A stretch of 64,000 bases of DNA from Pseudofulvimonas gallinarii (GTDB taxonomy: Bacteria > Pseudomonadota > Gammaproteobacteria > Xanthomonadales > UBA2363): positions 1 through 64,000 of the forward strand of contig NZ_SMAF01000013.1 of the NCBI RefSeq assembly GCF_004343305.1, written 5' to 3'. The translations under genes were made by a program, and so were the position numbers. Each line of letters starts with the position of its first letter. Within the stretch, counting starts at the first letter, position 1. Below, piece by piece: positions 1-64,000 of the stretch. The notes under the pieces are model-generated. The model saw nothing but the letters and a program-made list of their open reading frames with translations. It ran no database searches and was not told the origin of the DNA.

Positions 1-1
1 A

Positions 2-142
2 ACCGGGGTCGCGCGAAGCCCGCTGCGTAGTGGCGAGAAGCTGGCCGATCGGGTCCATGCGCAACTGTCCGACATCAAGCTCCGGCCCGACCTGGCGCGC
101 TCGTTCTTCGGGCATACAAGTGTCGCCTATATTTCTGACTGA
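2..142 (+). CDS. C-terminal fragment of an unidentified protein (cut by window start)
   Basis: An open frame enters from before the window and stops at TGA 140-142, giving 46 residues ending in S-F-F-G-H-T-S-V-A-Y-I-S-D. The G-H followed by a tyrosine is faintly like the end of a tyrosine recombinase, which would suit the edge of an island, but the H-to-Y spacing is too short to rely on. It converges tail to tail with hsdR, whose stop begins at the next base. I do not recognise the family. Confidence 0.3.
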   Translation, partial: TGVARSPLRSGEKLADRVHAQLSDIKLRPDLARSFFGHTSVAYISD

Positions 143-3100
143 TCAGTAAACCTTTCCACCCACGCCCTTGAACTTCTCGACAAAGGCGGCGATTTTCTGG
201 AACACGCTCTGCTTCTTGGTCAGGAATTGCGGGTTCAATGGGCTCATCTTGGGCAGAAGCGCGTTGAGCTCCGTGCCGTTTTCGCTGGCGTACTCACGCT
301 TGAGTGAGGTGGTGATGTATCGCCTGGCGGCCTCGGCGTTGAGGCTCTCACTGTCGATCAGCTCCTGGGCTTCGCGCTGCTGCTCCGCTTGCGCAAATGT
401 GAAGAAAGCCTCGATCACACTGGTCTTGTCGCCAAGCTGGTCCAGGTCGGTCTGATTGATAAAGTCCACCACCAGGCTTTCCTTGGCGCGGTTACCCAGG
501 CTTGCCCGGATCACACGCCGCACCTCATCCACCAGTTCAGACTTGCTCTTGGTCTTCTTGTTGTGCTCGAAGATCAGTTCCAGGATGTAGTCGAGGTTGA
601 TTTCCTGCGACTTCAAGAGATCCACCTCGAAGACCACGTCATCCCAGTCGATGGTCGATTTATCTTTCTCGTCCCCTGCCTTCTGGCGGCGTAGCCAGTC
701 ACGCACGTCGTTGTAGGTCGAGCGGTAGTCCTGAATTTTCCGATCTGGCGGGAGCTTGATCGCCTGCAGCGCGGTCAGGTCTTCATCGCTCAGGTAATGT
801 TTAGCCTTGAATGCTTCCACTGCGGCGGGGTCCGTCAGATCGACGCTCTGCAACGCCTTCAAGCTGGCAAATTCGTCATAGTTCTGCAGCACGTTCTCGA
901 CGCGCAGATACTCGCCGAACAGTTTGACGAAGGCCTTCTTGTCCGCCTCCTTCTCAATGGCGGCAGGGTCGGGGAAGCGCTCTTCCAGTTCCCGCACCAC
1001 ATCCATGAAGCCCCGGCGCGCCTCACCGGTGGCCGCATCGGTGAAGCCTTCCATATACTCCTTGTAGCTTTTCTCCAGCAACACGTTCCGGGTGTTCTTG
1101 TCACCAAACAGGGTGATGGCATCGATGGTCGCCTGTTCCAGATCGCGGAAGGTGACGATGTTGCCGAAGGTCTTGGTGGCGTCAAAAATGCGGTTGGTGC
1201 GCGAATAGGCCTGCATCAGCCCGTGGTAGCGCAGGTTCTTGTCGACAAAAAGCGTGTTGAGCGTGGGGGCATCAAAACCGGTAAGGAACATGCCGACCAC
1301 AATCAGCAGATCGACATCCTGCTCTTTGACGCGCTTGGCCAGGTCGCGGTAGTAGTTCTGGAAGCCATTGCTGTCCACGCTGAAGTTGGTCTTGAACAGC
1401 GCGTTGTAGTCGGCGATGGCCGCGCTCAGGAACTCCTTGGCGCTGCTGTTCATGGCCGACACATCAAAGCTCTCGTCCTGGATATCGCCAATCGCATCCT
1501 GCTCCTCGTTGGCAGCAAACGAGAAGATGGTGGCCACCTTCAACGGCTTGTCGCTGTTCTTCTGCAACTCCCGGAAGCACTCGTAATACAGCTTGGCCGC
1601 ATCCACGCTGCTGACGGCGAACATGGCGTTGAAGCCCTTGTTGCCCGGTTGCAGGCGGTGGGTCTTCTGCCGGAAGTTGTTCAGGATGTACTGGGTGATC
1701 TCGCGGATGCGATCCGGGTGCAGCAGGGCTTGCCGGTTCTCCGCCGCACTCAGCTTCTTCTCGTCCTGTTCGGTCTCGATGGCCTTGAATTGCGGGCGCA
1801 CATCGTTGTAGTCCACCTTGAACTTCAGCACCTTCTCGTCGCGGATCGCATCAGTGATCACGTACGCGTGCAGCTCACGGCCAAACACGCTGGCCGTGGT
1901 TTCGGCGCCCAGTGCGTTCTGCGGGAAAATGGGCGTGCCGGTGAAACCAAACTGGTAGAACCTCTTGAACTTTTTCTTCAGGTTCTTCTGCGCCTCGCCA
2001 AACTGGCTGCGGTGGCACTCATCGAAGATGAACACCACCTGCTTGCCGTAGATGGGCAAGTCGGCCTCGCTCTTCATCAGGTTGTTGAGCTTCTGGATGG
2101 TGGTGACGACGATCTTGTTGTCGTCCTTCTCCAGGTTGCGCTTCAGGCCCGCCGTGCTGTCCGAGCCGTTGACGCTGTCCGGTGAAAAACGCTGGTATTC
2201 CTTCATGGTCTGATAGTCCAGATCCTTGCGATCCACCACGAAGAACACCTTGTCGATGAAGTCCAGCTCAGTGGCCAGGCGCGCTGCCTTGAAGCTGGTC
2301 AAGGTCTTGCCGCTGCCGGTGGTGTGCCAGATGAAGCCACCGCTTTCCGTGTTGCTCCAGTTCCTGGCCTGATAGCTGCTCTTGATCTTCCACAGAATGC
2401 GTTCCGTGGCGGCGATCTGGTAAGGCCGCATCACCAGCAGCGTGTTGCTGACGTCGAACACCGAGTAATGCAGCAGCACATTGAGCAAGGTGTGCTTCTG
2501 GAAGAAGGTGGCCGTGAAGTCCTTCAGGTCCTTGATCAGCGTGTTGTCCGCCTTCGCCCAGTTCATGGTGAAGTCGAAACTGTTCTTGTTGCGCTGCGTG
2601 GTATTGGCAAAGTAACGGGTGTCGGTGCCGTTGGAGATCACGAACAGCTGCAGATACCTGAACAAGGAATGTTCGCTGTTGAAGCTCTCCTTGCTGTAGC
2701 GATGCACCTGGTTGAAGGCTTCCCGGATCGCCACGCCGCGCTTCTTCAGCTCCACCTGCACCAGCGGCAGGCCATTGACCAGAATCGTCACGTCATAGCG
2801 GTTGGCATGACTGCCCGTCTGCTCGAACTGCTTGATCACCTGCACCTTGTTGCGGGCGATGTTCTTCTTGTCCAGCAGGTAAATGTTCTGGATGCGCCCA
2901 TCGTCAAAGATAAAGTCGTGGATGTAGTCGTCGTGAACCTTGCGGGTCTTTTCAACGATGCCCTCGCTGGGCTTGTCCAGCCAGGTTTCCACAAAGCGCA
3001 TCCATTCGCCCTCGGTGAACTGAACGGCGTTGAGTGCCTGCAGCTGCACGCGCACGTTGGCCAGCAAATCGAGGGGCGACTTGATGAACGAAGCAAACTC

Positions 3101-3244
3101 GTAGCCCTGATTGACCAGATCCTGGATCAGCTCCCGTTCCAGGTCGCTTTCGCTCTGGTAGTTCTCGGCAACTTTCCATTCCGGCTCATACCTATCCAGA
3201 ACAATGAAATTCCGGGACTCGGCGATGGTCTTGTAGTCACTCAT
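143..3244 (-). CDS. hsdR: Type I restriction endonuclease subunit R (HsdR)
   Basis: Restriction and DNA-translocation subunit of a type I restriction-modification complex (R2M2S). The protein has 1033 residues. An N-terminal PD-(D/E)xK-like nuclease region lies near residue 158 (YDVTILVNG...QVELKKRG). The SF2 helicase motor follows with Walker A HTTGSGKT near 309, DECH box near 408 and a GFTGTP motif. I start it at ATG 3244 (MSDYKTI). An upstream in-frame start would add about 60 residues that overlap the rhuM remnant and do not look like HsdR. An AAGGAAGG-type ribosome site precedes 3244. The start codon overlaps the stop of a 24-codon frame (ATGA), so translation may be coupled. It is last in the regulator-hsdM-hsdS-rhuM-hsdR transcription unit. 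Composition is less GC-rich than the chromosome to the right. Confidence 0.97.
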
Positions 3245-3315
3245 TCTTCGGCACCCTTCCTTTTCAGCAGCTTTTTCACGGTGCGATCGAAATCGAATTC
3301 GATGCGATACTGCAT
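3241..3315 (-). CDS. 24-residue ORF translationally coupled to hsdR
   Basis: A short frame ([10 protein letters not shown]..., very basic C-terminal half ending K-R-K-G-A-E-E) whose TGA overlaps the hsdR ATG as ATGA. It overlaps the 3' end of the rhuM remnant in another frame. It could be the leftover C-terminus of a gene once between rhuM and hsdR, kept because it couples translation into hsdR, or it may be chance. No family is recognised. Confidence 0.3.
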
Positions 3316-3830
3316 TCGGCAAAAATGTCGGTGATTTGTTGATAAATCCGCCACTCGCTGGCACGTATCGAGCGCACCCGCTCCAGCAGTTCACGGAAAT
3401 AGTCCTTGCCAAAGTAACGGCCATTTTTCAGCCGCTCATCATCCATGGCAAAGCCCTTGATGATGTATTCCTTGATCAGCTGGGTGGCCCAGATACGAAA
3501 CTGTGTAGCCTGCGCCGAATTGACGCGGCAGCCCACCGAGATGACCGCATCGAGGTTGTAGTACTGGGTCTGGTACTTTTTGCCGTCTTCGGCAGTTGTT
3601 TTCAAAATGGAAATAACTAAATCCGGGTTTAGCTCATTACTTTCAAAGATGTTTTTCAGGTGCTTGGAGACGGCAGGCACACCCACGCCAAACAACTCCG
3701 CCATGCGCTTATGGGTCAGCCAAAGGGTCTCGTCGGCAAGCAGAACCTCGACCTTGATCGCGCCATTCGGGGCGGTGTAGAGCAGGAATTCCGTGGTTTG
3801 GTCGCGCAATGTGAGCTGGTATCTTGGCAT
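3276..3830 (-). pseudogene. rhuM: rhuM-family protein, C-terminally truncated
   Basis: The 184 residues match the N-terminal part of the RhuM (virulence RhuM / Fic-Doc-associated) family: an N-terminal wHTH-like part (LTHKRMAELFGVGVPAVSKH) followed by YYNLDAVISVGCRVNS and [22 protein letters not shown]. Full-length members have roughly 330 residues. Here the family sequence stops after ...[10 protein letters not shown], then nine unrelated residues and a stop. The break falls where the small hsdR-coupled frame begins, so a deletion fusing the middle of rhuM to the end of another gene is the likely cause. It lies 12 bp after hsdS on the same strand. RhuM-type genes are common passengers in type I RM loci; their role is unclear. 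Confidence 0.8.
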
Positions 3831-3842
3831 GGCCGTATCCCT

Positions 3843-5129
3843 TTACGCACTGGCGGCGGAAGCGGTTTCAGCTTTGGGAAAGTTGAACAGCAAGTCGCGG
3901 TAATACGCGTATTGCTTCTGGCGCAACTCGATTTCGCGGGGCAAGCCTTCGGTGATGGAGTTGGTCAGGGCGTCGAATTTGTCGAGGATGGCGACGATGC
4001 GGGCTTGTTCGGCAAGTGGGGGGATGGGAATAAGCACGCCTTCCATCTCGCTTTTTCTGATCGATGGTACAGCACCAGAATCATTTGCCACCGACCTCAG
4101 ATCGAACGTTTGTATCCAATAGAAAAGGAACCGGTCGATTATTTCGCTTCCCGGGATCACGCCCATCACGTTGTTGTCGTATGCGGATGGCACGGAAAGA
4201 AGACGCTTTTTGTTCGTCGCCACGGCAGCGCCGATTTTTGGAAATATAACTGTCCCCACAGGTGCCGGCTTTACCCCGAGTTTCCGGATCGTCTCTGCAT
4301 CAACATAATTGTTGGCCTTCTGCATCGTTGTTTCATTCCCAACGATGTTCATGTCGCTGACCTTGTAGAACGGGTACGGGCCTCCGTCATGGCCCTGATA
4401 GGCGTTGGGAAAGCCCCAGCCGCTGCGAACTTCCGCAACGTCTCCCAGCGTTTTCCACTCCACTTCGTCGTCTTCAAAACTCAACAACTGATCGCGATAG
4501 TAGTTGTATTGTTTTCTGCGGGCGGTCAGCTCGGCGGTCAGCTCGGCGGTCAGCTCGGTGAAGCTGTCCAGTATGCGAACGATTTCGGCCTGGATTTCAA
4601 GCGATTTTTGGGGGTTGTCTGGACAAAGGATAGGTACGAGGATTTTTCTGAAACGATCCTTAGATACATTAAAGCGGGTGACACCACTTGCCATCTTGGC
4701 AATTTCAGACCTCATGAAGCTGCTGCGAAAAAGATGCTTTGAAAACCCAGGAGTTATCGGAATATCCTTTTTAAATCGAACTCCAAATGAAAAGCTATTT
4801 AAGAAAACAGCGCCTGCAACGTCCGTCGTGACGGCTGATGACATCCCGACTTCATCCGCGGTCTCGGATGATCCGGTAAAAAGAACATCGCCATACCTAA
4901 CCTCATTCTGCCTTTCTGAATCAGACACTTTGACGCACTCGATGGCAGAGAAGTCAACACTTTTGTTTGCGAAGATATTTTTGTAAGTTACATATTTAGC
5001 GTTTCCGCCTTCGAAGTCAGATTTACTCTTTCCGGTAAGGCCGCCATAGATCTGGGCCAATTCCCCTAATGGCAGCCATTCAACTTCAGCACCATCTAAC
5101 AGCTTTTCCAAGAAGTTCTTGCCGCTCAT
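3843..5129 (-). CDS. hsdS: Type I restriction-modification specificity subunit S (HsdS)
   Basis: DNA sequence-recognition subunit that directs both HsdM methylation and HsdR cleavage. The 428 residues show the expected duplicated layout: target-recognition domain 1 (about 15-180), a conserved helical spacer (about 185-215), target-recognition domain 2 (about 220-385) and a C-terminal conserved helix, with the paired motif [10 protein letters not shown] / [11 protein letters not shown]. The first spacer carries [13 protein letters not shown] from three identical 12-bp repeats, as in the type IC enzymes EcoR124I/EcoDXXI. The ATG overlaps the hsdM stop by 4 bp. The recognition sequence cannot be read from the protein. 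Confidence 0.96.
4522..4557 (-). repeat. Three tandem 12-bp repeats coding TAEL in HsdS
   Basis: The 12-mer gcggtcagctcg occurs three times end to end without a mismatch (4522-4533, 4534-4545, 4546-4557). On the coding strand it reads as T-A-E-L repeats in the helical spacer between the two recognition domains. In type IC HsdS proteins, gain or loss of one such unit is known to change the spacing between the two half-sites by one base pair. Confidence 0.95.
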
Positions 5130-6685
5130 ACCTTCGACTCCTCGCCCTCGATCTCCGCAACGATGGCATCAATGTCCTTGCGCAACTGGTCGATCCGGGC
5201 AACGGTGTTTTTCAGTTCGGCATTGAGCTGGGCGATGTCCACCACTTCGCGGTTGTCCTTGGCTTCCACGTAGCTACTGACCGACAGGTTGTAGTCGTTA
5301 GCCGCCACCTGCTCGAACGGCACGGATCTGGCGAAATGATCGACGTTGGCCTTGCTGTCGAACACAGCCATGATCTGGTCGATGTGCGCATCCATCAGCA
5401 GGTTGTTATTAGTGCCCTTCTTGAACAAGTCGCTGGCGTCGATGAACTGGATGGTGGTATCGGTCTTGTGCTTGGACAGCACCAGGATGTTCACCGCGAT
5501 GGTGGTGCCGTAGAACAGGTTGGGCGCCAGCGATATCACGGTTTCGACGTAGTTGTTATCCACCAGATACTGGCGGATTTTCTGCTCGGCACCGCCCCGG
5601 TAAAAGATGCCGGGGAAGCAGACGATCGCAGCGCGGCCCTTGCTGGAGAGGTAGCTGAGCGCGTGCAGCACAAAGGCAAAGTCGGCCTTGGACTTGGGCG
5701 CAAGCACACCGGCCGGCGCGAAGCGTTCGTCGTTGATCAGTGTCGGGTCGTCGCTGCCGATCCACTTCACCGAATACGGCGGGTTGGAGACGATGGCGTC
5801 GAAGGGCTTTTCGTCGCCAAAGTACGGTTCGGTCAGGGTATTGCCGAGCTGGATGTTGAATTTGTCGTAGTTGATGTTGTGCAGGAACATGTTCATCCGC
5901 GCCAGGTTGTACGTGGTGTGGTTGATTTCCTGCCCAAAGAAGCCGTCTTCGATGATGTGGTCGTCAAACTGCCTCTTGGCTTGCAGCAGCAACGAGCCCG
6001 AACCGCAGGCCGGGTCGTAGATCTTGTTGATGCTGGATTGCCCATGCATCGCCAACCGGGCAATCAGCTTGGAGACCTGCTGCGGGGTGAAGAACTCGCC
6101 GCCGGATTTCCCCGCATTGGCCGCGTAGTTGGAAATCAGGAACTCGTAGGCGTCGCCGAACAGGTCGATATGGCTGGCGTCGAAGCCGCCGAAATCCAGT
6201 TCCGCCACACGTTTGAGCACCTTGGCCAAGCGCTCATTCTTGTCTTTGACGGTATTGCCCAGGCGGTTGCTGGTGGTGTCGAAATCCGCAAACAGGCCTT
6301 TGATGTCATGCTCGGAGGGGTAGCCGCTGGCCGACGCTTCGATGGCCTTGAAGATGTTGGCCAGGTCCGTGTTCAGGCTTTCGTTGGTGTTGGCCTTGGC
6401 GGCGACGTTGGCGAAGAGCTGGCTGGGGTAGATGAAATAGCCCTTGGTCTTGATGGCGTCATCCTTGGCGGCCGCAATGTTAGGGTCATCGTCCGCCATG
6501 GCGGCGTAATTGACGGACGGGTCGCCGCCGGTGATGTAATCGGTGAAGTTTTCGCTGATGAAGCGATAGAACAGCGTGCCCAGCACGTATTGCTTGAAGT
6601 CCCAGCCATCGACGGCACCGCGCACGTCGTTGGCGATATCCCAGATCTTGCGCTGTAGCGCGGCGCGTTGTTCGTTGCTTGTCAT
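5126..6685 (-). CDS. hsdM: Type I DNA methyltransferase subunit M (HsdM)
   Basis: N6-adenine methyltransferase subunit that uses S-adenosylmethionine. It protects host DNA as M2S and forms the restriction complex with HsdR. In 519 residues it shows the N-terminal HsdM helical domain, SAM-binding motif I ([13 protein letters not shown], near 227) and catalytic motif IV NPPY (near 300). The start at 6685 is followed by a typical HsdM N-terminus ([18 protein letters not shown]). It ends overlapping hsdS by 4 bp and begins 29 bp after the WYL regulator, so one operon is likely. Confidence 0.97.
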
Positions 6686-6714
6686 TCTGTTGTTCCTGAT
6701 TCGATCGTCGGTTG

Positions 6715-7635
6715 TTATTTCTTCAAAGCGCCGACTGGGGGTCGATAACCCGGCGCGAGTTTTGCGTTTTCGACGCCATACAAGGCCAGCGGATCACTGA
6801 GCCACAGGCGGTACTGTTCTTCTTTGAGGCGATGGTCGGGCGAGCAGTCCACGCTCCAGCGCAGCAGCATGTAGCCCGCGACGGCGGCACGGACGCGCAT
6901 CCGGATTGAGCCGTCGGTCATCCCGTAGTCCATCTTGATGATCTCGGGGCGCTCAAGACGCGGGTGCGGCACGAAGTCCAGCTCGACGATGCGCGTCCAC
7001 TGGATGTCGTTGTCCGGACGTTCGTTGGCCTGTGGCTCCTCGTCGAGCAGCGTTGGCGTTTCGATACGGGTGATGACGAAGTCCCGAAACTCTCCGCTCT
7101 TGCGATCAAAGGCCCGGACGTGCCAGCGCAGGCCGGTGTCCACCAGCGCGAAGGGAACGATGACGCGCTCGGACTCACCGCTGCTCATCGAGTGGTAGCG
7201 GATGGCGATTGGCCGCTTGGCGTGGATCGCCCGGCAGACCGGGGCCAGCACATCCATCCTGGGATTGCTCAGAGCGGTGGGTGACTCGCACGGCAGCAGC
7301 GGCTGCGTTGCGCCGTTCACCCCATCGCCGAAGCCCAGAGCCAGCGCGGACAGCACGCGCTGCGATGCGTGATCGAACAGCGGGGAGAATGCCTGCCCGA
7401 TACGGTAGATCTTGTTGCTACCGTCAAAGGTGATGTTCTGCGGCGCGATTTCCCGGTACAGCGCCAAATCGCGTGTCGCCCCTGCAGGCGCCACACCAAA
7501 GCGCTCAATCAGCCCTGGGCGACCAATCTCACCGAAGAAGTAGAGCCGGAAGTCGATGTAGGCCAGCCGCTCGCGCTGGGCGTGGCTCAAGCTCTCGACG
7601 CGCGGGGGTTGGGTCACCGAAGGCTCCTCATCCAC
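6715..7635 (-). CDS. WYL-domain transcriptional regulator (BrxR/CapW-like)
   Basis: The 306 residues comprise an N-terminal winged-helix region (about 20-80, [20 protein letters not shown]...), a WYL domain (about 140-215; [24 protein letters not shown]...[10 protein letters not shown]) and a C-terminal WCX-like segment. Regulators of this architecture (BrxR, CapW) are known autorepressors at the head of phage-defence operons. Here the gene is first in the unit and directly precedes hsdM, so control of the type I RM operon is the natural inference. No enzymatic domain is visible. The AT-rich palindromic region upstream (7693-7716) is a candidate operator. Start at 7635. Confidence 0.85.
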
Positions 7636-7692
7636 GACGGACGACCGAAAGACTGTGATTGGTTTTATGTTTGTCCATTGGTAGCCGGCTCA

Positions 7693-7716
7693 CATGATCA
7701 AAATGATGATATCATG
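7693..7716. promoter_or_regulatory. AT-rich palindromic candidate operator upstream of the WYL gene
   Basis: A 10-bp perfect palindrome, atgatatcat (7706-7715), sits inside a larger imperfect dyad bounded by catgat (7693-7698) and atcatg (7711-7716). The word atgat is repeated three times. It lies about 60-80 bp before the WYL start codon in an otherwise GC-rich stretch. The function is inferred from position only. Confidence 0.4.
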
Positions 7717-7809
7717 CGCCACTGCTTGTAGCTGAGCAAGCAATCGAAGCGGACAAATCGTCGAATCCACGCCCTCAAGGCCAAGGCGTTACTACTTAAC
7801 TCGGCAAAC

Positions 7810-7841
7810 GGACGCGGGTTCGGTTCCGTGTTCCGCCACCA
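7810..7841 (+). repeat. tRNA/tmRNA 3'-end-like fragment (candidate attachment site)
   Basis: The stretch starts with ggacgcgggttcggttcc and ends in ccgccacca. The spacing between the TTC of the T-loop and the terminal CCA is that of a tRNA or tmRNA 3' end, yet no 5' half is present upstream and the T-stem does not pair. A perfect terminator follows directly. This fits the displaced 3' end of an RNA gene used as an integration site by the island to the left. Two related copies lie at 9514-9531 and 9856-9873. Confidence 0.5.
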
Positions 7842-7843
7842 AG

Positions 7844-7874
7844 ATCCCAACCCTTATCGGTTGGGATTTTTTTT
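7844..7874 (+). terminator. Rho-independent terminator
   Basis: A perfect 9-bp stem, atcccaacc / ggttgggat (7844-7852 and 7859-7867), with a 6-nt loop is followed by a run of eight T on the plus strand. Directly after a CCA-ending RNA-gene fragment, it is probably that gene's native terminator. Confidence 0.9.
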
Positions 7875-8233
7875 GGCTGAAACGCCAATGTTGGCGCGGT
7901 TTCCGGGCATGGCCTCGCGAGCGGTGGGTATGCTCACAGCCTCGTTTTCGCCCCTTCTCGCCTCTCTGTTCTCGGTTTTTCTCTAATGGCCTCGCGAGCG
8001 TTCGCGAGGCTTCCCCCTGGTTTTATGCGGGTTTCGGGTCGATGGGTTGTGGTTGGTCACTGCATGGATGGGGCGACCGAGGGCCGAGCGACCAAAGAAA
8101 ACGGCCTTCAGGCGGTTCCTGGCGCCGGATGCGAGACGGGACGGACTCAACCCCAAACAGCGGCTGGCCATGGCCGCTTAACTCTACTTTTGAGCGCCCC
8201 TAGTTCCGGGGGGATTACCGTCTGCGTCTTTCT
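7875..8233. other. Intergenic region with a repeated 15-mer, no gene seen
   Basis: I find no convincing gene. The word atggcctcgcgagcg occurs at about 7911 and again at 7986. The second copy extends into a palindrome (gcctcgcga / tcgcgaggc) followed by a short C run, possibly a weak terminator. The rest is unstructured to the eye. Confidence 0.5.
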
Positions 8234-9373
8234 TCATGCGCGCCCCCCCCCCGTTGGAGCATCGTCCAACACATAGCTTGTACTGCGCCCGCCTGCATCC
8301 GATTTCCGCAGCACGCCGCGCGCGAGCAGGTCGTTGATGTCACGCAGCGCCGTGTCTGGCGAGCACTTGGCGATCGCCGCCCACTTGCTGCTGGTGAGCT
8401 TGCCCTCGAAGCCATCGAGTAGCCGGTTGAGCAATTTCACCTGTCGCTCGTTCAAAGGTGTGGCTGCCCAGCGCTGCCAGAACCGCGCCTTGGCCAATAC
8501 AGAGTCGAGGGTGTGCTGCGCCTGATCGACGGCGCGATGCAGGGTGTCGAGGAACCAGGCCAGCCACTCGGTGACGTCCATGGACCGCTTCTGGGTGCGC
8601 TCCAGAATATCGTAGTAGGCCTTGCGCTCCCGCTGGATCTGCGCCGACAGGCTGTAGAAGCGCTGCGGGCTGCCGTCGGCGCGCGCCAACAGCAGGTCGC
8701 CGATGGCCCGGGCGATACGGCCGTTGCCGTCGTCGAACGGGTGCAAGGTCACGAACCACAGATGGGCAAGCCCCGCCTTGACGAGCGGTGGCTCACCCGA
8801 GTCCGCATTGACCCATTCGAGGAAACGACCTGTCTCGGTCTCCAGTCGATCGGCGGGCGGCGCCTCGAAATGCACGCGCTGGCGGCCGATGGGACCGGAG
8901 ACCACCTGCATGGGGCCACTGGCATCGTCGCGCCAACTGCCGACCTTGATTTTGGAAAGGCCGGAGTAACCGGTGGGAAAGAGCGCCGCGTGCCAGCCAA
9001 ACAACCGCTCGCGGGTCACTGGCGCCGCGCAGTTGACCGTGGCGTCGAGCACCATCTCCACCACGCCTTCGACATGACGATCGACTGGAGCCAACGCCCC
9101 GATGTCCACGCCGAGCCGGCGCGCGATGGACGAGCGCACGGATTCGACGTTGAGCTGCTCGCCTTCGATCTCGCTGGTCTTGACCACGTCTTCGGTGAGC
9201 GCCGCCAGGCTGGCCTGATCGCGCAGCGCCATGCCCACGTCGGCCAGACGCCCCAGCAAGAGCCCTTGAGCACGACTCACATCCGCCATAGGGCCAGCGA
9301 GCGCCGCCAGGTCGAAGCGCCAGTCCGGCCAGTCACTGGCCTGCCAGATGTACTTGTAATCGCCGCTGTTCAT
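8234..9373 (-). CDS. Fic family protein with DUF4172 N-terminus (protein adenylyltransferase)
   Basis: Fic enzymes transfer AMP or related groups from nucleotides to target proteins. The 379 residues have the DUF4172-type start (YIWQASDWPDWRFD), an inhibitory-helix motif TSEIEGE near residue 67, the Fic core HPFDDGNGRIAR near residue 213 with all catalytic residues intact, and a C-terminal winged helix (about 310-365) fit for DNA binding. An N-terminal S/T-x-x-x-E-G inhibitory motif is the class II arrangement, so it is likely autoinhibited without a separate antitoxin. The last codons run through a G10 homopolymer (8243-8252). The predicted promoter places the transcript start at the ATG, so the mRNA may be leaderless. 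Confidence 0.93.
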   Translation of the reverse strand: MNSGDYKYIWQASDWPDWRFDLAALAGPMADVSRAQGLLLGRLADVGMALRDQASLAALTEDVVKTSEIEGEQLNVESVRSSIARRLGVDIGALAPVDRHVEGVVEMVLDATVNCAAPVTRERLFGWHAALFPTGYSGLSKIKVGSWRDDASGPMQVVSGPIGRQRVHFEAPPADRLETETGRFLEWVNADSGEPPLVKAGLAHLWFVTLHPFDDGNGRIARAIGDLLLARADGSPQRFYSLSAQIQRERKAYYDILERTQKRSMDVTEWLAWFLDTLHRAVDQAQHTLDSVLAKARFWQRWAATPLNERQVKLLNRLLDGFEGKLTSSKWAAIAKCSPDTALRDINDLLARGVLRKSDAGGRSTSYVLDDAPTGGGRA

Positions 9374-9431
9374 GCGGAGATTATGGGCTTCATTCTCCGC
9401 ATGCGCAAGTTATTCACCGCATATAATGCGG
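9371..9431 (-). promoter_or_regulatory. fic promoter with paired inverted repeats
   Basis: On the minus strand, -35 TTGCGC (9403-9408) and -10 CATAAT (9380-9385) are 17 bp apart, putting the start point at about 9373, the fic ATG. A perfect 9-bp inverted repeat, catgcggag / ctccgcatg (9371-9379, 9395-9403), brackets the -10. A second, ccgcat / atgcgg (9417-9422, 9426-9431), lies upstream of the -35. Four copies of the CCGCAT half-site in 61 bp suggest cooperative binding, perhaps by the Fic protein's own C-terminal winged helix. Confidence 0.7.
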
Positions 9432-9513
9432 CGATAGAAGGTGCGATTCCCCGCACCCCGGGCTGCCTTACCCCGGAGTGGGTGTGAATGGGTGTGCTCC
9501 TGGTCGGGGGGAC

Positions 9514-9550
9514 GGACGTGGGTTCGATTCCCGGATCCCGGAATCGAACC
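9514..9550. repeat. T-arm-like fragment with inverted second copy
   Basis: ggacgtgggttcgattcc (9514-9531) matches the attachment-like fragment at 7810. Its core ggttcgattcc (9521-9531) is repeated in exact inverse as ggaatcgaacc (9540-9550) after 8 bp. The structure is an 11-bp stem made of two opposed T-arm sequences. Confidence 0.7.
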
Positions 9551-9855
9551 GGACCAGAGAAGCATACGAATTTGAACGGCCATCTCGGTGACCGATCCGC
9601 GGGGAAAACCGCTTGATCGTCCGCTGACTCTGACCTGTCAACCCCCGCTTTTCGCAGCAGCCAGCAGGACTTATCAACTTGCCGGAACGCCGGTATCGCG
9701 TACTTTCAACGGTCGTTTGGCGCGGGTTGCCCGACCAGCGGCCGCGCCGAGCCAGGCAAGTCAACTTGACCACCCGATCCGGGCGATGTCGTTCCAACGG
9801 CCATTTGACAGAGGTGCGACCTCGGGAAAATGCCTTTCGAGCGAATCTCATGCAC

Positions 9856-9873
9856 GGACGCGGGTTCGATTCC
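9856..9873 (+). repeat. Third copy of the T-arm-like 18-mer
   Basis: ggacgcgggttcgattcc differs from the copy at 7810 by one base. The T-stem here can pair fully, but the following bases do not place a CCA correctly and no 5' tRNA half is found upstream. Confidence 0.6.
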
Positions 9874-9906
9874 TGCCGGCCGACCAGATCAGGAAAAACT
9901 CGAACC

Positions 9907-9926
9907 GCTGATTCCAGCGGCTTTTC
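9907..9926 (-). terminator. Hairpin downstream of the MFS gene
   Basis: A perfect 6-bp stem, ccgctg-attc-cagcgg, about 30 bp beyond the MFS stop. Read on the minus strand it leads into ttcgagttttt, so it is a plausible terminator for the transporter transcript. Confidence 0.45.
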
Positions 9927-9952
9927 TTCCAACGTGACTGGCCAACAATTGG

Positions 9953-11365
9953 TCACGTCCGGGCTTGGCCGGGCGTGGTTTGAGCAACATTTTCGGCCAT
10001 ATTGCCGAGCGGCAGAGGGGCGAACCTGTCCGCGCCTCCGCCAGCCGGTTGCCGCGCCAGGGCATGGCCGCGCACGACATCGACGCGGAACAGTTGCACC
10101 AGTCCGACGACGAAGAACAGCGCGGTGACCTGCAAGGCGATGCGGTGGTTGCCGCCGCTGAACCAGTTGACGAAGCCGTAGCTCAGCGGCCCCAGGATCA
10201 TCGCCACGCGCACCGCCAGGCCCCACAGGCCGAAGATTTCGCCTTCGCGTTCCGGCGGACACAGGTAGCCGACCAGTGCGCGACCCGCCGACTGCGAGGC
10301 GCCCAGGCTCAGTCCGGCGAAGTTGGCGGCGGTCCAGATCACCCAGCGCGCATCGGAGAGGAAAAACAGCAGGATCGCCAGCAGCCAGCCGACGAGCGTG
10401 ATGGCCAGCGTGCGGCGGTGGCCAAGGCGGTCCTGCACCAGTCCGAACACGAAGGCGCCGACGGCGGCGGTGACGTTCACCACCAGCACCAGGACGATAC
10501 TTTCCTGGGTGCTGAAACCCAGCGCCTGGGTGGTGAATACCGCCGCCAGGGTGATCACCGTCGCCACGCCGGACTGGTACCAGACGATGCAGATCAGGAA
10601 GCGGCGCAGGTCCGGCAGGTCGCGGCTGCTGGCGATGGAACTTTTCAGACCGGCCAGCGCGGTGGCAACCATGCCGGCGGTGGCCTGCCCGGTGGGCTGC
10701 GAGCGTTCGCGCAGCAGGGTCAGCGTCGGTACTGCCGACACTGCGAAGGCGATGGCGGTGATCAGCATGGTCTGGCGTATGGCCACGTCATCGGTCACGC
10801 CGCGGCCGGGTGCACCGAGGATCCACACCAGGCAGATGCCCAGCACCAGCAGTCCGCCGACATAGCCGAATGCCCAGCCGAAACCCGACAGGCGACCCAT
10901 CGACTCGTCGGCGGCCAACTCTGGCAGGAAGGCGGCGATGAGGCTTTCACCCAGGCTGTAGGCGAGATTGGACACCACGATCAGCACAAGGGCGAGCCAG
11001 ACATCGCCCGGCCCGCACAGCGCCAGCGCCGCCGTGCTGAGCACGCAGCCGATGGTGGTGATCCACAGCAGCTGCAGCTTGTTGGCGCGGCGGTCGGAAT
11101 ACGCACCCAGCACCGGCGCCGCGATGATCACCAGCGCGTACGACAGCGACAGCCCCAACGTCCAGGCCAGCGTGCCCCAGCTGGCATTGCCGGTGACCAC
11201 GGCGACGAAGTAGGCATTGAACACCGCGGTGATGACCACGGTGGTGTAGCCCGAGTTGGCGAAGTCGTAGCAGGCCCAGGCGAACAGCTCACGACGTCGT
11301 ACCGGTGGCACCTCCGGCCCATACTGCCTGCGCACGCCGCCTCCCTTCCCTGTCGCACTGTCCAT
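9953..11365 (-). CDS. MFS transporter, UMF1/Atg22-like
   Basis: Integral inner-membrane carrier of 470 residues with about 12 hydrophobic helices. The opening CYDFANSGYTTVVITAVFNAYF and the YSDRRANK loop are hallmarks of the UMF1 (vacuole effluxer Atg22-like) subfamily, whose bacterial substrates are mostly unknown. Residues after about 440 form a polar tail. It is transcribed away from the broken secreted gene at 11474 and nothing adjacent suggests a substrate. Confidence 0.85.
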   Translation of the reverse strand: MDSATGKGGGVRRQYGPEVPPVRRRELFAWACYDFANSGYTTVVITAVFNAYFVAVVTGNASWGTLAWTLGLSLSYALVIIAAPVLGAYSDRRANKLQLLWITTIGCVLSTAALALCGPGDVWLALVLIVVSNLAYSLGESLIAAFLPELAADESMGRLSGFGWAFGYVGGLLVLGICLVWILGAPGRGVTDDVAIRQTMLITAIAFAVSAVPTLTLLRERSQPTGQATAGMVATALAGLKSSIASSRDLPDLRRFLICIVWYQSGVATVITLAAVFTTQALGFSTQESIVLVLVVNVTAAVGAFVFGLVQDRLGHRRTLAITLVGWLLAILLFFLSDARWVIWTAANFAGLSLGASQSAGRALVGYLCPPEREGEIFGLWGLAVRVAMILGPLSYGFVNWFSGGNHRIALQVTALFFVVGLVQLFRVDVVRGHALARQPAGGGADRFAPLPLGNMAENVAQTTPGQART

Positions 11366-11473
11366 GCCGTCTAGCCTAACGCGCCGCCCGACGCAGGCGA
11401 AGCGCCCTGGTCACCTGGCCCCTGCTGCGTCCATTTGCCGTGTCCCGGTACAAGCCATCACTCCGGAGACACC

Positions 11474-12799
11474 ATGAACCTGGCCACCCGTCCGCTTCTC
11501 GCCGCCACCCTGGGGCTGGCCGCCGCGACCGCGCAGGCGCAGCCCTGGCAACTGCAGCAGCTGATCCTGCCCCCGTTCGAGACAGCACAGCAGATCAACG
11601 CCTAAGCCGGCTTCGGGCGCACGGTGGCGCTGTCGGGGGACTGGCTCGCCGTCGGCGTGCCCTTCTGGCACTGCTCCGGTGGCCCGCCGGGTGCCGTGCT
11701 CATGTACCGGCTCGGCACCGATCACCAGTACCGCCATGTGCAGACGCTGTGCAATGTCGGCCCGGGCACGTCGATCACCATCGACGGCGACAGCATGGTG
11801 GTCGGATGGAGCCATTATGACGCCACCCCGGGTGATGACCTGTACACGGGCCGGGTCAGCTTCCTGCGCTGGAACCCCGTCCTGCAGCACTGGGCGATCG
11901 CGGGTATCCGCGATGGCAGCGCCACGGGCCTGCTCGGCAGTTCGGTGGCGATGCGCAATGGCGTGGTGATCGCCGGCGAGTCCGGCTATGCCCAGGGCCA
12001 CGGGCGTATCCGCAGCTGGCGCTGGGCGGGAGCATTCGTCATTGAGGAAACACCGGTGCTGCCGCCGCAGGTCCCGTTCCCGATCCGCCCCGGCAACGAA
12101 CCGGAAGGCTTCGGCTCGCAGGTCGATCTCGACCTGCGTGGCTGCGTCGGCGACTGCATCGAGCCGCTGGATGCCCTGGTCACACTCGGGCGAAGTGGTG
12201 TGTACACCGCCGCCCGGACCTCCGCCGGCTGGGGCCCGCTCGCGCTGAAGAAGCCGCTGCGCGGAATGAAGACGGCGTTCTCCGACATCGCCATCAACGA
12301 CTCGCTGGTGGTAACCACCATGCAGATGTTCGGTGACGACCCGGACTCACCCTGCGCCACAGACATCTGGCGCACCGAGGTCCGCCTGCTGCAGCGTCTG
12401 CCCGGCAGCGAGAACCTGCGCGAGATCGGCATCCTCTGCCGCGACCAGATGCCGTTCGGCCCGGGCCCGCAGTTCGTCAACGAGGTCGAGCTGGACGACC
12501 GCGGACCGGTCTTCCACTTCAGCCTGCCCGACGAGCCGGCGCTCATGGAAGGCGTGGTCAGTACCTGGGCCATGGATGTACGCGGCCGTCCCGAACTCGT
12601 CGATGCACTGGTCGATCCGGACCTGGTCACCGTGCGCTGGGAGGAGACCGGATTCTTCGCCTACAACCCCGATTTCGCCGGTGACTATTTCGGCGACGGC
12701 CTGGCTATCGATGGCGACCGCATGGCCATCGGAGCGCCCATGCGCAACGCGCTGCTTTCGACACTGGGATCCGGCTACGTGGTCATCTACCGCCGCTGA
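11474..12799 (+). pseudogene. Secreted FG-GAP-like propeller protein interrupted by an in-frame stop
   Basis: ATG 11474 has a good ribosome site (ccggaga). It opens a signal peptide (MNLATRPLLAATLGLAAATAQAQ), then an in-frame TAA at 11603-11605, after 43 codons. The same frame then continues without a break to 12799. The rest has recurrent propeller-blade motifs of the type G-F-G-R-T-V-A-L-S-G-D-W-L-A-V-G-V-P and F-G-D-G-L-A-I-D-G-D-R-M-A-I-G-A-P. Restart at GTG 11624 would give an unexported 391-residue product. The options are a nonsense mutation, stop readthrough, or a one-base sequencing error (for example TAC to TAA). Confidence 0.8.
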
Positions 12800-12944
12800 G
12801 GCGGGGCGCACCACGCCGGCGGCCAGGCAGTGACGGCGTGGTCTGCCGCCGGGGACGGCGCCAAACGACCGGGACCTGCTCCACCGGCCATGGATGGCGC
12901 GCCGGCAGCCATCGCATCCGGCATCCGCCGCCGGTCACCGCCCA

Positions 12945-13505
12945 TCAATCTCCACGCAGCCACTTGATCATGTGTGGATAGGGCTCGACACCCTCTTGCC
13001 GCGCCGCCTCGCCAACGCGGGTCATGCCCGCCTGCGCGAGGCCGTGGGCGCCAGGATACACGCCCATCGAATAGGTCAGGATCAGCGCCTGCGACTTGCC
13101 GCGGTAGCCACCGGCATGGAACAGCACTGACGGCGACAGACCCAATGCCACCGTCGCCGCGTAGGCCCACGCGGTCGCTTCGACCTCGCCGGCGTGTGCC
13201 GCCGCGACCTGGCCGTCCACATCGTCAGTGAGGCGAGCGCGCTCGTTCGCCGGGGTGACCGCGACATGTCCGGCCTCGTGCAGCAGGTCCCCCGGCCAGC
13301 GCAGTTTCGCCAGGTCGACTACTAGCTCGCCCGTTTCGATGCGCAGCCCCGGCAGGAAGGCATCGTCCGATACGTCGCCTTCGCGGACCACGATCCCGAT
13401 GCTGCGCAGAAAGCCGATGATCGTTCGCGCCGGGGCGTCCGCGTCGGATTCTGGCGTGGTGTCGGTGTTTGCATCCTCGCCGACCGGAGATGCCTCGCGC
13501 GTCAT
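12945..13505 (-). CDS. Hypothetical protein with HEXXH zinc-protease-like motif
   Basis: The 186 residues carry L-L-H-E-A-G-H-V-A-V near the middle. An acidic segment (HAGEVEATAWAYAA) about 35 residues on could supply the third zinc ligand, as in ImmA/IrrE-like or other gluzincin folds. No signal peptide or membrane segment is seen. I start at ATG 13505 because it lies 22 bp after the upstream gene's stop; a longer frame to 13604 would overlap that gene. It is probably co-transcribed with the DUF4262 gene. Function unknown. Confidence 0.7.
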   Translation of the reverse strand: MTREASPVGEDANTDTTPESDADAPARTIIGFLRSIGIVVREGDVSDDAFLPGLRIETGELVVDLAKLRWPGDLLHEAGHVAVTPANERARLTDDVDGQVAAAHAGEVEATAWAYAATVALGLSPSVLFHAGGYRGKSQALILTYSMGVYPGAHGLAQAGMTRVGEAARQEGVEPYPHMIKWLRGD

Positions 13506-13527
13506 GGCGTGCCCCGCGTCCCGGCCA

Positions 13528-13998
13528 TCAGTCTGCGCCGTGCGGATCCACGGATTCGACAATGCGCACGGCCTCACGCGCCGCCGGCCCTTCGTAGCCG
13601 GCATCCCAGGCGAAGCGGTACTCGCGATCGGGGAGGAACATCACCAGTGCCGGGAACGGCTGGTCGTCGTAGTGGCGCATGGCGGTGCCCAGGTACTCGT
13701 CATACTGGTCGGCGCGCAACGGCTTGAACACGACCGGATAACCGCCGGTGAGAATGCTGTCGTCCTTGACGCCGGACTGCAATGTTCCGCCGTTTTGCAG
13801 GCGCTGGTGGCAGGCCATCAGCACGGCATGCGCGTGCGCTTCGGGCAGACCGAACACCAGCACTTCGGGCGCTCCGAAGGTGGCCCAGAACCCGATGGAG
13901 CAACTGAACGGATCTTCGTCGTCGCTGGATGCGGCGACATGGAGGCAATGCCAACCATGCATCTGGATGTGACTGGCGATCGTCTGTTCCTGGGTCAC
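13528..13998 (-). CDS. DUF4262 domain protein
   Basis: A soluble protein of 156 residues when started at GTG 13998 (ribosome site GGAAA just before). The DUF4262 signature is visible as PFSCSIGFWATFGAPEVLVFGLP followed by a conserved aspartate- and glycine-rich segment and FRFAWD-like C-terminus (EYRFAWDAGYEG). The family's biochemical role is not known. A longer frame to 14121 exists, but its extra N-terminus is Arg/His-rich and has no family resemblance. Confidence 0.75.
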   Translation of the reverse strand: MTQEQTIASHIQMHGWHCLHVAASSDDEDPFSCSIGFWATFGAPEVLVFGLPEAHAHAVLMACHQRLQNGGTLQSGVKDDSILTGGYPVVFKPLRADQYDEYLGTAMRHYDDQPFPALVMFLPDREYRFAWDAGYEGPAAREAVRIVESVDPHGAD

Positions 13999-14191
13999 GT
14001 CGTTTCCATCGCGATGAATGTGGCGTCGAGGATACAGGAGGTGCCCGCGCCCACACGCCACAGGAGCGCCGAGCAAGTACACCAGGGCGCCATAACCTCG
14101 CGCAACGTCACTATTTCGCATTTGACCGGCTGAAGCGCCGCCCCGCGGCTACAATCGTCGCCCCTGATTCGTTGCCCCTTGCGGAGCTTTC

Positions 14192-15451
14192 ATGTCTGTC
14201 CTGGCCGCCTCCCTGTCCGACCGTGTGGACGCCCTCGCCCAGCACTTCGCGTCGGCCAGTCCCTTCCCGCATGTTGTCATTCCCGACTTTCTTGACGAGG
14301 CCTTCTGCCAGTCGCTGCTCGCGGATTTCCCCGACTTCGAGAAGCGGCATGCGCTCAACGAGATGGGCGAGGTGGGTGGCAAGGCGGTGCGCATGGACGT
14401 GCGCGACATTTCCGACAGCTATCGGCAACTGGATGCCCTCATCCAGCGCGAGGAATTTCTGTCGCTGGTGTCCCGGATCACCGGCATTCCCGACCTGCTC
14501 TATGACCCCGACTACCTTGGCGGCGGCACCCACGAAAACGTCGATGGTCAGGGCCTGGATGTGCATGTCGACTTCAACTACCACCCGCGCACGCGTTGGC
14601 ACCGTCGCCTGAACCTGATCATCTACCTCAATCCCGACTGGCAAGCCGAATGGGGCGGTCAGCTGGAGCTGCATGCCGACCCGTGGAGCGACCGCGCGGA
14701 AGGAAAAGTCCAGGTGCCGCCGCTGTTCAACCAGTGCGTGATCTTCGAGACCAGCGAGCACTCCTGGCACGGTTTTCCGACCATCCATCTGCCGGAAAAC
14801 ACGCCGAACCTGTCGCGCAAGTCATTCGCCATCTATCTGTATACGCGCGAGCGGCCGGCCACGCAGACCGCGCCACCGCACGCCACCGTTTACGTCCCGC
14901 CGCTGATGCCCGATGGCTGGCAGGCCGGACGGACGCTCGACGACGCAGACCTGCGCGAACTGCGCAACCGCTTCGCCCGCCTGCGCGGACAACTCCGTTA
15001 TCTCTACGATCGCGAGCTGCGCTTCGGCGCACAGCTGAGCGAGCTGGAAGCTGCCCTTGACGAAGCCCGCCGCGGCCAGCGCCTGGACATCCAAGGCTTC
15101 GTCAGCCAGCCCGACGGCTGCACCGGCCTGTGGCCCGACGGCTGGGCCGGCGCCGCGCTCGCCACACGACTGGTGCCCACGCGCCCTGCCCGTTCGCTCC
15201 GGTTGCAACTGTGGGCGCCGCCGCAACTGGCGGGCAACCAGACGCTGCGCTTCGAACTGGACAAGCAGTCGCACGACTACACCTTGTCGCCAGGCGACGT
15301 CACCACGATCAACCTGCCGGTTGATGGACGCAGCGGCCGCGACAGCGATCTGCGCATCCACGCGGAACGGGTGTGGCAGCCGGCCGCAGCCGGCGATTCG
15401 TCGGATCAGCGTGAGCTGGCTTACAGGGTCGTATCGGTGGTCATCGAATAA
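14192..15451 (+). CDS. 2OG-Fe(II) oxygenase with unique C-terminal domain
   Basis: A probable 2-oxoglutarate- and iron-dependent hydroxylase of 419 residues. The metal triad is visible: H-V-D near residues 126-128 (GLDVHVDFNYHP) and a distal His near 193 (EHSWHGFP), with a downstream Arg (LSRKSFAIYLY) to bind 2-oxoglutarate. The double-stranded beta-helix occupies about 110-220. After a short helical linker (about 250-300) a C-terminal beta-rich domain (about 305-419) of unknown role follows. The fold resembles prolyl-hydroxylase-type oxygenases that act on proteins or peptides. It lies 72 bp before the isoaspartyl dipeptidase on the same strand. The substrate is unknown. Confidence 0.85.
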   Translation: MSVLAASLSDRVDALAQHFASASPFPHVVIPDFLDEAFCQSLLADFPDFEKRHALNEMGEVGGKAVRMDVRDISDSYRQLDALIQREEFLSLVSRITGIPDLLYDPDYLGGGTHENVDGQGLDVHVDFNYHPRTRWHRRLNLIIYLNPDWQAEWGGQLELHADPWSDRAEGKVQVPPLFNQCVIFETSEHSWHGFPTIHLPENTPNLSRKSFAIYLYTRERPATQTAPPHATVYVPPLMPDGWQAGRTLDDADLRELRNRFARLRGQLRYLYDRELRFGAQLSELEAALDEARRGQRLDIQGFVSQPDGCTGLWPDGWAGAALATRLVPTRPARSLRLQLWAPPQLAGNQTLRFELDKQSHDYTLSPGDVTTINLPVDGRSGRDSDLRIHAERVWQPAAAGDSSDQRELAYRVVSVVIE

Positions 15452-15523
15452 GCCGCGGCATATCCTGAGCGTGCGGGTGCGCGGATGCTTGACGGCGCCG
15501 CGCGCGCTCGCCACGCTGCCGCG

Positions 15524-16699
15524 ATGAAACCGATCCTGATCCGCAACGCCGACGTTTTCGCCCCCGAGCCGCTGGGTCGCCAGCATCTGTTGCTGGCCGG
15601 TGGTCGCATCATCTGGATGGGCAGCACCGATCTGGAACTGCCACCGGTGCTGGACGTGGACACGCTGGACCTGGGCGGTCGCCGGCTGATTCCCGGCCTG
15701 ATCGACGGGCACGTCCATGTCACCGGCGGTGGCGGTGAGGCCGGCTTCGCCAGCCGCGTGCCGGCGCCGAAGCTGTCGCGCTACACCCGGGCCGGCGTGA
15801 CTACCGTGGTCGGCCTGCTGGGCACCGATGATGTTTCGCGTGGACCTCGCGAGCTGGTGGCAACCGTCAACGCCTTGCGCGAGGAAGGACTCAACGCCTT
15901 CGCCTACGCGGGCGGCTACCACCTGCCACCGGTCACGCTGACCGGCGCGGTGCGCAGCGATCTGGTGTTCATCGATTGCCTGCTCGGCGTCGGCGAACTG
16001 GCGATCAGCGATCACCGCTCCAGTCAGCCGACCCTGGACGAGCTGCTGCGCATCGCCTCGGAATGCCATGTCGCCGGGCTGATGACCGGCAAGGCCGGCA
16101 TCCTGCACCTGCACCTGGGCGATGGTCCACGCGGCCTGGAGCTGGTACGTCGCGCATTGGACGAAACCGAATTGCCGGCGCGGGTGTTCAATCCCACCCA
16201 CGTCAACCGGCGCAAGGCGCTGTTCGCCGAAGCCATCGACCTGGCCCGCCGTGGCTGTCATGTCGACATCACCGCGTTCCCGGTCGAGGACGGCGAAGAC
16301 GCGTGGTCGGCCGAGGATGCGCTGATGCGCTACCTGGACAGCGGCGCGCCACCGAACCGGGTCACGATCAGCTCCGATGCCGGCGGCTGCCTGCCCTGTT
16401 TCGACGCCGAAGGCCGGGTCACCGGCATGGGCGTCGGCGAGTCCGGCGCGCTGCTGGAAAGCCTGCGTGCCCTGCTGGCGCGCGGCGTGGCCCTCGCTGA
16501 CGTGCTGCCGGCCTATACCCGCAACGCTGCCGACCTGCTGCGCCTTGGCGGCAAGGGCCGGATCGAGGCTGGTGCGGACGCCGATCTGGTCGTGCTGGAT
16601 GAGGCCGGCCATGCCTGCGACGTGATCATCGGCGGGCTGTTGCACCTGCGTGACGGACAGGTGGTTCGTCGTGGTATGTTCGAGCACGATTCAGGGTGA
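15524..16699 (+). CDS. iadA: Isoaspartyl dipeptidase (IadA-like)
   Basis: Metal-dependent amidohydrolase that splits beta-aspartyl dipeptides. In cyanophycin users it completes degradation by cleaving beta-Asp-Arg into Asp and Arg. The 391 residues have the H-x-H motif (GLIDGHVHVTGGGGEAG, near 62-70), the later His and Asp metal ligands (NPTHVNRR, ISSDAGG) and the C-terminal amidohydrolase composite-sheet segment. I start at ATG 15524 (MKPILIRNADVF). An upstream start at 15485 would add 13 non-family residues. Directly upstream of cyanophycinase and synthetase, so the context supports the role. Confidence 0.9.
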   Translation: MKPILIRNADVFAPEPLGRQHLLLAGGRIIWMGSTDLELPPVLDVDTLDLGGRRLIPGLIDGHVHVTGGGGEAGFASRVPAPKLSRYTRAGVTTVVGLLGTDDVSRGPRELVATVNALREEGLNAFAYAGGYHLPPVTLTGAVRSDLVFIDCLLGVGELAISDHRSSQPTLDELLRIASECHVAGLMTGKAGILHLHLGDGPRGLELVRRALDETELPARVFNPTHVNRRKALFAEAIDLARRGCHVDITAFPVEDGEDAWSAEDALMRYLDSGAPPNRVTISSDAGGCLPCFDAEGRVTGMGVGESGALLESLRALLARGVALADVLPAYTRNAADLLRLGGKGRIEAGADADLVVLDEAGHACDVIIGGLLHLRDGQVVRRGMFEHDSG

Positions 16700-16762
16700 A
16701 CAAAGGACACCCGGAACCGGCCCCGCCGGTTCGACAATGACATGTAATGAATGGAGCAGTGG

Positions 16763-17602
16763 ATGCCGAGCAAGGTAGCTGAGGGGCAGCAGCGCGGATG
16801 GATCGTTCCCATCGGCGGTGCTGAAGACAAGGAAGCCAATCCGAAAGTCCTCAAACGATTCCTGGATGTGTGCGGCGGCAGCGATGCCGACATCGTGGTG
16901 ATTCCCACGGCCAGCCGACTGGTCGAAACCGGCACGCAGTACGACCGGTTGTTTCGCCAGCTGGGCGCGCGCGACGTGGAGATCCTGGACTTCGATACCC
17001 GTCGCGACTGCGAGGAGGAAAACCGCCTCAAGCGCATCGAGCGGGCGACCGGCGTGTTCTTCACGGGCGGCAACCAGCTGCGGCTGTCGACCACGATCGG
17101 CGGCACGCCGGTGGCCAAGCTGATCCGCGTGCGCAACGCCCAGGGCATGACCGTGGGCGGAACCAGCGCCGGCGCCGGCATTCTCAGCGAGCACATGATC
17201 GCCTTCGGCCAGGAAGGTTCGTCGCCAACAGCGAGCAGCGTGCGCCTGGCGCCAGGCCTCGGACTGACCAACCGTTTCATCATCGACCAGCATTTCCGCC
17301 AGCGCGACCGCCTCGGCCGCCTGGTCGCGGCGATGGCCTACAACCCGTTCGCGGTCGGCATCGGCCTGGACGAGGACACCGCCGCCTTCATCGCGCCGGA
17401 CAACACGCTGGAAGTGGAAGGCTCCGGCGCGGTCACGGTGGTCGATGCCGGTGGCCTTCAGTTCTCGTCGATGGCGCAGGTGGCGGAGAACGAACCGGTG
17501 TGCCTGCTCGGCCTGACCGTGCACATCCTGACCGCCGGCGCCACCTTCAACCTGCACACCCGAAAGGCTTCCGCCGGCACCTTGAGCCCACGAAAGAGCT
17601 GA
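16763..17602 (+). CDS. cphB: Cyanophycinase
   Basis: Serine-type exopeptidase of the S51 family that releases beta-Asp-Arg dipeptides from cyanophycin. The catalytic nucleophile motif G-G-T-S-A-G-A-G lies near residue 135 and the N-terminal G-W-I-V-P-I-G-G-A-E-D is typical. Length 279 fits the family. I prefer ATG 16763 because GGAG lies about 6 nt before it; the ATG at 16751 has no visible ribosome site. The lack of a signal peptide implies a cytoplasmic enzyme acting on the host's own polymer. cphA follows 23 bp later. Confidence 0.95.
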   Translation: MPSKVAEGQQRGWIVPIGGAEDKEANPKVLKRFLDVCGGSDADIVVIPTASRLVETGTQYDRLFRQLGARDVEILDFDTRRDCEEENRLKRIERATGVFFTGGNQLRLSTTIGGTPVAKLIRVRNAQGMTVGGTSAGAGILSEHMIAFGQEGSSPTASSVRLAPGLGLTNRFIIDQHFRQRDRLGRLVAAMAYNPFAVGIGLDEDTAAFIAPDNTLEVEGSGAVTVVDAGGLQFSSMAQVAENEPVCLLGLTVHILTAGATFNLHTRKASAGTLSPRKS

Positions 17603-17625
17603 TCGAATCGAACAAGGACAGTCCC

Positions 17626-20424
17626 ATGCGCATACTCAATCGCAACGTCTACGTCGGCCCTTCGCAGTATGCGCACTTCCCGGTGATCCGGCTGGAGCTG
17701 GATCTGGGTCCGCTGGAGGACTGGCCGACCGCCCGTCTCGGACCGGCGTTCATCGACGCACTGGTGGAACGCCTGCCCGGCCTCGCCGAACATGGCTGCT
17801 CCTATCGCGAGCCCGGCGGCTTCATCCGCCGCATGCGCGAGGATGAAGGCACCTGGCTGGGCCATGTCTTCGAACATGTCGCCATCGAGCTGCAGAACAT
17901 CGCCGGCGAGGATGTCACCTTCGGCCGCACGCGCAGCATCGACGACCGGCCCGGTGTCTATTCGGTGGTCTACGAATACGCACAGCGCGAGGAAGGCATT
18001 GCCGCAGGCGAGCTGGCGCTGCGCCTGCTCAGCTCGCTGCTGCCGTCCGGCCTTCGTCCCGCCGGCATCGTGCCGGACGACTGGGACTGGGAACACGAGC
18101 GCGACAGCTTCATCAAGTACGCGCAACGCCGCGCGCTGGGTCCATCGACGGCGTCCCTGGTGCGCGCCGCCCGCGAGCGCGACATACCCTGGCTGCGCCT
18201 CAACGAACAGTCATTGATACAGCTCGGCCACGGCAAGTACCAGCAGCGCATCCAGGCGACGATCACCGGGCGCACGCCGTACATCGCCGTCGAACTGGCC
18301 GGCGACAAGGAGGAGACCAACCGCATCCTCGCCAACCTCGGCCTGCCGGTGCCGCAGCAGATCCTGGTGACCAGTGCCGATGCCGCGGTGAAGGCGGCGC
18401 GCAAACTCGGTGGCCAGGTCGTCACCAAACCCTACAACGGCAACCACGGCCGCGGCATCACCATCGGCATCAGCAGCGACGAGGATGTGCGCGCCGGCTT
18501 CGAGGCCGCGCGCGAGCATTCCCGGTCGGTGATCGTGGAGACCTACCTGCCTGGCGACGATCATCGCCTGCTGGTGGTGAACGGCAAGCTGATCGCCGCC
18601 ACGCGGCGCACGCCGGGCCACGTGGTCGGTGATGGCAAGCGCACCGTCGCCGAGCTGGTCGAGATCGTCAACCAGGATCCGCGCCGCGGCGTTGGCCACG
18701 AGAAGGTGCTGACCAAGCTGCAGCTCGACCGCGAAGCGAACATGATGCTCGAGCGCATGGGCTACACCAGCGAGTCGGTGCCCAGGGACGGCGAGGTCGT
18801 CTACCTGCGCTCCACCGCGAACCTTTCGACCGGCGGCACCGCGACCGACGTCACCGACATCATCCATCCCGACAACCGCGACATGGCCGAACGCGCCGTG
18901 CGTGCGATCGGCCTGGACGTCGGCGGCGTCGACTTCCTGTCGCCCAACATCGCCGAAAGCTACCGTCGCGTCGGCGGTGGCATCTGCGAGGTCAACGCCG
19001 CGCCTGGCTTCCGCATGCACGTCGCACCCAGCGAAGGCACGCCGCGCGATGTCGCCAGCCCGGTGATCGACATGCTGTTTCCGTCGGGATCGCCTTCGCG
19101 CGTGCCGATCGCGGCGATCACCGGCACCAACGGCAAGACCACGACCACGCGCATGCTCGCGCACATCACCAAGATGGCCGGCTACACGCCGGGCATGACG
19201 ACGACCGATGGCGTCTACATCGACGGCCAGCGTACCGTCGAGGGCGACATGACCGGCCCGGTTTCGGCGCGCATGGTGCTTTCCGACCCCACGGTCGACA
19301 TCGCGGTGCTGGAAACGGCGCGCGGCGGCCTGGTCCGAGCCGGCATGGGCGTGACGCGCGTGAACGTCGGCGCCGTCATCAACGTGCAGTCCGACCACCT
19401 CGGCCTGAAGGGCGTGAACACGCTGGAACAGCTCGCCGAGATCAAGCGTGTCGTCGTCGAAGTGGCCGAGGACTGTGCTGTCCTCAACGCCGATGATCCC
19501 AACGTCCTGAAGATGTCCGGCTATACCGACGCGAAGACCATCTGCTACGTGACGATGAACCCGTCCAACGCGCTGGTGCGCGAGCACATCCGCGCCGGCG
19601 GCCGCGCCTGCGCGCTCGAGGCTGGCGTCAACGGCCAGATGATCACGCTGTACGACAAGGGCAGCCATATCCCGCTGCTGTGGACGCACCTGATCCCGGC
19701 CACGCTGGAAGGCCGCGCCCTCCACAACGTGCAGAACGCGATGTTCGCAGCCGCGATGGCGTATTCGCTTGACATCAAGCTGGACGCGATCCGCCTCGGC
19801 CTCCGCACCTTCGACACCACGTTCTTCCAGGCGCCGGGCCGCATGAACGTGTTCGACGAGCATCCGTTCAAGGTGCTGTTCGACTACGCGCACAACGCCC
19901 ACGCAGTCGGCGTGATCGCCGAGCTGGCACAGCGCCTGGATGTCGAAGGCCGCCGCATCGTGGTCGTCGCCGGTCCGGGCGACCGCCGCGACGAGGACAT
20001 CGAAGCCATCGGCCATGCCGTCGCCGGCAGCTTCGACCACTACATCGTGCGCCGCGACGACAACCTGCGCGGCCGTGACGGCGACGAGGTGCCGCTGCTG
20101 CTCGCCCGCGCCCTGCGCGACAAGGGCGTCGGTGATGACGCGATCTCGGTGATTCCCGACGAACAGCAGGCCATCGATGCCGCCCTGCAGATGGGCCAGC
20201 CGGGCGACCTGATCGTGATCTTCGCCGATGCACTGGCGCGTTCCTGGAAGCAGATCACCAAGTTCCGTCCGGAAGGCGCGCAAGCGTCCCGTGCACCGGC
20301 ACCGCCGCCGGCCAGCTTCGTCAGCGACGACGCCATGGAAGACCCCGTGCCGGCGCTCGACCTGGAAGGCATGATCCGCGACGAACGCGGCCTGCGTTAC
20401 GCGCCGCAGGAAGAAAGTGACTGA
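17626..20424 (+). CDS. cphA: Cyanophycin synthetase
   Basis: Makes the storage polymer multi-L-arginyl-poly-L-aspartate from Asp and Arg with ATP. The 932 residues have the N-terminal CphA domain (about 1-160), an ATP-grasp domain that adds Asp (about 200-470; glycine-rich NGNHGRGITIGI near 272) and a Mur-ligase-like domain that adds Arg (P-loop ITGTNGKTTTTRM near 500, then ETARGGLVRAGMG and FDYAHNAHAVG). The tail after about 880 is longer than in typical CphA (about 870-880 residues) and is proline/alanine-rich, then acidic. Ribosome site AAGGA before ATG 17626. Same strand as cphB and the second ligase, so an operon is likely. Confidence 0.96.
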   Translation: MRILNRNVYVGPSQYAHFPVIRLELDLGPLEDWPTARLGPAFIDALVERLPGLAEHGCSYREPGGFIRRMREDEGTWLGHVFEHVAIELQNIAGEDVTFGRTRSIDDRPGVYSVVYEYAQREEGIAAGELALRLLSSLLPSGLRPAGIVPDDWDWEHERDSFIKYAQRRALGPSTASLVRAARERDIPWLRLNEQSLIQLGHGKYQQRIQATITGRTPYIAVELAGDKEETNRILANLGLPVPQQILVTSADAAVKAARKLGGQVVTKPYNGNHGRGITIGISSDEDVRAGFEAAREHSRSVIVETYLPGDDHRLLVVNGKLIAATRRTPGHVVGDGKRTVAELVEIVNQDPRRGVGHEKVLTKLQLDREANMMLERMGYTSESVPRDGEVVYLRSTANLSTGGTATDVTDIIHPDNRDMAERAVRAIGLDVGGVDFLSPNIAESYRRVGGGICEVNAAPGFRMHVAPSEGTPRDVASPVIDMLFPSGSPSRVPIAAITGTNGKTTTTRMLAHITKMAGYTPGMTTTDGVYIDGQRTVEGDMTGPVSARMVLSDPTVDIAVLETARGGLVRAGMGVTRVNVGAVINVQSDHLGLKGVNTLEQLAEIKRVVVEVAEDCAVLNADDPNVLKMSGYTDAKTICYVTMNPSNALVREHIRAGGRACALEAGVNGQMITLYDKGSHIPLLWTHLIPATLEGRALHNVQNAMFAAAMAYSLDIKLDAIRLGLRTFDTTFFQAPGRMNVFDEHPFKVLFDYAHNAHAVGVIAELAQRLDVEGRRIVVVAGPGDRRDEDIEAIGHAVAGSFDHYIVRRDDNLRGRDGDEVPLLLARALRDKGVGDDAISVIPDEQQAIDAALQMGQPGDLIVIFADALARSWKQITKFRPEGAQASRAPAPPPASFVSDDAMEDPVPALDLEGMIRDERGLRYAPQEESD

Positions 20425-20487
20425 AGCCGCGGGCCGGCCAGCCTGGCCGGCCCGACCCGTGAAAAGCAGACCGGATTGACCCGCACG

Positions 20488-22269
20488 ATGACCGATGCCG
20501 CGCCATCGCCGTTCGACGACTCGCGCCGACTGACCGGCCCCAACCTGTATTTCGCCAGCACCGGTGCGGCGCTGGAAACGCTGGTCGGGGCGCCGGTGCC
20601 GGAAACGCTGCTGGCCGGCTGGCAGGCGCGAATCGGCCAAGCTCGGCAGGCGCTGGGCTGGCCGGACGGCGATCTCGTGATCCGGCGCCACCACTCCGGC
20701 GCATCACTGGCCTTCAGCGCGCCCTTCGACCAGCTGTACGCGGCAGCGGACGTCAACGAATGGGCGTGGCTGGCCAGCCTGCATGAACACGGCAGTCTTG
20801 ACCCGGGCGCAGTGCCGTTCGCGCCCGGCCATCCGGCCCTCTGGAACCCCGAACAGGCGATGCAGACATTGCAGGCGGCTGCACGCGCCGAACAGCGGCC
20901 TCTGCTGCACGAACTGGAAAACGCGGCCCTGCAGACGCAGCGGGCCTTCCTGGTTGATGACGACGAGGTGTCCATCGGCCTCGGCACGGGCAGCCGTACC
21001 TGGGCGCTCGACGATGCACCGCGTCCAGCCGACATCGACTGGTCGGCGCTGCACGATATTCCCACCGCGCTGGTGACCGGTTCCAACGGCAAGACCACGA
21101 CCGTTCGCCTGCTCTCCTCGATCTGGCGCAACAACGGCCGCCACACCGTGCACAGCTGCACGGATGGCCTGTACCTGGATGGCGAGCTGCTCGAAGGCGG
21201 TGACTATTCCGGCCCGGGCGGCGCCCGCGCCGTCCTGCGCAATGCCGCCGCCGAAGCCGCCATCCTGGAAACCGCGCGCGGCGGACTGCTGCGCCGTGGC
21301 CTGGCGCTGCGACGCGCCGACGTCGCCGTGGTGACCAATGTGCAGCCGGACCATTTTGGCGAGTACGGCATCCACAACCTCGACGACCTGACGATGGTGA
21401 AGCTGACCGTCGCCCGCGCGCTCGATGAGCGGCGCACGCTGGTCGTGAATGCCGACGACCCGCAGCTGCGTCGCCACGCGCCAGGACTGCCCTGCCCGCT
21501 TGCCTGGTTCGCGCTCGATTTCGACGAACCGCTGCTGGCGGTGCGCCGCGCGAGCGGTGCGGCGACCTGCGGCGTCCGCGACGGCCACCTGCACGCCAGC
21601 ATCAACGGTTGTGAACACGACTTCGGCGAGGTCGCCGCCATGCCGGTCACCTTCGCCGGCACGGCGCGACACAACATCTCGAACATCGCGGCGGCGACGC
21701 TGGCCGCGTTGCACATGGGCGTGGACGCCAGCGTCATCGCCGCGACACTGGCGCGCTTCGGCAGCGATCGCCGCGACAATCCCGGCCGCCTGCAACGCTG
21801 GCAGCTGGGCGACGTGGTGGTGCTGCTCGACTACGCACACAACCCGGACGGCCTTGGACATCTGCTCGCGCTGGCCGACCGCGAACGCCGGGACGGGGCC
21901 GGCATGCGCCTGCTGCTCGGCCAGGCCGGCAACCGGGAAGACGAGGATATCGCCCGTCTAGGCAAAGTCGCCGCGCGCTTCTCGCCGGCCCTGGTCGTGC
22001 TCAAGGACATCCAGGGTTACGAGCGTGGTCGCGCCGAGGGCGAAGTCGCAGCCATCCTGACCACAGCGCTGACATCGCACGGGGTGGCCGCGGACCGCAT
22101 CGAGGTCGAGCTCGACGAGGCCACCGCGGTGCGCCGGCTGCTCGCGAGCGCGCGCCAAGGGGACGTCGTGGTCCTGCCGGTGCACAGCACGGCCGGCCGC
22201 CAGCATGTCGATGGCCTGCTGGCGCGGATGGAGTCTTTGGGCTGGAGCGCTGGCCAGCCGCTTCCCTGA
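20488..22269 (+). CDS. Mur ligase family protein, cyanophycin-synthetase-like but lacking ATP-grasp
   Basis: The 593 residues hold a Mur-ligase core very like the C-terminal half of the neighbouring CphA: P-loop TGSNGKTTTVRLL near 197, then ETARGGLLRRGLALRRADVAVVTNVQPDH and LLDYAHNPDGLGHLL. The first roughly 180 residues do not resemble the CphA N-domain or an ATP-grasp fold; no glycine-rich ATP-grasp loop is visible. It can therefore add at most one kind of amino acid. This recalls CphA2-type enzymes that polymerise ready-made beta-Asp-Arg dipeptides, but those keep a degenerate ATP-grasp domain. Start at ATG 20488; TTG 20476 is an alternative. Follows cphA by 63 bp. Confidence 0.85.
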   Translation: MTDAAPSPFDDSRRLTGPNLYFASTGAALETLVGAPVPETLLAGWQARIGQARQALGWPDGDLVIRRHHSGASLAFSAPFDQLYAAADVNEWAWLASLHEHGSLDPGAVPFAPGHPALWNPEQAMQTLQAAARAEQRPLLHELENAALQTQRAFLVDDDEVSIGLGTGSRTWALDDAPRPADIDWSALHDIPTALVTGSNGKTTTVRLLSSIWRNNGRHTVHSCTDGLYLDGELLEGGDYSGPGGARAVLRNAAAEAAILETARGGLLRRGLALRRADVAVVTNVQPDHFGEYGIHNLDDLTMVKLTVARALDERRTLVVNADDPQLRRHAPGLPCPLAWFALDFDEPLLAVRRASGAATCGVRDGHLHASINGCEHDFGEVAAMPVTFAGTARHNISNIAAATLAALHMGVDASVIAATLARFGSDRRDNPGRLQRWQLGDVVVLLDYAHNPDGLGHLLALADRERRDGAGMRLLLGQAGNREDEDIARLGKVAARFSPALVVLKDIQGYERGRAEGEVAAILTTALTSHGVAADRIEVELDEATAVRRLLASARQGDVVVLPVHSTAGRQHVDGLLARMESLGWSAGQPLP

Positions 22270-22533
22270 TGCCGGCATAGCGGCATCCAGTACCGGCACC
22301 CGCTCTGGTTCGGCGTGCCTTGTCAAACTGGTTCGCATAGGAATGGCCGCATTCAAGGCGCGGGAATGCGTTTTTTCCCTGGAGTGCGGGGGTTTGAGTC
22401 CGGCGCTCCGCAAAGCAGCACCCGGCAGCACGACCGGTTGCCGAACGGCACGGCCTCGTCCCGACCGCCGCTTCGGGATTGGCCGGATCCGGCTGATACC
22501 ATCCTGCGACCCCCATCAGACGAGCGCAGCCCC
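22270..22533. other. Intergenic region between Mur ligase and cardiolipin synthase
   Basis: No gene, tRNA or clear terminator is seen. The frame upstream of the cls ATG is open through to 22315, but the added residues look non-coding (charged, no family match). Confidence 0.5.
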
Positions 22534-23976
22534 ATGTCAGGCTCAGTGACCGAGTGGTTGCGGGAACACCTGGTTTCACTGGTCGTCATCACCGTCTACG
22601 TGCTGGCGCTGCTCAGTGCCGCGCGCGCCGTCCTGTTCTCGCGCACCGCCCAGGGATCGATGGCCTGGGTACTGGCCCTGCTGCTGATGCCTTTCCTGAC
22701 CCTGCCGTTCTACTGGGTCTTCGGACGCAGCAAGTTCGAGGGCTATGTCGGCCGCCGCAATCGAGTGATGGCGCGCGCCGCGACGCGCCTGGCCGAGTTC
22801 GAGACCGTCGAGAGTTACCTGGACCTGCCCGACGAGCGCTTCGCCGAACTGCATACCCTCGCCCGACGCCTGGGTGCCGGTGGCTTCGCCCGCGGCAACC
22901 GCACCCGGCTGCTGATCGACGGCGAGGCCGCCTTCGAGGAAATGCTGGCGGCGATTTCCAGTGCCCGCCGGTTCGTGCTGGTGCAGTTCTACATCTTCCG
23001 CGACGACGGAATCGGCCGCCGTTTCCAGGAAGCGATGATGGAGCGCGCGCGCGCCGGGGTGACGGTCTGCTTCCTATACGACGAGATCGGCTATCGCCTG
23101 GGCGATCGCTTCCTGCGTCCGCTTCGCGATTGCGGCATCGCCTGCTTTCCGTTCGATCCGGGTCGCAAGGGCGTGCGCCTGCAGATCAACTTCCGCAACC
23201 ACCGCAAGGTGGTTGTCGTCGATGGCACCTGCGCATTCCTGGGTGGTGTCAACGTCGGCGACGACTACCTGGGCAAGTATCCGCAACGTGGCTTCTGGCG
23301 CGACACCCATCTGCGCGTCGACGGCCCGGCCGCGGCACAGGCACAGGTGGCGTTCTTCAAGGACTGGTTCTGGGCCACTGACGAACTGCCGCCGGTCAAG
23401 TTCCACATCGTGCCGGAGGACGACGGCGAGGCGCGCGTGCTGGTCTGGCATACAGGTCCATCCGATCCGCAGCCGGAATGCCTGCTCAGCTGGCTGGCCG
23501 TCATCAACAACGCCCGCGAGCGGCTGTGGCTGGCCACGCCCTACTTCGTGCCCCCCGAACCAGTCCTGCACGCGCTGCGCCTGGCGATGATGCGCGGCGT
23601 CGATGTCCGCATCCTGGTGCCGCAGAAGAACGACAACCTCGCCGTTCAGCTGGCCAGCCAGGTACATCTGGCCGACATGGCGAACTGCGGTGCGCATGTC
23701 TACCGCTGGACCGACGGGTTCATGCACCAGAAGGTGGCCCTGGCGGACGACGGTCTGGTCGTCATCGGCGCCGCCAACCTGGACCACCGGTCCATCTTCA
23801 TCAACTTCGAGATTTCGGCGCTGTGCGTCGATGCGCAGCTCTCGCTTGAGGTTGCGCAGATGCTGGAGCAGGACTTCGAACGCAGCGAGCGCATCAGCCT
23901 CGACGAGTTCCGCAACGCCGGCTACTGGCGCCGACTCGCGTGCCGCACCGCCAACCTCTTCGCGCCGATGCTTTGA
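22534..23976 (+). CDS. cls: Cardiolipin synthase (phospholipase D family)
   Basis: Condenses phosphatidylglycerol molecules into cardiolipin at the inner membrane. The 480 residues have two N-terminal membrane helices (about 12-32 and 42-62) and two HKD motifs, H-R-K-V-V-V-V-D near 222 and H-Q-K-V-A-L-A-D-D near 397, both followed by the GG/GAAN turn. That is the ClsA layout and length. Start at ATG 22534 (MSGSVTEWLREHL). A functional link to the cyanophycin genes upstream is not evident. Confidence 0.93.
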   Translation: MSGSVTEWLREHLVSLVVITVYVLALLSAARAVLFSRTAQGSMAWVLALLLMPFLTLPFYWVFGRSKFEGYVGRRNRVMARAATRLAEFETVESYLDLPDERFAELHTLARRLGAGGFARGNRTRLLIDGEAAFEEMLAAISSARRFVLVQFYIFRDDGIGRRFQEAMMERARAGVTVCFLYDEIGYRLGDRFLRPLRDCGIACFPFDPGRKGVRLQINFRNHRKVVVVDGTCAFLGGVNVGDDYLGKYPQRGFWRDTHLRVDGPAAAQAQVAFFKDWFWATDELPPVKFHIVPEDDGEARVLVWHTGPSDPQPECLLSWLAVINNARERLWLATPYFVPPEPVLHALRLAMMRGVDVRILVPQKNDNLAVQLASQVHLADMANCGAHVYRWTDGFMHQKVALADDGLVVIGAANLDHRSIFINFEISALCVDAQLSLEVAQMLEQDFERSERISLDEFRNAGYWRRLACRTANLFAPML

Positions 23977-24273
23977 GCGGCGACTCCGGGACGGCCCATC
24001 ACCAGCCTGGATCACGGTCGCGCAGCCAATCCGATCTGGTGTTCGGCAGCAGCCGCCAGCCGCCGAGCCGACATCGCGCTCGCGAAGTGAGGCAAATCTA
24101 TCACGACCGACTCCTAAGGTTATACGAACAAGCAAACAGGCGCGCCATGCTGCCGACGCCTGCCCCAGCCGACTCGTATCGTCAGAGCATGACAACACAT
24201 TCCCAACAAGAACCTTGATGCATTGGCTTCGACCTGCTCTTATCCAGGCCATCCACGCGATCAGGAAATCGGT
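23977..24273. other. Intergenic region, nothing recognised
   Basis: About 300 bp without a plausible gene or clear structure between cls and the broken secreted gene. It is slightly AT-richer towards the right end, where a ribosome site (AGGA) precedes ATG 24274. Confidence 0.4.
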
Positions 24274-24859
24274 ATGAACGTTCACACCACAACGTCCTCT
24301 GCGAACACGCGCCCAATGACGTGGCCGGCCCTTGTGTTAATGATCGTGTGCGGCATGGCGCAGGCTGCCATGCCTGTCCGTTCCGGCCACGCCGGCCACT
24401 GGTACGCCACCGACCGCAGCGGCGAGGGCTGGGTATTGGAACTGCGCGGCCCCGATAGCGCCTGGCTGTACTGGTTCACCTACGACAGCCAGGGCCGGCA
24501 ACGCTGGCTGACCGCCACCGGCCAGATCGTGCCCGATGGCGATGATGGCCAGCGCATCGACTTCGCGCAGCTGGTGGTGACGCGTGGCGCGCTTTGGCGC
24601 GGCCTTCGATCCCGACGACGTGATCCGCGAAGCGGTCGGCTCGGCCAGCCTGCGCTTCAGCAGTTGCGACCGCGGCCAGTTCAGCTACAACGCCTTCAAC
24701 CAGAGCCAGACCTTCGACGTTCAGCGCCTGGCCCGGGTGATGGGCACCCGCTGCGAAACCCCGCACGGCGTCACCGGCCGCGAAGTCGCCGATCACGCCG
24801 GCCAGAGCGGCTCGTGGTACGACCCCACGCACAACGGCGAACCCAAGTTCCGCAGCTAA
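24274..24859 (+). pseudogene. Secreted protein gene with frameshift, cut off by an IS
   Basis: Opens with a signal peptide (MNVHTTTSSANTRP...CGMAQAAMPV) and a domain reading SGHAGHWYATDRSGEGWVLELRG...AWLYWFTYDSQGRQRW. Around 24583-24598 the frame shifts: the continuing sense (ARFGAAFDPDDVIREAVG...) is in the next frame, consistent with loss of 2 nt in a gcgcgc run. A second copy of the start motif (SGSWYDPTHNGE) begins just before a stop at 24859, where IS-related sequence takes over. So it has two lesions: a frameshift and a truncated C-terminus. Function unknown. Confidence 0.75.
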
Positions 24860-26105
24860 TCACGTAACCCGTTGATCGCATTGATGCACGCGGTGCAAAA
24901 ATGCCACTACAAGGCGGGTTGTGTGCTGGGCGTGGGGAGTTTGAGTGCCTCGAACAGTTCGATCTGCTGGGGTTGAAGGCGTCCGATGCCGGTGACGGGT
25001 GTGCCGTCGATCTGGACGCGTTGCTGCTGGATCTGGCGCAGCAGAGTGAGTGCAGCGTTCGGTGAGAGTGGGTGCCCGGCCGCCTTGAGCTTGTACCGCA
25101 TGACGCGATGGATGACCAGCGCCAGGAAGCAGATGAGGGCGTGTGCGCGGATGCGCTCGGGCAGGCGGTGATGCACGGGGGCGATCTCGATGTCGCTCTT
25201 GAGTACCCGGAAGCCGCGCTCGATATCGGCCAGTGCCTTGTAGCGGGCAATGACCTCGCCGGCGCTCAAGTCGGTGTTGGTGACCAGCAACAGTTTGCCG
25301 TCCAGTTGTTCGGCCTGCGCCAAGGCGGCCTCGTCGCGGTCGAAGCTGAAGCGGTCGGCGTGCAGGTCGGCTTTCAGGATACGGCTCAAGCCCGCCTTCT
25401 TGACCTGTTCGCAAAAACGCACATACGCACGCCGATCGGTCGACCTGCGCCCGCGCAGCGAGGTGCCCGCATCGGCAGCGTCCAGCCGCTGGGCCATGCG
25501 CTCGCCTTCGGCTTCGATGTCCTCAATCAAGGCGCGACGCTTGGCGGCTTGCGCGGCAGCGCGATCAGGATCGTCAGCGACGATCAGTCGCCGCCCTTCC
25601 CAGGTCGATTCGCCGATCCCCTCGGCAAAGCGCATGGCCGCCACCCGCTCACCGAAGTCGGTGTAGCGGCGCGCGGGCACAGCCAGGATGTAGTTCACGG
25701 GCTTGCCGCTGGCGGTCTTCGTGGCTTCCACGGCCGCCAGGTTGTCCAGGCTCAGCAGCCCACGATCGGCTACCAGCACGACCTGGTCGATCTGGTAGCG
25801 GCCGATGGCCTTCTCGATGGCCGGCAGCAATGTGGCGACTTCGCCGATGTTGCCGGCATGCACTTCATGGGCAATGGGCAAGCCTTCGGCCGTCTGGATC
25901 ACGCCCAGCACAAACTGGCGCGCGATGCCGCCCGTTTCCTTGCTGAGGCCGAAGGCGCGCACATCGCCGTCCACCGTGCCTTCGCCATGAATGCGCACGG
26001 TGGTGAGGTCGTAGAACACGATCGACACCGACTGGTCCAGCAAGGGGCGAAGCTGGTCGGCCACTATCATTCCCTGATCGTCGAAACGGCAGCCGCGAAC
26101 ACTTC
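24860..26105 (-). mobile_element. 5'-truncated insertion sequence (IS1634/IS4-like, DDE)
   Basis: A transposase body without its N-terminus sits between a broken gene on the left and non-coding sequence on the right. I cannot find matching terminal inverted repeats or a target duplication by eye, so the borders are approximate: left near 24845-24860, right near 26105 where the transposase frame meets a stop. Confidence 0.6.
24907..26070 (-). pseudogene. Transposase, N-terminally truncated
   Basis: The 387 residues keep the DDE catalytic core: FYDLTTVRIHGEG (first Asp), VVLVADRGLLSL (second Asp) and a final Glu in YKALADIERGFRVLKSDIEI. The C-terminus is complete (RAHALICFLALVIHRVMRY...). Full members of this IS1634/IS4-like group have about 530-560 residues, so roughly 150 N-terminal residues are missing. 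The frame is open a few codons upstream of ATG 26070 before a TGA. The element is almost certainly immobile. Confidence 0.8.
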
Positions 26106-26249
26106 ATAGAAAACGTTGTTGCAACGCGGACGGTCAACCGCAGCGCCGGCAGGGCATTTCATGCCCCGCCGGTGCTGTTCTGGATCCGTCTGTTGTACGG
26201 AGGCGCTGGCGCAGGTGCTACCCTATTGCGCCGCGTCAAGCGTCCCGCC

Positions 26250-26738
26250 ATGTCGTACACGCCGATCGTCGCCACCCTCGGATACGTGCTGTCGCCCGAT
26301 CACCAGCAGGTGCTGATGATCCATCGCAACGCACGCCAGGACGACCAGCACCTGGGCAAATACAACGGCCTGGGCGGGAAGCTGGATGCCGGTGAGGACA
26401 TCATGGCCGGCATGGTCCGCGAGATCCGCGAGGAAGCAGGCATCGAATGCACGGCGATGAACCTGCGCGGCACGCTGAACTGGCCCGGTTTCGGCAAGAA
26501 TGGCGAAGACTGGATGGGCTTCATCTTCCTGATCACCGCCTTCGAGGGCACGGCGCATGCCGGCAACCACGAAGGCACCCTCGAATGGGTGCCGCGCGAC
26601 CGCCTGATGACCCTGCCGATGTGGGAAGGCGACCGGCACTTCCTGCCGCTGGTCTTCGACGACGATCCGCGCCCATTCCACGGCGTGATGCCCTACCGCG
26701 ACGGCCGCATGCAGTCGTGGTCCTACAGCCGCCTGTAA
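26250..26738 (+). CDS. NUDIX hydrolase (8-oxo-dGTP diphosphatase type)
   Basis: The 162 residues contain a perfect Nudix box, G-x5-E-x7-R-E-x-x-E-E-x-G-I (GKLDAGEDIMAGMVREIREEAGI). The approach KYNGLGGKL resembles MTH1/MutT-like enzymes that clean oxidised purine nucleotides. The C-terminal W-rich part (PYRDGRMQSWSYSRL) is also MTH1-like. I start at ATG 26250 (MSYTPIVATLGYVL); the frame extends upstream into IS-flanking sequence. Probably soluble and cytoplasmic. The exact substrate is not deducible. lysE-like gene follows 16 bp later. Confidence 0.88.
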   Translation: MSYTPIVATLGYVLSPDHQQVLMIHRNARQDDQHLGKYNGLGGKLDAGEDIMAGMVREIREEAGIECTAMNLRGTLNWPGFGKNGEDWMGFIFLITAFEGTAHAGNHEGTLEWVPRDRLMTLPMWEGDRHFLPLVFDDDPRPFHGVMPYRDGRMQSWSYSRL

Positions 26739-26754
26739 GACGCGTGCCGGACGC

Positions 26755-27399
26755 ATGCCGACCGAACTCCTCCACTGGCTGATCCTGGCCGCCAAGGGCC
26801 TGATCATCGGCATCGCCGTTTCGGCGCCGGTGGGCGCGGTCGGCGTACTGGTAATCCGGCGCGCGCTGGCCTATCACCCCTGGAACGGATTCTTCGCCGG
26901 ACTGGGCGGTGCCTTCGGCGACGCCATTTTCGCCTCGATGGCCGGCTTCGGACTGACCGCCATCACCGACGTCCTCAACGCATGGCAATGGCCCCTGCGC
27001 GCCGGCGGCGGCGTCATCCTGCTGATCATCGGCGTGGCTCTGATCATCCACATCAAGAAGACCTACAACTCGCCGCGCGAGGTGGACAAGCGGCCCATGC
27101 GGCGACGCAAGGCTTTTCTCGCCGGACTGGCGCTGACGCTCGGCAATCCGGTCATCGCCCTGACCTTCTTCGCGGTGTTCGCGGCGGCGGGCCTGACCAG
27201 CAACCCGGTGAACTACGTCGATACCGGCATCCTGGTCGTCACCATCTTCCTCGGCACCGCACTGTGGTTCCTGGCGCTGAGCTTCTCGGCCTATGCCGTC
27301 ATCCGCCGCCACGGCGAACGCGCCGCACGCATCTTCGACGTCTTCGCGGCCGGGCTGCTGATCGTGATCGGCCTGTTCGCGCTGTTCAGTCCGGTCTAG
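26755..27399 (+). CDS. LysE family amino-acid exporter
   Basis: A small inner-membrane protein of 214 residues with six predicted hydrophobic segments and the LysE/RhtB N-terminal signature GLIIGIAVSAPVGAVGVLVIRRAL. The mid-protein GNPVIALTFFAVFAA is also typical. Members export Lys, Arg, Thr or homoserine; the substrate here is unknown. It follows the NUDIX gene closely and runs into the convergent symporter gene, overlapping its last codons by 14 bp. Confidence 0.88.
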   Translation: MPTELLHWLILAAKGLIIGIAVSAPVGAVGVLVIRRALAYHPWNGFFAGLGGAFGDAIFASMAGFGLTAITDVLNAWQWPLRAGGGVILLIIGVALIIHIKKTYNSPREVDKRPMRRRKAFLAGLALTLGNPVIALTFFAVFAAAGLTSNPVNYVDTGILVVTIFLGTALWFLALSFSAYAVIRRHGERAARIFDVFAAGLLIVIGLFALFSPV

Positions 27400-28666
27400 C
27401 GATCCCGTCGTCGTCGGCCTGCAGGCCGGCGCGGGCGCTGGCCTGCTCATAGACGGCCCGGTCCAGCAGGCCGGTTTCCCGTGCTACCAGCACCGGCACC
27501 AGCATCTGTCCCGTCACGTTGGTCATCGTGCGCATCATGTCGAGGATGCGGTCGATGGCGAGCAGGAACCCGAGGCCTTCCAGCGGCAGCCCGGCCGCGC
27601 TCAGCACGACGGTGGCCATGACCACGGCCGTTCCCGGCACGCCGGCGGTACCGAAGCTGCCCAGCACCGACGCCATGGCGATGATCAGGTATTGCGGCAC
27701 GCTCAGTTCGATGCCGAAATACTGTGCGATGAAAACCGAAGCGAGCGCCGGATAGATCGCACCGCAGCCGTCCATCTTGATGCTCGCGCCCAACGGAACC
27801 GCGAAGGCGGTGTAGTTGCGGTCGACACCCAGGTTGTCGCTGACGCAACGCATCGCCACCGGCATGGAGGCGAAGCTGGACGAGGTGACGAAGGCGATCT
27901 GCATGCCGGGCGCGGCGCCGCGGAAGAAGCGCAGCGGATTCAGCCCATGCGCGGCCAGCAGGCCGCTGTACACCAGCGCGATGTGCAGCGCGCAGGCCAG
28001 GTAGAGGGCGACGACGAAATCGGCCAGGGGCAGCAGCCGCTCGAAACCATAGGTGCCGACCAGTGCCGCGATCAGGCCGAAGGTTCCGATCGGCGTGAAT
28101 TCCAGCACGAAGCGCGTCACCTGGATCATCAGGTCGCTGGCCTCGCCGGCCAGCGCGCGCAGTCGCGCGGTTTTCTCGCCCAGTCTGACCAGCGCGAAAC
28201 CGAGCAGGCCGGCGAAGAAAATCACCTGCAGGATGCGTCCTTCAGCCAGCGCCGCGAACGGATTGGAGGGCACCACGTCGAGCAGCACCTGGGCAACACC
28301 AGGCACCTCTCGCGGCGTGTAGTTGTCGACCGGCACCAGTTCGCCGACGCCGACACCGGGCTGCAGGATCCAGGCAACCGCCAGGCCGATGCCCACCGCA
28401 AGCAGCGCCGTCACCACGAACCAGGCGAAGGTGCGACCGGCCAGGCCGGCGATGCTGCGCTGGCCATGAAGGCTGGCCACGGCATTGATCACCGCAAAGA
28501 ACACCAGCGGCGTGGCGATCATTTTGATCAGGTTGACGTAAAGCGTACCCAGCGGCTGCAGCCAGGTGGCGGCTGCCGGACCAAGGAGCCAGCCGACCAG
28601 CCCGCCGAGGACGAAGCCGCCCAGGACACGCTGCCAGAAGGGAATGCGGAACCAGAGTTTCAACAT
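27386..28666 (-). CDS. Dicarboxylate/amino acid:cation symporter (DAACS, GltP/DctA-like)
   Basis: Sodium- or proton-coupled uptake of glutamate, aspartate or C4-dicarboxylates across the inner membrane. The 426 residues show the family's reentrant serine loop (TSSSFASMPVAM), the KMDGCGAIYP segment and the substrate/cation motif DRILDMMRTMTNVTGQ. The third-loop motif FGTAGVPGTAVVM is also present. Length and eight-helix layout are normal. The Cys in MDGCG replaces the usual Thr. Start ATG 28666; convergent with lysE-like gene. Confidence 0.92.
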   Translation of the reverse strand: MLKLWFRIPFWQRVLGGFVLGGLVGWLLGPAAATWLQPLGTLYVNLIKMIATPLVFFAVINAVASLHGQRSIAGLAGRTFAWFVVTALLAVGIGLAVAWILQPGVGVGELVPVDNYTPREVPGVAQVLLDVVPSNPFAALAEGRILQVIFFAGLLGFALVRLGEKTARLRALAGEASDLMIQVTRFVLEFTPIGTFGLIAALVGTYGFERLLPLADFVVALYLACALHIALVYSGLLAAHGLNPLRFFRGAAPGMQIAFVTSSSFASMPVAMRCVSDNLGVDRNYTAFAVPLGASIKMDGCGAIYPALASVFIAQYFGIELSVPQYLIIAMASVLGSFGTAGVPGTAVVMATVVLSAAGLPLEGLGFLLAIDRILDMMRTMTNVTGQMLVPVLVARETGLLDRAVYEQASARAGLQADDDGIARPD

Positions 28667-29260
28667 CGTGCGACGCGTGCGATGGCCGGCCGGCGTGGCC
28701 GGTCACCACGATACAGGCGATCGAGGCGGCATTCATGCGGCGCAACATCGACCAGACGGCGGCCAGGCTCGGGCTGGCGCCGGCCTTGCGCGGACCGGCC
28801 GCCCCTTCCGGTTGATACGTGCAGAAGTGTGAGCCGGAAGGAAACGGCCCGCGACGTTGCCGCCGCGGGCCGCGTTACCGGTGTTGCCATGCCGGACTCC
28901 GCCGAATCCGACCGTGACAGGATTCTCCGAGGGGTGCCGATCGGGAATCGGGCGATTCCGGTTCCGGCATCGGAATTTTCCGTGTCCCCGGGCATCCTTC
29001 GGGAATCGCAGCGCTGTTGCAGTGCGAGCCCCTGCCGGGTCCGGTCTCGTCCAGCCGATCACGCAAAAAAGCCGCCCACCCGGAATCCGGTCCCGGTGGG
29101 CGGTAATCGCGCGACGATGACCCGGCGAGGGGGTGCCGGATCGTGCCAGCCGGAGAGTGAGAGGACATCAGGCCAGCGCGGACATGCTGGCCGGTGCTAT
29201 CGCCCGGGTCATCGGCGATTTTCCGAATGCGGCCTCGGAAAATTCCGAGTCCGCCCGTGG
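28667..29260. other. Intergenic region with hairpins, no gene seen
   Basis: About 600 bp between the symporter promoter side and the end of the SGNH pseudogene. It contains a GC-rich hairpin (ggcccgcg / cgcgggcc, about 28846-28872), a small inverted repeat ggaatcg / cgattcc near 28951-28966, a minus-strand terminator (29065-29103) and an 8-bp stem ttttccga / tcggaaaa (29219-29242). Confidence 0.5.
29065..29103 (-). terminator. Rho-independent terminator after the SGNH gene
   Basis: On the minus strand a perfect 9-bp stem, ccgcccacc / ggtgggcgg (29072-29080 and 29095-29103), is followed by C and six T. It lies about 160 bp beyond the SGNH hydrolase stop. Confidence 0.8.
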
Positions 29261-30108
29261 CTATTCGAACGGCGTCCGCAGCAGGGTGTCGAAACGCACG
29301 TGGAAGTAGTTCTCGTAGAGGTTCTGCACCAGCACGTCATAGCCGGACGGCGTCAGGTGGAAGCAGTCGCGCCCGACAAAGCCGTGGTCGCGCATGGCGG
29401 TCACCGGACTGGGTCGGGACGGGTCACCCGGCGGCGGAAGATCACCCGGAGCGAAGGTGTCGACGCCAAAGGTAAACTGCATCTGCCCGGCATGGCTGAC
29501 ATGGCGCACGCGCGGATGCGCGGTCAGGCTGGCCAGGTCGGATTCGAAATCGGCCATGGCTTCGTTGATCTGGCCGGTGTCGGCGAGCCCATCGACTGGT
29601 GCAGCGGCCGGCACACGGCGATGCCGGCAAGGCTGTTGAGGGTGTCGCGGAAGTTCGGGTAGTCGTACAGGCTGATCACGATCTCGACCTGCGGCCGCGT
29701 GTCGATGATGTGGTGGATCACGGTGTCCAGGTCGTCTCGGATCTACTGGCGCAGCGCCGCGGCATCCGGCGGCGACATCGAGACCGACCAGGCATCGAGG
29801 AAATCGTTGCCACCGATGGTGAGCTGCACGGTGTCGATGGAGGGATTGGCGTCAAGCGCCTGGCTGATCAACGCCAGTCCTGACGGTGCCGCCCATTCGG
29901 CCGCGGTCGAGCCGCTCTCCGTCGTCGTCGCGCCAACCACACCGAACCGTTCGGCATCATGGGCCGCGAACACCAGCGCGTGCACGCCGTCTTCCCACTG
30001 TTGTGCCGCCCAGCTGTCGCCGACCAGCAACACCTTCGGTACCGTCTGCGCCCAGGCCGGCAGCGCGCACAGCGCCAGCGACCATGCCAGTGATCGAGCA
30101 ATCCGCAT
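29261..30108 (-). pseudogene. Secreted SGNH/GDSL hydrolase with stop codon and frameshift
   Basis: A lipase/esterase-like gene in pieces. It starts with a signal peptide (MRIARSLAWSLALCALPAWAQ), the catalytic Ser block VLLVGDSWA, block III IGGNDFLDAW, and near the end the catalytic D-x-x-H (GRDCFHLTPSGYD). An in-frame TAG interrupts it at 29743-29745 after ...AALRQ. The frame then continues (RDDLDTVIHHIIDTRPQVEI) until a 1-nt loss around 29570-29574, after which the sense runs on in another frame (GQINEAMADFES...) to 29261. All functional blocks are still present, so decay is recent or the errors are in the assembly. Confidence 0.85.
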
Positions 30109-30380
30109 TCAGTTGTTCCTCCCGTGGAAGTCCGATGGTAATCAGGCGCGGCACCGGCCCCAAGCGCGGATGATGTGCATGCGCAACATCCGGTGATGGA
30201 AAACGGGCGTATCGGGCGACCGCCGGATGCGGGTCGCCACTGCGGCAGGCCGTGCCGTCGCGAGGTCGCCCGGCGATGCGACGGGCCACGGCCGGAAGGC
30301 CGCCCGCGTTCCCGGTATCGAGGGGCAACGCCTGTCCGGTGCTGCCCGTACCATCTGGCTACGAACCCGAGGACCTCTCG
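30109..30380. other. Divergent intergenic region
   Basis: Separates the SGNH pseudogene and the acetyltransferase, which are transcribed away from each other, so it must contain both promoters. I could not pick convincing -35/-10 pairs. Confidence 0.4.
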
Positions 30381-31022
30381 ATGACCGGACCCGATCCCAG
30401 CAACCCGCACCCGATGCCGGGATTCCCGCAGGTGTGCTACATCCGCAACACGATCCGCAATCCGAACATCATCGTCGGCGAGTACACCTACTACGACGAT
30501 CCGGAAAACCCGGAGGATTTCGAGCGCAATGTCCTCTACCACTTGCCCTTCATCGGCGACCGGCTGGTGATCGGTCGCTTCTGCGCCATCGCGCGCGGTG
30601 CCAGGTTCATCATGAATGGCGCGAACCACAAGATGGATGGACTGTCGACCTATCCGTTCCAGATCTTCGGCAATGGCTGGGAAAAGGTGATGCCGGAGCG
30701 CTCCGGCCTGGGCAGTCGTGGCGACACGGTGATCGGCAACGACGTGTGGATCGGCTATGAGGCGCTGATCATGCCCGGCGTGAAGATCGGCAACGGCGCC
30801 ATCGTCGCGGCACGCAGCGTCGTCGCCTCCGACGTGCCGGCGTACACCCTCGTCGGCGGCAATCCGGCGCGACCGATCCGCCAGCGCTTCGATCCGCAGA
30901 AAGTGGCGCGCCTGGAAGCGCTGGCCTGGTGGGACTGGCCGGTTGAAACGATCACCCGCCATCTCGAACTGATCGTCGGGGCCGACGTCGACGCCCTCGC
31001 GACCGTGGCCCCGGAGCACTGA
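30381..31022 (+). CDS. Vat/CatB-like xenobiotic O-acetyltransferase (left-handed beta helix)
   Basis: The 213 residues form hexapeptide repeats ([47 protein letters not shown]), with the catalytic His in [19 protein letters not shown], the signature of the Vat (streptogramin A) and CatB (chloramphenicol) acetyltransferase group. Length matches Vat/CatB enzymes. Acetyl-CoA donor is expected. Ribosome site GAGGA lies before ATG 30381. Chromosomal members of this group need not confer resistance, so substrate is open. A pyrimidine-dimer glycosylase gene starts 2 bp after its stop. Confidence 0.88.
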
Positions 31023-31024
31023 CC

Positions 31025-31456
31025 ATGCGCCTGTGGTCATTGCATCCGCGCCATCTCGATCCCGCTGGCCTGGTGGCGCTGTGGCGCGAGGCACTACTGG
31101 CCAAGGCCGTGCTGCGCGGGGAAACCCGAGGCTATCGCCACCATCCGCAACTGCAGCGGTTCCAGGCCCATCCGCAGCCGCGCTCCGCCATCAACGCCTA
31201 TCTCGCGGCGGTGCATGAGGAAGCCAGCACGCGCGGTTACCGTTTCGATCGCAGCAAGATCGGCCCGGTCCGTGAAGTCGAATCGATCGCGGTCAGCAGT
31301 GGGCAGCTGGCGCTGGAATGGACACACCTGCTGCGCAAGCTTGAAGTGCGCAGTCCCGCCGTCCATGAACGCTGGGCAGGCACGCCCGGGCCGGACTGCC
31401 ATCCGCTGTTCCATCGGGTGCCCGGACCGGTGGCGAGCTGGGAAAAGGCTGTCTGA
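31025..31456 (+). CDS. Pyrimidine dimer DNA glycosylase family protein
   Basis: The 143-residue protein begins MRLWSLHPRHLDPAGLVALWREALLAKAVL with later YRHHPQLQRF, the conserved opening of the Pyr_excise family, which includes T4 endonuclease V-type repair enzymes and many uncharacterised bacterial homologues. Activity on UV dimers would be base-excision repair. It is tightly coupled to the acetyltransferase (2-bp gap). Whether catalytic residues equivalent to T4 endonuclease V are kept cannot be judged by eye. Confidence 0.75.
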   Translation: MRLWSLHPRHLDPAGLVALWREALLAKAVLRGETRGYRHHPQLQRFQAHPQPRSAINAYLAAVHEEASTRGYRFDRSKIGPVREVESIAVSSGQLALEWTHLLRKLEVRSPAVHERWAGTPGPDCHPLFHRVPGPVASWEKAV

Positions 31457-31644
31457 AACAACGCACCCGGCAGCGGATGCGCGCCGCCGCGATCGATCCG
31501 GCGCCCGGCCGGTTGCCGCCGCTCGCGGCAAGGCCCCTGCCGACGCAACCCTTGCCTGCGTTCCGCAACCCGCTCCACGCGGCGTGCCGAGGGCGGCCTG
31601 CTGGTGCCGGCCACTAGACTGGTTCCAGCTTCCACGGAGTTGCC

Positions 31645-32877
31645 ATGAAGACGATCCGCCGCCTGCCTTCCACCCTGGCCCTGGTTTCCGCCTGTCTTTT
31701 CGCCCTGTCCGCCTTCGCCGGGCGCGACCACCTCGACATCAGCGAGGCCGATGCCTGGGCGCTGCATTCGCGTGTCCTCACCCTCGACACGCATGTCGAT
31801 ATCGGCCGCGGTTACGCGACCCACCAGCTCGATCCAGGCGGACTCACGCGCGCGCAGGTCGATCTGCCGAAGATGCGGGCCGGCGACCTCGACGCTGTCT
31901 TCCTCATCGTCTATACCGGCCAGGGACCGCTGACCGCCGAAGGCTATGCCGGCGCCCGTGGGCAGGCCGAGAACAGCTACCAGGCGATCCAGCGCTTCGT
32001 GCGCGCCTATCCCGACCAGGTCGGACTGGCACGCAGCGCCGACGACATCGGATCCATCCACGCCAGCGGTCGTCGTGTCGTCGTCATGGGCATGGAAAAC
32101 GCGTATCCACTGGGTGACAGCGTCGCCGACGTGGGGCTCTGGGCACGACGCGGCGTGCGCTATGTAGGCCTGACGCATATCGGCCACAACCAGTTCGCCG
32201 GCAGCTCGAATCCGCAGGAAAGGCTGGGCGACGGCGAGGACACCGGCCTCAGCGATCTCGGCCGCGAACTGGTCAAGGCGCTCAACGACCATGGCGTGAT
32301 GATCGACGTCTCGCACGTCGGCAAGCGTTCGATGATGGAGGCCACCGCCCTGTCGCGGGCGCCGGTGATCGCCTCGCATTCCGGCGCCCATGGCCACTAT
32401 GCCAATGCCCGCAACCTCGACGATGAACAGCTGCGTGCGATCCGGGACAACGGCGGCGTCGCGCAGATGGTCGCCTTCCGCAGCTACGTGGCCGACCTCA
32501 GCCCGGGCGTGGCCGAAGGCCAGGTGGCACTGCGGGAACGCTTTTTCGCCAATGGCTGGCAATCAGCCACTGAGGCCGACATCGCCGCCTACCAGGCCGA
32601 GCTGGCAAAGCTGCGCAGCGAGCATGGCGACGTCGACGTGCGCCAGTTCGTCGATCACATCGACTACGCGGTGAAGCTGGTCGGCATCGGGCATGTCGGC
32701 ATTGCGTCCGACTTCGATGGCGGTGGCGGTGTGCAGGGCTGGGATGACGCCAGCGAAAGCGTCAACGTCACCTGGGAACTGATGCGCCGCGGCTACAGCG
32801 AAGAACAGATCGCCAAGCTGTGGGGCGGCAATGTCCTGCGCGTGATGCGCGAGGCGGAGCGCCTGCGTCGGCGTTGA
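31645..32877 (+). CDS. Secreted/periplasmic membrane-type dipeptidase
   Basis: Zinc dipeptidase of the renal dipeptidase family (M19). The 410 residues start with a signal peptide (about 1-25, cleavage near SAFA-G). Metal-binding elements are DTHVDIG near residue 53, the Glu in VVMGMENAYPLG, LTHIGHN, IDVSHVG and SHSGAHGHYANARN; the C-terminus has GIASDFDGGGG. GGAG lies before ATG 31645. Expected to cleave dipeptides, possibly with D-amino acids, outside the cytoplasm. Confidence 0.93.
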   Translation: MKTIRRLPSTLALVSACLFALSAFAGRDHLDISEADAWALHSRVLTLDTHVDIGRGYATHQLDPGGLTRAQVDLPKMRAGDLDAVFLIVYTGQGPLTAEGYAGARGQAENSYQAIQRFVRAYPDQVGLARSADDIGSIHASGRRVVVMGMENAYPLGDSVADVGLWARRGVRYVGLTHIGHNQFAGSSNPQERLGDGEDTGLSDLGRELVKALNDHGVMIDVSHVGKRSMMEATALSRAPVIASHSGAHGHYANARNLDDEQLRAIRDNGGVAQMVAFRSYVADLSPGVAEGQVALRERFFANGWQSATEADIAAYQAELAKLRSEHGDVDVRQFVDHIDYAVKLVGIGHVGIASDFDGGGGVQGWDDASESVNVTWELMRRGYSEEQIAKLWGGNVLRVMREAERLRRR

Positions 32878-33273
32878 GCCGGCGTATCCGCGCGGACGCA
32901 GCCGGGGACGCGCCTGGTCTTCTGTGCGTGATGCGCGGGGTACCGCGCCTGATCTTCTGCGCGTGATGCGCGGGGTACGAGACTGGATTCCTGCGCGTGA
33001 TGCGCATATTGGCCGCGCGCCGGCCGGGGCACCCCGCGCGCATCGGTGCTCGACATTGGTCTCCCGAGCGTGACCCGCGATAGCCCGTGCGGGCGCTGCG
33101 GACACCGATGCGCGCATCGACGTGCGACGCGGATGCGCACGCGACGCACGGGACGGAACGTCTGCGAGCGTGGGTTCCACGGATCGAAGCGGCTGCCTGC
33201 CCCGGGACATCGACGCACGCATCGGCCGTGGGGCTTCGGCCCCATCGCATGGATTCGATTCACGGCGCCATGG
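32878..33273. other. GATGCGC-rich intergenic region
   Basis: About 400 bp without a gene. The left part is three 35-bp tandem repeats (32909-33013). The right part (33040-33230) is crowded with degenerate GATGCGC/CGCATC words, including the 12-bp palindrome gatgcgcgcatc near 33107. It separates convergent genes (dipeptidase and RES toxin). Confidence 0.7.
32909..33013. repeat. Three 35-bp tandem repeats
   Basis: Units at 32909-32943, 32944-32978 and 32979-33013. The first two differ at two positions; the third keeps the core tgcgcgtgatgcgc but diverges at the ends. Each unit contains gcgc-gtgat-gcgc, an imperfect dyad. The period and adjacency do not suit a CRISPR array, since there are no spacers. 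Confidence 0.9.
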
Positions 33274-33972
33274 CTAGCGGCGCAGATCGCCTTCCGACAG
33301 CCGCGTGTGCAGCACGCCGGTCTGTCGTTCCACGTCCACATGCCGGGCGACCGGATCGATGCGGTAGGTCAGGTAATGGCTGACCCGCGCGTTGCCGAGT
33401 GGATCCTCGCGGAATGTCACCAGGCAGTCGCCGTCACGCCAGCGCGCCGAGGGATAGAGCAGTCCGGCCTGTCCCTGGCGCGCCAGGTAATGGCCGATCG
33501 ACTGTGTGGCCGTATAGTCGTTGGCGACCAGTTCCGGATGCCCCGTTTCCTTGCCGCGCACATCGACGAACAGGCCGGCGGCGTGCACGAGGTACACGCA
33601 GCGATGACGGATCACCGGCTGTTCGACACCTTCGATGGCCAGCACCTGCTGCAGCGCGTGGTAACAGGTTTCCGCCAGCGCCGTCGCCTCGTCGAGCGCG
33701 CCGTACCAGGCACGTGTCGTGCCATCGGCGAAGCGGCTGCCGACGATGGCATCGGCGGTGAACGGGTACAGCACGGCTTCCGAATACGCCAGGCCACGCT
33801 GGATCACGCCACGGCCGGCGGGACGCACGGCCATTTCCGCCAGCACGGCGGCCGACTGCGCCCCGGTATCCGGCACGAGGTCGTCGAACAGGTTCTGCGA
33901 ATGCCGCAGCGAGGTGATGTTTCGAACTACATCGCCGTCGAACCGCGTCAGCGTATCCAGCAGCGCCATCAC
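33274..33972 (-). CDS. RES-domain toxin
   Basis: RES toxins of RES-Xre modules are known to deplete NAD+ (MbcT, for example). The 232 residues show the family segments RFADGTTRAWYGALDEATALAETCYH and the downstream Glu/Ser residues within a compact single domain. Its ATG overlaps the antitoxin stop as ATGA (33969-33972), the standard antitoxin-first order. No signal peptide. Usual length for the family. Confidence 0.88.
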   Translation of the reverse strand: MMALLDTLTRFDGDVVRNITSLRHSQNLFDDLVPDTGAQSAAVLAEMAVRPAGRGVIQRGLAYSEAVLYPFTADAIVGSRFADGTTRAWYGALDEATALAETCYHALQQVLAIEGVEQPVIRHRCVYLVHAAGLFVDVRGKETGHPELVANDYTATQSIGHYLARQGQAGLLYPSARWRDGDCLVTFREDPLGNARVSHYLTYRIDPVARHVDVERQTGVLHTRLSEGDLRR

Positions 33973-34385
33973 TGGCCCCGCTGGAAATCGACCAGCCGCG
34001 CCACGCGGGCAATGCCGATCAGTCCGCCGGCCAGCATCACGTCCAGTGGCCGTTCGCCGGCCAGTGCGCTGTTGCGGCGCTTCACCCAGCTCCAGCGCAG
34101 CGCTTCGTCTTCGGGAAACAGCAGGCGCAGGCCCTTGTGGATGCCGAGCAGGTAGCCGGCGCGGTCCAGGCAGTCGCGGCTGTCCGGCAGCGGCTGGTCG
34201 CCGCGCTGGTAGGCGCGCACCAGCTTGCGGCTCTCCGGGCTCATACCCAGCAGCAGCATCTGCTCGGCCGTGGTCAGTTCCCAGCGCGCGAACAGCGCCA
34301 CCAGCGTCCGCGCCAGGTCCCGGCGCACCTGCTCGTCGCGCACCGCCAGTTGCGGGGCGGCTTCGGTAAGGGTCGAGGTGGTCAT
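33969..34385 (-). CDS. Xre/MbcA/ParS-type antitoxin of the RES toxin
   Basis: The 138 residues have a helical N-terminal DNA-binding part (about 20-75, WELTTAEQMLLLGMSPESRKLVRAY) and the C-terminal MbcA/ParS antitoxin domain (RAGYLLGIHKGLRLLFPEDEALRWSWVKRRN...PLDVMLAGGLIG). It should neutralise the RES protein and repress the pair. It lies just downstream of tRNA-Leu on the same strand. The predicted promoter puts the transcript start at or next to the ATG. Confidence 0.88.
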   Translation of the reverse strand: MTTSTLTEAAPQLAVRDEQVRRDLARTLVALFARWELTTAEQMLLLGMSPESRKLVRAYQRGDQPLPDSRDCLDRAGYLLGIHKGLRLLFPEDEALRWSWVKRRNSALAGERPLDVMLAGGLIGIARVARLVDFQRGQ

Positions 34386-34391
34386 GTCCCC

Positions 34392-34419
34392 ATCATAGGG
34401 AGATCATTCCCCGCTTCAA
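34392..34419 (-). promoter_or_regulatory. Predicted promoter of the RES-Xre operon
   Basis: On the minus strand -35 TTGAAG (34414-34419), 16-bp spacer and -10 TATGAT (34392-34397). The antitoxin ATG starts 6 nt after the -10, so the message is probably leaderless or nearly so. No usable Shine-Dalgarno spacing is available. Confidence 0.6.
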
Positions 34420-34493
34420 GCGCACCGTCGCACCCGGCGAGACGGACCGCACCCAGTCCATGATGGTACGTCTGTTGGCCAAACCGAATTGGC

Positions 34494-34806
34494 TGGTGCC
34501 CGAGGCCGGACTCGAACCGGCATAACCGCGAGGTCGAGGGATTTTCGTCCCACTTCGGCTTTCGCCGCCAGCGCGAATGCGCTGTTCGTGGGCTGGAGCA
34601 CGCCTTCACCTTGGCCATGTCCGGCTTTAGGTGCCCGCCGTCTGCTCTCTACACCTTCCCGGCTCGCACCGGGCTTGGCTCGGCGTTGGCTCGGATACCA
34701 CAGCATCCAGGGCTTTCACCGACTTTGACGGGCTTCACTCCGGAGGTTTCCCCCCGGAGGCTCAATTACTCAAGTCCCTTGTGTCTACCAATTTCACCAC
34801 TCGGGC
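34494..34806 (-). tRNA. tRNA-Leu(UAA), interrupted by a group I intron
   Basis: 5' exon 34806-34772 (35 nt, from GCCCGAGTGG to AGGGACTT) and 3' exon 34545-34494 (52 nt, from AAAATCCCTCG to CTCGGGCACCA). Joined, they give an 87-nt class II tRNA. The acceptor stem GCCCGAG/CTCGGGC is perfect, the anticodon stem AGGGA/TCCCT is perfect with loop CTTAAAA (anticodon TAA), a long variable arm is present, and the T arm GCCGG-TTCGAGT-CCGGC ends in an encoded CCA. The exons are 226 nt apart. Neither half is usable alone, so the gene depends on splicing. Confidence 0.95.
34546..34771 (-). ncRNA. Group I intron (IC3-like) in the tRNA-Leu(UAA) anticodon loop
   Basis: Inserted between U34 and A35, the site of the cyanobacterial/plastid tRNA-Leu intron. 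The 5' exon ends in U and the intron ends in G, as group I requires. Conserved pieces seen on the minus strand: TAATTGAGCC near the 5' end (with GAG able to pair the exon CUU through a U.G), the catalytic core GGTGTAGAGA (34655-34646) with AGACGG and GGCACCTAA (34635-34627), a P2-like hairpin CTCCGG/CCGGAG, a hairpin CCCGG-TGCGAG-CCGGG, a P9-like hairpin CAGCGC-ATTC-GCGCTG, and a GAAA tetraloop stem CGGC-GAAA-GCCG. It has no ORF. At 226 nt it is close to the 249-nt Anabaena intron. Self-splicing is inferred. Confidence 0.92.
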
Positions 34807-34880
34807 GTCGCTTGTAGTGAACACGTCCTGGATCCATGGGATCACCGGACACATACAACCTGGGCCAATATTCTCGCAGT

Positions 34881-35555
34881 CTAGACCACATGCGTCGTCA
34901 GGACCTCCTCCCCCAGCATGTCGGTGATCTTTACCGCAACGGTCGCCCCTCCCTCTGGTACGTCCAGCGTGTACTCGCCGGCCACGAAGTCGGCCTTGCG
35001 GGCGGGCACGTCGGCGTGGACCACGTTGAACACGACGCCGTCGTAATCGGTGTCGATCATCACGCTGTCTACCATGGTACGCCAGTCGGTGACCCTGGCT
35101 TGGACCACGCCGGACTGAGCTATGACAACGCCTTGGCCGAGACTGTCAACGGGCAGCGTGCAGTCCTGGTGCCACTCGGCGGTGCGCGCGCGCATGAAGT
35201 CGCGGGTCGCCTGGTAGATGGTGAAGGTCGGGTCCAGGGTGAAGTCCAGGGCGATCAGCTCGTCGCCCACCGCGTTCCACTTATCGCTGCCCGCGCGGCC
35301 GCCTGCGCCCACAGCCGGCTGGCGTTCTAGCGGGTGCTCCGAACGAATGTGCCGACCCCTTGGTCACCCGACCTCGCGATCCAGGCTGCGGCCAACACCA
35401 ATAGCCTGCTGCGGGATACGCAGGAATGGCGGCCTTCCGGCTTCACGGCCAGAGAGCCAGTCCAGGATCTCGGCTATCGCGGGATACTGCTCATGGGAAT
35501 AGCCGGAGTCACGCCAGCGAGCCAATTTTTCGGCGATCAGTTGAGGCAGTTGCAT
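34881..35555 (-). pseudogene. Fused remnant of a restriction-modification system
   Basis: One continuous frame broken only by a TGA at 35364-35366. Before the stop, MQLPQLIAEKLARWRDSG...QYPAIAEILDW resembles, from memory, the N-terminus of DEAD/DEAH helicases of type III-like restriction systems. After it, HIRSEHPLERQPAVGAGG and SDKWNAVGDELIALDF... to TVAVKITDMLGEEVL resembles the C-terminus of an adenine-specific methyltransferase from such loci. A large internal deletion joining two genes (or two ends) in frame best explains it. It follows vapC by 4 bp. No enzymatic core remains. Confidence 0.55.
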
Positions 35556-35559
35556 GCAG

Positions 35560-35976
35560 TCAGCGTCCTGCTTTGGGAGAGACAAGTTCCAGCTTCGGAT
35601 AGTAGGTGCGATACCGGCTGGCGTCCCGTGTCAGCAGCACCATGCCCTCTACGGCGGCATGCGCACCGATATAGAAATCCGGCAGCGGTGAGGTGCGGAC
35701 ACCCCTGGCCTGTCGGTATCGCAAGAAAGACTTGCCGGCAAGGAAGCCTGCCTCCCAGGGCAGCTCCAGACGAGTGAAAGTATCAAGGGACAGAGCCTCG
35801 TCCAGTTCCTCGATACGTTCGAACCCTACCGAGACTTCGGCATAAATGAGGGCGTTGATGCACAGTTCGGCTTCGGCAGCACAAGCCTCCAGATGGCCGG
35901 CTGACCAGTCATACCACGTTGGATCCTCTGTCAGCACATCCAGCAGGACGTTGGCGTCCACAAGCACACGTTTCAC
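35560..35976 (-). CDS. vapC: PIN-domain toxin (VapC-like ribonuclease)
   Basis: The 138 residues have the PIN acidic residues in order: Asp in MKRVLVDANVLLDVLTED, Glu in INALIYAEVSVGFE, and Asp in SPLPDFYIGAHAAVEGMVLLTRDASRYRTYYP. The RDxxRYRTYYP ending is typical of VapC toxins. Expected to cleave RNA when freed from the antitoxin. Starts 6 bp after the antitoxin stop. Confidence 0.92.
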   Translation of the reverse strand: MKRVLVDANVLLDVLTEDPTWYDWSAGHLEACAAEAELCINALIYAEVSVGFERIEELDEALSLDTFTRLELPWEAGFLAGKSFLRYRQARGVRTSPLPDFYIGAHAAVEGMVLLTRDASRYRTYYPKLELVSPKAGR

Positions 35977-35982
35977 GATGCT

Positions 35983-36231
35983 TCATTCGCCACGGGTCAG
36001 TTGCATGATTTCATCGGTGCTCATGCCGGCGGTTGCACGACCACGCAAGCGGGCGGCCAGCCCGCCGCGACGGCTCTTGGCAGAACGGGCCAAGGTAGTG
36101 TCCGCCTCCCGCAAAGCCGCCACACGCACGAAGGTGGCCACCGGCAATCCCTGTAATTGGGCAGCACGGCGCAGGCGATCCTTGTCCTCGACGCTTAGGC
36201 GCAAGTCGAGACGGTCAGCAGCTACAGTCAT
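35983..36231 (-). CDS. vapB: Antitoxin with RHH/DUF1778-like N-terminus and VapB-like tail
   Basis: The 82 residues started at ATG 36231 have a strong GGAGG 7 nt upstream; a longer frame to 36273 has none. The N-terminal part (RLDLRLSVEDKDRLRRAAQLQGLPVATFV) is ribbon-helix-helix of the DUF1778 kind, normally paired with GNAT toxins. The C-terminus (GMSTDEIMQLTRGE) is the usual VapB toxin-binding tail. It should repress its own operon through the palindrome just upstream. Confidence 0.85.
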   Translation of the reverse strand: MTVAADRLDLRLSVEDKDRLRRAAQLQGLPVATFVRVAALREADTTLARSAKSRRGGLAARLRGRATAGMSTDEIMQLTRGE

Positions 36232-36243
36232 ATCGAACCTCCA

Positions 36244-36264
36244 TGTACGGTACTCTACCGTACA
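36244..36264. promoter_or_regulatory. Perfect palindrome, probable VapB operator
   Basis: tgtacggta-ctc-taccgtaca: a 9-bp perfect inverted repeat with 3-bp centre, ending 12 bp before the antitoxin start codon and lying between the divergent vapBC and lexA units. The position is typical of an autoregulated toxin-antitoxin operator. Confidence 0.75.
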
Positions 36265-36335
36265 GTCGGCCATCTGTCACCGTTGCGGCCAGTGAGACGG
36301 ATCGGGGCGGCGGGCACTTGCGCCGGAGGCGGCAA

Positions 36336-36351
36336 CCACATGAATATGTGG
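36336..36351. promoter_or_regulatory. Palindrome abutting the lexA start, candidate LexA operator
   Basis: ccacat-gaat-atgtgg, a perfect 6-bp inverted repeat, ends one base before the lexA ATG. A TTGCGC (36318-36323) 17-18 bp before a weak -10 (TGAATA/GAATAT) inside the palindrome would start transcription at about the ATG. LexA binding would then cover the -10. It does not match the E. coli CTGT-N8-ACAG box. Confidence 0.45.
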
Positions 36352-36352
36352 C

Positions 36353-36988
36353 ATGGACCTTACCGACCGCCAGCAAGCCATCCTCGACTTCCTGCTCGCC
36401 TGGCAGGCGCAGCATGGGTACCCGCCGACACGTGCCGAGATCGCCCGCGCCTTCGGCTTCTCGCAGGCCCGCAGCGCCGAGGACCACCTGCGCGCGCTGG
36501 CGGCCAAGGGCGCCATCGCGCTGGAACCCGGGCGCTCACGCGGCATCCGCGTGCTGCATTCGCCAGCCGGCGCAGCGACAACCGAGGCCGGTGAGTCGGA
36601 CCTGCTGAACCTGCCGCTGGTCGGCCGGGTGGCCGCCGGTGCGCCGATCCTTTCCGATGCCCATATCGCCGGCCGCTACAGCATCGACCGCGCGCTGTTC
36701 CGGCCGCGGCCGCATTTCCTGCTGCGCGTCGAAGGCGAAAGCATGCGCGACGCCGGCATCCTCGACGGCGACCTCATCGCCGTGCATCGCACGCCGGTGG
36801 CGGAGCCGGGCCAGATCGTCGTCGCCCGCCTCGACGACGAGATCACCGTCAAGCGCCTGCAGCGACTGAAGAACGGCCACTACGCGCTGCTGCCGGCCAA
36901 TCCCGATTACGCGTCCATTCCGGTCGATCCGGACCGGCAGGCCTTCGCCATCGAAGGCCTGCATGTCGGCGTCATCCGTCGCGGCTGA
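36353..36988 (+). CDS. lexA: LexA repressor
   Basis: SOS repressor with self-cleavage stimulated by RecA. The 211 residues have an N-terminal winged helix ([15 protein letters not shown]...[14 protein letters not shown]), an Ala-Gly cleavage site in VGRVAAGAP near 95, the catalytic Ser in [12 protein letters not shown] near 130 and the catalytic Lys in EITVKRL near 168. It heads lexA-imuA-imuB-dnaE2, the arrangement known for LexA2-type cassettes in Xanthomonas and pseudomonads, so it is likely a cassette-specific LexA. No ribosome site is visible at proper distance, suggesting a leaderless message. Confidence 0.95.
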
Positions 36989-36998
36989 ACATGCGGCC

Positions 36999-37613
36999 AT
37001 GGCTGACAGCTCCGTCCTGGCCCTGCCCGTCCGCGGCGATGTGTGGCGCGGTCGCCGCCGCACCGCCCCGGTACCGGCGCTGCCCACCGGCCATGCCGGG
37101 CTCGATGCCCTGCTGCCCGCCCGCGGCTGGCCGGTCGGCATGCTGTGCGAGATCCTGCACGAGGGCGATGGCGTCGGCGAGCTGCGCGTGGTCATGCCTG
37201 CGCTGGCGCAACTGGCACGGCAGGCACGGCCGGTGATCTGGATCGCGCCACCATACCAGCCCTATGCGCCGGCCCTGGATGCGCAGGGCCTGCCACCGGC
37301 CGGACAGCGCGTCATCCAGCCCGACAGCGATCGGCAGGCGCTGTGGGCGGCCGAACAGTGCCTGCGCGCCGGCAGTTGCGCGGCGGTGCTGCTGTGGCCG
37401 GCGAACCTGAGCATCACCGCTTCGCGACGCCTGCAATTGGCGGCGGAAACCGGGCGCGGGCATGGCTTCGTCTTCCGCCACCGCCGCCACCTTGTCGACG
37501 CCAGCCCGGCACCGATCCGGCTGTCGGTGCGCCGCGACCATGATTCCATCCGTATCCATCTGGACAAGTGCCGAGGCCTGCTGGCGCCGCCGGCCGAGGA
37601 GATCGCCCTGTGA
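36999..37613 (+). CDS. imuA: ImuA, mutasome RecA-like protein
   Basis: The 204 residues belong to the ImuA/SulA-like RecA-fold family: PVPALPTGHAGLDALLPARGWPVGMLCEILHEGDGVGELRVVMPAL near the N-terminus, later VIWIAPPYQPYAPAL and AAVLLWPANLSI. It works with ImuB and DnaE2 in SOS-induced translesion synthesis. ATG 36999 begins 10 bp after the lexA stop and the gene ends just before imuB, so an operon is clear. No intact Walker A motif is obvious. Confidence 0.9.
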   Translation: MADSSVLALPVRGDVWRGRRRTAPVPALPTGHAGLDALLPARGWPVGMLCEILHEGDGVGELRVVMPALAQLARQARPVIWIAPPYQPYAPALDAQGLPPAGQRVIQPDSDRQALWAAEQCLRAGSCAAVLLWPANLSITASRRLQLAAETGRGHGFVFRHRRHLVDASPAPIRLSVRRDHDSIRIHLDKCRGLLAPPAEEIAL

Positions 37614-37615
37614 AC

Positions 37616-39088
37616 ATGCGCGCGCCACTGTGGGCCTGTCTGCATCTTCGCGCACCGGCGCTGGCGGCCGTGCAGCGACGCCTGGCCTCGCCACCGTCGT
37701 TGCTGGCCGTCAGCGACGGGGCGGAAAACCGGCCTTGGATACTCGCCTGCTCGGCTGCCGCATCGACGGCGGGCGTGCGCCCCGGCCAGTCGCTGCCGGC
37801 GGCACGCGCACTGTGCCCGGCCCTGAAGGTGCAACGACGCGATCCGGCCGCCGAACGTGAACTGCACGAACTGCTGGGCGCCTGGGCCTATGGCTACAGC
37901 GACCAGGTCAGCCTGGAACTGCCCGAAGCGGTGGCACTGGAAGTGGGTGGCAGCCTGAAGCTGTTCCGCGGCTGGCCCAACCTGGAACGCCTGCTGCGCG
38001 AAGACCTGGCGCGGCTGGGACTGGAAGCCAGCCTGGCGCTCGCACCGCGTCCGCGCGCCGCCTGGCTGCTGGCCCGACGGCAGGACGGCCTGGTGGTCGA
38101 GGACGAGGTCCGGCTGCAGCAGCATCTGGATGCGCTGCCCATCGTCGAGGCCGGCCTGGCGGCCAGCGCCAGCGCCGCCCTGCGCGCCATGGGCTTCCTG
38201 CGCCTGCGCGAACTGGCGGCGTTGCCGCGCGACAGCCTCGGCCGGCGCATCGGCCCGGAAGCACTGGCGCAACTCGACCGCCTGTACGGCCGTGCACCCG
38301 ATCCCCTGCCGCGCTGGCAACCGCCGGCGCACTTCGAATCGACGCTGGAGTTCGATGCCCGGCCCACGGCCATCGAACCGCTGCTGTTCGCGCTGCGACG
38401 CCTGCTCAACGAACTGGCCGTCGTCCTGCATGCCCGCGACGGCGGCGTGCAGCACTTCCGCCTGTTGCTGCTGCACGAGGACCGGCCGGTGACCACCGTA
38501 CCGGTAGGCCTGCTGCGTGCGGAGCGCGATCCGGCGCGTCTTCTGGAACTGACCCGCGCGCGCCTGGAACGGGTAGCGCTGCCGGCGCCCATAGCCGGCC
38601 TCGGCCTGATCGCCGATGCGCTGCCGCCCTTCCGTCCCGCCATCGCCGACCTGTTCGCACAGGCGCGGCCGGATGCCAGCGACTGGCCGCTGCTGCTGGA
38701 ACGCCTGCGTGCACGACTCGGCGATGGCGCCATCCTCGAGCCGGTCGTCAGCGCCGACCACCGCCCCGAACGGGCCGGCACCCTGCGCGCCCTCGACCGA
38801 GACAGCGGTATCCCGGTGGCGTCACCCCGCACCGGCAGCGCATCCATCGGCCATGCACGGCAACTGGCGGAAACCCGACCGGTGTGGCTGCTGCCGCGAC
38901 CCGTGCCCTTGCGCCAGCCGCCGCTGCGCATCGTCTCCGGCCCGGAGCGGCTGGAAAGCGGCTGGTGGGACGGCGGCGACGTGCGCCGCGACTACTACGT
39001 GGTGGAAACCCGCGAAGGCCAACGGGCCTGGGCCTATTGCCCGCCCGGCCGGCGCGAAGGCTGGATGCTGCATGGCTGGTTCGCATGA
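37616..39088 (+). CDS. imuB: ImuB, inactive Y-family polymerase homologue
   Basis: The 490 residues are a Y-family-like protein that serves as the hub of the ImuA-ImuB-DnaE2 mutasome and binds the beta clamp. The start [18 protein letters not shown] and the helix-hairpin-helix region near 190-230 ([22 protein letters not shown]) are typical; the polymerase catalytic acidic residues are lacking, as in the family. The C-terminal part carries the ImuB tail ([18 protein letters not shown]...GWMLHGWFA). ATG 37616 is chosen; GTG 37610, overlapping the imuA stop, is possible. Confidence 0.92.
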
Positions 39089-39272
39089 CGGTGAGGCCGC
39101 ACCCGCCTCCGCCCGCGTCATCGCCCTGCCCACGGCACCACGACAGGCACGACCGGGTGATGGCAGGCATGGCCATCACGCCGGGAAAGATCCTGGCTTT
39201 GCCGCGCAAGAAACACACGGCACACGCATAGCGCCTGAAACGCGTGCCGATGCGGACGCGACGGGCAAAGAC

Positions 39273-42200
39273 ATGCGCACCCACTCGTCCGCAGCGGCGA
39301 CCGTCACGCCGCTGCACAGGACACGGCGCGCTGCGATCCCCCATGCCCATACCGATGCATCCTGCACCGCGACATCGCCGTCTCCGGAGCCGGGCTACGC
39401 CGAACTGCATTGTCTGTCCGCCTTCAGCTTCGGTCGCGGCGCCAGCAGCGCCACGGAGCTGTTCGAACGCGCCCGCGAACTCGGCTATGCGGCGCTGGCC
39501 ATCACCGACGAGTGCACGCTGGCCGGCATCGTGCGCGCCCTGGAAGCCAGCGAACGGACCGGCCTGCCACTGATCGTCGGCAGCAGCTTCCGCCTCGCCT
39601 GCGGATTGCGCTGCGTCCTGCTCTGCGAAGACCTCGCCGGTTACCAGCGCCTGTGCCAGCTCATCACCACCGCGCGGCGCCGTTGCGACAAGGGCCGGTA
39701 CGAACTGCAGCGCGGCGATCTCGAAGACGGCGACAACACCGGCCTGCTGGCACTGTGGCTGCCCGGCACGCACCCCGATCCCGATGAAGCGCAATGGTTG
39801 CGTGCGCGGTTCCCCGACCGGACCTGGCTGGCGGTGGAACTGCATCGCGAACACGACGACGAAGCGCGCCTGCGGCAGCTGCTCGATTTCGCCGCCATGC
39901 ACGGCCTGCCCTGCGTCGCCAGCGGCGACGTGCACATGCACCTGCGCAGCCGGCGCGCATTGCAGGATGCGCTTACCGCCATCCGGCTCAACACCACGCT
40001 GGCCGAAGCCGGCACGCGCCTGTTCGGCAATGGCGAGCGCCACCTGCGCAGCCGGCGCGCACTCGCCGCCATCCATCCGCCGGCCCTGCTCGCCGAAACC
40101 CTGCGCATCGCCGCACGCTGCCGTTTCAACCTGCGCGACGTGCACTACCAGTATCCGCGCGAACTGGTGCCCGCCGGCCACACGCCCACGTCCTGGTTGC
40201 GCGCGCTGACCGCCGAAGGCGCGCGGCGACGCTGGCCGCAGGGCCTGCCGGAGGCGATCCACGCGCGCATCGAACACGAGCTGGCGATCATCGCCCGCCT
40301 GCGCTACGAGGCCTTCTTCCTCACCGTGCAGGACATTGTCCGCGAGGCGCGCGAGCGCGGCATCCTCTGCCAGGGCCGCGGTTCCGCCGCCAACTCGGCG
40401 GTCTGCTATGCCCTGGGCATCACCGCCGTGAATCCCGAACACCACCAGCTGCTGTTCGGCCGCTTCATCTCCGAGGAACGCAACGAGCCGCCCGACATCG
40501 ACGTCGATTTCGAACACGAACGGCGCGAGGAGATCATCCAGTACGTGTACGGCAAGTACGGCCGCGAGCGCGCCGCGCTGGCCGCCACCGTGATCCGCTG
40601 GCAACCGCGCAGTGCCGTGCGCGAACTGGCCAAGGTGCTGGGCCTGTCGCGCGACCAGCAGGACGCGCTCAGCCATGCCTTCGGGCGCGGCCAGGGCGGC
40701 GTCGACATCGATCTGCGCCTGCGCGAAGCCGGCGTCGATCCGGAATCGCCGCTGATCCGCCGCCTGCTGTGGCTGCTGCCGCAGCTCATCGGCCTGCCAC
40801 GGCACCTGTCGCAGCATGTCGGCGGCTTCGTCATCGCCGACCAGCCGCTGTGGCAGCTGGTGCCGGTGGAAAACGCCGCCATGGCCGAACGCAGCATCAT
40901 CCAGTGGGACAAGGACGACCTGGAAGAGCTGAAGCTGCTGAAGGTCGATGTGCTGGCGCTGGGCATGCTCAGTTGCCTGCGCCGCTGCCTGGACAGCTAC
41001 ACGCGCCTGCGCGGCCGGCCACTGGAACTGGCCACCATTCCCGCCGACGACCGCGCCACCTACGACATGCTCCAGCGCGGTGATTCCATCGGCGTGTTCC
41101 AGGTCGAATCGCGCGCGCAGATGGCCATGCTGCCGCGCCTGAAACCGGCCTGTTTCTACGACCTGGTGGTGCAGGTCGCCATCGTGCGCCCCGGCCCGAT
41201 CCAGGGCGGCATGGTGCATCCCTACCTGCGTCGGCGCAGCGGCGCCGAAAAGGTGGACTATCCCAGTGCAGCGGTGAAAGGCGTCCTGCACCGCACGCTG
41301 GGCGTGCCGATCTTCCAGGAACAGGTGATGGCGCTGGCCATGGTCGCCGCCGGCTTCAGCGAGGGCGAAGCCGACCAGCTGCGCCGCTCGATGGCGGCCT
41401 GGAAACGCCGGGGCGGCCTGGAAAAGTGGCGCACGCGCATCCTCGAGGGCATGGCCGCGAACGGTTATGACGACGACTATGCCGAACGCATCTTCGAGCA
41501 GATCAAGGGCTTCGGCGACTATGGCTTCCCGGAATCGCACGCTGCCAGCTTCGCGCTGCTGACCTACGTCTCGGCGTGGTTCAAATGCCACGAACCGGCG
41601 ATCTTCTTCGCCGCCCTGCTCGACAGCCTGCCCATGGGTTTCTATGCGCCGGCGCAGCTGGTCGCACAGGCGCGACGCGATGGCGTGCCGGTGCTGCCGG
41701 TGGACGTGCGTGCCAGCGGCGCCGGCAGCCTGCTGGTACCCGATGCCACCGGCCGCCTGGCCTTGCGGCTGGGCCTGGATCGCGTCAACGGCCTGGGCTG
41801 CGAAGCCATCGAACGACTGCTCGCCGCCCGTGCACAGGCGCCGTTCCGCGATGTCGGCGACCTCGCCCGCCGCGCCGGACTGGACCGGCGCACGCTGCAG
41901 GTCCTGGCCCAGGCCGGCGCCCTGCGCCAGCTGGCCGGCCACCGTCATCGTGCCGCCTGGGCGATCGCCGGCACCGAAGCGGCACGCAGCGGCCTGGCGC
42001 TGGCCGACGACAGCGCCCGCGAAGCACGCGTCACCCTGCGACCGCCAGGCTTCGCCGACGACATCCACGCCGACTACGCCGGCCTGGGCTTCAGCCTGCA
42101 GGGCCATCCGCTGCAGCTGCTGCGGCCGCGCCTGCACGCCCGCGGCGTGCTGCGCGCGAAGGATCTGGAAGATCGCGGCCACGGCCAGTCCGTGCGCGTC

Positions 42201-42467
42201 GCCGGCCTGGTGACCACGCGGCAACGCCCGGGCACCGCCTCGGGCGTCACCTTCGTCACCCTGGAGGACGAAACCGGCCTGGTGAACCTGATCGTCTGGC
42301 CGGCCATCGCCCTGCGCGACCGGCGTGCGCTGCTGGAGTCATCGCTGCTCGGCGTGCGCGGCACCCTGCAGTTCGCCGAAGGCGTGCGGCATGTCATCGC
42401 CGAACGCCTCTACAACCTCAGCGACCGCCTTCCCGGCCTGCGCAGCGAAAGCCGCGATTTCCAGTAA
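39273..42467 (+). CDS. dnaE2: Error-prone DNA polymerase DnaE2
   Basis: C-family polymerase alpha subunit paralogue for SOS lesion bypass. The 1064 residues have an N-terminal PHP domain ([17 protein letters not shown]...), the catalytic acidic motif [14 protein letters not shown] near 410, the fingers and HhH region, and a C-terminal OB fold ([17 protein letters not shown]). Length from ATG 39273 fits the family (about 1050-1090). The frame is open upstream, and ATG 39072, overlapping imuB by 17 bp, would give 1131 residues. Last gene of the lexA cassette. Confidence 0.93.
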
Positions 42468-42582
42468 GGCGCGGCGTCCTGTCGCGGCAGCAGCGGAAAC
42501 CCGCCTGCACGGGCGCCAACCAGCCGGCTGCGCGCGCCGGGCTGGTATCATGCCCGCCCTTTCCGACTGCCGGCGTCCTCGC

Positions 42583-43632
42583 ATGAGCCACAGCGAATCC
42601 CCAGGCCTGAGCTACCGCGACGCCGGTGTCGACATCGACGCCGGCAATGCCCTGGTCGAGCGCATCAAGCCCGCCGTCGCCCGCACCCGCCGCCCGGAAG
42701 TGCTGGGTGGACTGGGCGGCTTCGGCGCCCTGTTCGAGATCCCGCCGGGACGCTGGAAGCATCCCGTCCTGGTCTCCGGCACCGATGGCGTCGGCACCAA
42801 GCTGAAGCTGGCGCAGCAGCTGGACCGCCACGACGGCATCGGCATCGACCTGGTCGGCATGTGCGTCAACGACGTGCTGGTCCAGGGCGCCGAGCCGCTG
42901 TTCTTCCTCGACTATTTCGCTTGCGGCAAGCTCAGTGTCGACACCGCCGCCGCGGTCGTCACCAGCATCGCCCGTGGCTGCGAGCTGGCCGGTTGCGCGC
43001 TGGTCGGTGGCGAAACCGCCGAGATGCCCGGCATGTACGGCGACGGTGAATACGACCTGGCCGGATTCTGCGTCGGCGCCGTGGAGAAGGACGCCATCCA
43101 CGACGGCAGCCGGATCCAGCCCGGCGACGTGCTGCTCGGCATCGGCTCCAGCGGTGCGCACAGCAACGGCTATTCGCTGATCCGCCGCATCGTCGACCTG
43201 GACCGCGATGCCCTGAGGCGCGACATCGATGGCGCGTCGCTGGCCGATCGCCTGCTCGAGCCGACGCGCATCTACGTCAAACCCATCCTCGGACTGCTGG
43301 CCACCGGTGCCGCCGTGCATGGCATGGCGCACATCACCGGCGGCGGCCTGAGCGAGAACATCATCCGCGTCGTGCCGGAAGGCCTGGGCCTTCGCATCGA
43401 CCCGCATGCATGGACGCGTCCAGCCCTGTTCGACTGGCTGCAGCGCACCGGCAAGGTCGCCGATGCGGAGATGTGGCGCACCTTCAACTGCGGCATCGGC
43501 TACGTGCTGATCCTGCCGGCCTCTGCCGTCGACGGCGCGCGCGCGCATCTGGACCGTGTCGGCTGGCCGAGCTGGGTGATCGGTGAAGTCACCGCGCAAA
43601 GCGGTGGCGAGCGCGTGCGCTTCGCTGGATGA
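42583..43632 (+). CDS. purM: Phosphoribosylformylglycinamidine cyclo-ligase
   Basis: ATP-dependent ring closure of FGAM to AIR in purine synthesis. The 349 residues have the glycine-rich [12 protein letters not shown] near 63, [33 protein letters not shown] and [10 protein letters not shown], all PurM hallmarks. Full length. Its TGA overlaps the purN ATG by 4 bp, the standard purMN pair. Confidence 0.97.
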
Positions 43633-44315
43633 CGGCCGCAGCACGCATCGCCGTGCTGGTATCCGGGCGCGGCAGCAACCTGCAGGCCCTGATCGACGCG
43701 CAGGCAAACGGTCGCCTGCCGGGCCGGATCGTCGTCGTCGGCAGCAACAAGCCCGACTGCGCGGCGCTGGATCGGGCGACGGCCGCAGGCATCGACACCT
43801 TCGCGCTGCGCCAGCGCGACTTCGCCGACCGCGAGGCGATGGATGCCGCCCTGGATGCCGAACTGCGCCGGCACTCGCCGGGCCTGGTCGTCCTCGCCGG
43901 CTTCATGCGCATCCTGTCGCCGACGATGGTGGCGGGCTGGCCAGGACGCATGCTCAACATCCATCCGTCGCTGCTGCCGAAGTATCCCGGCCTGGACACG
44001 CACGCCCGCGCACTGGCGGCCGGCGACAGCGAACATGGCGCCAGCGTCCACTACGTGATTCCCGAGCTGGATGCCGGACCGGTGATCGCCCAGGTGCGCA
44101 TTCCCGTGCTCGCCGGCGACACGCCGGACGCGCTGGCGCAGCGGCTGCTTCTGCGCGAGCATGCCCTGATGGTGGCGGCCATCGCACTGGTCGCCGCCGG
44201 CGACGTGCAATTGACGCCAGCCGGCATTCAGTTCAGTGGCGCGACACTCGCCGCTCCCCTGCGCTTGAATGACGACGATGTCCTGGTTGCCGATAACGAC
44301 GCTGCTGCTCGCTAG
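43629..44315 (+). CDS. purN: Phosphoribosylglycinamide formyltransferase
   Basis: Transfers a formyl group from 10-formyl-THF to GAR. The 228 residues show the substrate loop [32 protein letters not shown] with the catalytic Asn-His, and [17 protein letters not shown] with the catalytic Asp. Translationally coupled to purM. Its 3' end overlaps the next gene by 47 bp. Confidence 0.97.
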
Positions 44316-45000
44316 TCTCCTCGCCACCGCGGTGGCGACGCCCGTCCTCGCCGACAACACACCGCTCGCGCCGTACCGTGCCGACTACGAAGTGCACCGC
44401 AATGGCAAGGCCATCGGCTCCAGCCATACCGAGCTGATCCGCCAGGGCGAGACGTGGACCTGGCGCTCGCAGACCGCCGGTGAACGCGGCATGGCCTGGA
44501 TGGTCGGCCTGAAGGTCGAGCAGTCGATGGATTTCCAGTGGCAGGACGACCTGCCGCGGCCGATGCGCTCGACCTACGAGCAGCAGGCGACGCTGGGCAA
44601 CCGCAGCGTCGAAGTGGCGTACGACTGGAGCGCGCAGCGCTATCACCTGAAGGACCGCAAGGGCGATCACACGCATGCGCTGGAAACCGGCGCCACCGAC
44701 CGCTACGGCAGCGGCGTCAGCGTGGCGGCGATGCTGGCGCGCGGCGAAACCGACTTCACGCTCAAGGTGGCGCACGCCGACGGCCTGCGCGACTGGCGCT
44801 TCCGGGTAACCGGCGAGGAGACCCTCGAATCACCGGGCGGGCCGGTGCGCACGCTCCGCGTCGAACGCGTCCGCGATGATGACGATCGCAGCACGGTCAC
44901 GTGGGTCGATCCGGCACGCAACTATGTCGTGGTGCGCATGCTGCAGGTCGAGGACGGCGACCGCACCGAATCGCGGCTGCGCGGTTACACCGCGCGCTGA
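44269..45000 (+). CDS. DUF3108 domain, probably periplasmic protein
   Basis: The 243 residues begin with a signal peptide ([23 protein letters not shown]) and a mature part like DUF3108: PYRADYEVHRNGKAIGSSHTEL, a middle DRYGSGVSVAAMLARG segment and a C-terminal beta region WVDPARNYVVVRMLQVEDGDRTESRLRGY. The family often sits after purN in Xanthomonadales. Role unknown. ATG 44269 or 44278; overlaps purN, so likely co-transcribed. Confidence 0.85.
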   Translation: MTTMSWLPITTLLLASLLATAVATPVLADNTPLAPYRADYEVHRNGKAIGSSHTELIRQGETWTWRSQTAGERGMAWMVGLKVEQSMDFQWQDDLPRPMRSTYEQQATLGNRSVEVAYDWSAQRYHLKDRKGDHTHALETGATDRYGSGVSVAAMLARGETDFTLKVAHADGLRDWRFRVTGEETLESPGGPVRTLRVERVRDDDDRSTVTWVDPARNYVVVRMLQVEDGDRTESRLRGYTAR

Positions 45001-45087
45001 GGCAAGCTTCCGCCACGGCCGTCTGTTTTTCCTGTCAACACGGGTCCGGCAAGAACCGGCGATACCTGGAGCGTCCCCGGTCGGGCT

Positions 45088-46080
45088 TCAGGCGCGGCTG
45101 GTGTCCAGCCAAACGGCCAGGCCTTGCGCATTCAGCTCGATGTCACCGCCCAGAAGCTCGTCGATCACCGCCTCGTCCAGCGTGACGCCGTGCTGCCGGG
45201 CGCGCCGCAGCAGCCGGGCGCGCAGCCCGTCCATCAATGCCAGGTGTCGATCGTCGCGATCGGCGCAAGCGCGTGCCAGTGCCACCATGTCGTCGATTTC
45301 CGCATGCATGTCGGCGGCGAGCCGTTCGACCTCGTCCAGCCGGCCGAAATGGGTCGGGAACATCGCCCGCGGATGGAATGCCAGCATCCGGTCGATGGAC
45401 ACATGCAGCGCCTCGGGCTCGAACTGCACCGGTGTTGTCGTCGGAAAAATGAAAGCCCCCTGTCCGGTGTCGAAGTCGCGATAGGAAATGCCGAAGGTAT
45501 CGCCCGTGAAGAAAACGCCGGCAACATCATCGTGAATGGCGATGTGGTGACGGGCGTGGCCGGGCGTATCCAGGCACAGCAGCGGCCGTCCGGCGAGTTC
45601 GACGACATGGCCGTCGCCGGCTTCGACGACGCGTTCGGCCGGGACCGGTTGCAGGGTGCCGTACATCGCCTGCATCGCGGCTTCGCCATACACCGCGGTC
45701 GCCCCGGCAGTCAGTTTCGAAGGATCGATCATGTGCCGCGCACCGCGCGGATGCACGACGACGCGGGCATTGGGCAGATGCGGCAGCAGTGCACCTGCGC
45801 CGCCGGCGTGATCGAGGTGGACGTGCGTGAGGACCAGCCAGTCGATCTGCCCGGCCGTCATCCCTGCGCGCTCAAGCGCCGCCAGCATGTGCGGTACAGA
45901 ATGGTTGGTACCGCAGTCGATGAAGGCGCCGCGGCCATCCCCTTCCACCAGGTAGGCGGCTGCGAATTGCGGCCGTACCTGGGCGGTGTCGATGGTGTGG
46001 ATGCCCTTCCACGGCGCGATGATGGCGGGTTGGAAAGCGGATCCCGTGGTCATGTGTGCATCCATGTTCATGGCGACCAT
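45088..46080 (-). CDS. MBL-fold metallo-hydrolase
   Basis: The roughly 330-residue protein has the metallo-beta-lactamase motif THVHLDHAGGAGALL near 100, later metal ligands DTPGHARHH and FFTGDTFG, and a final His in MFPTHFGR. An extra helical C-terminal domain (about 235-330) follows. Such proteins act as thiolesterases, glyoxalases or similar; the substrate is not deducible. The start is uncertain among several close ATGs (46080, 46071, 46065, 46053); none has a strong ribosome site. Convergent with the DUF3108 gene. Confidence 0.88.
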   Translation of the reverse strand: MVAMNMDAHMTTGSAFQPAIIAPWKGIHTIDTAQVRPQFAAAYLVEGDGRGAFIDCGTNHSVPHMLAALERAGMTAGQIDWLVLTHVHLDHAGGAGALLPHLPNARVVVHPRGARHMIDPSKLTAGATAVYGEAAMQAMYGTLQPVPAERVVEAGDGHVVELAGRPLLCLDTPGHARHHIAIHDDVAGVFFTGDTFGISYRDFDTGQGAFIFPTTTPVQFEPEALHVSIDRMLAFHPRAMFPTHFGRLDEVERLAADMHAEIDDMVALARACADRDDRHLALMDGLRARLLRRARQHGVTLDEAVIDELLGGDIELNAQGLAVWLDTSRA

Positions 46081-46264
46081 CTTAGGTTCGCCGCGAATAC
46101 CGCATGACAAGGGGACGTTAAACCGCCACGCGGCGACGCTTTGCCGGGACCGGTTGACACCTCGGCCCGAGGTCGAAGCGGCGACCGGGACTTGCCGCGG
46201 GTCATGCGGCGCGTACTGCCCCTTCCCCGTTCCCCGGAAGCGCGGCCATCAAACGCATCCCGGG

Positions 46265-46921
46265 TCAAACCACCGGGTACTGGATCGCCCCGAAATCGGC
46301 CTCGGGACATTCGAGCATGAGATCGACGATCACAGGAACCGTATGCGACAGGATCGTGGCGCCGTCACGCACCTGGGCCCTGTTCACCGCGCTGTTCCAG
46401 GTCGCGCCGCCATGCAGCAGCTGGTTGCGCAGCACATACAGGCGATCGAACACGATCGAAAGAACGGTCGCGGTATCGCCTGACATCACTGCCGCGGTGG
46501 CCAGCTTGCGGCTGGCCGCGAACGTTTCTTCCCAGCGACCGCTGCTGTCGTGGTCCCGCAAAGCACGCCAGAAGGGCGCGTAGACATAGCGGTTCTCGAT
46601 CAACACGCGCACCGGCCCGCTGAACTGCCGCAGCATCAGACCGGCGAGGCGTTGACCGGCGTCCCGCGACAGCAGCATGGCGAAGAACGCGCGCAGTCGA
46701 TCGCGCTCGCTCTGCTCGTGCGCGAACTCGCTGGCGTAAGCCGCGTTGAAAGCGATCCAGAGGAAGATGAAGCGCGCGTCGGTGTCATCACCGTCGCGTT
46801 CGGCCCGACCCAGCCAGCTGATCGCCCGATGCAGGCGCGTCCGCCAGGCTTCCGGTGCCGTCTCGCCCGCCGCCTTGAGCTTCCGCTTGAGCCCCTCCGC
46901 ATCCATCGCCTGCGTCATCAC
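46265..46921 (-). CDS. HEPN-like hypothetical protein
   Basis: An all-helical 218-residue protein. The C-terminal third contains LYVLRNQLLHGGATWN, an R-N-x3-H motif as in HEPN (Apea-like) ribonuclease domains, and an upstream FIFLWIAFNAAY segment common in these proteins. HEPN proteins are often RNases in defence or toxin-antitoxin systems, but no partner (such as MNT) is adjacent. No signal peptide or membrane segment. Assignment is by motif only. Confidence 0.6.
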   Translation of the reverse strand: MMTQAMDAEGLKRKLKAAGETAPEAWRTRLHRAISWLGRAERDGDDTDARFIFLWIAFNAAYASEFAHEQSERDRLRAFFAMLLSRDAGQRLAGLMLRQFSGPVRVLIENRYVYAPFWRALRDHDSSGRWEETFAASRKLATAAVMSGDTATVLSIVFDRLYVLRNQLLHGGATWNSAVNRAQVRDGATILSHTVPVIVDLMLECPEADFGAIQYPVV

Positions 46922-47152
46922 TCCGCCTCCCTGGCATGCCCGTCCACATCCGGACCCGCCACAGCGTAGCCGGCGTCACCCGGGCCAGCACCGGTGTGCA
47001 TCGAACTCCACCGCTGGCATCGCACTCCTGCGGCACCACCACAACCTCACCGTCGCAGCCTTGGCGCGACGCGCTCCCGGCTTCAGGCTGAAGCACCGCG
47101 CCTAGTCCTGCGCCGAGGTTCAGCCCCCACTCCCTTCCGGGCGGAACTTCGC

Positions 47153-48106
47153 TCAGCGGCCGTAGGCGTCGGTAGCGGCGAGCAGGGCGCTGGCGATGCC
47201 CGGTTCGAAAGCCGAATGTCCGGCGGCATCGATGATCTTCAGATCGGCTTCCGGCCAGACCTTGTGCAGATCCCAGGCCGAACGCATGGGACAGACCACG
47301 TCGTAGCGTCCCTGCACGATGGTCGCCGGAATGTGGCGGATGCGGTCGACGTCGCGCAGCAGCTGCCCGTCGACTTCGAAGAAGCCACCATTGACGAAGT
47401 AGTGGCACTCGATGCGCGCGAACGCGAGGGCGAATTCGTCGGCCTGTGTCGCGGCGACGTGCCCCGGATCGGGCAGCAGAAAGCTGGTGCGGCTTTCCCA
47501 GGTCGTCCAGGCAACGGCTGCGGCCAGACGTGTCGCCGGATCCGTTGACGTCAGGCGCCGGTAGTAGGCGCCCATCAGGTCGCCGTGTTCAACCTGCGGA
47601 ATCGCCGCCAGATAGTCATCCCAGGCATCGGGATACAGCGCGTCGCAACCTTTCTGGTAGAACCATTCCAGCTCCCAGCGACGCAGCATGAAGATGCCGC
47701 GCAGCACCAGCTCGGTCACAGCTTCGGGATGCCGCTGCGCATAGGACAACGCCAGCGTGGAACCCCAGGAGCCGCCGAAGACCTGCCAGCGGTCGATGCC
47801 CAGGTGCGTGCGCAGGCGCTCGATGTCCTCGACAAGGTGCCAGGTGGTGTTGTCGGTGAGCTCCGCGTGTGGCGTCGAACGTCCGCAGCCGCGCTGGTCG
47901 AACAGGATGATCCGGTAGCGCTTCGGATCGAAGAAGCGGCGCATCTTCGGCGAGCAGCCGGCGCCCGGACCGCCATGCAGGCATACGACCGGCTTGCCGG
48001 CCGGATTGCCGCATTGTTCGTAATAGAGCGTGTGGAGGGATGAAACCTGCAGCCGACCGCTGTCGTAGGGTTCGATTTCCGGATACAGCGCGCGCTGCTC
48101 GCTCAT
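47153..48106 (-). CDS. pip: Proline iminopeptidase
   Basis: Alpha/beta-hydrolase (S33) that removes N-terminal proline. The 317 residues have the oxyanion motif [10 protein letters not shown], the nucleophile G-G-S-W-G-S-T near 110, the acidic residue in [10 protein letters not shown] and catalytic His in [10 protein letters not shown]. Start at ATG 48106 ([14 protein letters not shown]). The open frame upstream runs through tRNA-Pro and is not used. tRNA-Pro lies 63 bp upstream on the same strand. Confidence 0.94.
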
Positions 48107-48169
48107 GCCAGTCCTTTTCGCGAGGTGCCCGGTGACAGTGGGCGACCGGGCAATGGGACAGATCGAAAC

Positions 48170-48247
48170 TGGTCGGGGCGGCGAGATTCGAACTCGCGAC
48201 CACCACACCCCCAGCGTGGTGCGCTACCAGGCTGCGCTACGCCCCGA
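48170..48247 (-). tRNA. tRNA-Pro(GGG)
   Basis: On the minus strand TCGGGGC...GCCCCGA forms the acceptor stem, with a D arm (GCGCAGCCTGGTAGCGC), anticodon arm CCACGCTGGGGGTGTGG (anticodon GGG), T arm GCGAG-TTCGAAT-CTCGC, and CCA encoded. 78 nt including CCA. Confidence 0.96.
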
Positions 48248-48611
48248 GGTTTCGATTGAGCGGCGCAGTCTAGCAAACCCGGCGCTGCCTGAACAGTCTC
48301 CAAGGCGGGACCCGCCGAAGCGAGACAGGCGGTGAAAACGTGTGCGGCCGGCGCTCTTATGCAGGTCCGCCTTTGTACCGGTTGTCCATCCACCAGCCGG
48401 CTTCGTTGATGACGATTGCACAGGACCCCTTCGGGGCATGGCGACCCCGCGGTTCGGTGCAATTCGGGATCCGCGGCCGGCTGCGCCGTCGGATGTGTCG
48501 GCTTGAGCACAGCCGGGTCAGCAGCCATGCCACGCAAGGGCCTGTCGGCACGCGGAAAGCGAAGGCGCCTTGAACGGTTCCATCCGGCACGGCGCGGATG
48601 GCCGGAAACGG
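48248..48611. other. Intergenic region upstream of tRNA-Pro
   Basis: No gene seen in about 360 bp. A possible tRNA promoter lies near 48267-48295 on the minus strand (-10 TAGACT). The remainder is featureless. Confidence 0.4.
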
Positions 48612-48983
48612 TCAGCGTCGCGGGAGCGGGACCAGCGGCCGCAGTTCGTCACCGTGCGCGCCAGCGGCCTGTGCGGCCGCGGCGGCGGCGGCGGCCGCTT
48701 CCGCCTCTGCGTCTGGCGGCATCGTCTGCGTGCGACCATCCGGCATCGCATAGGGCACCGGCTCGAGCACGCTGTTCTGGCCGTCGGCGGTATCGACCAG
48801 GCGCCAGAGGCGGCCGGTCTGCGTATCCAGCATGTACTGGTCGGCATTGAACTCGTTGATCTGGCCGAACACGAAGCGGCCGCCGCCGAGAACGGCCGGC
48901 TTGTTGGACGACTGGGCAGATACGTCGCTGGCGCCGATCAGCGAGGCCACGACGACGGCGAGATGGAAGGCTGTGCGAGTCAT
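48612..48983 (-). CDS. Small exported hypothetical protein
   Basis: The 123 residues start with a signal peptide (MTRTAFHLAVVVASLIGASDVSAQ). A short conserved-looking segment, GGRFVFGQINEFNADQYMLDTQTGRLWRLV, follows, then an acidic stretch and an uninterrupted nine-alanine run (EAEAAAAAAAAAQAAG), and a proline/arginine end. The GRFVFG...DTQTGRLW pattern suggests a single beta-propeller-like blade. Function unknown; likely periplasmic. Confidence 0.7.
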   Translation of the reverse strand: MTRTAFHLAVVVASLIGASDVSAQSSNKPAVLGGGRFVFGQINEFNADQYMLDTQTGRLWRLVDTADGQNSVLEPVPYAMPDGRTQTMPPDAEAEAAAAAAAAAQAAGAHGDELRPLVPLPRR

Positions 48984-49024
48984 GGCGGATTCGGACCGCG
49001 AGCCGCAGCCGCAGTTCCCTGCGG

Positions 49025-49381
49025 TCAGCGTCGCAGGATCTGCAGGACTTCCTCGAGTTCCAGACGCAGCTGCTTGACCAGCTGCTGGACGATGGACGAC
49101 TCCATCCGGCCCTGCTCGCCTTCCAGGCGCTGGCGGGCGCCACCGATGGTGAAGCCCTGTTCGTAAAGCAGCGAGCGGATCTGGCGGATCATCAGCACGT
49201 CCTGGCGCTGGTAATAGCGCCGGTTGCCGCGCCGCTTGACCGGCTTCAGGCTGGCGAACTCGGTTTCCCAGTAGCGAAGCACGTGCGGCTTGACGGCACA
49301 GAGCTCGCTGACCTCGCCGATCGTGAAGTAGCGTTTCGCCGGGATCGCCGGCAATTCGTCATTGCTGGTCGGGTCCAACAT
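49025..49381 (-). CDS. MerR family transcriptional regulator
   Basis: The 118 residues have a MerR winged helix ([25 protein letters not shown]...[16 protein letters not shown]) and a C-terminal coiled-coil (about 75-115). There is no cysteine-rich metal-binding loop. This MerR-like gene directly after ihfA is a conserved arrangement in many Gammaproteobacteria; its target is not known. Overlaps ihfA by 23 bp. Confidence 0.9.
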
Positions 49382-49667
49382 AGGTCTCTACCCGTGCACG
49401 CAGCTTCTGACCCGGACGAAAAGTCACGACGCGACGGGCAGATATGGGGATTTCTTCACCTGTTTTCGGGTTGCGGCCGGGACGCTGGTTTTTCTGGCGA
49501 AGCTCGAAGTTTCCGAAGCCGGACAGCTTGACCTGCTCGCCACGCGCCAATGCGCCGCGCAGCGTCTCGAACAGGGCATCGACGAATTCCTTGGCCTCGC
49601 GCTTGTTCAGCCCGACATCCTGGAACAATCGATCCGCCATCTCCGCCTTGGTGAGCGTCGTCGTCAT
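49359..49667 (-). CDS. ihfA: Integration host factor subunit alpha
   Basis: A DNA-bending nucleoid protein, heterodimer with IhfB. The 102 residues have the HU/IHF fold: ALTKAEM-like start ([12 protein letters not shown]), [33 protein letters not shown]-binding arm with the conserved proline, and [15 protein letters not shown]. Follows pheT by 5 bp, with its ribosome site (AGGGGGA) formed by the end of pheT. Confidence 0.97.
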
Positions 49668-49672
49668 TCCCC

Positions 49673-52057
49673 CTACCCTCGAAGTTCAGCCTGGAATGCC
49701 TTGTTCAGCGCCTGCACCGCCGAAGCGACTGCCTGGTCAGCATCCTCGTCGGTAAGAGTGCGTGAAGGGTTCCGCAAAATCAAGCCCATGGCGATGCTTT
49801 TCAATCCGTCAGGCAAACCTTTGCCGCGGTATTCGTCGAACACCACGAGGTCTTCCAGCAGCTCGCCCACGGCCTCCCTGACCGCGCCCTGCAGTGCCGA
49901 ATACGCTACCGCATCGCTGACCAGGACGGCGATGTCGCGCCGCACCTGCGGGAACCGGGACAGGCCGGTCGCGGCGGGCACGCGTGCCTGCCGGAGCGCG
50001 TCCAGCTCGATTTCCGCGACGTGGACCGGATCGCTGCCCAGGTCCAGGGCCTTCTGTACCGCCGGATGCAGCGCTCCCGCGAAGCCGACGACCACGCCGT
50101 CGCGGAGCACGCGGGCGGAGCGGCCCGGGTGCAGCCAGGGCACATCGGCAGCCGGCTCGAACTGCCAGCGGCGGCCATCGCCACCCAGGGCGATCAGGGC
50201 TTCGAGGTCACCCTTGAGATCGTGGAAATCCGCCGGGCGCCGCGCTGCGCCCCACTGCTCGGCATCGGCCGGACCGGCCATGACCAAAGCAAGCTGATCG
50301 ATTTCACCTGAAAAATTATCAGTTTTCTGATGAAAGCTGCGACCAAGCTCGAAGAGCCGGACGCGGTCCTGCTGGCGCGCGCGGTTGTAGGCCAGCGCCT
50401 GCACCAGGCCGGGCAGCAGCGACGGCCGCATCACGGCGAGCTCGGCCGAGAGCGGGTTGGCCAGCTCCACGCGCGGGCCGGACAGCAGCCAGCGATCCAG
50501 CAGCGTTCCATCGACAAAGGCGAAGGTCAAAGCCTCCAGCCAGCCTCGCGCGGCCAGCGTGGAGCGCAGGCGCGAATCGGCCAGGCGACCTTCGCCGGGC
50601 AGGGCCGGCGCCAGTTCGCCCGCCGGCGCCCGCGTCGGAATGCGGTCGTAGCCGTGGATGCGGGCGACTTCCTCGATCAGGTCTTCCTCGATCGCGATAT
50701 CGAAGCGCCAGCTCGGCGGCGTGACCAGCCAGCCGTCGCCGTCGGCCGCGACGCTCATGCCCAGCGTCGACAGGACGCGCTCGACATCCGCATCCGCGAC
50801 CTCGACGCCCAGCAGGCGACCGATGCGAGCGCGGCGCAGGGCCACGGGCGCGCGGTTGGGCAGGTGCGACGCACTCACCGCCTCCACCACCGGGCCAGGC
50901 TGTCCCCCGGCAATGGCCGTCAGCAGCGCCGTGGCGCGCTCGATGGCCAGACGCGGCAGTTCCGGATCGACGCCGCGCTCGAAACGGTGCGAGGCATCGG
51001 TGTGCATGCCCAGGCGGCGGGCACGGCCGGTGATGGCCGACGGCACGAAGTGCGCGGACTCCAGGAATACATCGACGGTGTCGTCGGTCACGCGGCTGTC
51101 AAGGCCACCCATGATGCCGGCCAGGGCGACCGCGCCGCCGTCGTCGGCGACAACGAGGAAACCCTCGTCAACCTCGACCTCGCGTCCGTCCAGCAGCGTG
51201 ATCTTCTCGCCTGCCCTGGCGGCGCGGACGTGGATGTCGCCCTGCAGACGCGCCTGGTCGAAGGCGTGCATAGGCTGGCCGAGCTCGAGCATGACGTAGG
51301 CGGTAATGTCCACGGCAATGCTGATCGGGCGGATGCCGCCGCGCCGCAGGCGCTCGGCCATCCAGACCGGTGTACGGGCACGGGCGTCGATGCCGCTCAC
51401 CACGCGGCCGCAGTAGCGCGGGCACTGCGCGGGCGCATCCAGGCGGACGCCGCGCTGGCTGTCATGGGCAGCCGCCACCGGTTCGATCGCCGGCATGGCG
51501 ACCTGGCGGCCGAAGCTCGCGGCGACGTCGTAGGCGACGCCACGAAGTCCGAGGCAGTCGGCGCGGTTGGGCGTCAGGCCCAGCTCGATACTGGCGTCCG
51601 GCAGCGCCAGGTACCGGGCCAGCGGCGTCCCGACGGGCGCATCATCGGGCAGCTCCATGAGGCCGGTGGCGTCCTGGTCCAGTCCCAGTTCACGGGCCGA
51701 ACACAGCATGCCCTGTGATTCGACGCCGCGCAGGCGCGCCGCCTTGATCGCCATGCCGTTGGGCAGCGCGGCGCCGATCTGCGCCAGTGGCGCCTTCAGG
51801 CCGGCACGGGCATTCGGAGCGCCGCAGACGATCTGCACGGAGCCGTGGCCGGTATCGACCTGACAGACCTGCAGGCGATCCGCCTCCGGATGGCGCTCGG
51901 CGCTGACGATCTGCGCCACCACGACATGGTCGAGGCCGGCGCCCAGTTCGGCGACCGATTCGACCTCCAGGCCGATCATGTCCAGCCGTCGGCACAGGGT
52001 CTCCCGGTCGACGCCCGGATCGACCCACTCACGCAACCAGTTCTCGCTGAATTTCAT
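49673..52057 (-). CDS. pheT: Phenylalanyl-tRNA synthetase beta subunit
   Basis: The 794 residues have the N-terminal EMAP-like tRNA-binding domain (about 40-150, [24 protein letters not shown]), B3/B4 editing domain (about 210-370), B5 (about 400-475), the catalytic-like core and C-terminal ferredoxin anticodon-binding domain ([16 protein letters not shown]). Works with PheS as an alpha2-beta2 enzyme. GGAGCGG lies before ATG 52057. Confidence 0.98.
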
Positions 52058-52143
52058 TGCGGTCCGCTCCGCTTACCGCAGGCCGGTGCACGCGACGGGC
52101 GCGGGGCAATAAGCCCGGCCCGACCGCCCTGCAACGGCCCGAC

Positions 52144-53139
52144 TCAATTGAATTGCCGCAGGAAGCGCACGTCGTTCTCGAAGAACGCGCGCAGGTCAGT
52201 GACGCCGTAGCGCAGCATGGCCAGGCGTTCAACGCCCATGCCGAAGGCGAAGCCCGAATAGCGCTCCGGATCGATGCCGCAGTTTTCCAGCACCCGCGGA
52301 TGCACCATGCCGGCGCCCAGCACTTCCAGCCAGCGGCTGGACCCGTCAGGCAGCTGCCAGCGGATCACGACATCGGCGCCGGGCTCCACGAACGGGAAGT
52401 ACGTGGGCTTGAACATCATCTCGAAGTCACGCTCGAAGAAGCCGCGCAGGAAGGCCGACAGCGTGCCCTTCAGGTCGGCCAGCGTGATGCCCTCGCCCAC
52501 CACCAGCCCTTCGACCTGGTGGAACATCGGCGAATGCGTCTGGTCGGAATCGCTGCGGTACACCTTGCCCGGCGCGATCAGCCGGATCGGCGGCTTGCGG
52601 CCATTCATGGCACGGATCTGCACCGGCGAGGTATGCGTGCGCAGCAGGCGCCCGTCACCAAAGTAGAAGGTGTCGTGCATTGCGCGCGCCGGATGGTCCG
52701 GCGGGAAATTCAGTGCCTCGAAATTGTGCCAGTCATCCTCGATTTCCGGCCCTTCGGCGACGTCGTAGCCGAAGCGGGCGAAGATGTCGATGATGCGGTC
52801 GAGCGCGCGCGTCAGTGGATGGATGCCGCCGATGTCACCGCGCCGGCCGGGCAGCGTGACGTCGATGCGTTCCGTCGCCAGGCGCTGCGCCAGCACCGAC
52901 TGCTCGAGCGTGTCGCGGCGAGCGGCCAGCAGTTCGGTCAGTTCGCTCTTGAGACGGTTGACCGCCTCGCCACGCAGCTTGCGCTGCTCGGGCGACAATC
53001 CGCCCAATGCCTTGAGTTCGGCGGTCAGCAGCCCCTGCTTGCCGAGCAGGGCTATACGCAAGGCTTCCAGCGCCTCAAGGCCGTCGGCGCCCGCGATCGC
53101 TTCCCTGGCATTGTCCAGCGTCAGTCCCGGCTTGGACAT
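52144..53139 (-). CDS. pheS: Phenylalanyl-tRNA synthetase alpha subunit
   Basis: Catalytic class II subunit. The 331 residues have an N-terminal coiled coil (about 10-95), motif 2 region [23 protein letters not shown], and motif 3 [18 protein letters not shown] start at ATG 53139 ([13 protein letters not shown]) with GGAG upstream; the frame to 53199 runs into leader hairpins. Two strong hairpins separate it from rplT. Confidence 0.97.
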
Positions 53140-53158
53140 TTTCCGGTCTCCAAAATGC

Positions 53159-53223
53159 GCGTGGGGATCGGTGTACCCGATCCCCACGCCAGCAGTCATC
53201 GGCCTGCCGCGTCAGCGGCAGGC
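53159..53223 (-). promoter_or_regulatory. Two leader hairpins between rplT and pheS
   Basis: Minus strand, in order of transcription: gcctgccgc-tgac-gcggcaggc (53223-53202, perfect 9-bp stem), then a perfect 13-bp stem, gcgtggggatcgg / ccgatccccacgc (53189-53159), followed by gcatttt. The second is terminator-like with a weak U tract. They could terminate or attenuate rplT transcripts and set pheST expression. No Phe-rich leader peptide was found. Confidence 0.6.
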
Positions 53224-53234
53224 ATGTATGCGGT

Positions 53235-53594
53235 TCAGGCCGCAAGACTCTGCTTGGCGCGCTCGGCGATGGCGCCAAACGCCTTCAGGTCGTGGAAGGC
53301 CAGGTCCGCCAGGACCTTGCGGTCGATGTTGATCTCGGCCTTCTTGAGGCCGGCGATCAGGCGGCTGTAGGACAGGCCGAATTCACGCGCAGCCGCGTTG
53401 ATACGGACGATCCACAGCGCACGGAAGTTGCGCTTCTTCTGCTTGCGGCCGATGTAGGCGTACTGCTGCGCCTTGGTGACGGCCTGCTTGGCTACGCGGA
53501 AAACCTTGCGGCGGGCGTTGTAATAGCCCTTCGCACGGCTGAGGACCTTCTTGTGACGGCGGCGCGCAACGACACCACGCTTGACTCGTGCCAT
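53235..53594 (-). CDS. rplT: 50S ribosomal protein L20
   Basis: The 119 residues are a full-length L20 ([18 protein letters not shown]...[19 protein letters not shown]...). Very basic N-terminal extension, globular C-terminus. AGGAGG lies before ATG 53594. Needed for 50S assembly; in many bacteria it also represses its own rpmI-rplT mRNA. Confidence 0.99.
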
Positions 53595-53607
53595 GGTTCA
53601 ACCCTCC

Positions 53608-53805
53608 TCAGAGATACGGAAGCATGCGCTGGACGCGGCCTGCGTCCTCGGCACGTACGTGGTTGGTGGCACGCAGACCGCGCTTACGCTTGGTCGACTT
53701 CTTGGTCAGGATGTGGCTCTTGAAGGCGTGGCCGGCCTTGAACTTGCCGGACGCCGTCTTGCGGAAGCGCTTGGCCGCCGCACGGTTGGTCTTGATCTTT
53801 GGCAT
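53608..53805 (-). CDS. rpmI: 50S ribosomal protein L35
   Basis: The 65 residues ([21 protein letters not shown]...[15 protein letters not shown]) are a standard L35. CAGGAG precedes the ATG. 13 bp before rplT. Unlike the usual tight infC-rpmI arrangement, about 390 bp separate it from infC. Confidence 0.99.
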
Positions 53806-53951
53806 TGCTAATGCTCCTGGAGCGATCTAGTTCGATACCGTTCCAAGTGGCGGCCTTGACCGCACTTCCATGTCGACTCGGTTCGGCGAATTGCCCCGCA
53901 GGACGCCTCACCGGACCATGGGATCCAGCGCGCGCGGACAGCGGGCCGCAC

Positions 53952-53982
53952 ATGATAGCAGCTTTATCAGGACTTTGCGCAA
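53952..53982 (-). promoter_or_regulatory. Predicted promoter of rpmI-rplT
   Basis: Minus strand: TTGCGC (53977-53982), 19-bp spacer and -10 TATCAT (53952-53957) with extended TGC just before it. The transcript would start near 53945. Confidence 0.5.
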
Positions 53983-54152
53983 GTTTCCGGGACGAAAACC
54001 GGCGGGGAGACGGCCGACCCGGGGCGCGCCGGCCCTGACCTGACGGCGCGGCGCGGCGCACCGGCAGCGTGCCATGCCCGCAGCGCGTCGACGCGGCCGG
54101 ACCGGCAATCCAGCGCCGCCTGGGCAGCGCGATGGCCTGGCCCGGGCGGGCG

Positions 54153-54174
54153 AAAACCCGGCCGAAGCCGGGTT
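54153..54174 (-). terminator. UUCG-loop terminator after infC
   Basis: Minus strand AACCCGGC-TTCG-GCCGGGTT followed by TT and CGCCC. Perfect 8-bp stem with a stable tetraloop, 19 bp past the infC stop. The short T run suggests partial termination. Confidence 0.65.
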
Positions 54175-54192
54175 CACGGAACCACCCGAGGC

Positions 54193-54717
54193 TTATTTGC
54201 GCTTCGGGGCGATCATCATCACCATCAGGCGACCTTCCTGGCGCGGCCGCTGCTCGACGACGATGTCATCGCCGAGATCGGCTTCGATGCGCTGCGTCTT
54301 CGCCAGACCGAGTTCCTGGTGGCTCATCTCGCGGCCACGGAACCGGATCGTGATCTTGACCTTGTCCCCTTCTTCCAGGAACCGGCGCATGTTTCGCAGC
54401 TTGATCTGGTAGTCGCCTTCGTCCGTGGTGGGACGGAACTTGACTTCCTTGATCTCGACCTGCTTCTGCTTCTTCTTGGCCGCGCTGGCCTTTTTCTGCT
54501 GCTCGAACTTGAACTTGCCATAGTCCATGATGCGGCAGACGGGCGGGTCGGCATTGGGCTGGATTTCCACCAGGTCCAAACCGGCCTCCTCGGCCATGGC
54601 CAGCGCCTGGGCGCGGGACAGAATTCCGGCCTGTTCGCCGTCGGCGTCAATCACGCGTACACGCGGGACGCGGATATCCTCGTTGCGGCGGTTGCCCTTG
54701 TCGTTGACAGTGCTGAT
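54193..54717 (-). CDS. infC: Translation initiation factor IF-3, AUC start codon
   Basis: Binds the 30S subunit and polices initiator tRNA selection. The 174 residues have the N-terminal domain, linker and C-terminal domain; visible segments are [47 protein letters not shown] and [20 protein letters not shown]. The first ATG/GTG (54654) would remove conserved N-terminal residues. The codon at the right distance (8 nt) from GGAGG is ATC 54717, extending the protein by [13 protein letters not shown]... IF-3 genes often use AUU-type starts so that IF-3 represses itself; AUC would serve likewise. Follows thrS by 38 bp. Confidence 0.93.
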
Positions 54718-54755
54718 TCGCAGTTCCTCCAGAGAATGATTGATATGCGGCGGGA

Positions 54756-56663
54756 TCAGCCCTGCACCGACTCGGCCTTGAGCCGGTCGATGAACGCCTG
54801 GAGCGGCATTGCTCCCAGGTCCTCCCCGCCGCGCGTGCGCACCGCGATGGTCGCCTGCTCCTTCTCGCGGTCGCCCGCGACCAGCAGGTAGGGCACCTTC
54901 TGCAAGGTGTGCTCGCGAATCTTATAGCCGATCTTTTCGTTCCGCAAATCCGACTCGACCCGGAATCCTTGATTTGCAAGGGCTTTTCGAACTCCGGTCA
55001 CATAATCGGCCTGCGCGTCGGTGATGTTCAGGCAAACGGCCTGGACCGGCGCCAGCCAGGCTGGCAGCAAGCCGGCGTAATGCTCGATCAGGATGCCGAT
55101 GAAACGCTCCATCGAACCCACGATCGCGCGGTGCAGCATGACCGGATGGCGACGCGACGAGTGCTCGTCGACATACTCGGCGCCCAGGCGCTGCGGCATC
55201 ATGAAATCGACCTGCATGGTGCCCAGCTGCCAGGCGCGGCCGATCGCATCCTTGAGGTGGTACTCGATCTTCGGGCCGTAGAAGGCACCCTCGCCGGGCA
55301 GCTCCGTCCAGGCCACGCCGCACGACGACAGCGCGGCACGCAGCGCGCCTTCGGCCTTGTCCCAGGTGGCGTCGTCGCCGAGGCGTGATTCCGGACGCAG
55401 CGCGATCTTCACCTCGATGTCGCTGAACCCGAAGGCGCTGTACACCTTCAGCGCCTGTTGGTGGAAGGCGGTGACTTCCGCCTCGACCTGGTCCTCGGTG
55501 CAGAAGACGTGGCCGTCATCCTGCGTGAACGCGCGCACGCGCATGATGCCGTGCAACGCGCCGGACGGCTCGTTGCGGTGGCAGCCGCCGAACTCGCCGT
55601 AGCGGATCGGCAGGTCGCGGTAGCTGTGCAGGCCGGCGTTGTAGATCTGCACATGGCCCGGGCAGTTCATCGGCTTGAGCGCGTACTCGCGCTTTTCCGA
55701 TTCGGTGAAGAACATGTTGTCCTTGTAGTTGTCCCAGTGGCCGGACTTCTTCCACAGGGTCACGTCGAGGATCTGCGGCGCCTTCACTTCCTGGTAACCG
55801 GATTCCCTGTAGACGCGGCGCATGTACTGCTCGACCACCTGCCAGAGCGCCCAGCCCCTGGGGTGCCAGAACACCATGCCCGGCGCCTCTTCCTGCTGGT
55901 GGAACAGGTCGAGCTGGCGCGCGAGCTTGCGGTGGTCGCGCTTCTCGGCTTCCTCGATACGCTGGATGTAGGCCTTCAGCTGCTTCTCGTCGGCCCAGGC
56001 GGTGCCGTAGATGCGCTGCAGCTGTTCGTTGCTGGCGTCACCGCGCCAGTAGGCGCCGGACAGCTTGGTCAGCTTGAATGCCTTCAGGAAGCGCGTGTTC
56101 GGCACGTGCGGCCCCCGGCACATGTCGACGTATTCCTGGTGGTAGTACAGGCCCATGGCCGTGATTTCCGGACCCATGTCCTCGATCAGGCGCAGTTTGT
56201 AGTCCTCGCCGCGCGACTTGAAGACCTCGACGACTTCGGCGCGCGGGGTCATCTTCTTGACGACGTCGTAGTCCTGGGCGATCAGTTCACGCATGCGCGC
56301 CTCGATCGCGGCGACATCCTCCGGCGTGAACGGGCGCTCGTAGGCGATGTCGTAGTAGAAGCCGTCGTCGATGACCGGTCCGATGACCATGCGCGCGGTC
56401 GGGAACAGCTGCTTGACCGCGTGGCCGACCAGATGGGCGCAGGAGTGGCGGATGATCTCGACGCCCTCCTCGTCCTTCGGGGTGATGATGCGGATGCTGG
56501 CGTCGTGGTCGACGACATCACTGGCATCGACAAGGCGGCCATCGACGCTGCCGGCGACGGTGGCCTTGGCCAGGCCGGCGCCGATGGAGGCGGCGATCTG
56601 GGCGATGCTGACGGGCTGTTCGTATTCGCGGCGGCTGCCGTCGGGAAGCGTGATCGTGACCAT
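54756..56663 (-). CDS. thrS: Threonyl-tRNA synthetase
   Basis: Class II synthetase of 635 residues with TGS domain (about 1-60), editing domain containing [14 protein letters not shown] near 73 and CRGPHVPNT, catalytic domain with motif 2 [20 protein letters not shown] and the zinc-binding residues in [10 protein letters not shown], and the C-terminal anticodon-binding domain. GGAG before ATG 56663. Transcribed through a leader containing an intrinsic terminator, so expression is probably attenuated. Confidence 0.98.
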
Positions 56664-56680
56664 GGGGAACTCCGGGCAAC

Positions 56681-56702
56681 AAAAAAGGCGCCAGCGCGCC
56701 TT
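56681..56702 (-). terminator. Intrinsic terminator in the thrS leader (attenuator)
   Basis: Minus strand AAGGCGC-GCTG-GCGCCTT merging into a run of six T (56686-56681), ending 18 nt before the thrS ATG. No gene on this strand lies upstream within the divergent region, so its only possible client is the thrS transcript itself. Confidence 0.8.
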
Positions 56703-56729
56703 CCGGGAGCAACGCGTCGGCAGTCGGTA

Positions 56730-56756
56730 TCAGGCGGGGCTGTCGGTTCGCGTCAT
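56730..56756 (-). CDS. Putative thrS leader peptide MTRTDSPA
   Basis: ATG ACG CGA ACC GAC AGC CCC GCC TGA lies between the predicted promoter and the terminator. Two of eight codons are Thr. There is no good ribosome site at ideal distance (GGAG is about 25 nt upstream), so translation is uncertain. Confidence 0.35.
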   Translation of the reverse strand: MTRTDSPA

Positions 56757-56834
56757 GGTGATCGTGTCCGTTCGGACTACGGCTCCTGTGCGGCTGGATG
56801 CGGCACCCTGCGGCGCCACGCGAAATCGGTGGAA

Positions 56835-56863
56835 ATCTTACAGCGCGGCCGTAGACCGGACAA
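56835..56863 (-). promoter_or_regulatory. Predicted thrS promoter
   Basis: Minus strand -35 TTGTCC (56858-56863), 17-bp spacer, -10 TAAGAT (56835-56840). Gives a leader of about 165 nt before the thrS ATG. Confidence 0.65.
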
Positions 56864-57017
56864 CCGCGACGGCTCCCGCCCACCGGGAGCCCGCCGTCGG
56901 ACCGGTCGCCGACGCCAAGCACCGTTTCATCGCGTTTGCAGCCGGACATGCCTTTCGGCGCTGGCCGGCTGGACGGGCACTCGCTAGGTTGTCCACGGAC
57001 GACAGGGTGGATCCGGG

Positions 57018-58358
57018 ATGCGCAGATACCTGCAACAGCTGTTCAACGTGCGTCGCGAGGAAGTGGTGCCGGTGCTCTGGGCCGGCTTCTATTTCTTCTG
57101 CGTCCTCACCGCGCTGATGATGCTGCGGCCGGCGCGCGACGCGCTGGGCATGCAGCGAGGCATCGAGTCCATACGCTGGCTGTTCGTGGGCACAGCGGTG
57201 GCCACCCTGATGGTCAATCCGCTGTTCGGCTGGCTGGTCAGCCGCTTCCGGCGCCTGCGCTTCATCGCCGCCAGCTACCTGTTCTTCGCCCTGAGCCTGG
57301 TCGGCTTCTACCTGCTGATCACGCTGGCGCCGGGTTCGATCGGCCTCACCAGCGGACAGGTATTCTACGTGTGGTTCAGCGTCTTCAACCTCTTCGCGAC
57401 GATGCTGTTCTGGGCACTCATGGCCGACCGCTTCACGCTGGACCAGGGCAAGCGCTTCTTCGCCCTGATCGCGGTGGGCGGCACGCTGGGTGCCGTGTTC
57501 GGACCCTGGCTTGCGGGCCAGCTGGCACAACCGCTGGGCACCGCCGCCCTGCTGCTGATCTCGGCGGCGTTCCTGGTTCTGGCGCTCTTGAGCGCCTGGC
57601 GGCTGGCGGCCAGCCAGGCGCCAGGCGCCGACGCGCCGGCCGGTCAGGGCCGGCCGCACGCGGATGCACTCATCGGCGGCAGCGCCTGGGCCGGATTCAA
57701 GGCCGTGTTCAATTCACCCTATCTGGCCGGCATCGCCGGCTATGTGCTGCTGATGACGTTGATGGGCACGCTGTTGTATTTCACGCGCCTGCAGATGGTG
57801 GCGGCCCTGGGCGACGATACCGACCTGCGCACGACGATCTTCGCCAACATCGACATGATCACCCAGTTGGCGACGCTTTTGATCCAGGCCGTGATCGCCG
57901 GCCACCTGATGAAACGCATCGGAGTCGCCGCGACCCTGGCGCTGCTTCCGCTGACGATGGCGCTGGGCTTTGCCGGCCTGGTGATGGCCGGTTCGCTGGC
58001 GGCGCTGATCGTTTTCGAGGCCACTTTCCGGGCGATACAGCGCGCATTGACGCGGCCGGCACGGGAAACCCTGTACACGGTCGTCAGCCGCGAGGACAAG
58101 TACAAGTCGAAGGCGTTCATCGACACCTTCGTGTACCGTGGTGGAGACCTCGCCGGTGCGCAGCTCGAAGGCGCGCTGGCGAAGCTGGGCCTCGGCCTTG
58201 CCGCCCTGGCCAGCGTCGCCGTTCCACTGGCGCTGGCCTGGGCCGCGCTGGGCCTCTGGCTGGGCCGTTGGCAGTCCCGCTACGCATCGTCGCTGGCGGG
58301 CCCGCCGGCGGCACCGCCCACCCTCTCCGCTGCCGTCGATAGGAGTCCCTCACCATGA
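57018..58358 (+). CDS. ADP/ATP-translocase-like (NTT/MFS) membrane transporter
   Basis: Inner-membrane protein of 446 residues with about 12 hydrophobic helices. The opening WAGFYFFCVLTALMMLRPARDALGMQRG and the later FATMLFWALMADRFT and TRPARETLYTVVSREDKYKSKAFIDTFVYRGGD are typical of the bacterial 'MFS / NTP:NDP exchange' group related to TLC carriers. Free-living members have no proven substrate. The ATG of the aldo/keto reductase overlaps its stop by 4 bp, so the two are coupled. Confidence 0.85.
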   Translation: MRRYLQQLFNVRREEVVPVLWAGFYFFCVLTALMMLRPARDALGMQRGIESIRWLFVGTAVATLMVNPLFGWLVSRFRRLRFIAASYLFFALSLVGFYLLITLAPGSIGLTSGQVFYVWFSVFNLFATMLFWALMADRFTLDQGKRFFALIAVGGTLGAVFGPWLAGQLAQPLGTAALLLISAAFLVLALLSAWRLAASQAPGADAPAGQGRPHADALIGGSAWAGFKAVFNSPYLAGIAGYVLLMTLMGTLLYFTRLQMVAALGDDTDLRTTIFANIDMITQLATLLIQAVIAGHLMKRIGVAATLALLPLTMALGFAGLVMAGSLAALIVFEATFRAIQRALTRPARETLYTVVSREDKYKSKAFIDTFVYRGGDLAGAQLEGALAKLGLGLAALASVAVPLALAWAALGLWLGRWQSRYASSLAGPPAAPPTLSAAVDRSPSP

Positions 58359-59302
58359 ACCGACGCGACTATCTCAAGCTCTCGCTGGCCGCCGGTGCGG
58401 CGCTGACCTTCAATCCCGGCGCACTGTTCGCAAGCGGCGCCTCGGGCCGCGGCCCGCTGATCACGCGCGCGATCCCCGGCAAGGACGAACGGCTGCCCGT
58501 GGTCGGCCTGGGCAGTTCCGCCACCTTTTCCCGGGTCGCTGGCAGCGAGGACGCGCAAGCGCTGCGCGAGGTGCTGTCGGCGATGGTCGAACACGGCGGC
58601 ACGGTCTTCGACACGGCGCCGAGTTACGGCGCCTCGGAGCAGGTGGCCGGCGCCATCGCCCGCGACCTGGGCCTGACCGACCGGCTGTTCTGGGCCACCA
58701 AGCTCAATGTCGCGCCGCGCGGCGGCGGTGCCGCCGATCCCGACGCGGCCAAGGCGCAGGTCGAGGCTTCGTTCGAGCGCGCCGGGAAGCGGCCCATCGA
58801 CCTGATCCAGGTGCACAACCTGGGCGACGTGCCGGTCCAGCTCGGCCTGCTCAAGTCGCTTCGCGAGGCCGGGCGCGTGCGCTACATCGGCGTCACCACG
58901 ACCTTCGCGCCGCAATACGGGCAACTGGAACAGGTGATGCGCGACGAACCGCTCGACTTCATTGGCATCGACTACGCCATCGACAACCGCACCATGGAGG
59001 AGCGCATTTTCCCGCTGGCGCAGGAACGCGGCATCGGGGTGCTCGTCTATGCGCCGTTCGGCCGGACGCGACTCTGGGAGAAGGTCAAGGACAAGGCCTT
59101 GCCGGAATGGGCCGCGGAATTCGACGCGACCTCGTGGGGCCAGTTCTTCCTGAAGTTCGTCGCTTCCCACCCGGCGGTCACGGTGGCGACGCCTGCCACC
59201 AGTCGCGTCCGTCACATGGTCGACAACATGGGCGCCGCCTACGGACGCCTGCCGGACGAAGCCATGCGCCAGAGGATGATCCGGCACATCGAGTCGCTCT
59301 GA
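58355..59302 (+). CDS. Aldo/keto reductase with Tat-like signal
   Basis: The 315 residues start MNRRDYLKLSLAAGAALTFNPGALFAS, a twin-arginine-type leader with a hydrophobic core, then a TIM-barrel AKR: TVFDTAPSYGASEQVAGAIA (catalytic Asp, Tyr), FWATKLN (Lys), DLIQVHNLG (His position). NAD(P)H-binding loop near the end (TPATSRVRHMVDN). Export of a folded AKR would be unusual because NADPH is absent outside; the enzyme might act with another cofactor or stay membrane-attached. AGGAG before the ATG. Confidence 0.88.
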   Translation: MNRRDYLKLSLAAGAALTFNPGALFASGASGRGPLITRAIPGKDERLPVVGLGSSATFSRVAGSEDAQALREVLSAMVEHGGTVFDTAPSYGASEQVAGAIARDLGLTDRLFWATKLNVAPRGGGAADPDAAKAQVEASFERAGKRPIDLIQVHNLGDVPVQLGLLKSLREAGRVRYIGVTTTFAPQYGQLEQVMRDEPLDFIGIDYAIDNRTMEERIFPLAQERGIGVLVYAPFGRTRLWEKVKDKALPEWAAEFDATSWGQFFLKFVASHPAVTVATPATSRVRHMVDNMGAAYGRLPDEAMRQRMIRHIESL

Positions 59303-59334
59303 ACCGGCACCGGGCCACCGGATGAAAGTTGTGC

Positions 59335-59364
59335 TTGCCCTCCGGTCCGGGGCATTGCTATAGT
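59335..59364 (+). promoter_or_regulatory. Promoter of tRNA-Val
   Basis: -35 TTGCCC (59335-59340), 18-bp spacer, -10 TATAGT (59359-59364), with a GC-rich discriminator before the tRNA at 59379. Confidence 0.65.
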
Positions 59365-59378
59365 TCGCGCCCCCGAAC

Positions 59379-59453
59379 GGGCGCGTAGCTCAGCGGTAGA
59401 GCACTACCTTGACATGGTAGGGGTCACAGGTTCGATCCCTGTCGCGCCCACCA
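59379..59453 (+). tRNA. tRNA-Val(GAC)
   Basis: GGGCGCG...CGCGCCC acceptor stem, D arm, anticodon arm CTACC-TTGACAT-GGTAG (anticodon GAC), T arm ACAGG-TTCGATC-CCTGT, encoded ACCA end. 75 nt. Confidence 0.97.
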
Positions 59454-59464
59454 GGACACACGAC

Positions 59465-59490
59465 CAGGCCCGCCATGTGCGGGCCTGTTT
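59465..59490 (+). terminator. Terminator after tRNA-Val
   Basis: Perfect 9-bp stem caggcccgc / gcgggcctg (59465-59473, 59479-59487) followed by TTTCGTTT. Confidence 0.8.
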
Positions 59491-59607
59491 CGTTTCCGGG
59501 CACCGCTGCGTTTTTTTCCGTGCCGGCGGCGCGATAGCTTCGCCGGAGCGACTCCGTAGTGACGGTTTGAGCGGCCATTCCGGCCGCCATCGGAATCCGG
59601 AGGAGCC

Positions 59608-60366
59608 ATGAGCCTGCGTATCCTTGCCGCCCTGCTCGCCGTCGCCCTGTGCGCGCCGACCGCCCGCGCCTACACCGTCGAGCCCCGCGGCTTCCCCGCC
59701 GAACCCTTCATCGTGCTGCCCTGGTGGAACGGCCTGATCTCCAGTATCGGGCAGAACTTCGCCTGCCTGACCAGTCCGCCCATCCTTGAAGTCCGCACGC
59801 AGGCCTACGCCGGCTACACCCTGCGGCCGCCGAATCTAACCCCGGCGGTCGGCGAGGTGTTCTACGTCCACCTGGTCATGAGCCATCCGGGCAATCCGTG
59901 CACGGGCAGCGCGGTCGGCCTCGAGCTCATCCTGCCGCCCGGCGTGCAGACCGCGACGTCGGCAAACGACCCCGCATTCTGCTTCGCCGTCCTGCCGGCC
60001 AGCCAGAGCAATCCCGCACCCCGCCTTCACAACCTTGGCCTGGATCCCGACTACGGTTGCCCGCAGTTCTTCCCTCCCGGTCTGGAGGGCTTACGCATCA
60101 GCGCACCCAATGGCGGCTTTGGTGGCGGCTCCTGGGGCATGCACCGTGGCTTCTTCCTGGAAATCCTGATTCCGCTCGTGTCGACGATCCCGCACCCGGG
60201 CACCCACCCGGTCCGGTTCCGCGTGAATCCCGACGTCGGCGTGGTCGGCTATCCGGCCACCCCGGTACTGCTGGTCAACAACGACGTGATCTTCCGCAGC
60301 TCGCAGGAAGACGTGTTGCTGACCCTCGACGTCTGCGGAACGACGCCGACACCGGTGGGATGCTGA
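59608..60366 (+). CDS. Exported hypothetical protein
   Basis: The 252 residues have a signal peptide (MSLRILAALLAVALCAPTARA) and a beta-rich mature part with several Cys (FACLTS, NPCTGS, FCFAVLP, YGCPQFF, DVCGTT), consistent with disulfides in the periplasm or outside. The YTLRPPNLTPAVGEVFYVHLVMSHPGNPC segment looks like an Ig-like strand set. Good AGGAG before ATG 59608. Family not recognised. The next small gene is also exported. Confidence 0.75.
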   Translation: MSLRILAALLAVALCAPTARAYTVEPRGFPAEPFIVLPWWNGLISSIGQNFACLTSPPILEVRTQAYAGYTLRPPNLTPAVGEVFYVHLVMSHPGNPCTGSAVGLELILPPGVQTATSANDPAFCFAVLPASQSNPAPRLHNLGLDPDYGCPQFFPPGLEGLRISAPNGGFGGGSWGMHRGFFLEILIPLVSTIPHPGTHPVRFRVNPDVGVVGYPATPVLLVNNDVIFRSSQEDVLLTLDVCGTTPTPVGC

Positions 60367-60504
60367 ACGCGGCAAGCGGTTGGCACATTCAGGCCCGTTC
60401 TGGCGAAGGATGGAATGAACCCCGTCGGCGCGGCCCCGTCAGCACTCGACGAAGTGCCGGCGCTTCAGACAGGCGTTCATTCCCCCCGCCAATGGAGAAT
60501 GGAG

Positions 60505-61011
60505 ATGTGCCGAGTCATTCCACGCCAGTACGCGCTGGCGCTGCCTGCAATGTTCGTCGCGGCATCCAGCACCATGTTCACCTGGTCCGCTGCCGCACAG
60601 ACATGCGAAGCACCCCTGCTCCTGACGGAAGGGGTGAACCACGCGAATACCTGCCTGGCCACCAATTCACTCCCGGTATTGGGATCGCTGTGGATCCCCC
60701 ATCGTGATGTCGTGTACGCGTTCACGATCAGCGCGGGAATGGGCAACGGCACCATCTCGGTTGACGCGGACTTCCCAGCCGTATTCCTGTTGGTGCCAGC
60801 ACCCTGCAGCACGAGCAGCGAACCGGTCGCGGTGGCATTGCCCGGTGAACCCATGTTTATCGACGGCAGCCTCCCGCCAGGCGCCTACTATGTTGTGGCC
60901 ACCGGAGAACCCGGCCTCGGTGGCGACATCTGTGGACTTGTCGCCTTGACGCCGAAGTGGCCGGGCGGTGTTTTCGATGTGATTTTCGTCGGGTCCTTCG
61001 AGTTCCATTGA
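60505..61011 (+). CDS. Exported hypothetical protein with PPC-like domain
   Basis: The 168 residues from ATG 60505 (GGAG about 9 nt upstream) have an N-terminal signal sequence (ALALPAMFVAASSTMFTWSAAAQ) and a domain resembling the bacterial pre-peptidase C-terminal fold: VYAFTISAGMGNGTISVDADFPAVFLLV...SLPPGAYYVVATGE. It ends VFDVIFVGSFEFH, reminiscent of the short D-x-I-F-x-x-G-F-E ends I recall on secreted proteins in this order; a sorting role is not established. Starts at 60415 or 60499 are possible. Confidence 0.65.
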   Translation: MCRVIPRQYALALPAMFVAASSTMFTWSAAAQTCEAPLLLTEGVNHANTCLATNSLPVLGSLWIPHRDVVYAFTISAGMGNGTISVDADFPAVFLLVPAPCSTSSEPVAVALPGEPMFIDGSLPPGAYYVVATGEPGLGGDICGLVALTPKWPGGVFDVIFVGSFEFH

Positions 61012-61790
61012 ATCCCCAGCCACCGCCTCAAGACAGCCTGGCGCCGCGCGGGGCACCCCGAAGCGATGGGGCGCGCTGCCGGCATCGACATCCGGATGCC
61101 AACGCCGCGCGGCAACCCCGGCATGAGGCGCGTCATGTCGCCTCGATTGTTTCCAGCCAGCGCACGCTGTGGAAACCCGTACAGAAGAGACGACAGATCA
61201 CGCCTTCGAATGCGTTTACCCGGAAAGACGAAGGCTGCCGGGATGAAAAACACGGCCGCCGCTCCCGTGGTGCGGGCGGGTGCGTCCCCCAACGCCGCAA
61301 TGGAAGATCGGCGTATCCAACTGCCGGACCCGCTGCCCGTGCATGGGTCGATCGTTCCCTGCGCCGTGCGGCCCCCTCCTGGCGAGCCCTCGCAGGCGCT
61401 GGGGCGGTGACTTCCTGATGGACCCGTAAACCAACACCGCGGCCGAAAAGCCGCTGTCACGCCGGCAAGCCCGATTGTCGCAACCGGCGAGACCCCAGGC
61501 GGACAAACTGCCGCCAACTCCTCGTCGACCCCCCCGTCGGCATTTGGCCGGTCGCACCTCCGCATGGGCGACCGGCCTTTTTCTTTTTCCGGCAGGCATC
61601 GATCAGCGCGTGTGATGCGCCGGATCACCTGTCCGCGGTCTGCGCATCGGCCTTCGCTGTCCAGAAGTTTTCCGGGCGCCAGGCCCGCGCCGGATGGACT
61701 GATAGTTTTTTTCCAGGTCTCGCGCTTTCCGTGGTTGAGGGGCACACCTCCTTCTCGGACATCACTGTCAGCACCACGGGGACCACCACC
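61012..61790. other. Intergenic region, only a terminator recognised
   Basis: About 780 bp. Short frames exist on both strands (for example 61066-61410) but lack ribosome sites or family-like composition. A strong plus-strand terminator lies at 61546-61582. The part after it, with several T-rich patches, should hold the promoter of the large gene at 61791. Confidence 0.5.
61546..61582 (+). terminator. Rho-independent terminator
   Basis: Perfect 10-bp stem ggccggtcgc / gcgaccggcc (61546-61555, 61568-61577) with a 12-nt loop, followed by TTTTTCTTTTT. It is 535 bp past the nearest plus-strand gene end, so an unrecognised transcript may end here. Confidence 0.85.
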
Positions 61791-64000
61791 ATGACCATCC
61801 GCCAGTTATCAATACGAACACCGGTCCGGCCGGCCCAGCCGCGCAACGGACAGACTCCGCAACGCACCCGGCCAGAGCTTGCGCGGAAGCTGGCCACGCT
61901 GTTCGCCGGCTTCCTGTGCCCGGTGCTTGCCGCCGCCGGGCTACAGGACCCGGCCAAGTCGCTGCCGCCCTTCGCGCCCAGCGCCGACATTCCCTGTGAC
62001 GGAACCCCCTTCGGCTACCAGCTCACCCTGGGTCGCGACGCCGAGATGGTGACGCTGGTGCCGTACAACCAGGGCGCCGCCAACGGGGACCTGGGCCGGC
62101 TCCGCGAATGGGCCCTGGAGCGCCCCCCCGGCAACAACGATGCGCCACCCTTCCCGGTCATGGACACGATCTGGACCGTCCCGCACTTCGCCGGCACCGA
62201 CCTGATGCATGCCCTGCGGACCGACCTCAATGGCGACGGCACTGACGAGGTCTGGGTCGCCGCCGGCTGGCCTGCCGGCAGCAACCACTCGATGGTCCGG
62301 ATCGGCCAGTTCCAGCGCACCAGTCCCGACTCGAACCAGATCGACCTGGCATTTGCCAATGAACTGGGTACCTTCAGTGGAGGCCAGACCCAGTTTTCCA
62401 ACCAGTTCGAGTTCGCCACCGGAAACGTCCTCGGCCACGACGACGGCATCCGGGACCTGGTGATGATGACGCGCATGCGCAACAACAACCATGTCCGCAT
62501 TTCCGTTGCACCGGGCCGCGCCGACGGCGGTCTTGAGCCAGGCGGATGGCGGGTATGGACCTTCGTGCCGCCAACCTCACAAGTGGGCCAGGTGGGAATC
62601 GCCGTCGGCGACTTCCTGCTCAAGGGGCGTGACCAGATCGTCCTGGTCACGGAAACCGACCATGGCGGAAACGGCCTGAACCGCAAGCTCAATTACCATT
62701 TCCTGCAGGCGCAGGACGGCAGCCCCGACCTTGAGGTGCAGACGTTCACCACGCCTGTCAGCAACATCTTCGGCCACAGCAACGGCGACGACACCATCAG
62801 CAATACCGGCATCCGCAAGATGACGGTGGATGCCGGCGACGTGGCGGGAAGCGCGGCGGCGGAGCTGGTCATCCATATGGAGTACCTGCCGCAGGGATCC
62901 GATGGCAACGTAGTTGGACAGCGGGTCCACCACTTCCGGTACGTCCGCAACGCCAATGGCGACATCACCGGCATCGAAATGGCGCGCCCGGCCGGTGCAC
63001 CGGCCCACGTGGACTACGACTACAGCCATATCGTCCGCACCCAGCATTCGACCTGGGGAGACTGGGCTGTCGCCGTGGGCAACGTCGACCATGACCCGAA
63101 GGCCGAAATCGTATTCACCCATGACGTGGTCCGCCAGGACACGCACTTCCTCGACACCAGTGTCTACAAGGTCGACTACCAGTTGACGGCGGCGTTCCGG
63201 TACTGGCGCAGCGGAAGGTCCGTCCGGTTTACGGACATCTCCGTGGGTGGTGGACCGGGCCCGTTCCCCTATTACGGGGGCAGCCGCTGGACATTCGGCG
63301 ACGGCAATTCGTCCGACGACATCAATCCGGTGCACACATTCCAGAGCAATGGCGCGCGCACCGTGAGGCTCAACATCCAGCAGGACTGGAACGGAACCAA
63401 TTCCTACTCTTACAAGGAGTTGACGATCAACATCGACGCCGACGCCAATGAAGGTGGTGGTGAACTCGATCCGGAACAGCTGCTGTTCCAGATCCAGAGG
63501 GATCCCGTGTACCGGGCGACGTACGCGCGGGACGAGAACAATTCGTCCCGGTTCAACCATGTCCATGTGTCGGTCGATGACATGAACCGCGACGGCATCC
63601 CCGAGATCATGTCGGTGGCCAGTTATGACCAGACCAGCTTCAGCCCCTCCGGCATGGTGCACTCGATCTGGAACCTGCAGAACGACAACAGCCTGGGACT
63701 GGTCCTGCAAGGCGAGCACCGCTTCGAATACGCCAGTGGCACGTACTCCAACAGTGGCGTGCACAAGGTCTTCGCACTCGGAGCGGATCTGGACGGCGAT
63801 TCGGTCTTTGCGGAAGTGGGCACCGACTGTCGCCGCGTCGAAGAAACACAGGCGCGCAATCTGATCTGGATTCCGCCCCACTTCGAACGCCTGCAGGACG
63901 GCGCGTCGCGCTCGGCCAGCATCGGACGCACCACCGGTGGCGGCAGCTCGGTCGAAAGCCGGTACGGCACCTTCACCTCGCACGACGTTTCCGCCTACGT
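61791..64000 (+). CDS. Large secreted VCBS/FG-GAP and PKD-domain protein (3' end beyond window)
   Basis: An open frame from ATG 61791 to the window end, at least 736 residues. The N-terminus is long, with a hydrophobic stretch LATLFAGFLCPVLAAAG near 38-55 that should act as signal peptide. Integrin-like calcium-binding repeats are seen at TDLNGDGTDEVWVAAG and VDDMNRDGIPEIMSVA. A PKD-type domain (SVRFTDISVG...SRWTFGDGNSSDDINPVHTFQSNGARTVRLNI) lies near residues 475-545. Such proteins are secreted and may bind polymers or surfaces. No enzymatic domain is seen in the part present. The long open frame on the opposite strand is a shadow. Confidence 0.85.
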   Translation, partial: MTIRQLSIRTPVRPAQPRNGQTPQRTRPELARKLATLFAGFLCPVLAAAGLQDPAKSLPPFAPSADIPCDGTPFGYQLTLGRDAEMVTLVPYNQGAANGDLGRLREWALERPPGNNDAPPFPVMDTIWTVPHFAGTDLMHALRTDLNGDGTDEVWVAAGWPAGSNHSMVRIGQFQRTSPDSNQIDLAFANELGTFSGGQTQFSNQFEFATGNVLGHDDGIRDLVMMTRMRNNNHVRISVAPGRADGGLEPGGWRVWTFVPPTSQVGQVGIAVGDFLLKGRDQIVLVTETDHGGNGLNRKLNYHFLQAQDGSPDLEVQTFTTPVSNIFGHSNGDDTISNTGIRKMTVDAGDVAGSAAAELVIHMEYLPQGSDGNVVGQRVHHFRYVRNANGDITGIEMARPAGAPAHVDYDYSHIVRTQHSTWGDWAVAVGNVDHDPKAEIVFTHDVVRQDTHFLDTSVYKVDYQLTAAFRYWRSGRSVRFTDISVGGGPGPFPYYGGSRWTFGDGNSSDDINPVHTFQSNGARTVRLNIQQDWNGTNSYSYKELTINIDADANEGGGELDPEQLLFQIQRDPVYRATYARDENNSSRFNHVHVSVDDMNRDGIPEIMSVASYDQTSFSPSGMVHSIWNLQNDNSLGLVLQGEHRFEYASGTYSNSGVHKVFALGADLDGDSVFAEVGTDCRRVEETQARNLIWIPPHFERLQDGASRSASIGRTTGGGSSVESRYGTFTSHDVSAY

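Follow-up and report, generated by a model that had tools for sequence, protein, structure and literature searches.

A putative single-site ligase related to cyanophycin synthetase is encoded beside cphA in Pseudofulvimonas gallinarii

Introduction

Cyanophycin is a bacterial nitrogen-storage polymer, and the literature found, in the sections consulted, treats it as the product of one enzyme. The cyanophycin synthetase CphA1 (TIGR02068; PDB 7lg5, 7wae, 7lgm and 7lgn) is composed of N, G and M domains. According to the consulted parts of the respective reports, the HxxEH motif is the primer-cutting site in the N domains of CphA1 (PMC9262961), whereas CphA2 (PDB 8fxi and 8fxh), which lacks P-loopM and Mlid, joins dipeptides directly in a reaction that takes place only in the G domain (PMC9427784). 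Lysine, ornithine and citrulline, as well as glutamate in the backbone, are described as alternatives in recombinant cyanophycin (PMC8050183). The portion of a survey of the clustering of CphA1, cyanophycinase and dipeptidase genes that was consulted (PMC10206079) contains no mention of the protein described below. The excerpts consulted on Lysobacter capsici describe cphA–cphB as a two-gene cluster (PMC4742617), and those on activated-sludge bacteria report clusters with "two copies of cphA" (PMC10687191).

Here we analyse a gene, called LIG, that follows cphA in Pseudofulvimonas gallinarii. No description of it was found in the open PMC literature; older papers, which reportedly defined groups of cphA genes, could mention it.

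Results

Locus organization and domain content

The window, as we call the whole analysed stretch of 64,000 nucleotides, contains the following features, all on the forward strand:

15485–16699, +, iadA, isoaspartyl dipeptidase (TIGR01975)
16751–17602, +, cyanophycinase (TIGR02069)
17626–20424, +, cphA, complete N-G-M cyanophycin synthetase with HxxEH present (TIGR02068, 1123 bits)
20430–20454, +, GC-rich stem-loop between cphA and LIG, 11-bp stem without a T run (z −1.95, weak significance)
20488–22269, +, LIG, N-M type CphA-like ligase of 593 residues, open reading frame from ATG
20506–20826, +, predicted degenerate CphA N domain of LIG, residues ~7–113, without the HxxEH endopeptidase helix (structure match and motif count)
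20833–20997, +, predicted G-domain (ATP-grasp) remnant of LIG, corresponding to the first segment of that domain, residues 116–170 (profile comparison)
21058–21777, +, M core of LIG, residues ~191–430, with the P-loop (198–205), Mg-binding E261 and catalytic D288/H289
21778–22248, +, M lid of LIG, residues ~431–587, with R434, H451, the loop KDIQGYERGR, and H566 at the position of a conserved acid

An alternative TTG start 12 nt upstream would extend LIG to 597 residues. The NCBI label of the protein is "Mur ligase family protein" and nothing more specific. The 2OG-Fe(II) oxygenase gene (14192–15451) and the downstream PLD-type gene were considered as clues to the substrate and rejected as parts of the system, because neither was found at any other locus examined.

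The first-pass annotation had described the frame after cphA as a CphA-like Mur ligase, and the motifs on which this was based are present: the P-loop TGSNGKTTT at residues 197–205, ETARGGLLRRG at 261–271 and DYAHNPDG at 448–455. The Pfam families Mur_ligase_M (residues 196–407, 2.2e-18) and Mur_ligase_C (433–563, 7.3e-12) match, and the M domain is complete, with P-loop, DH motif and lid. The TIGR02068 profile of cyanophycin synthetase reaches 328.9 bits, below its cut-off of 850, and aligns only through its positions 477–849. A separate search with residues 1–187 returned zero Pfam families at E ≤ 1, and none of the Pfam ATP-grasp models matched anywhere in LIG.

LIG shares with CphA1 the N-domain fold and the full M core and lid, with about 32–39% identity over M. 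It differs from CphA1 in having no G domain and no HxxEH helix, in its altered lid pocket, and in its length of 593 residues versus about 900. CphA2 is likewise a one-site relative of CphA1, and its N-domain fold matches that of LIG with a Z of about 9. The first-pass annotation had attributed a degenerate ATP-grasp domain to CphA2 and had suggested that LIG might be a minimal ligase polymerising dipeptides. Both points have to be revised. According to the consulted part of PMC9427784, CphA2 lost the P-loop and lid of the M domain instead and retained G, the domain that makes the backbone bonds. LIG is the mirror image, since it has both P-loopM and Mlid and no functional G domain. Because its truncation is the reverse of that in CphA2, LIG is very improbable as a CphA2-like polymerase of beta-Asp-Arg dipeptides, even though it belongs to the same family and the nearby iadA and cyanophycinase use or produce dipeptides.

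A make-up like that of CphA2 is found beside other CphAs, in a different clade from LIG. Tandem CphA paralogues of ~770 residues, which we take to be CphA', occur in other Gammaproteobacteria and resemble LIG in being encoded by a second CphA-family gene adjoining cphA. They differ from it in that they keep N and G and stop before the lid. Their M P-loop and DH motif are mostly lost (14 rows), and their sequence architecture resembles that of CphA2.

Fold and origin of the N-terminal region

An AlphaFold2 model of LIG, built from 67 sequences (the window's and those of the related loci), has a pLDDT of 95.8 and a pTM of 0.94; the N-terminus modelled separately reached a pLDDT of 94.8. CphA1 structures rank first in a Foldseek search with the whole model, and VIA-align superimposes 556 of the 593 residues on SuCphA1 7lg5 (chain 1..875; Z 35.8, rmsd 4.4) while skipping the G domain. 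When residues 7–187 were compared with the PDB, the top ten rows were all CphA1 or CphA2 (Z 8.1–10.8, 160–169 residues aligned), the best match to CphA1 reaching a Z of up to 10.8 over 164 residues, and the first row that was not a cyanophycin synthetase had a Z of 7.5. These fold comparisons, of the whole model and of the N-terminus, speak only for fold families among the matches listed. The CphA1 chain range paired with the N-terminus is 1..481, which spans the N domain together with both ends of G. Since just 160–169 residues are aligned over this range, most of G is skipped.

Sequence profiles point in the same direction. Compared with profiles of partner CphAs, that is, those of the one CphA clade with which LIG co-occurs, the N-terminal region (LIG-N) gave probabilities of 0.1% for N alone, 1% for G alone and 5.7% for N and G together; in the last comparison, residues 111–170 paired with the end of the N domain and the start of the G domain. 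With diverse templates, including the N-M protein from Legionella discussed below, the probability rose to 60% (E 8.5e-5). The top 25 matches of a LIG-N HMM among 411 entries were all real CphA-family proteins, with 0 of 300 shuffled sequences among them, and the best was a G-deleted protein from Deinococcus deserti (E 1.6e-6). We regard the sequence link between the N-terminus of LIG and CphA as weak but real. We found the HxxEH motif in 84 of 85 partner CphAs and in 0 of 86 LIGs. Judged from model and profiles, the N-terminal 187 residues are a CphA N domain minus the HxxEH helix, followed by a remnant of G of ~55 residues. The absence of an ATP-grasp domain noticed in the first-pass annotation thus holds for both Pfam matches and fold, with this remnant of the domain start as the only trace. 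The intact M domain, trimmed N domain and missing G domain together characterize LIG as a CphA without the endopeptidase helix and the ATP-grasp core, that is, as a predicted N-M ligase from which the backbone-extending site is gone.

LIG could alternatively be an unrelated Mur ligase of the MurE or MurT type that adjoins cphA by accident. It shares the M fold and chemistry with MurE and gives weak matches to the murE and MurT profiles (93.6 of 257.3 and 22.3 of 800 bits, respectively), both below the family cut-offs. However, the UDP-MurNAc-binding N domain of MurE is absent and the match to MurE is much weaker; CphA is the best match in sequence as well as in fold, and the N-terminal domain rises above background for CphA and CphA2 only. 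LIG clusters with CphA and with no other Mur family, and an accidental neighbour of this kind is hardly credible.

"Mur ligase family" proteins encoded on plasmids of Legionella adelaidensis and Deinococcus deserti resemble LIG in keeping N and M and in having the G core deleted. They differ from LIG in their intact PF18921 N domain, and HxxEH was seen in the Legionella protein. These losses of the G core look like separate deletions. No cphA is listed beside either protein in the annotated stretches. The Legionella N-M ligase (L149:5001–6869, 622 residues) is encoded in one run of genes with a cyanophycinase and an isoaspartyl peptidase, and a full-length relative from another gammaproteobacterium (887-residue frame) is 56–60% identical to both of its parts. 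The protein from D. deserti plasmid 3 (L148:4872–7046, 724 residues) comprises N and M and lacks CphA residues ~246–446. In a plasmid of Deinococcus sp. KNUC1210 (L151:6684–9183), a CphA-like gene located behind cphA, isoaspartyl peptidase and cyanophycinase is split into a 693-residue frame (N, degenerate G and M core) and a small lid frame that overlap by 17 nt.

Active site and lid pocket

Residues of SuCphA1 and TeCphA1 that are important for ATP and Mg binding, lid function and catalysis in the M site are described in the consulted parts of PMC9262961 and PMC9427784. The LIG residues that align with SuCphA1 D585/H586 and TeCphA1 K499, T500, T522, E558, R731 and H748, by a residue mapping made in this analysis, are at least 98% conserved where tabulated (66 of the 67 M domains entered the table), and are invariant or at least 90% conserved in the 67-row alignment. 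The conservation of these residues argues for LIG being an active ligase.

LIG might instead be a catalytically idle partner whose N' and M domains dock on the G cores of CphA, forming a mixed oligomer that tunes chain length or primer use. The M core of TeCphA1 touches its own N domain and three G cores (consulted part of PMC9427784), and an M domain without G could therefore bind CphA; the evolution of LIG, about twice as fast as that of CphA, would also suit such a role. We consider it unlikely, because the P-loop, the Mg ligand, D288/H289, R434 and H451 are conserved among LIGs that are 33–58% identical, which is not expected of a dead subunit.

The lid pocket sets LIG apart from its partners. 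One lid column is acidic in nearly all CphA1 proteins, with Asp in 86 of 86 partner CphAs and 21 of 23 other CphAs and Glu in 4 of 4 CphA1 structures from the PDB. The same column in 79 LIGs holds His in 67, Phe in five and a gap in seven (the alignment retained 79 of 86 LIGs, 86 of 86 partner CphAs and 23 of 28 other CphAs). In addition, where the lid of CphA has the second Asp of a DD pair, LIG has Ile, Met or Leu, and it carries an insertion of two residues ahead of RGR. In MurE, the incoming amino acid is bound by two motifs, DNPR and GKGHE, and by analogy the lid region of LIG should recognise which side chain is being added. This analogy is approximate, because in the MAFFT alignment it is a Lys of MurE that occupies the lid acid column, while the Glu of GKGHE lies three columns further on.

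Since the lid acid of CphA is His, Phe or unalignable in LIG, the residue that LIG adds may be other than arginine. The suggestion of a different amino acid in the first-pass annotation gains some support from these pocket residues; on the other side, LIG has retained a lid motif found in Arg-adding CphA1, RGR..GE, and this favours Arg. In a narrower version of the side-chain-ligase role proposed below, LIG and CphA would add one and the same amino acid (Arg or Lys), and LIG would serve as a spare M module by which Arg loading is accelerated or completed. The RGR..GE motif and aligned catalytic residues common to LIG and Arg-adding CphA1, as well as the strong pairing with CphA, are in favour of a spare module. 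The loss of the lid acid, the changed DD pair and the loop insertion speak against it, as does the M site of the partner CphA, which is already intact. We regard this version as a tentative possibility.

Distribution and linkage to cphA

A genome collection contains 195 relatives of LIG, and the frame is therefore no chance open reading frame. In 75 of the best 80 of these 195, cphA is located directly upstream, and the remaining five LIGs are no more than 450 nt away from a contig end. The gap between cphA and LIG has a median of 6 nt and is at most 15 nt in 48 of 82 pairs and at most 100 nt in 71 of 82.

In a set of 299 genomes from the order, CphA exceeds the cut-off in 92 and LIG-N is found in 89. 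The co-occurrence anticipated in the first-pass annotation is strong: 85 genomes have both, seven CphA only, four LIG only and 203 neither (Fisher p 1e-60, uncorrected for kinship). Four of the CphA-only genomes have truncated CphA matches (G025, G155, G185 and G186), two carry the tandem paralogue type (G145 and G232), and G132 is unexplained. Three of the LIG-only genomes have CphA matches below the cut-off (G116, G167 and G203). G011, a 99%-complete genome, has LIG and no CphA match. Both proteins are present yet encoded on separate contigs in G021, G027 and G147; the genes flanking the unlinked LIG (RsgA, PAP2, EptA/B-like, subtilase, ABC and GGDEF) give no clue to the amino acid.

LIG-N was found in five of 398 genomes of the phylum, each time beside a CphA; other CphA-bearing genomes in this set are without LIG. 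Of 369 genomes of the class, 18 match the Legionella protein, and eight of them have a second frame of 561–614 residues near CphA; three of the seven such genomes besides the window's were checked, and all three frames are LIG. Matches occur in 27 plasmid records, four of which cover at least 80% of LIG. Three inspected plasmids, of Roseateles XES5, Ruegeria THAF33 and Shinella zoogloeoides, carry the row cyanophycinase–cphA–LIG, with LIG labelled "Mur ligase family protein". The occurrence of LIG and cphA together across genomes suggests a two-enzyme route for making or modifying cyanophycin.

Eight of the best 80 LIGs of the 195 (L046, L050, L053, L054, L058, L059, L086 and L087) carry an in-frame insert of ~160–240 residues at residue ~100–113, which is a DUF559 nuclease-like domain in the four that were scanned. 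Inverted repeats of 44–67 nt flank the insert in L053, L058 and L059, and L086 has shorter repeats near one side only. The insert has the look of a mobile cassette that does not interrupt the reading frame of its host. DUF559 has no match in the genome to which the window belongs.

Phylogeny

In a tree of M cores that includes LIG from the window along with 16 of the 20 LIGs selected, LIG forms one clade (100/99) apart from the clade of partner CphAs (100/99). The rooting is weak, because only one of three Mur outgroups tried was retained, on a very long branch. Its separate clade indicates, as judged from these sequences, that LIG did not arise by recent duplication of the neighbouring cphA. 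The distances among LIGs and among CphAs are correlated (mirror-tree, 70 pairs, r 0.85, with 0 of 999 permutations as high), which shared descent alone could explain. The mean p-distance is 0.48 for LIG versus 0.22 for CphA. The loss of the G domain and this fast evolution might be taken as signs of a decaying tandem duplicate of cphA. However, LIG is a single old clade that is not nested in that of the adjacent CphA, and its frame is intact and its sequence conserved in distant proteobacteria as well as on plasmids; decay is thus a most implausible explanation. Divergent CphA-like proteins of 660–961 residues with altered M motifs (L093–L101), from two families of the order, form a separate group in the tree.

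Discussion

Based on sequence conservation and the structure model, LIG is probably a single-site side-chain ligase that originated within the cyanophycin synthetase family and works together with CphA on cyanophycin. CphA would make the poly-Asp/beta-Asp-Arg chain, which LIG would hold between its N' and M domains. LIG would then attach an amino acid to the beta-carboxyl of Asp residues, probably C-terminal ones, by ATP-dependent activation of the carboxylate in the M site and subsequent attack of the amino group. It would either supplement the M site of CphA or, as the altered lid pocket suggests, add a residue other than Arg, which would result in a mixed polymer. LIG lacks both the G site, which adds Asp to the backbone, and the primer-cutting site of the N domain, and on its own it should not polymerise. 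Two observations are against the side-chain-ligase role: the need for a second M site is unexplained when that of the partner CphA is complete, and the genome with LIG and no CphA match counts against it.

We speculate, as a possibility that we hold only tentatively, that the amino acid which LIG attaches to the Asp side chains of cyanophycin is neither Arg nor Lys. The product would be a mixed polymer made by two enzymes, in which LIG sets the composition, solubility or chain end, and proteobacteria would have built two-gene CphA systems twice, once with a G-only and once with an M-only paralogue.

The two-copy clusters of activated-sludge bacteria, as far as the consulted part of PMC10687191 describes them, may include the cphA–LIG pair or the G-only paralogue, and different types of protein may be lumped together when "two cphA copies" are counted. 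LIG seems to be reduced to the side-chain-loading half of CphA and would be a natural single-site ligase for studying and engineering side-chain chemistry. The conservation of such an M-only partner in Lysobacterales, Burkholderiales-type MAGs and alphaproteobacterial plasmids points to a two-enzyme variant of cyanophycin synthesis, possibly with a different side chain.

Follow-up and report, generated by a model that had tools for sequence, protein, structure and literature searches.

An intron-bearing tRNA-Leu(UAA) gene in Pseudofulvimonas gallinarii and its kin on integrative elements

The interrupted tRNA-Leu(UAA) gene and its intron

The window, as we call the whole stretch of 64,000 nucleotides of Pseudofulvimonas gallinarii that was analysed, carries on its minus strand, at 34494-34806, a tRNA-Leu(UAA) gene interrupted between U34 and A35 by a 226-nt insert. 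The gene was found by ARAGORN with introns allowed, and the mature tRNA has a predicted length of 87 nt. The initial annotation had described two minus-strand tRNA-Leu halves, 226 nt apart, that join as a tRNA-Leu(UAA), and both the ARAGORN result and the perfect fold of the spliced exons bear this out. The coordinates also agree with the break that it had placed between U34 and A35, with U as the last base of exon 1 and G as the last base of the intron. The warning that annotation could miss such a gene was justified: it was missed by ARAGORN with default settings and by the Rfam tRNA model. The possibility that the two halves represent attachment sites of one element was considered and rejected. 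The parts of the gene and of the intron are listed below.

34772..34806, minus strand: exon 1 (5' half) of tRNA-Leu(UAA), last base U34 (ARAGORN with introns; sequence GCCCGAGTGGTGAAATTGGTAGACACAAGGGACTT)
34546..34771, minus strand: group I intron, 226 nt, between U34 and A35; first base 34771, terminal G 34546 (Rfam RF00028, structure and covariation, own covariance model)
34761..34765, minus strand: internal guide sequence UUGAG; P1 is formed with CUU of exon 1 and GA of the intron, with U.G at the 5' splice site (structure, alignment)
34738..34759, minus strand: P2, 9 bp, GAAA tetraloop (double changes in 8 of 9 pairs)
34727..34733, minus strand: P3, 5' strand, partner 34633-34639 (96% of cells paired)
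34680..34722, minus strand: P4-P5-P5a domain, P4 strands 34717-34722 and 34680-34685 (structure, alignment)
34653..34679, minus strand: P6 and P6a (structure, alignment)
34643..34647, minus strand: P7, 5' strand GAGCA, partner UGCUC at 34596-34600 (100% of cells paired, double changes in three pairs)
34633..34639, minus strand: P3, 3' strand (structure, alignment)
34608..34632, minus strand: P8 (structure, alignment)
34549..34592, minus strand: P9 three-way junction, with the P9 stem, a variable hairpin and a GAAA-capped hairpin (structure, alignment)
34494..34545, minus strand: exon 2 (3' half) of tRNA-Leu(UAA), CCA encoded (ARAGORN; sequence AAAATCCCTCGACCTCGCGGTTATGCCGGTTCGAGTCCGGCCTCGGGCACCA)

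To define the structure, the intron was aligned with 35 relatives (alignment A1, 36 sequences) and helices P1 to P9, including the P3/P7 pseudoknot, were drawn by hand. Paired cells amounted to 93.8% in this alignment versus 84.8% in shuffles, and 37 pairs showed changes on both sides, with 230 double-change cells. None of 500 shuffles matched the real alignment on any of five measures, and when the partner strand was shifted by one base, pairing fell to 41-47%. In the core, P3 was paired in 96% of the cells, P4 in 98%, and both P6 and P7, the latter being the helix that harbours the guanosine-binding site, in 100%. It should be noted that the relatives were mostly gathered through a 28-nt core, so that its conservation does not count as independent evidence; the structure is supported independently by the covariation of P2, P5a, P6a and the P9 hairpin. 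The core words pointed out in the initial annotation turned out to be the P6/J6-7, P7/P3 and P3/P8 sequences, and in the drawn structure GAAA loops cap two hairpins, P2 and the inner P9 hairpin, without a P5abc extension.

The insert at 34546-34771 is a group I intron, as had been proposed: it has the P3-P8 core with the P3/P7 pseudoknot, the U.G wobble in P1 and the terminal G, and its helices covary. The Rfam model Intron_gpI (RF00028) matched it end to end, though its 28.2 bits (E 2.8e-5) fall short of the gathering score, which is 50, and this was the sole such match in the genome. Since the helices and their covariation are present, the sub-threshold score was treated as a limit of sensitivity; our own covariance model of the intron core (R1) gave the window intron 142.6 bits. 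The anatomy fits the IC3 subgroup, and it likewise fits a kinship to the cyanobacterial and plastid intron.

As judged from this structure, the intron is almost certainly spliced in P. gallinarii. Guanosine would attack after U34, at the U.G pair of P1, and exon 1 would then be ligated to A35, by which the anticodon loop would be restored and the 226-nt intron lost. The draft genome (G000; 3.45 Mb in 57 contigs, 100% complete by the estimate of the tool) contains tRNA-Leu genes with CAA, CAG, GAG and UAG anticodons, all intronless, and a search across its 3.45 Mb for a second tRNA-Leu(UAA), which would have marked the halves as debris, found none. In standard decoding UUA is read by tRNA-Leu(UAA) only, and tRNA-Leu(CAA) cannot read it. 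Because no other copy was found for this codon, splicing should be essential, and the description of the gene as essential-looking holds: it is the only tRNA-Leu(UAA) of the genome and the only expected reader of UUA. Demand for this codon is low; UUA was the rarest codon in selected ORFs of the window (2 of 14,474), in a count biased downwards by the choice of ORFs with high GC3.

Spread of the intron family and origin of the window gene

A scan of bacterial and archaeal genomes with the 28-nt core matched at least 117 contigs, and more than 100 contigs of beta- and gammaproteobacteria share the intron site, the host gene being tRNA-Leu(UAA) or tRNA-Leu(CAA). From the contigs among the matches listed, four related loci and the window, 119 introns were extracted, every one inserted between positions 34 and 35, with tRNA-Leu(UAA) as the host gene in 84 cases and tRNA-Leu(CAA) in 35. 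Exon 1 ends in U in all 84 UAA genes, and all 119 introns end in G. In the 35 CAA genes (e.g. L079, L105, L178) the P1 pair at the 5' splice site is always C-G instead of U.G, which is unusual for group I introns. The core covariance model found matches in 38 of 299 genomes within the order and in 56 of 369 within the class; its high-scoring matches lay mainly in tRNA-Leu, and weaker ones lay in genes that ARAGORN named tRNA-Gln(CUG), Arg(CCG), Arg(UCU), Arg(CCU), Phe and Met/Ile(CAU). Members of this intron family were found in Rhodanobacteraceae, Lysobacteraceae and other beta- and gammaproteobacteria. An intron of this type is not unusual in the order, and the initial impression of its rarity at this site was not sustained; in addition, an interrupted tRNA-Leu(UAA) had already been described in Beggiatoa and Thiomargarita (PMC4853749).

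Several other intron arrangements were observed in this survey. Rhodanobacter thiooxydans LCS2 has an intron in both tRNA-Leu(UAA) and tRNA-Leu(CAA) (L070, L178), in genome G030 a CAU tRNA is interrupted as well as Leu(UAA) and Leu(CAA), and at one locus (L148, 901-1629) a pair of intron matches is separated by about 600 nt. A second widespread set of tRNA introns consists of the group I introns that this order and class carry in tRNA-Gln(CUG) and tRNA-Arg(CCG) (L210-L222, L260-L264), where the exon ends in C by ARAGORN placement. The relatives come partly from draft and metagenome-derived contigs, some of them probably mislabelled, and the intron-bearing tRNAs on contigs labelled Mycobacterium, Chloroflexi and Sphingobium (L113, L115, L154) are probably misbinned or contaminant.

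Plasmid and viral records also contained such genes. The plasmid pCTX-M3 (L298, record 61823-62168) carries a tRNA-Leu(UAA) whose group I intron occupies the same site, and a gene of this type, situated near aac(3)-IId, IS26 and ISCfr1, recurs in about 1,300 further plasmid records; it is at least 99% identical among nearly all of these records and about 68% identical to the window gene, and it was unannotated in the records inspected. A phage-like contig (IMGVR_UViG_3300035037_000204; L296, 5401-7261) has a tRNA array in which the core model placed three group I introns, with tRNA-Arg(UCU) and tRNA-Leu(UAA) among the hosts. According to a 2014 review, phage introns were known only from protein genes. 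Phage records as the vehicle were rejected, with three partial low-identity matches only; the matches on viral contigs were mostly intact tRNA genes resembling the Achromobacter copies, possibly from host flanks.

Regarding the origin of the window gene, an intronless tRNA-Leu(UAA) closes a Gly(GCC)-Cys(GCA)-Leu(UAA) cluster in the congeners G001 and G002. At the corresponding place in the genome that holds the window, Gly and Cys are followed by an apparent urocanate hydratase gene, without Leu. The spliced window tRNA shares 78% identity with the tRNA-Leu(UAA) of the congeners, as against 95-97% with several intron-bearing tRNAs from other families. Of the 14 distinct intron-bearing tRNA-Leu(UAA) genes of the order, 12 share one exon haplotype, which none of the 35 intronless genes has (Fisher 1e-9), and these 12 genes, from three families, form one clade (96/98). 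The tree of intron cores disregards taxonomy, with few forks well supported and with four changes of UAA/CAA label, and the core nearest to that of the window belongs to Stutzerimonas, at 92% identity. Exon and intron move as one unit. As far as gene order and exon identity tell, the comparison shows that the window gene replaced the native intronless tRNA-Leu(UAA) gene of the Gly-Cys-Leu cluster. The proposal that a self-splicing intron had been acquired by the tRNA gene can be kept in part: horizontal acquisition is supported, and what was acquired is not the intron alone but the complete tRNA gene, with its exon haplotype as well as its intron.

The stretch that holds the tRNA gene had no syntenic counterpart in the congeners; the adjoining lexA-imuB genes do have congener synteny. 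A RES-Xre toxin-antitoxin pair and a PIN-domain toxin gene flank the tRNA gene.

33274-34385, minus strand: RES-Xre toxin-antitoxin pair, downstream of the tRNA gene
35560-36231, minus strand: PIN-domain toxin and likely antitoxin, upstream of the tRNA gene

Two repeats were observed nearby. A 178-bp stretch (35152-35328) that opens an unassigned 143-aa ORF recurs in the same genome (G000:C5, 85%) and in the congener G001 (92%), and short tandem repeats around TGCGCGTGATGCGC (32836-33012) lie at and past the 3' end of the dipeptidase gene.

Integrative elements in relatives and the status of the window copy

In two of the 15 intron-bearing genomes of the order that were checked (G059 and G264), the 3' half of a truncated native tRNA-Leu(UAA) adjoins a tyrosine integrase gene, and the intron-bearing tRNA is preceded, at a distance of about 160 nt, by the truncated 5' half, which ends in GACTTAAAATC. 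The native halves, whose common core is CTTAAAATC, join as a perfect intronless tRNA-Leu(UAA). In G264 the halves are on different contigs; in G059 they lie 43.7 kb apart, on either side of an element whose cargo includes the integrase, a DUF3363/relaxase-like protein, conjugation proteins of the TraG, TrbE, TrbI and CagX types and a chromate transporter. Judging by this gene content, the G059 element is conjugative. At its left end a Gabija pair, GajA and GajB, directly adjoins the intron-bearing tRNA (L358, 11061-14633). A third genome, G110, presents the same organization for the CAA isoacceptor: a 5' half is followed by an intron-bearing tRNA-Leu(CAA) and, 24 kb downstream, by an integrase, 59% identical to that of G059, and the 3' half; by inspection, the two halves complete each other. 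Thus, in the three genomes both broken halves, an integrase and an intron-bearing replacement are found together.

This organization was then surveyed in 145 distinct loci, in the 400 nt upstream of the intron-bearing gene and with a score threshold of 40, the best score in shuffled sequence being 25. A truncated 5' half of a host tRNA-Leu with a readable anticodon was present at 41 loci, mostly 147-200 nt upstream, and the left-end spacer, between this half and the intron-bearing gene, is conserved. The anticodon of the broken half equals that of the intron-bearing gene in all 41 cases (29 UAA, 12 CAA; Fisher 1e-10), which include close relatives and are not 41 independent events. As read from this architecture, the relatives show integrative elements that break tRNA-Leu in the anticodon loop and bring an intron-bearing replacement.

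From these data the following mechanism can be proposed. The tyrosine integrase would target the anticodon loop of tRNA-Leu(UAA) or tRNA-Leu(CAA), at the core CTTAAAATC or CTCAAAA, and integration would wreck the host gene, with a left junction that does not restore the tRNA. Because of this unrestored junction, the element would have to bring a complete gene of the same isoacceptor, which is the intron-bearing one placed near one end of the element. The intron, being inserted between U34 and A35, would split the integration core, so that the supplied copy would have no intact integration site. That the intron serves as a shield against integration is, on this reading of the architecture, about as likely as not.

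At the window gene itself, the search for a truncated host half upstream gave none (score 17, within noise), neither the left-end spacer at the gene nor an integrase on its contig was found, and the window and its relatives share no flanks past the tRNA ends. Since the half, the spacer, the integrase and shared flanks are absent, the case for element descent of this copy is made through kinship only, from which we consider such descent fairly likely. The window copy appears to be a solitary, domesticated relic: the element would be gone and the replacement tRNA would now be resident. Many Achromobacter carry the intron-bearing gene without a broken half upstream, and their copies look similarly domesticated.

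Other explanations have to be weighed against this one. Group I introns are able to move by reverse splicing or homing, and the intron could have entered a resident tRNA-Leu(UAA) in this way, by reverse splicing or with an endonuclease, and with no mobile element involved. Such mobility is established for these introns, and since the UAA and CAA introns are close kin, the intron must have changed host gene at least once, in line with the four label changes in the core tree. For the window gene this route is nevertheless unlikely, as the flanking exons are likewise of foreign type (78% identical to those of the congeners, and as much as 97% identical to those of intron-bearing genes from other families), the native locus stands empty rather than interrupted, and an intron of 226 nt is too small for the ORF of a homing endonuclease. 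Similarly improbable is the differential loss of ancient paralogues from an ancestor in which an intronless tRNA-Leu(UAA) coexisted with an intron-bearing one. Both gene types are indeed scattered across the order, but no intact intronless tRNA-Leu(UAA) was found beside the intron-bearing gene in any of the 15 genomes checked, the similarity of the introns ignores taxonomy, as in the case of the Stutzerimonas core, and the element-borne copies beside broken host genes let replacement be seen directly. Finally, that the locus is debris of a degenerate, unspliced intron or tRNA, with UUA read by another tRNA, finds some backing in the rarity of UUA and in the Rfam score under the cut-off, and is very improbable given that the catalytic helices are all intact and covarying, the terminal G and the U.G pair of P1 are kept, the joined exons give a perfect tRNA and the genome yielded no other tRNA-Leu(UAA).

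We therefore return to the reading by replacement. With good confidence, the window holds a functional, single-copy, intron-bearing tRNA-Leu(UAA) gene of foreign origin that replaced the native gene and that belongs to a kind carried by elements. The combined reading goes further and is modestly favoured: an element would destroy a tRNA-Leu and supply an intron-shielded replacement, which would leave the host alive and dependent on the element and the gene no longer open to targeting, with the window showing a domesticated end point. It would give bacterial tRNA introns a plausible job, and it would account both for the persistence of an intron in a tRNA gene without a second copy and for possible annotations of such genomes as lacking tRNA-Leu(UAA). 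On the basis of the open-licence literature, this element strategy is provisionally regarded as previously undescribed.

Comparison with known systems

Elements of the kind found in G059 resemble the integrative and conjugative elements that target tRNA genes in their tyrosine integrase, in their integration into a tRNA gene and in their conjugation genes. A classical element of this class restores the host tRNA by bringing a copy of the missing part. Here, in contrast, the host gene remains disrupted, and what the element supplies is an entire intron-bearing tRNA gene.

Among the closest parallels to the window intron is the group I intron of the cyanobacterial and plastid tRNA-Leu(UAA), which is small, ORF-less and located in the anticodon loop, and which shares with it the host tRNA and the insertion between U34 and A35. 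We know of no described link in cyanobacteria to integrative elements that break the same tRNA. The title of Rudi et al. 2002, as given in a reference list (PMC3984707), refers to horizontal transfer of the cyanobacterial intron and to recombination of the whole tRNA locus. The host phylum is different from that of the window, and the likeness rests on anatomy and not on aligned sequences. The Azoarcus intron has GAAA tetraloops and core words that we take to be like those of the window intron. This intron of tRNA-Ile(CAU), the related IC3 introns and those of tRNA-Ile2 in Acidovorax and Burkholderia (PMC8450103) are, like that of the window, small proteobacterial group I introns of the anticodon loop. 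They reside in another tRNA, at another position, and are not known to accompany a tRNA replacement. In Beggiatoa and Thiomargarita, putative group I introns have been described in tRNA-Leu(TAA) and tRNA-Arg(TCT), so that the former presents the same combination of a gammaproteobacterial tRNA-Leu(UAA) with a group I intron; these bacteria belong to a different order, and the excerpted text of the paper gives the tRNA introns without structure, subgroup or link to an element (PMC4853749).

The idea of the intron as a block to integration was put forward for archaeal tRNA introns by Randau and Soll in 2008, as summarised in PMC4090602, and is alike in that an intron in the anticodon loop ruins the attachment site. 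The archaeal introns are spliced by proteins and lie in a resident gene, whereas the bacterial intron is a ribozyme and its tRNA gene is borne by the integrating element itself. The archaeal proposal is hard to test in archaea. In the bacteria described here, dozens of genomes present the attacker next to its broken target and the intron-bearing replacement, and the isoacceptor matches in every case; the integration-block idea therefore becomes testable with one integrase and two substrates.
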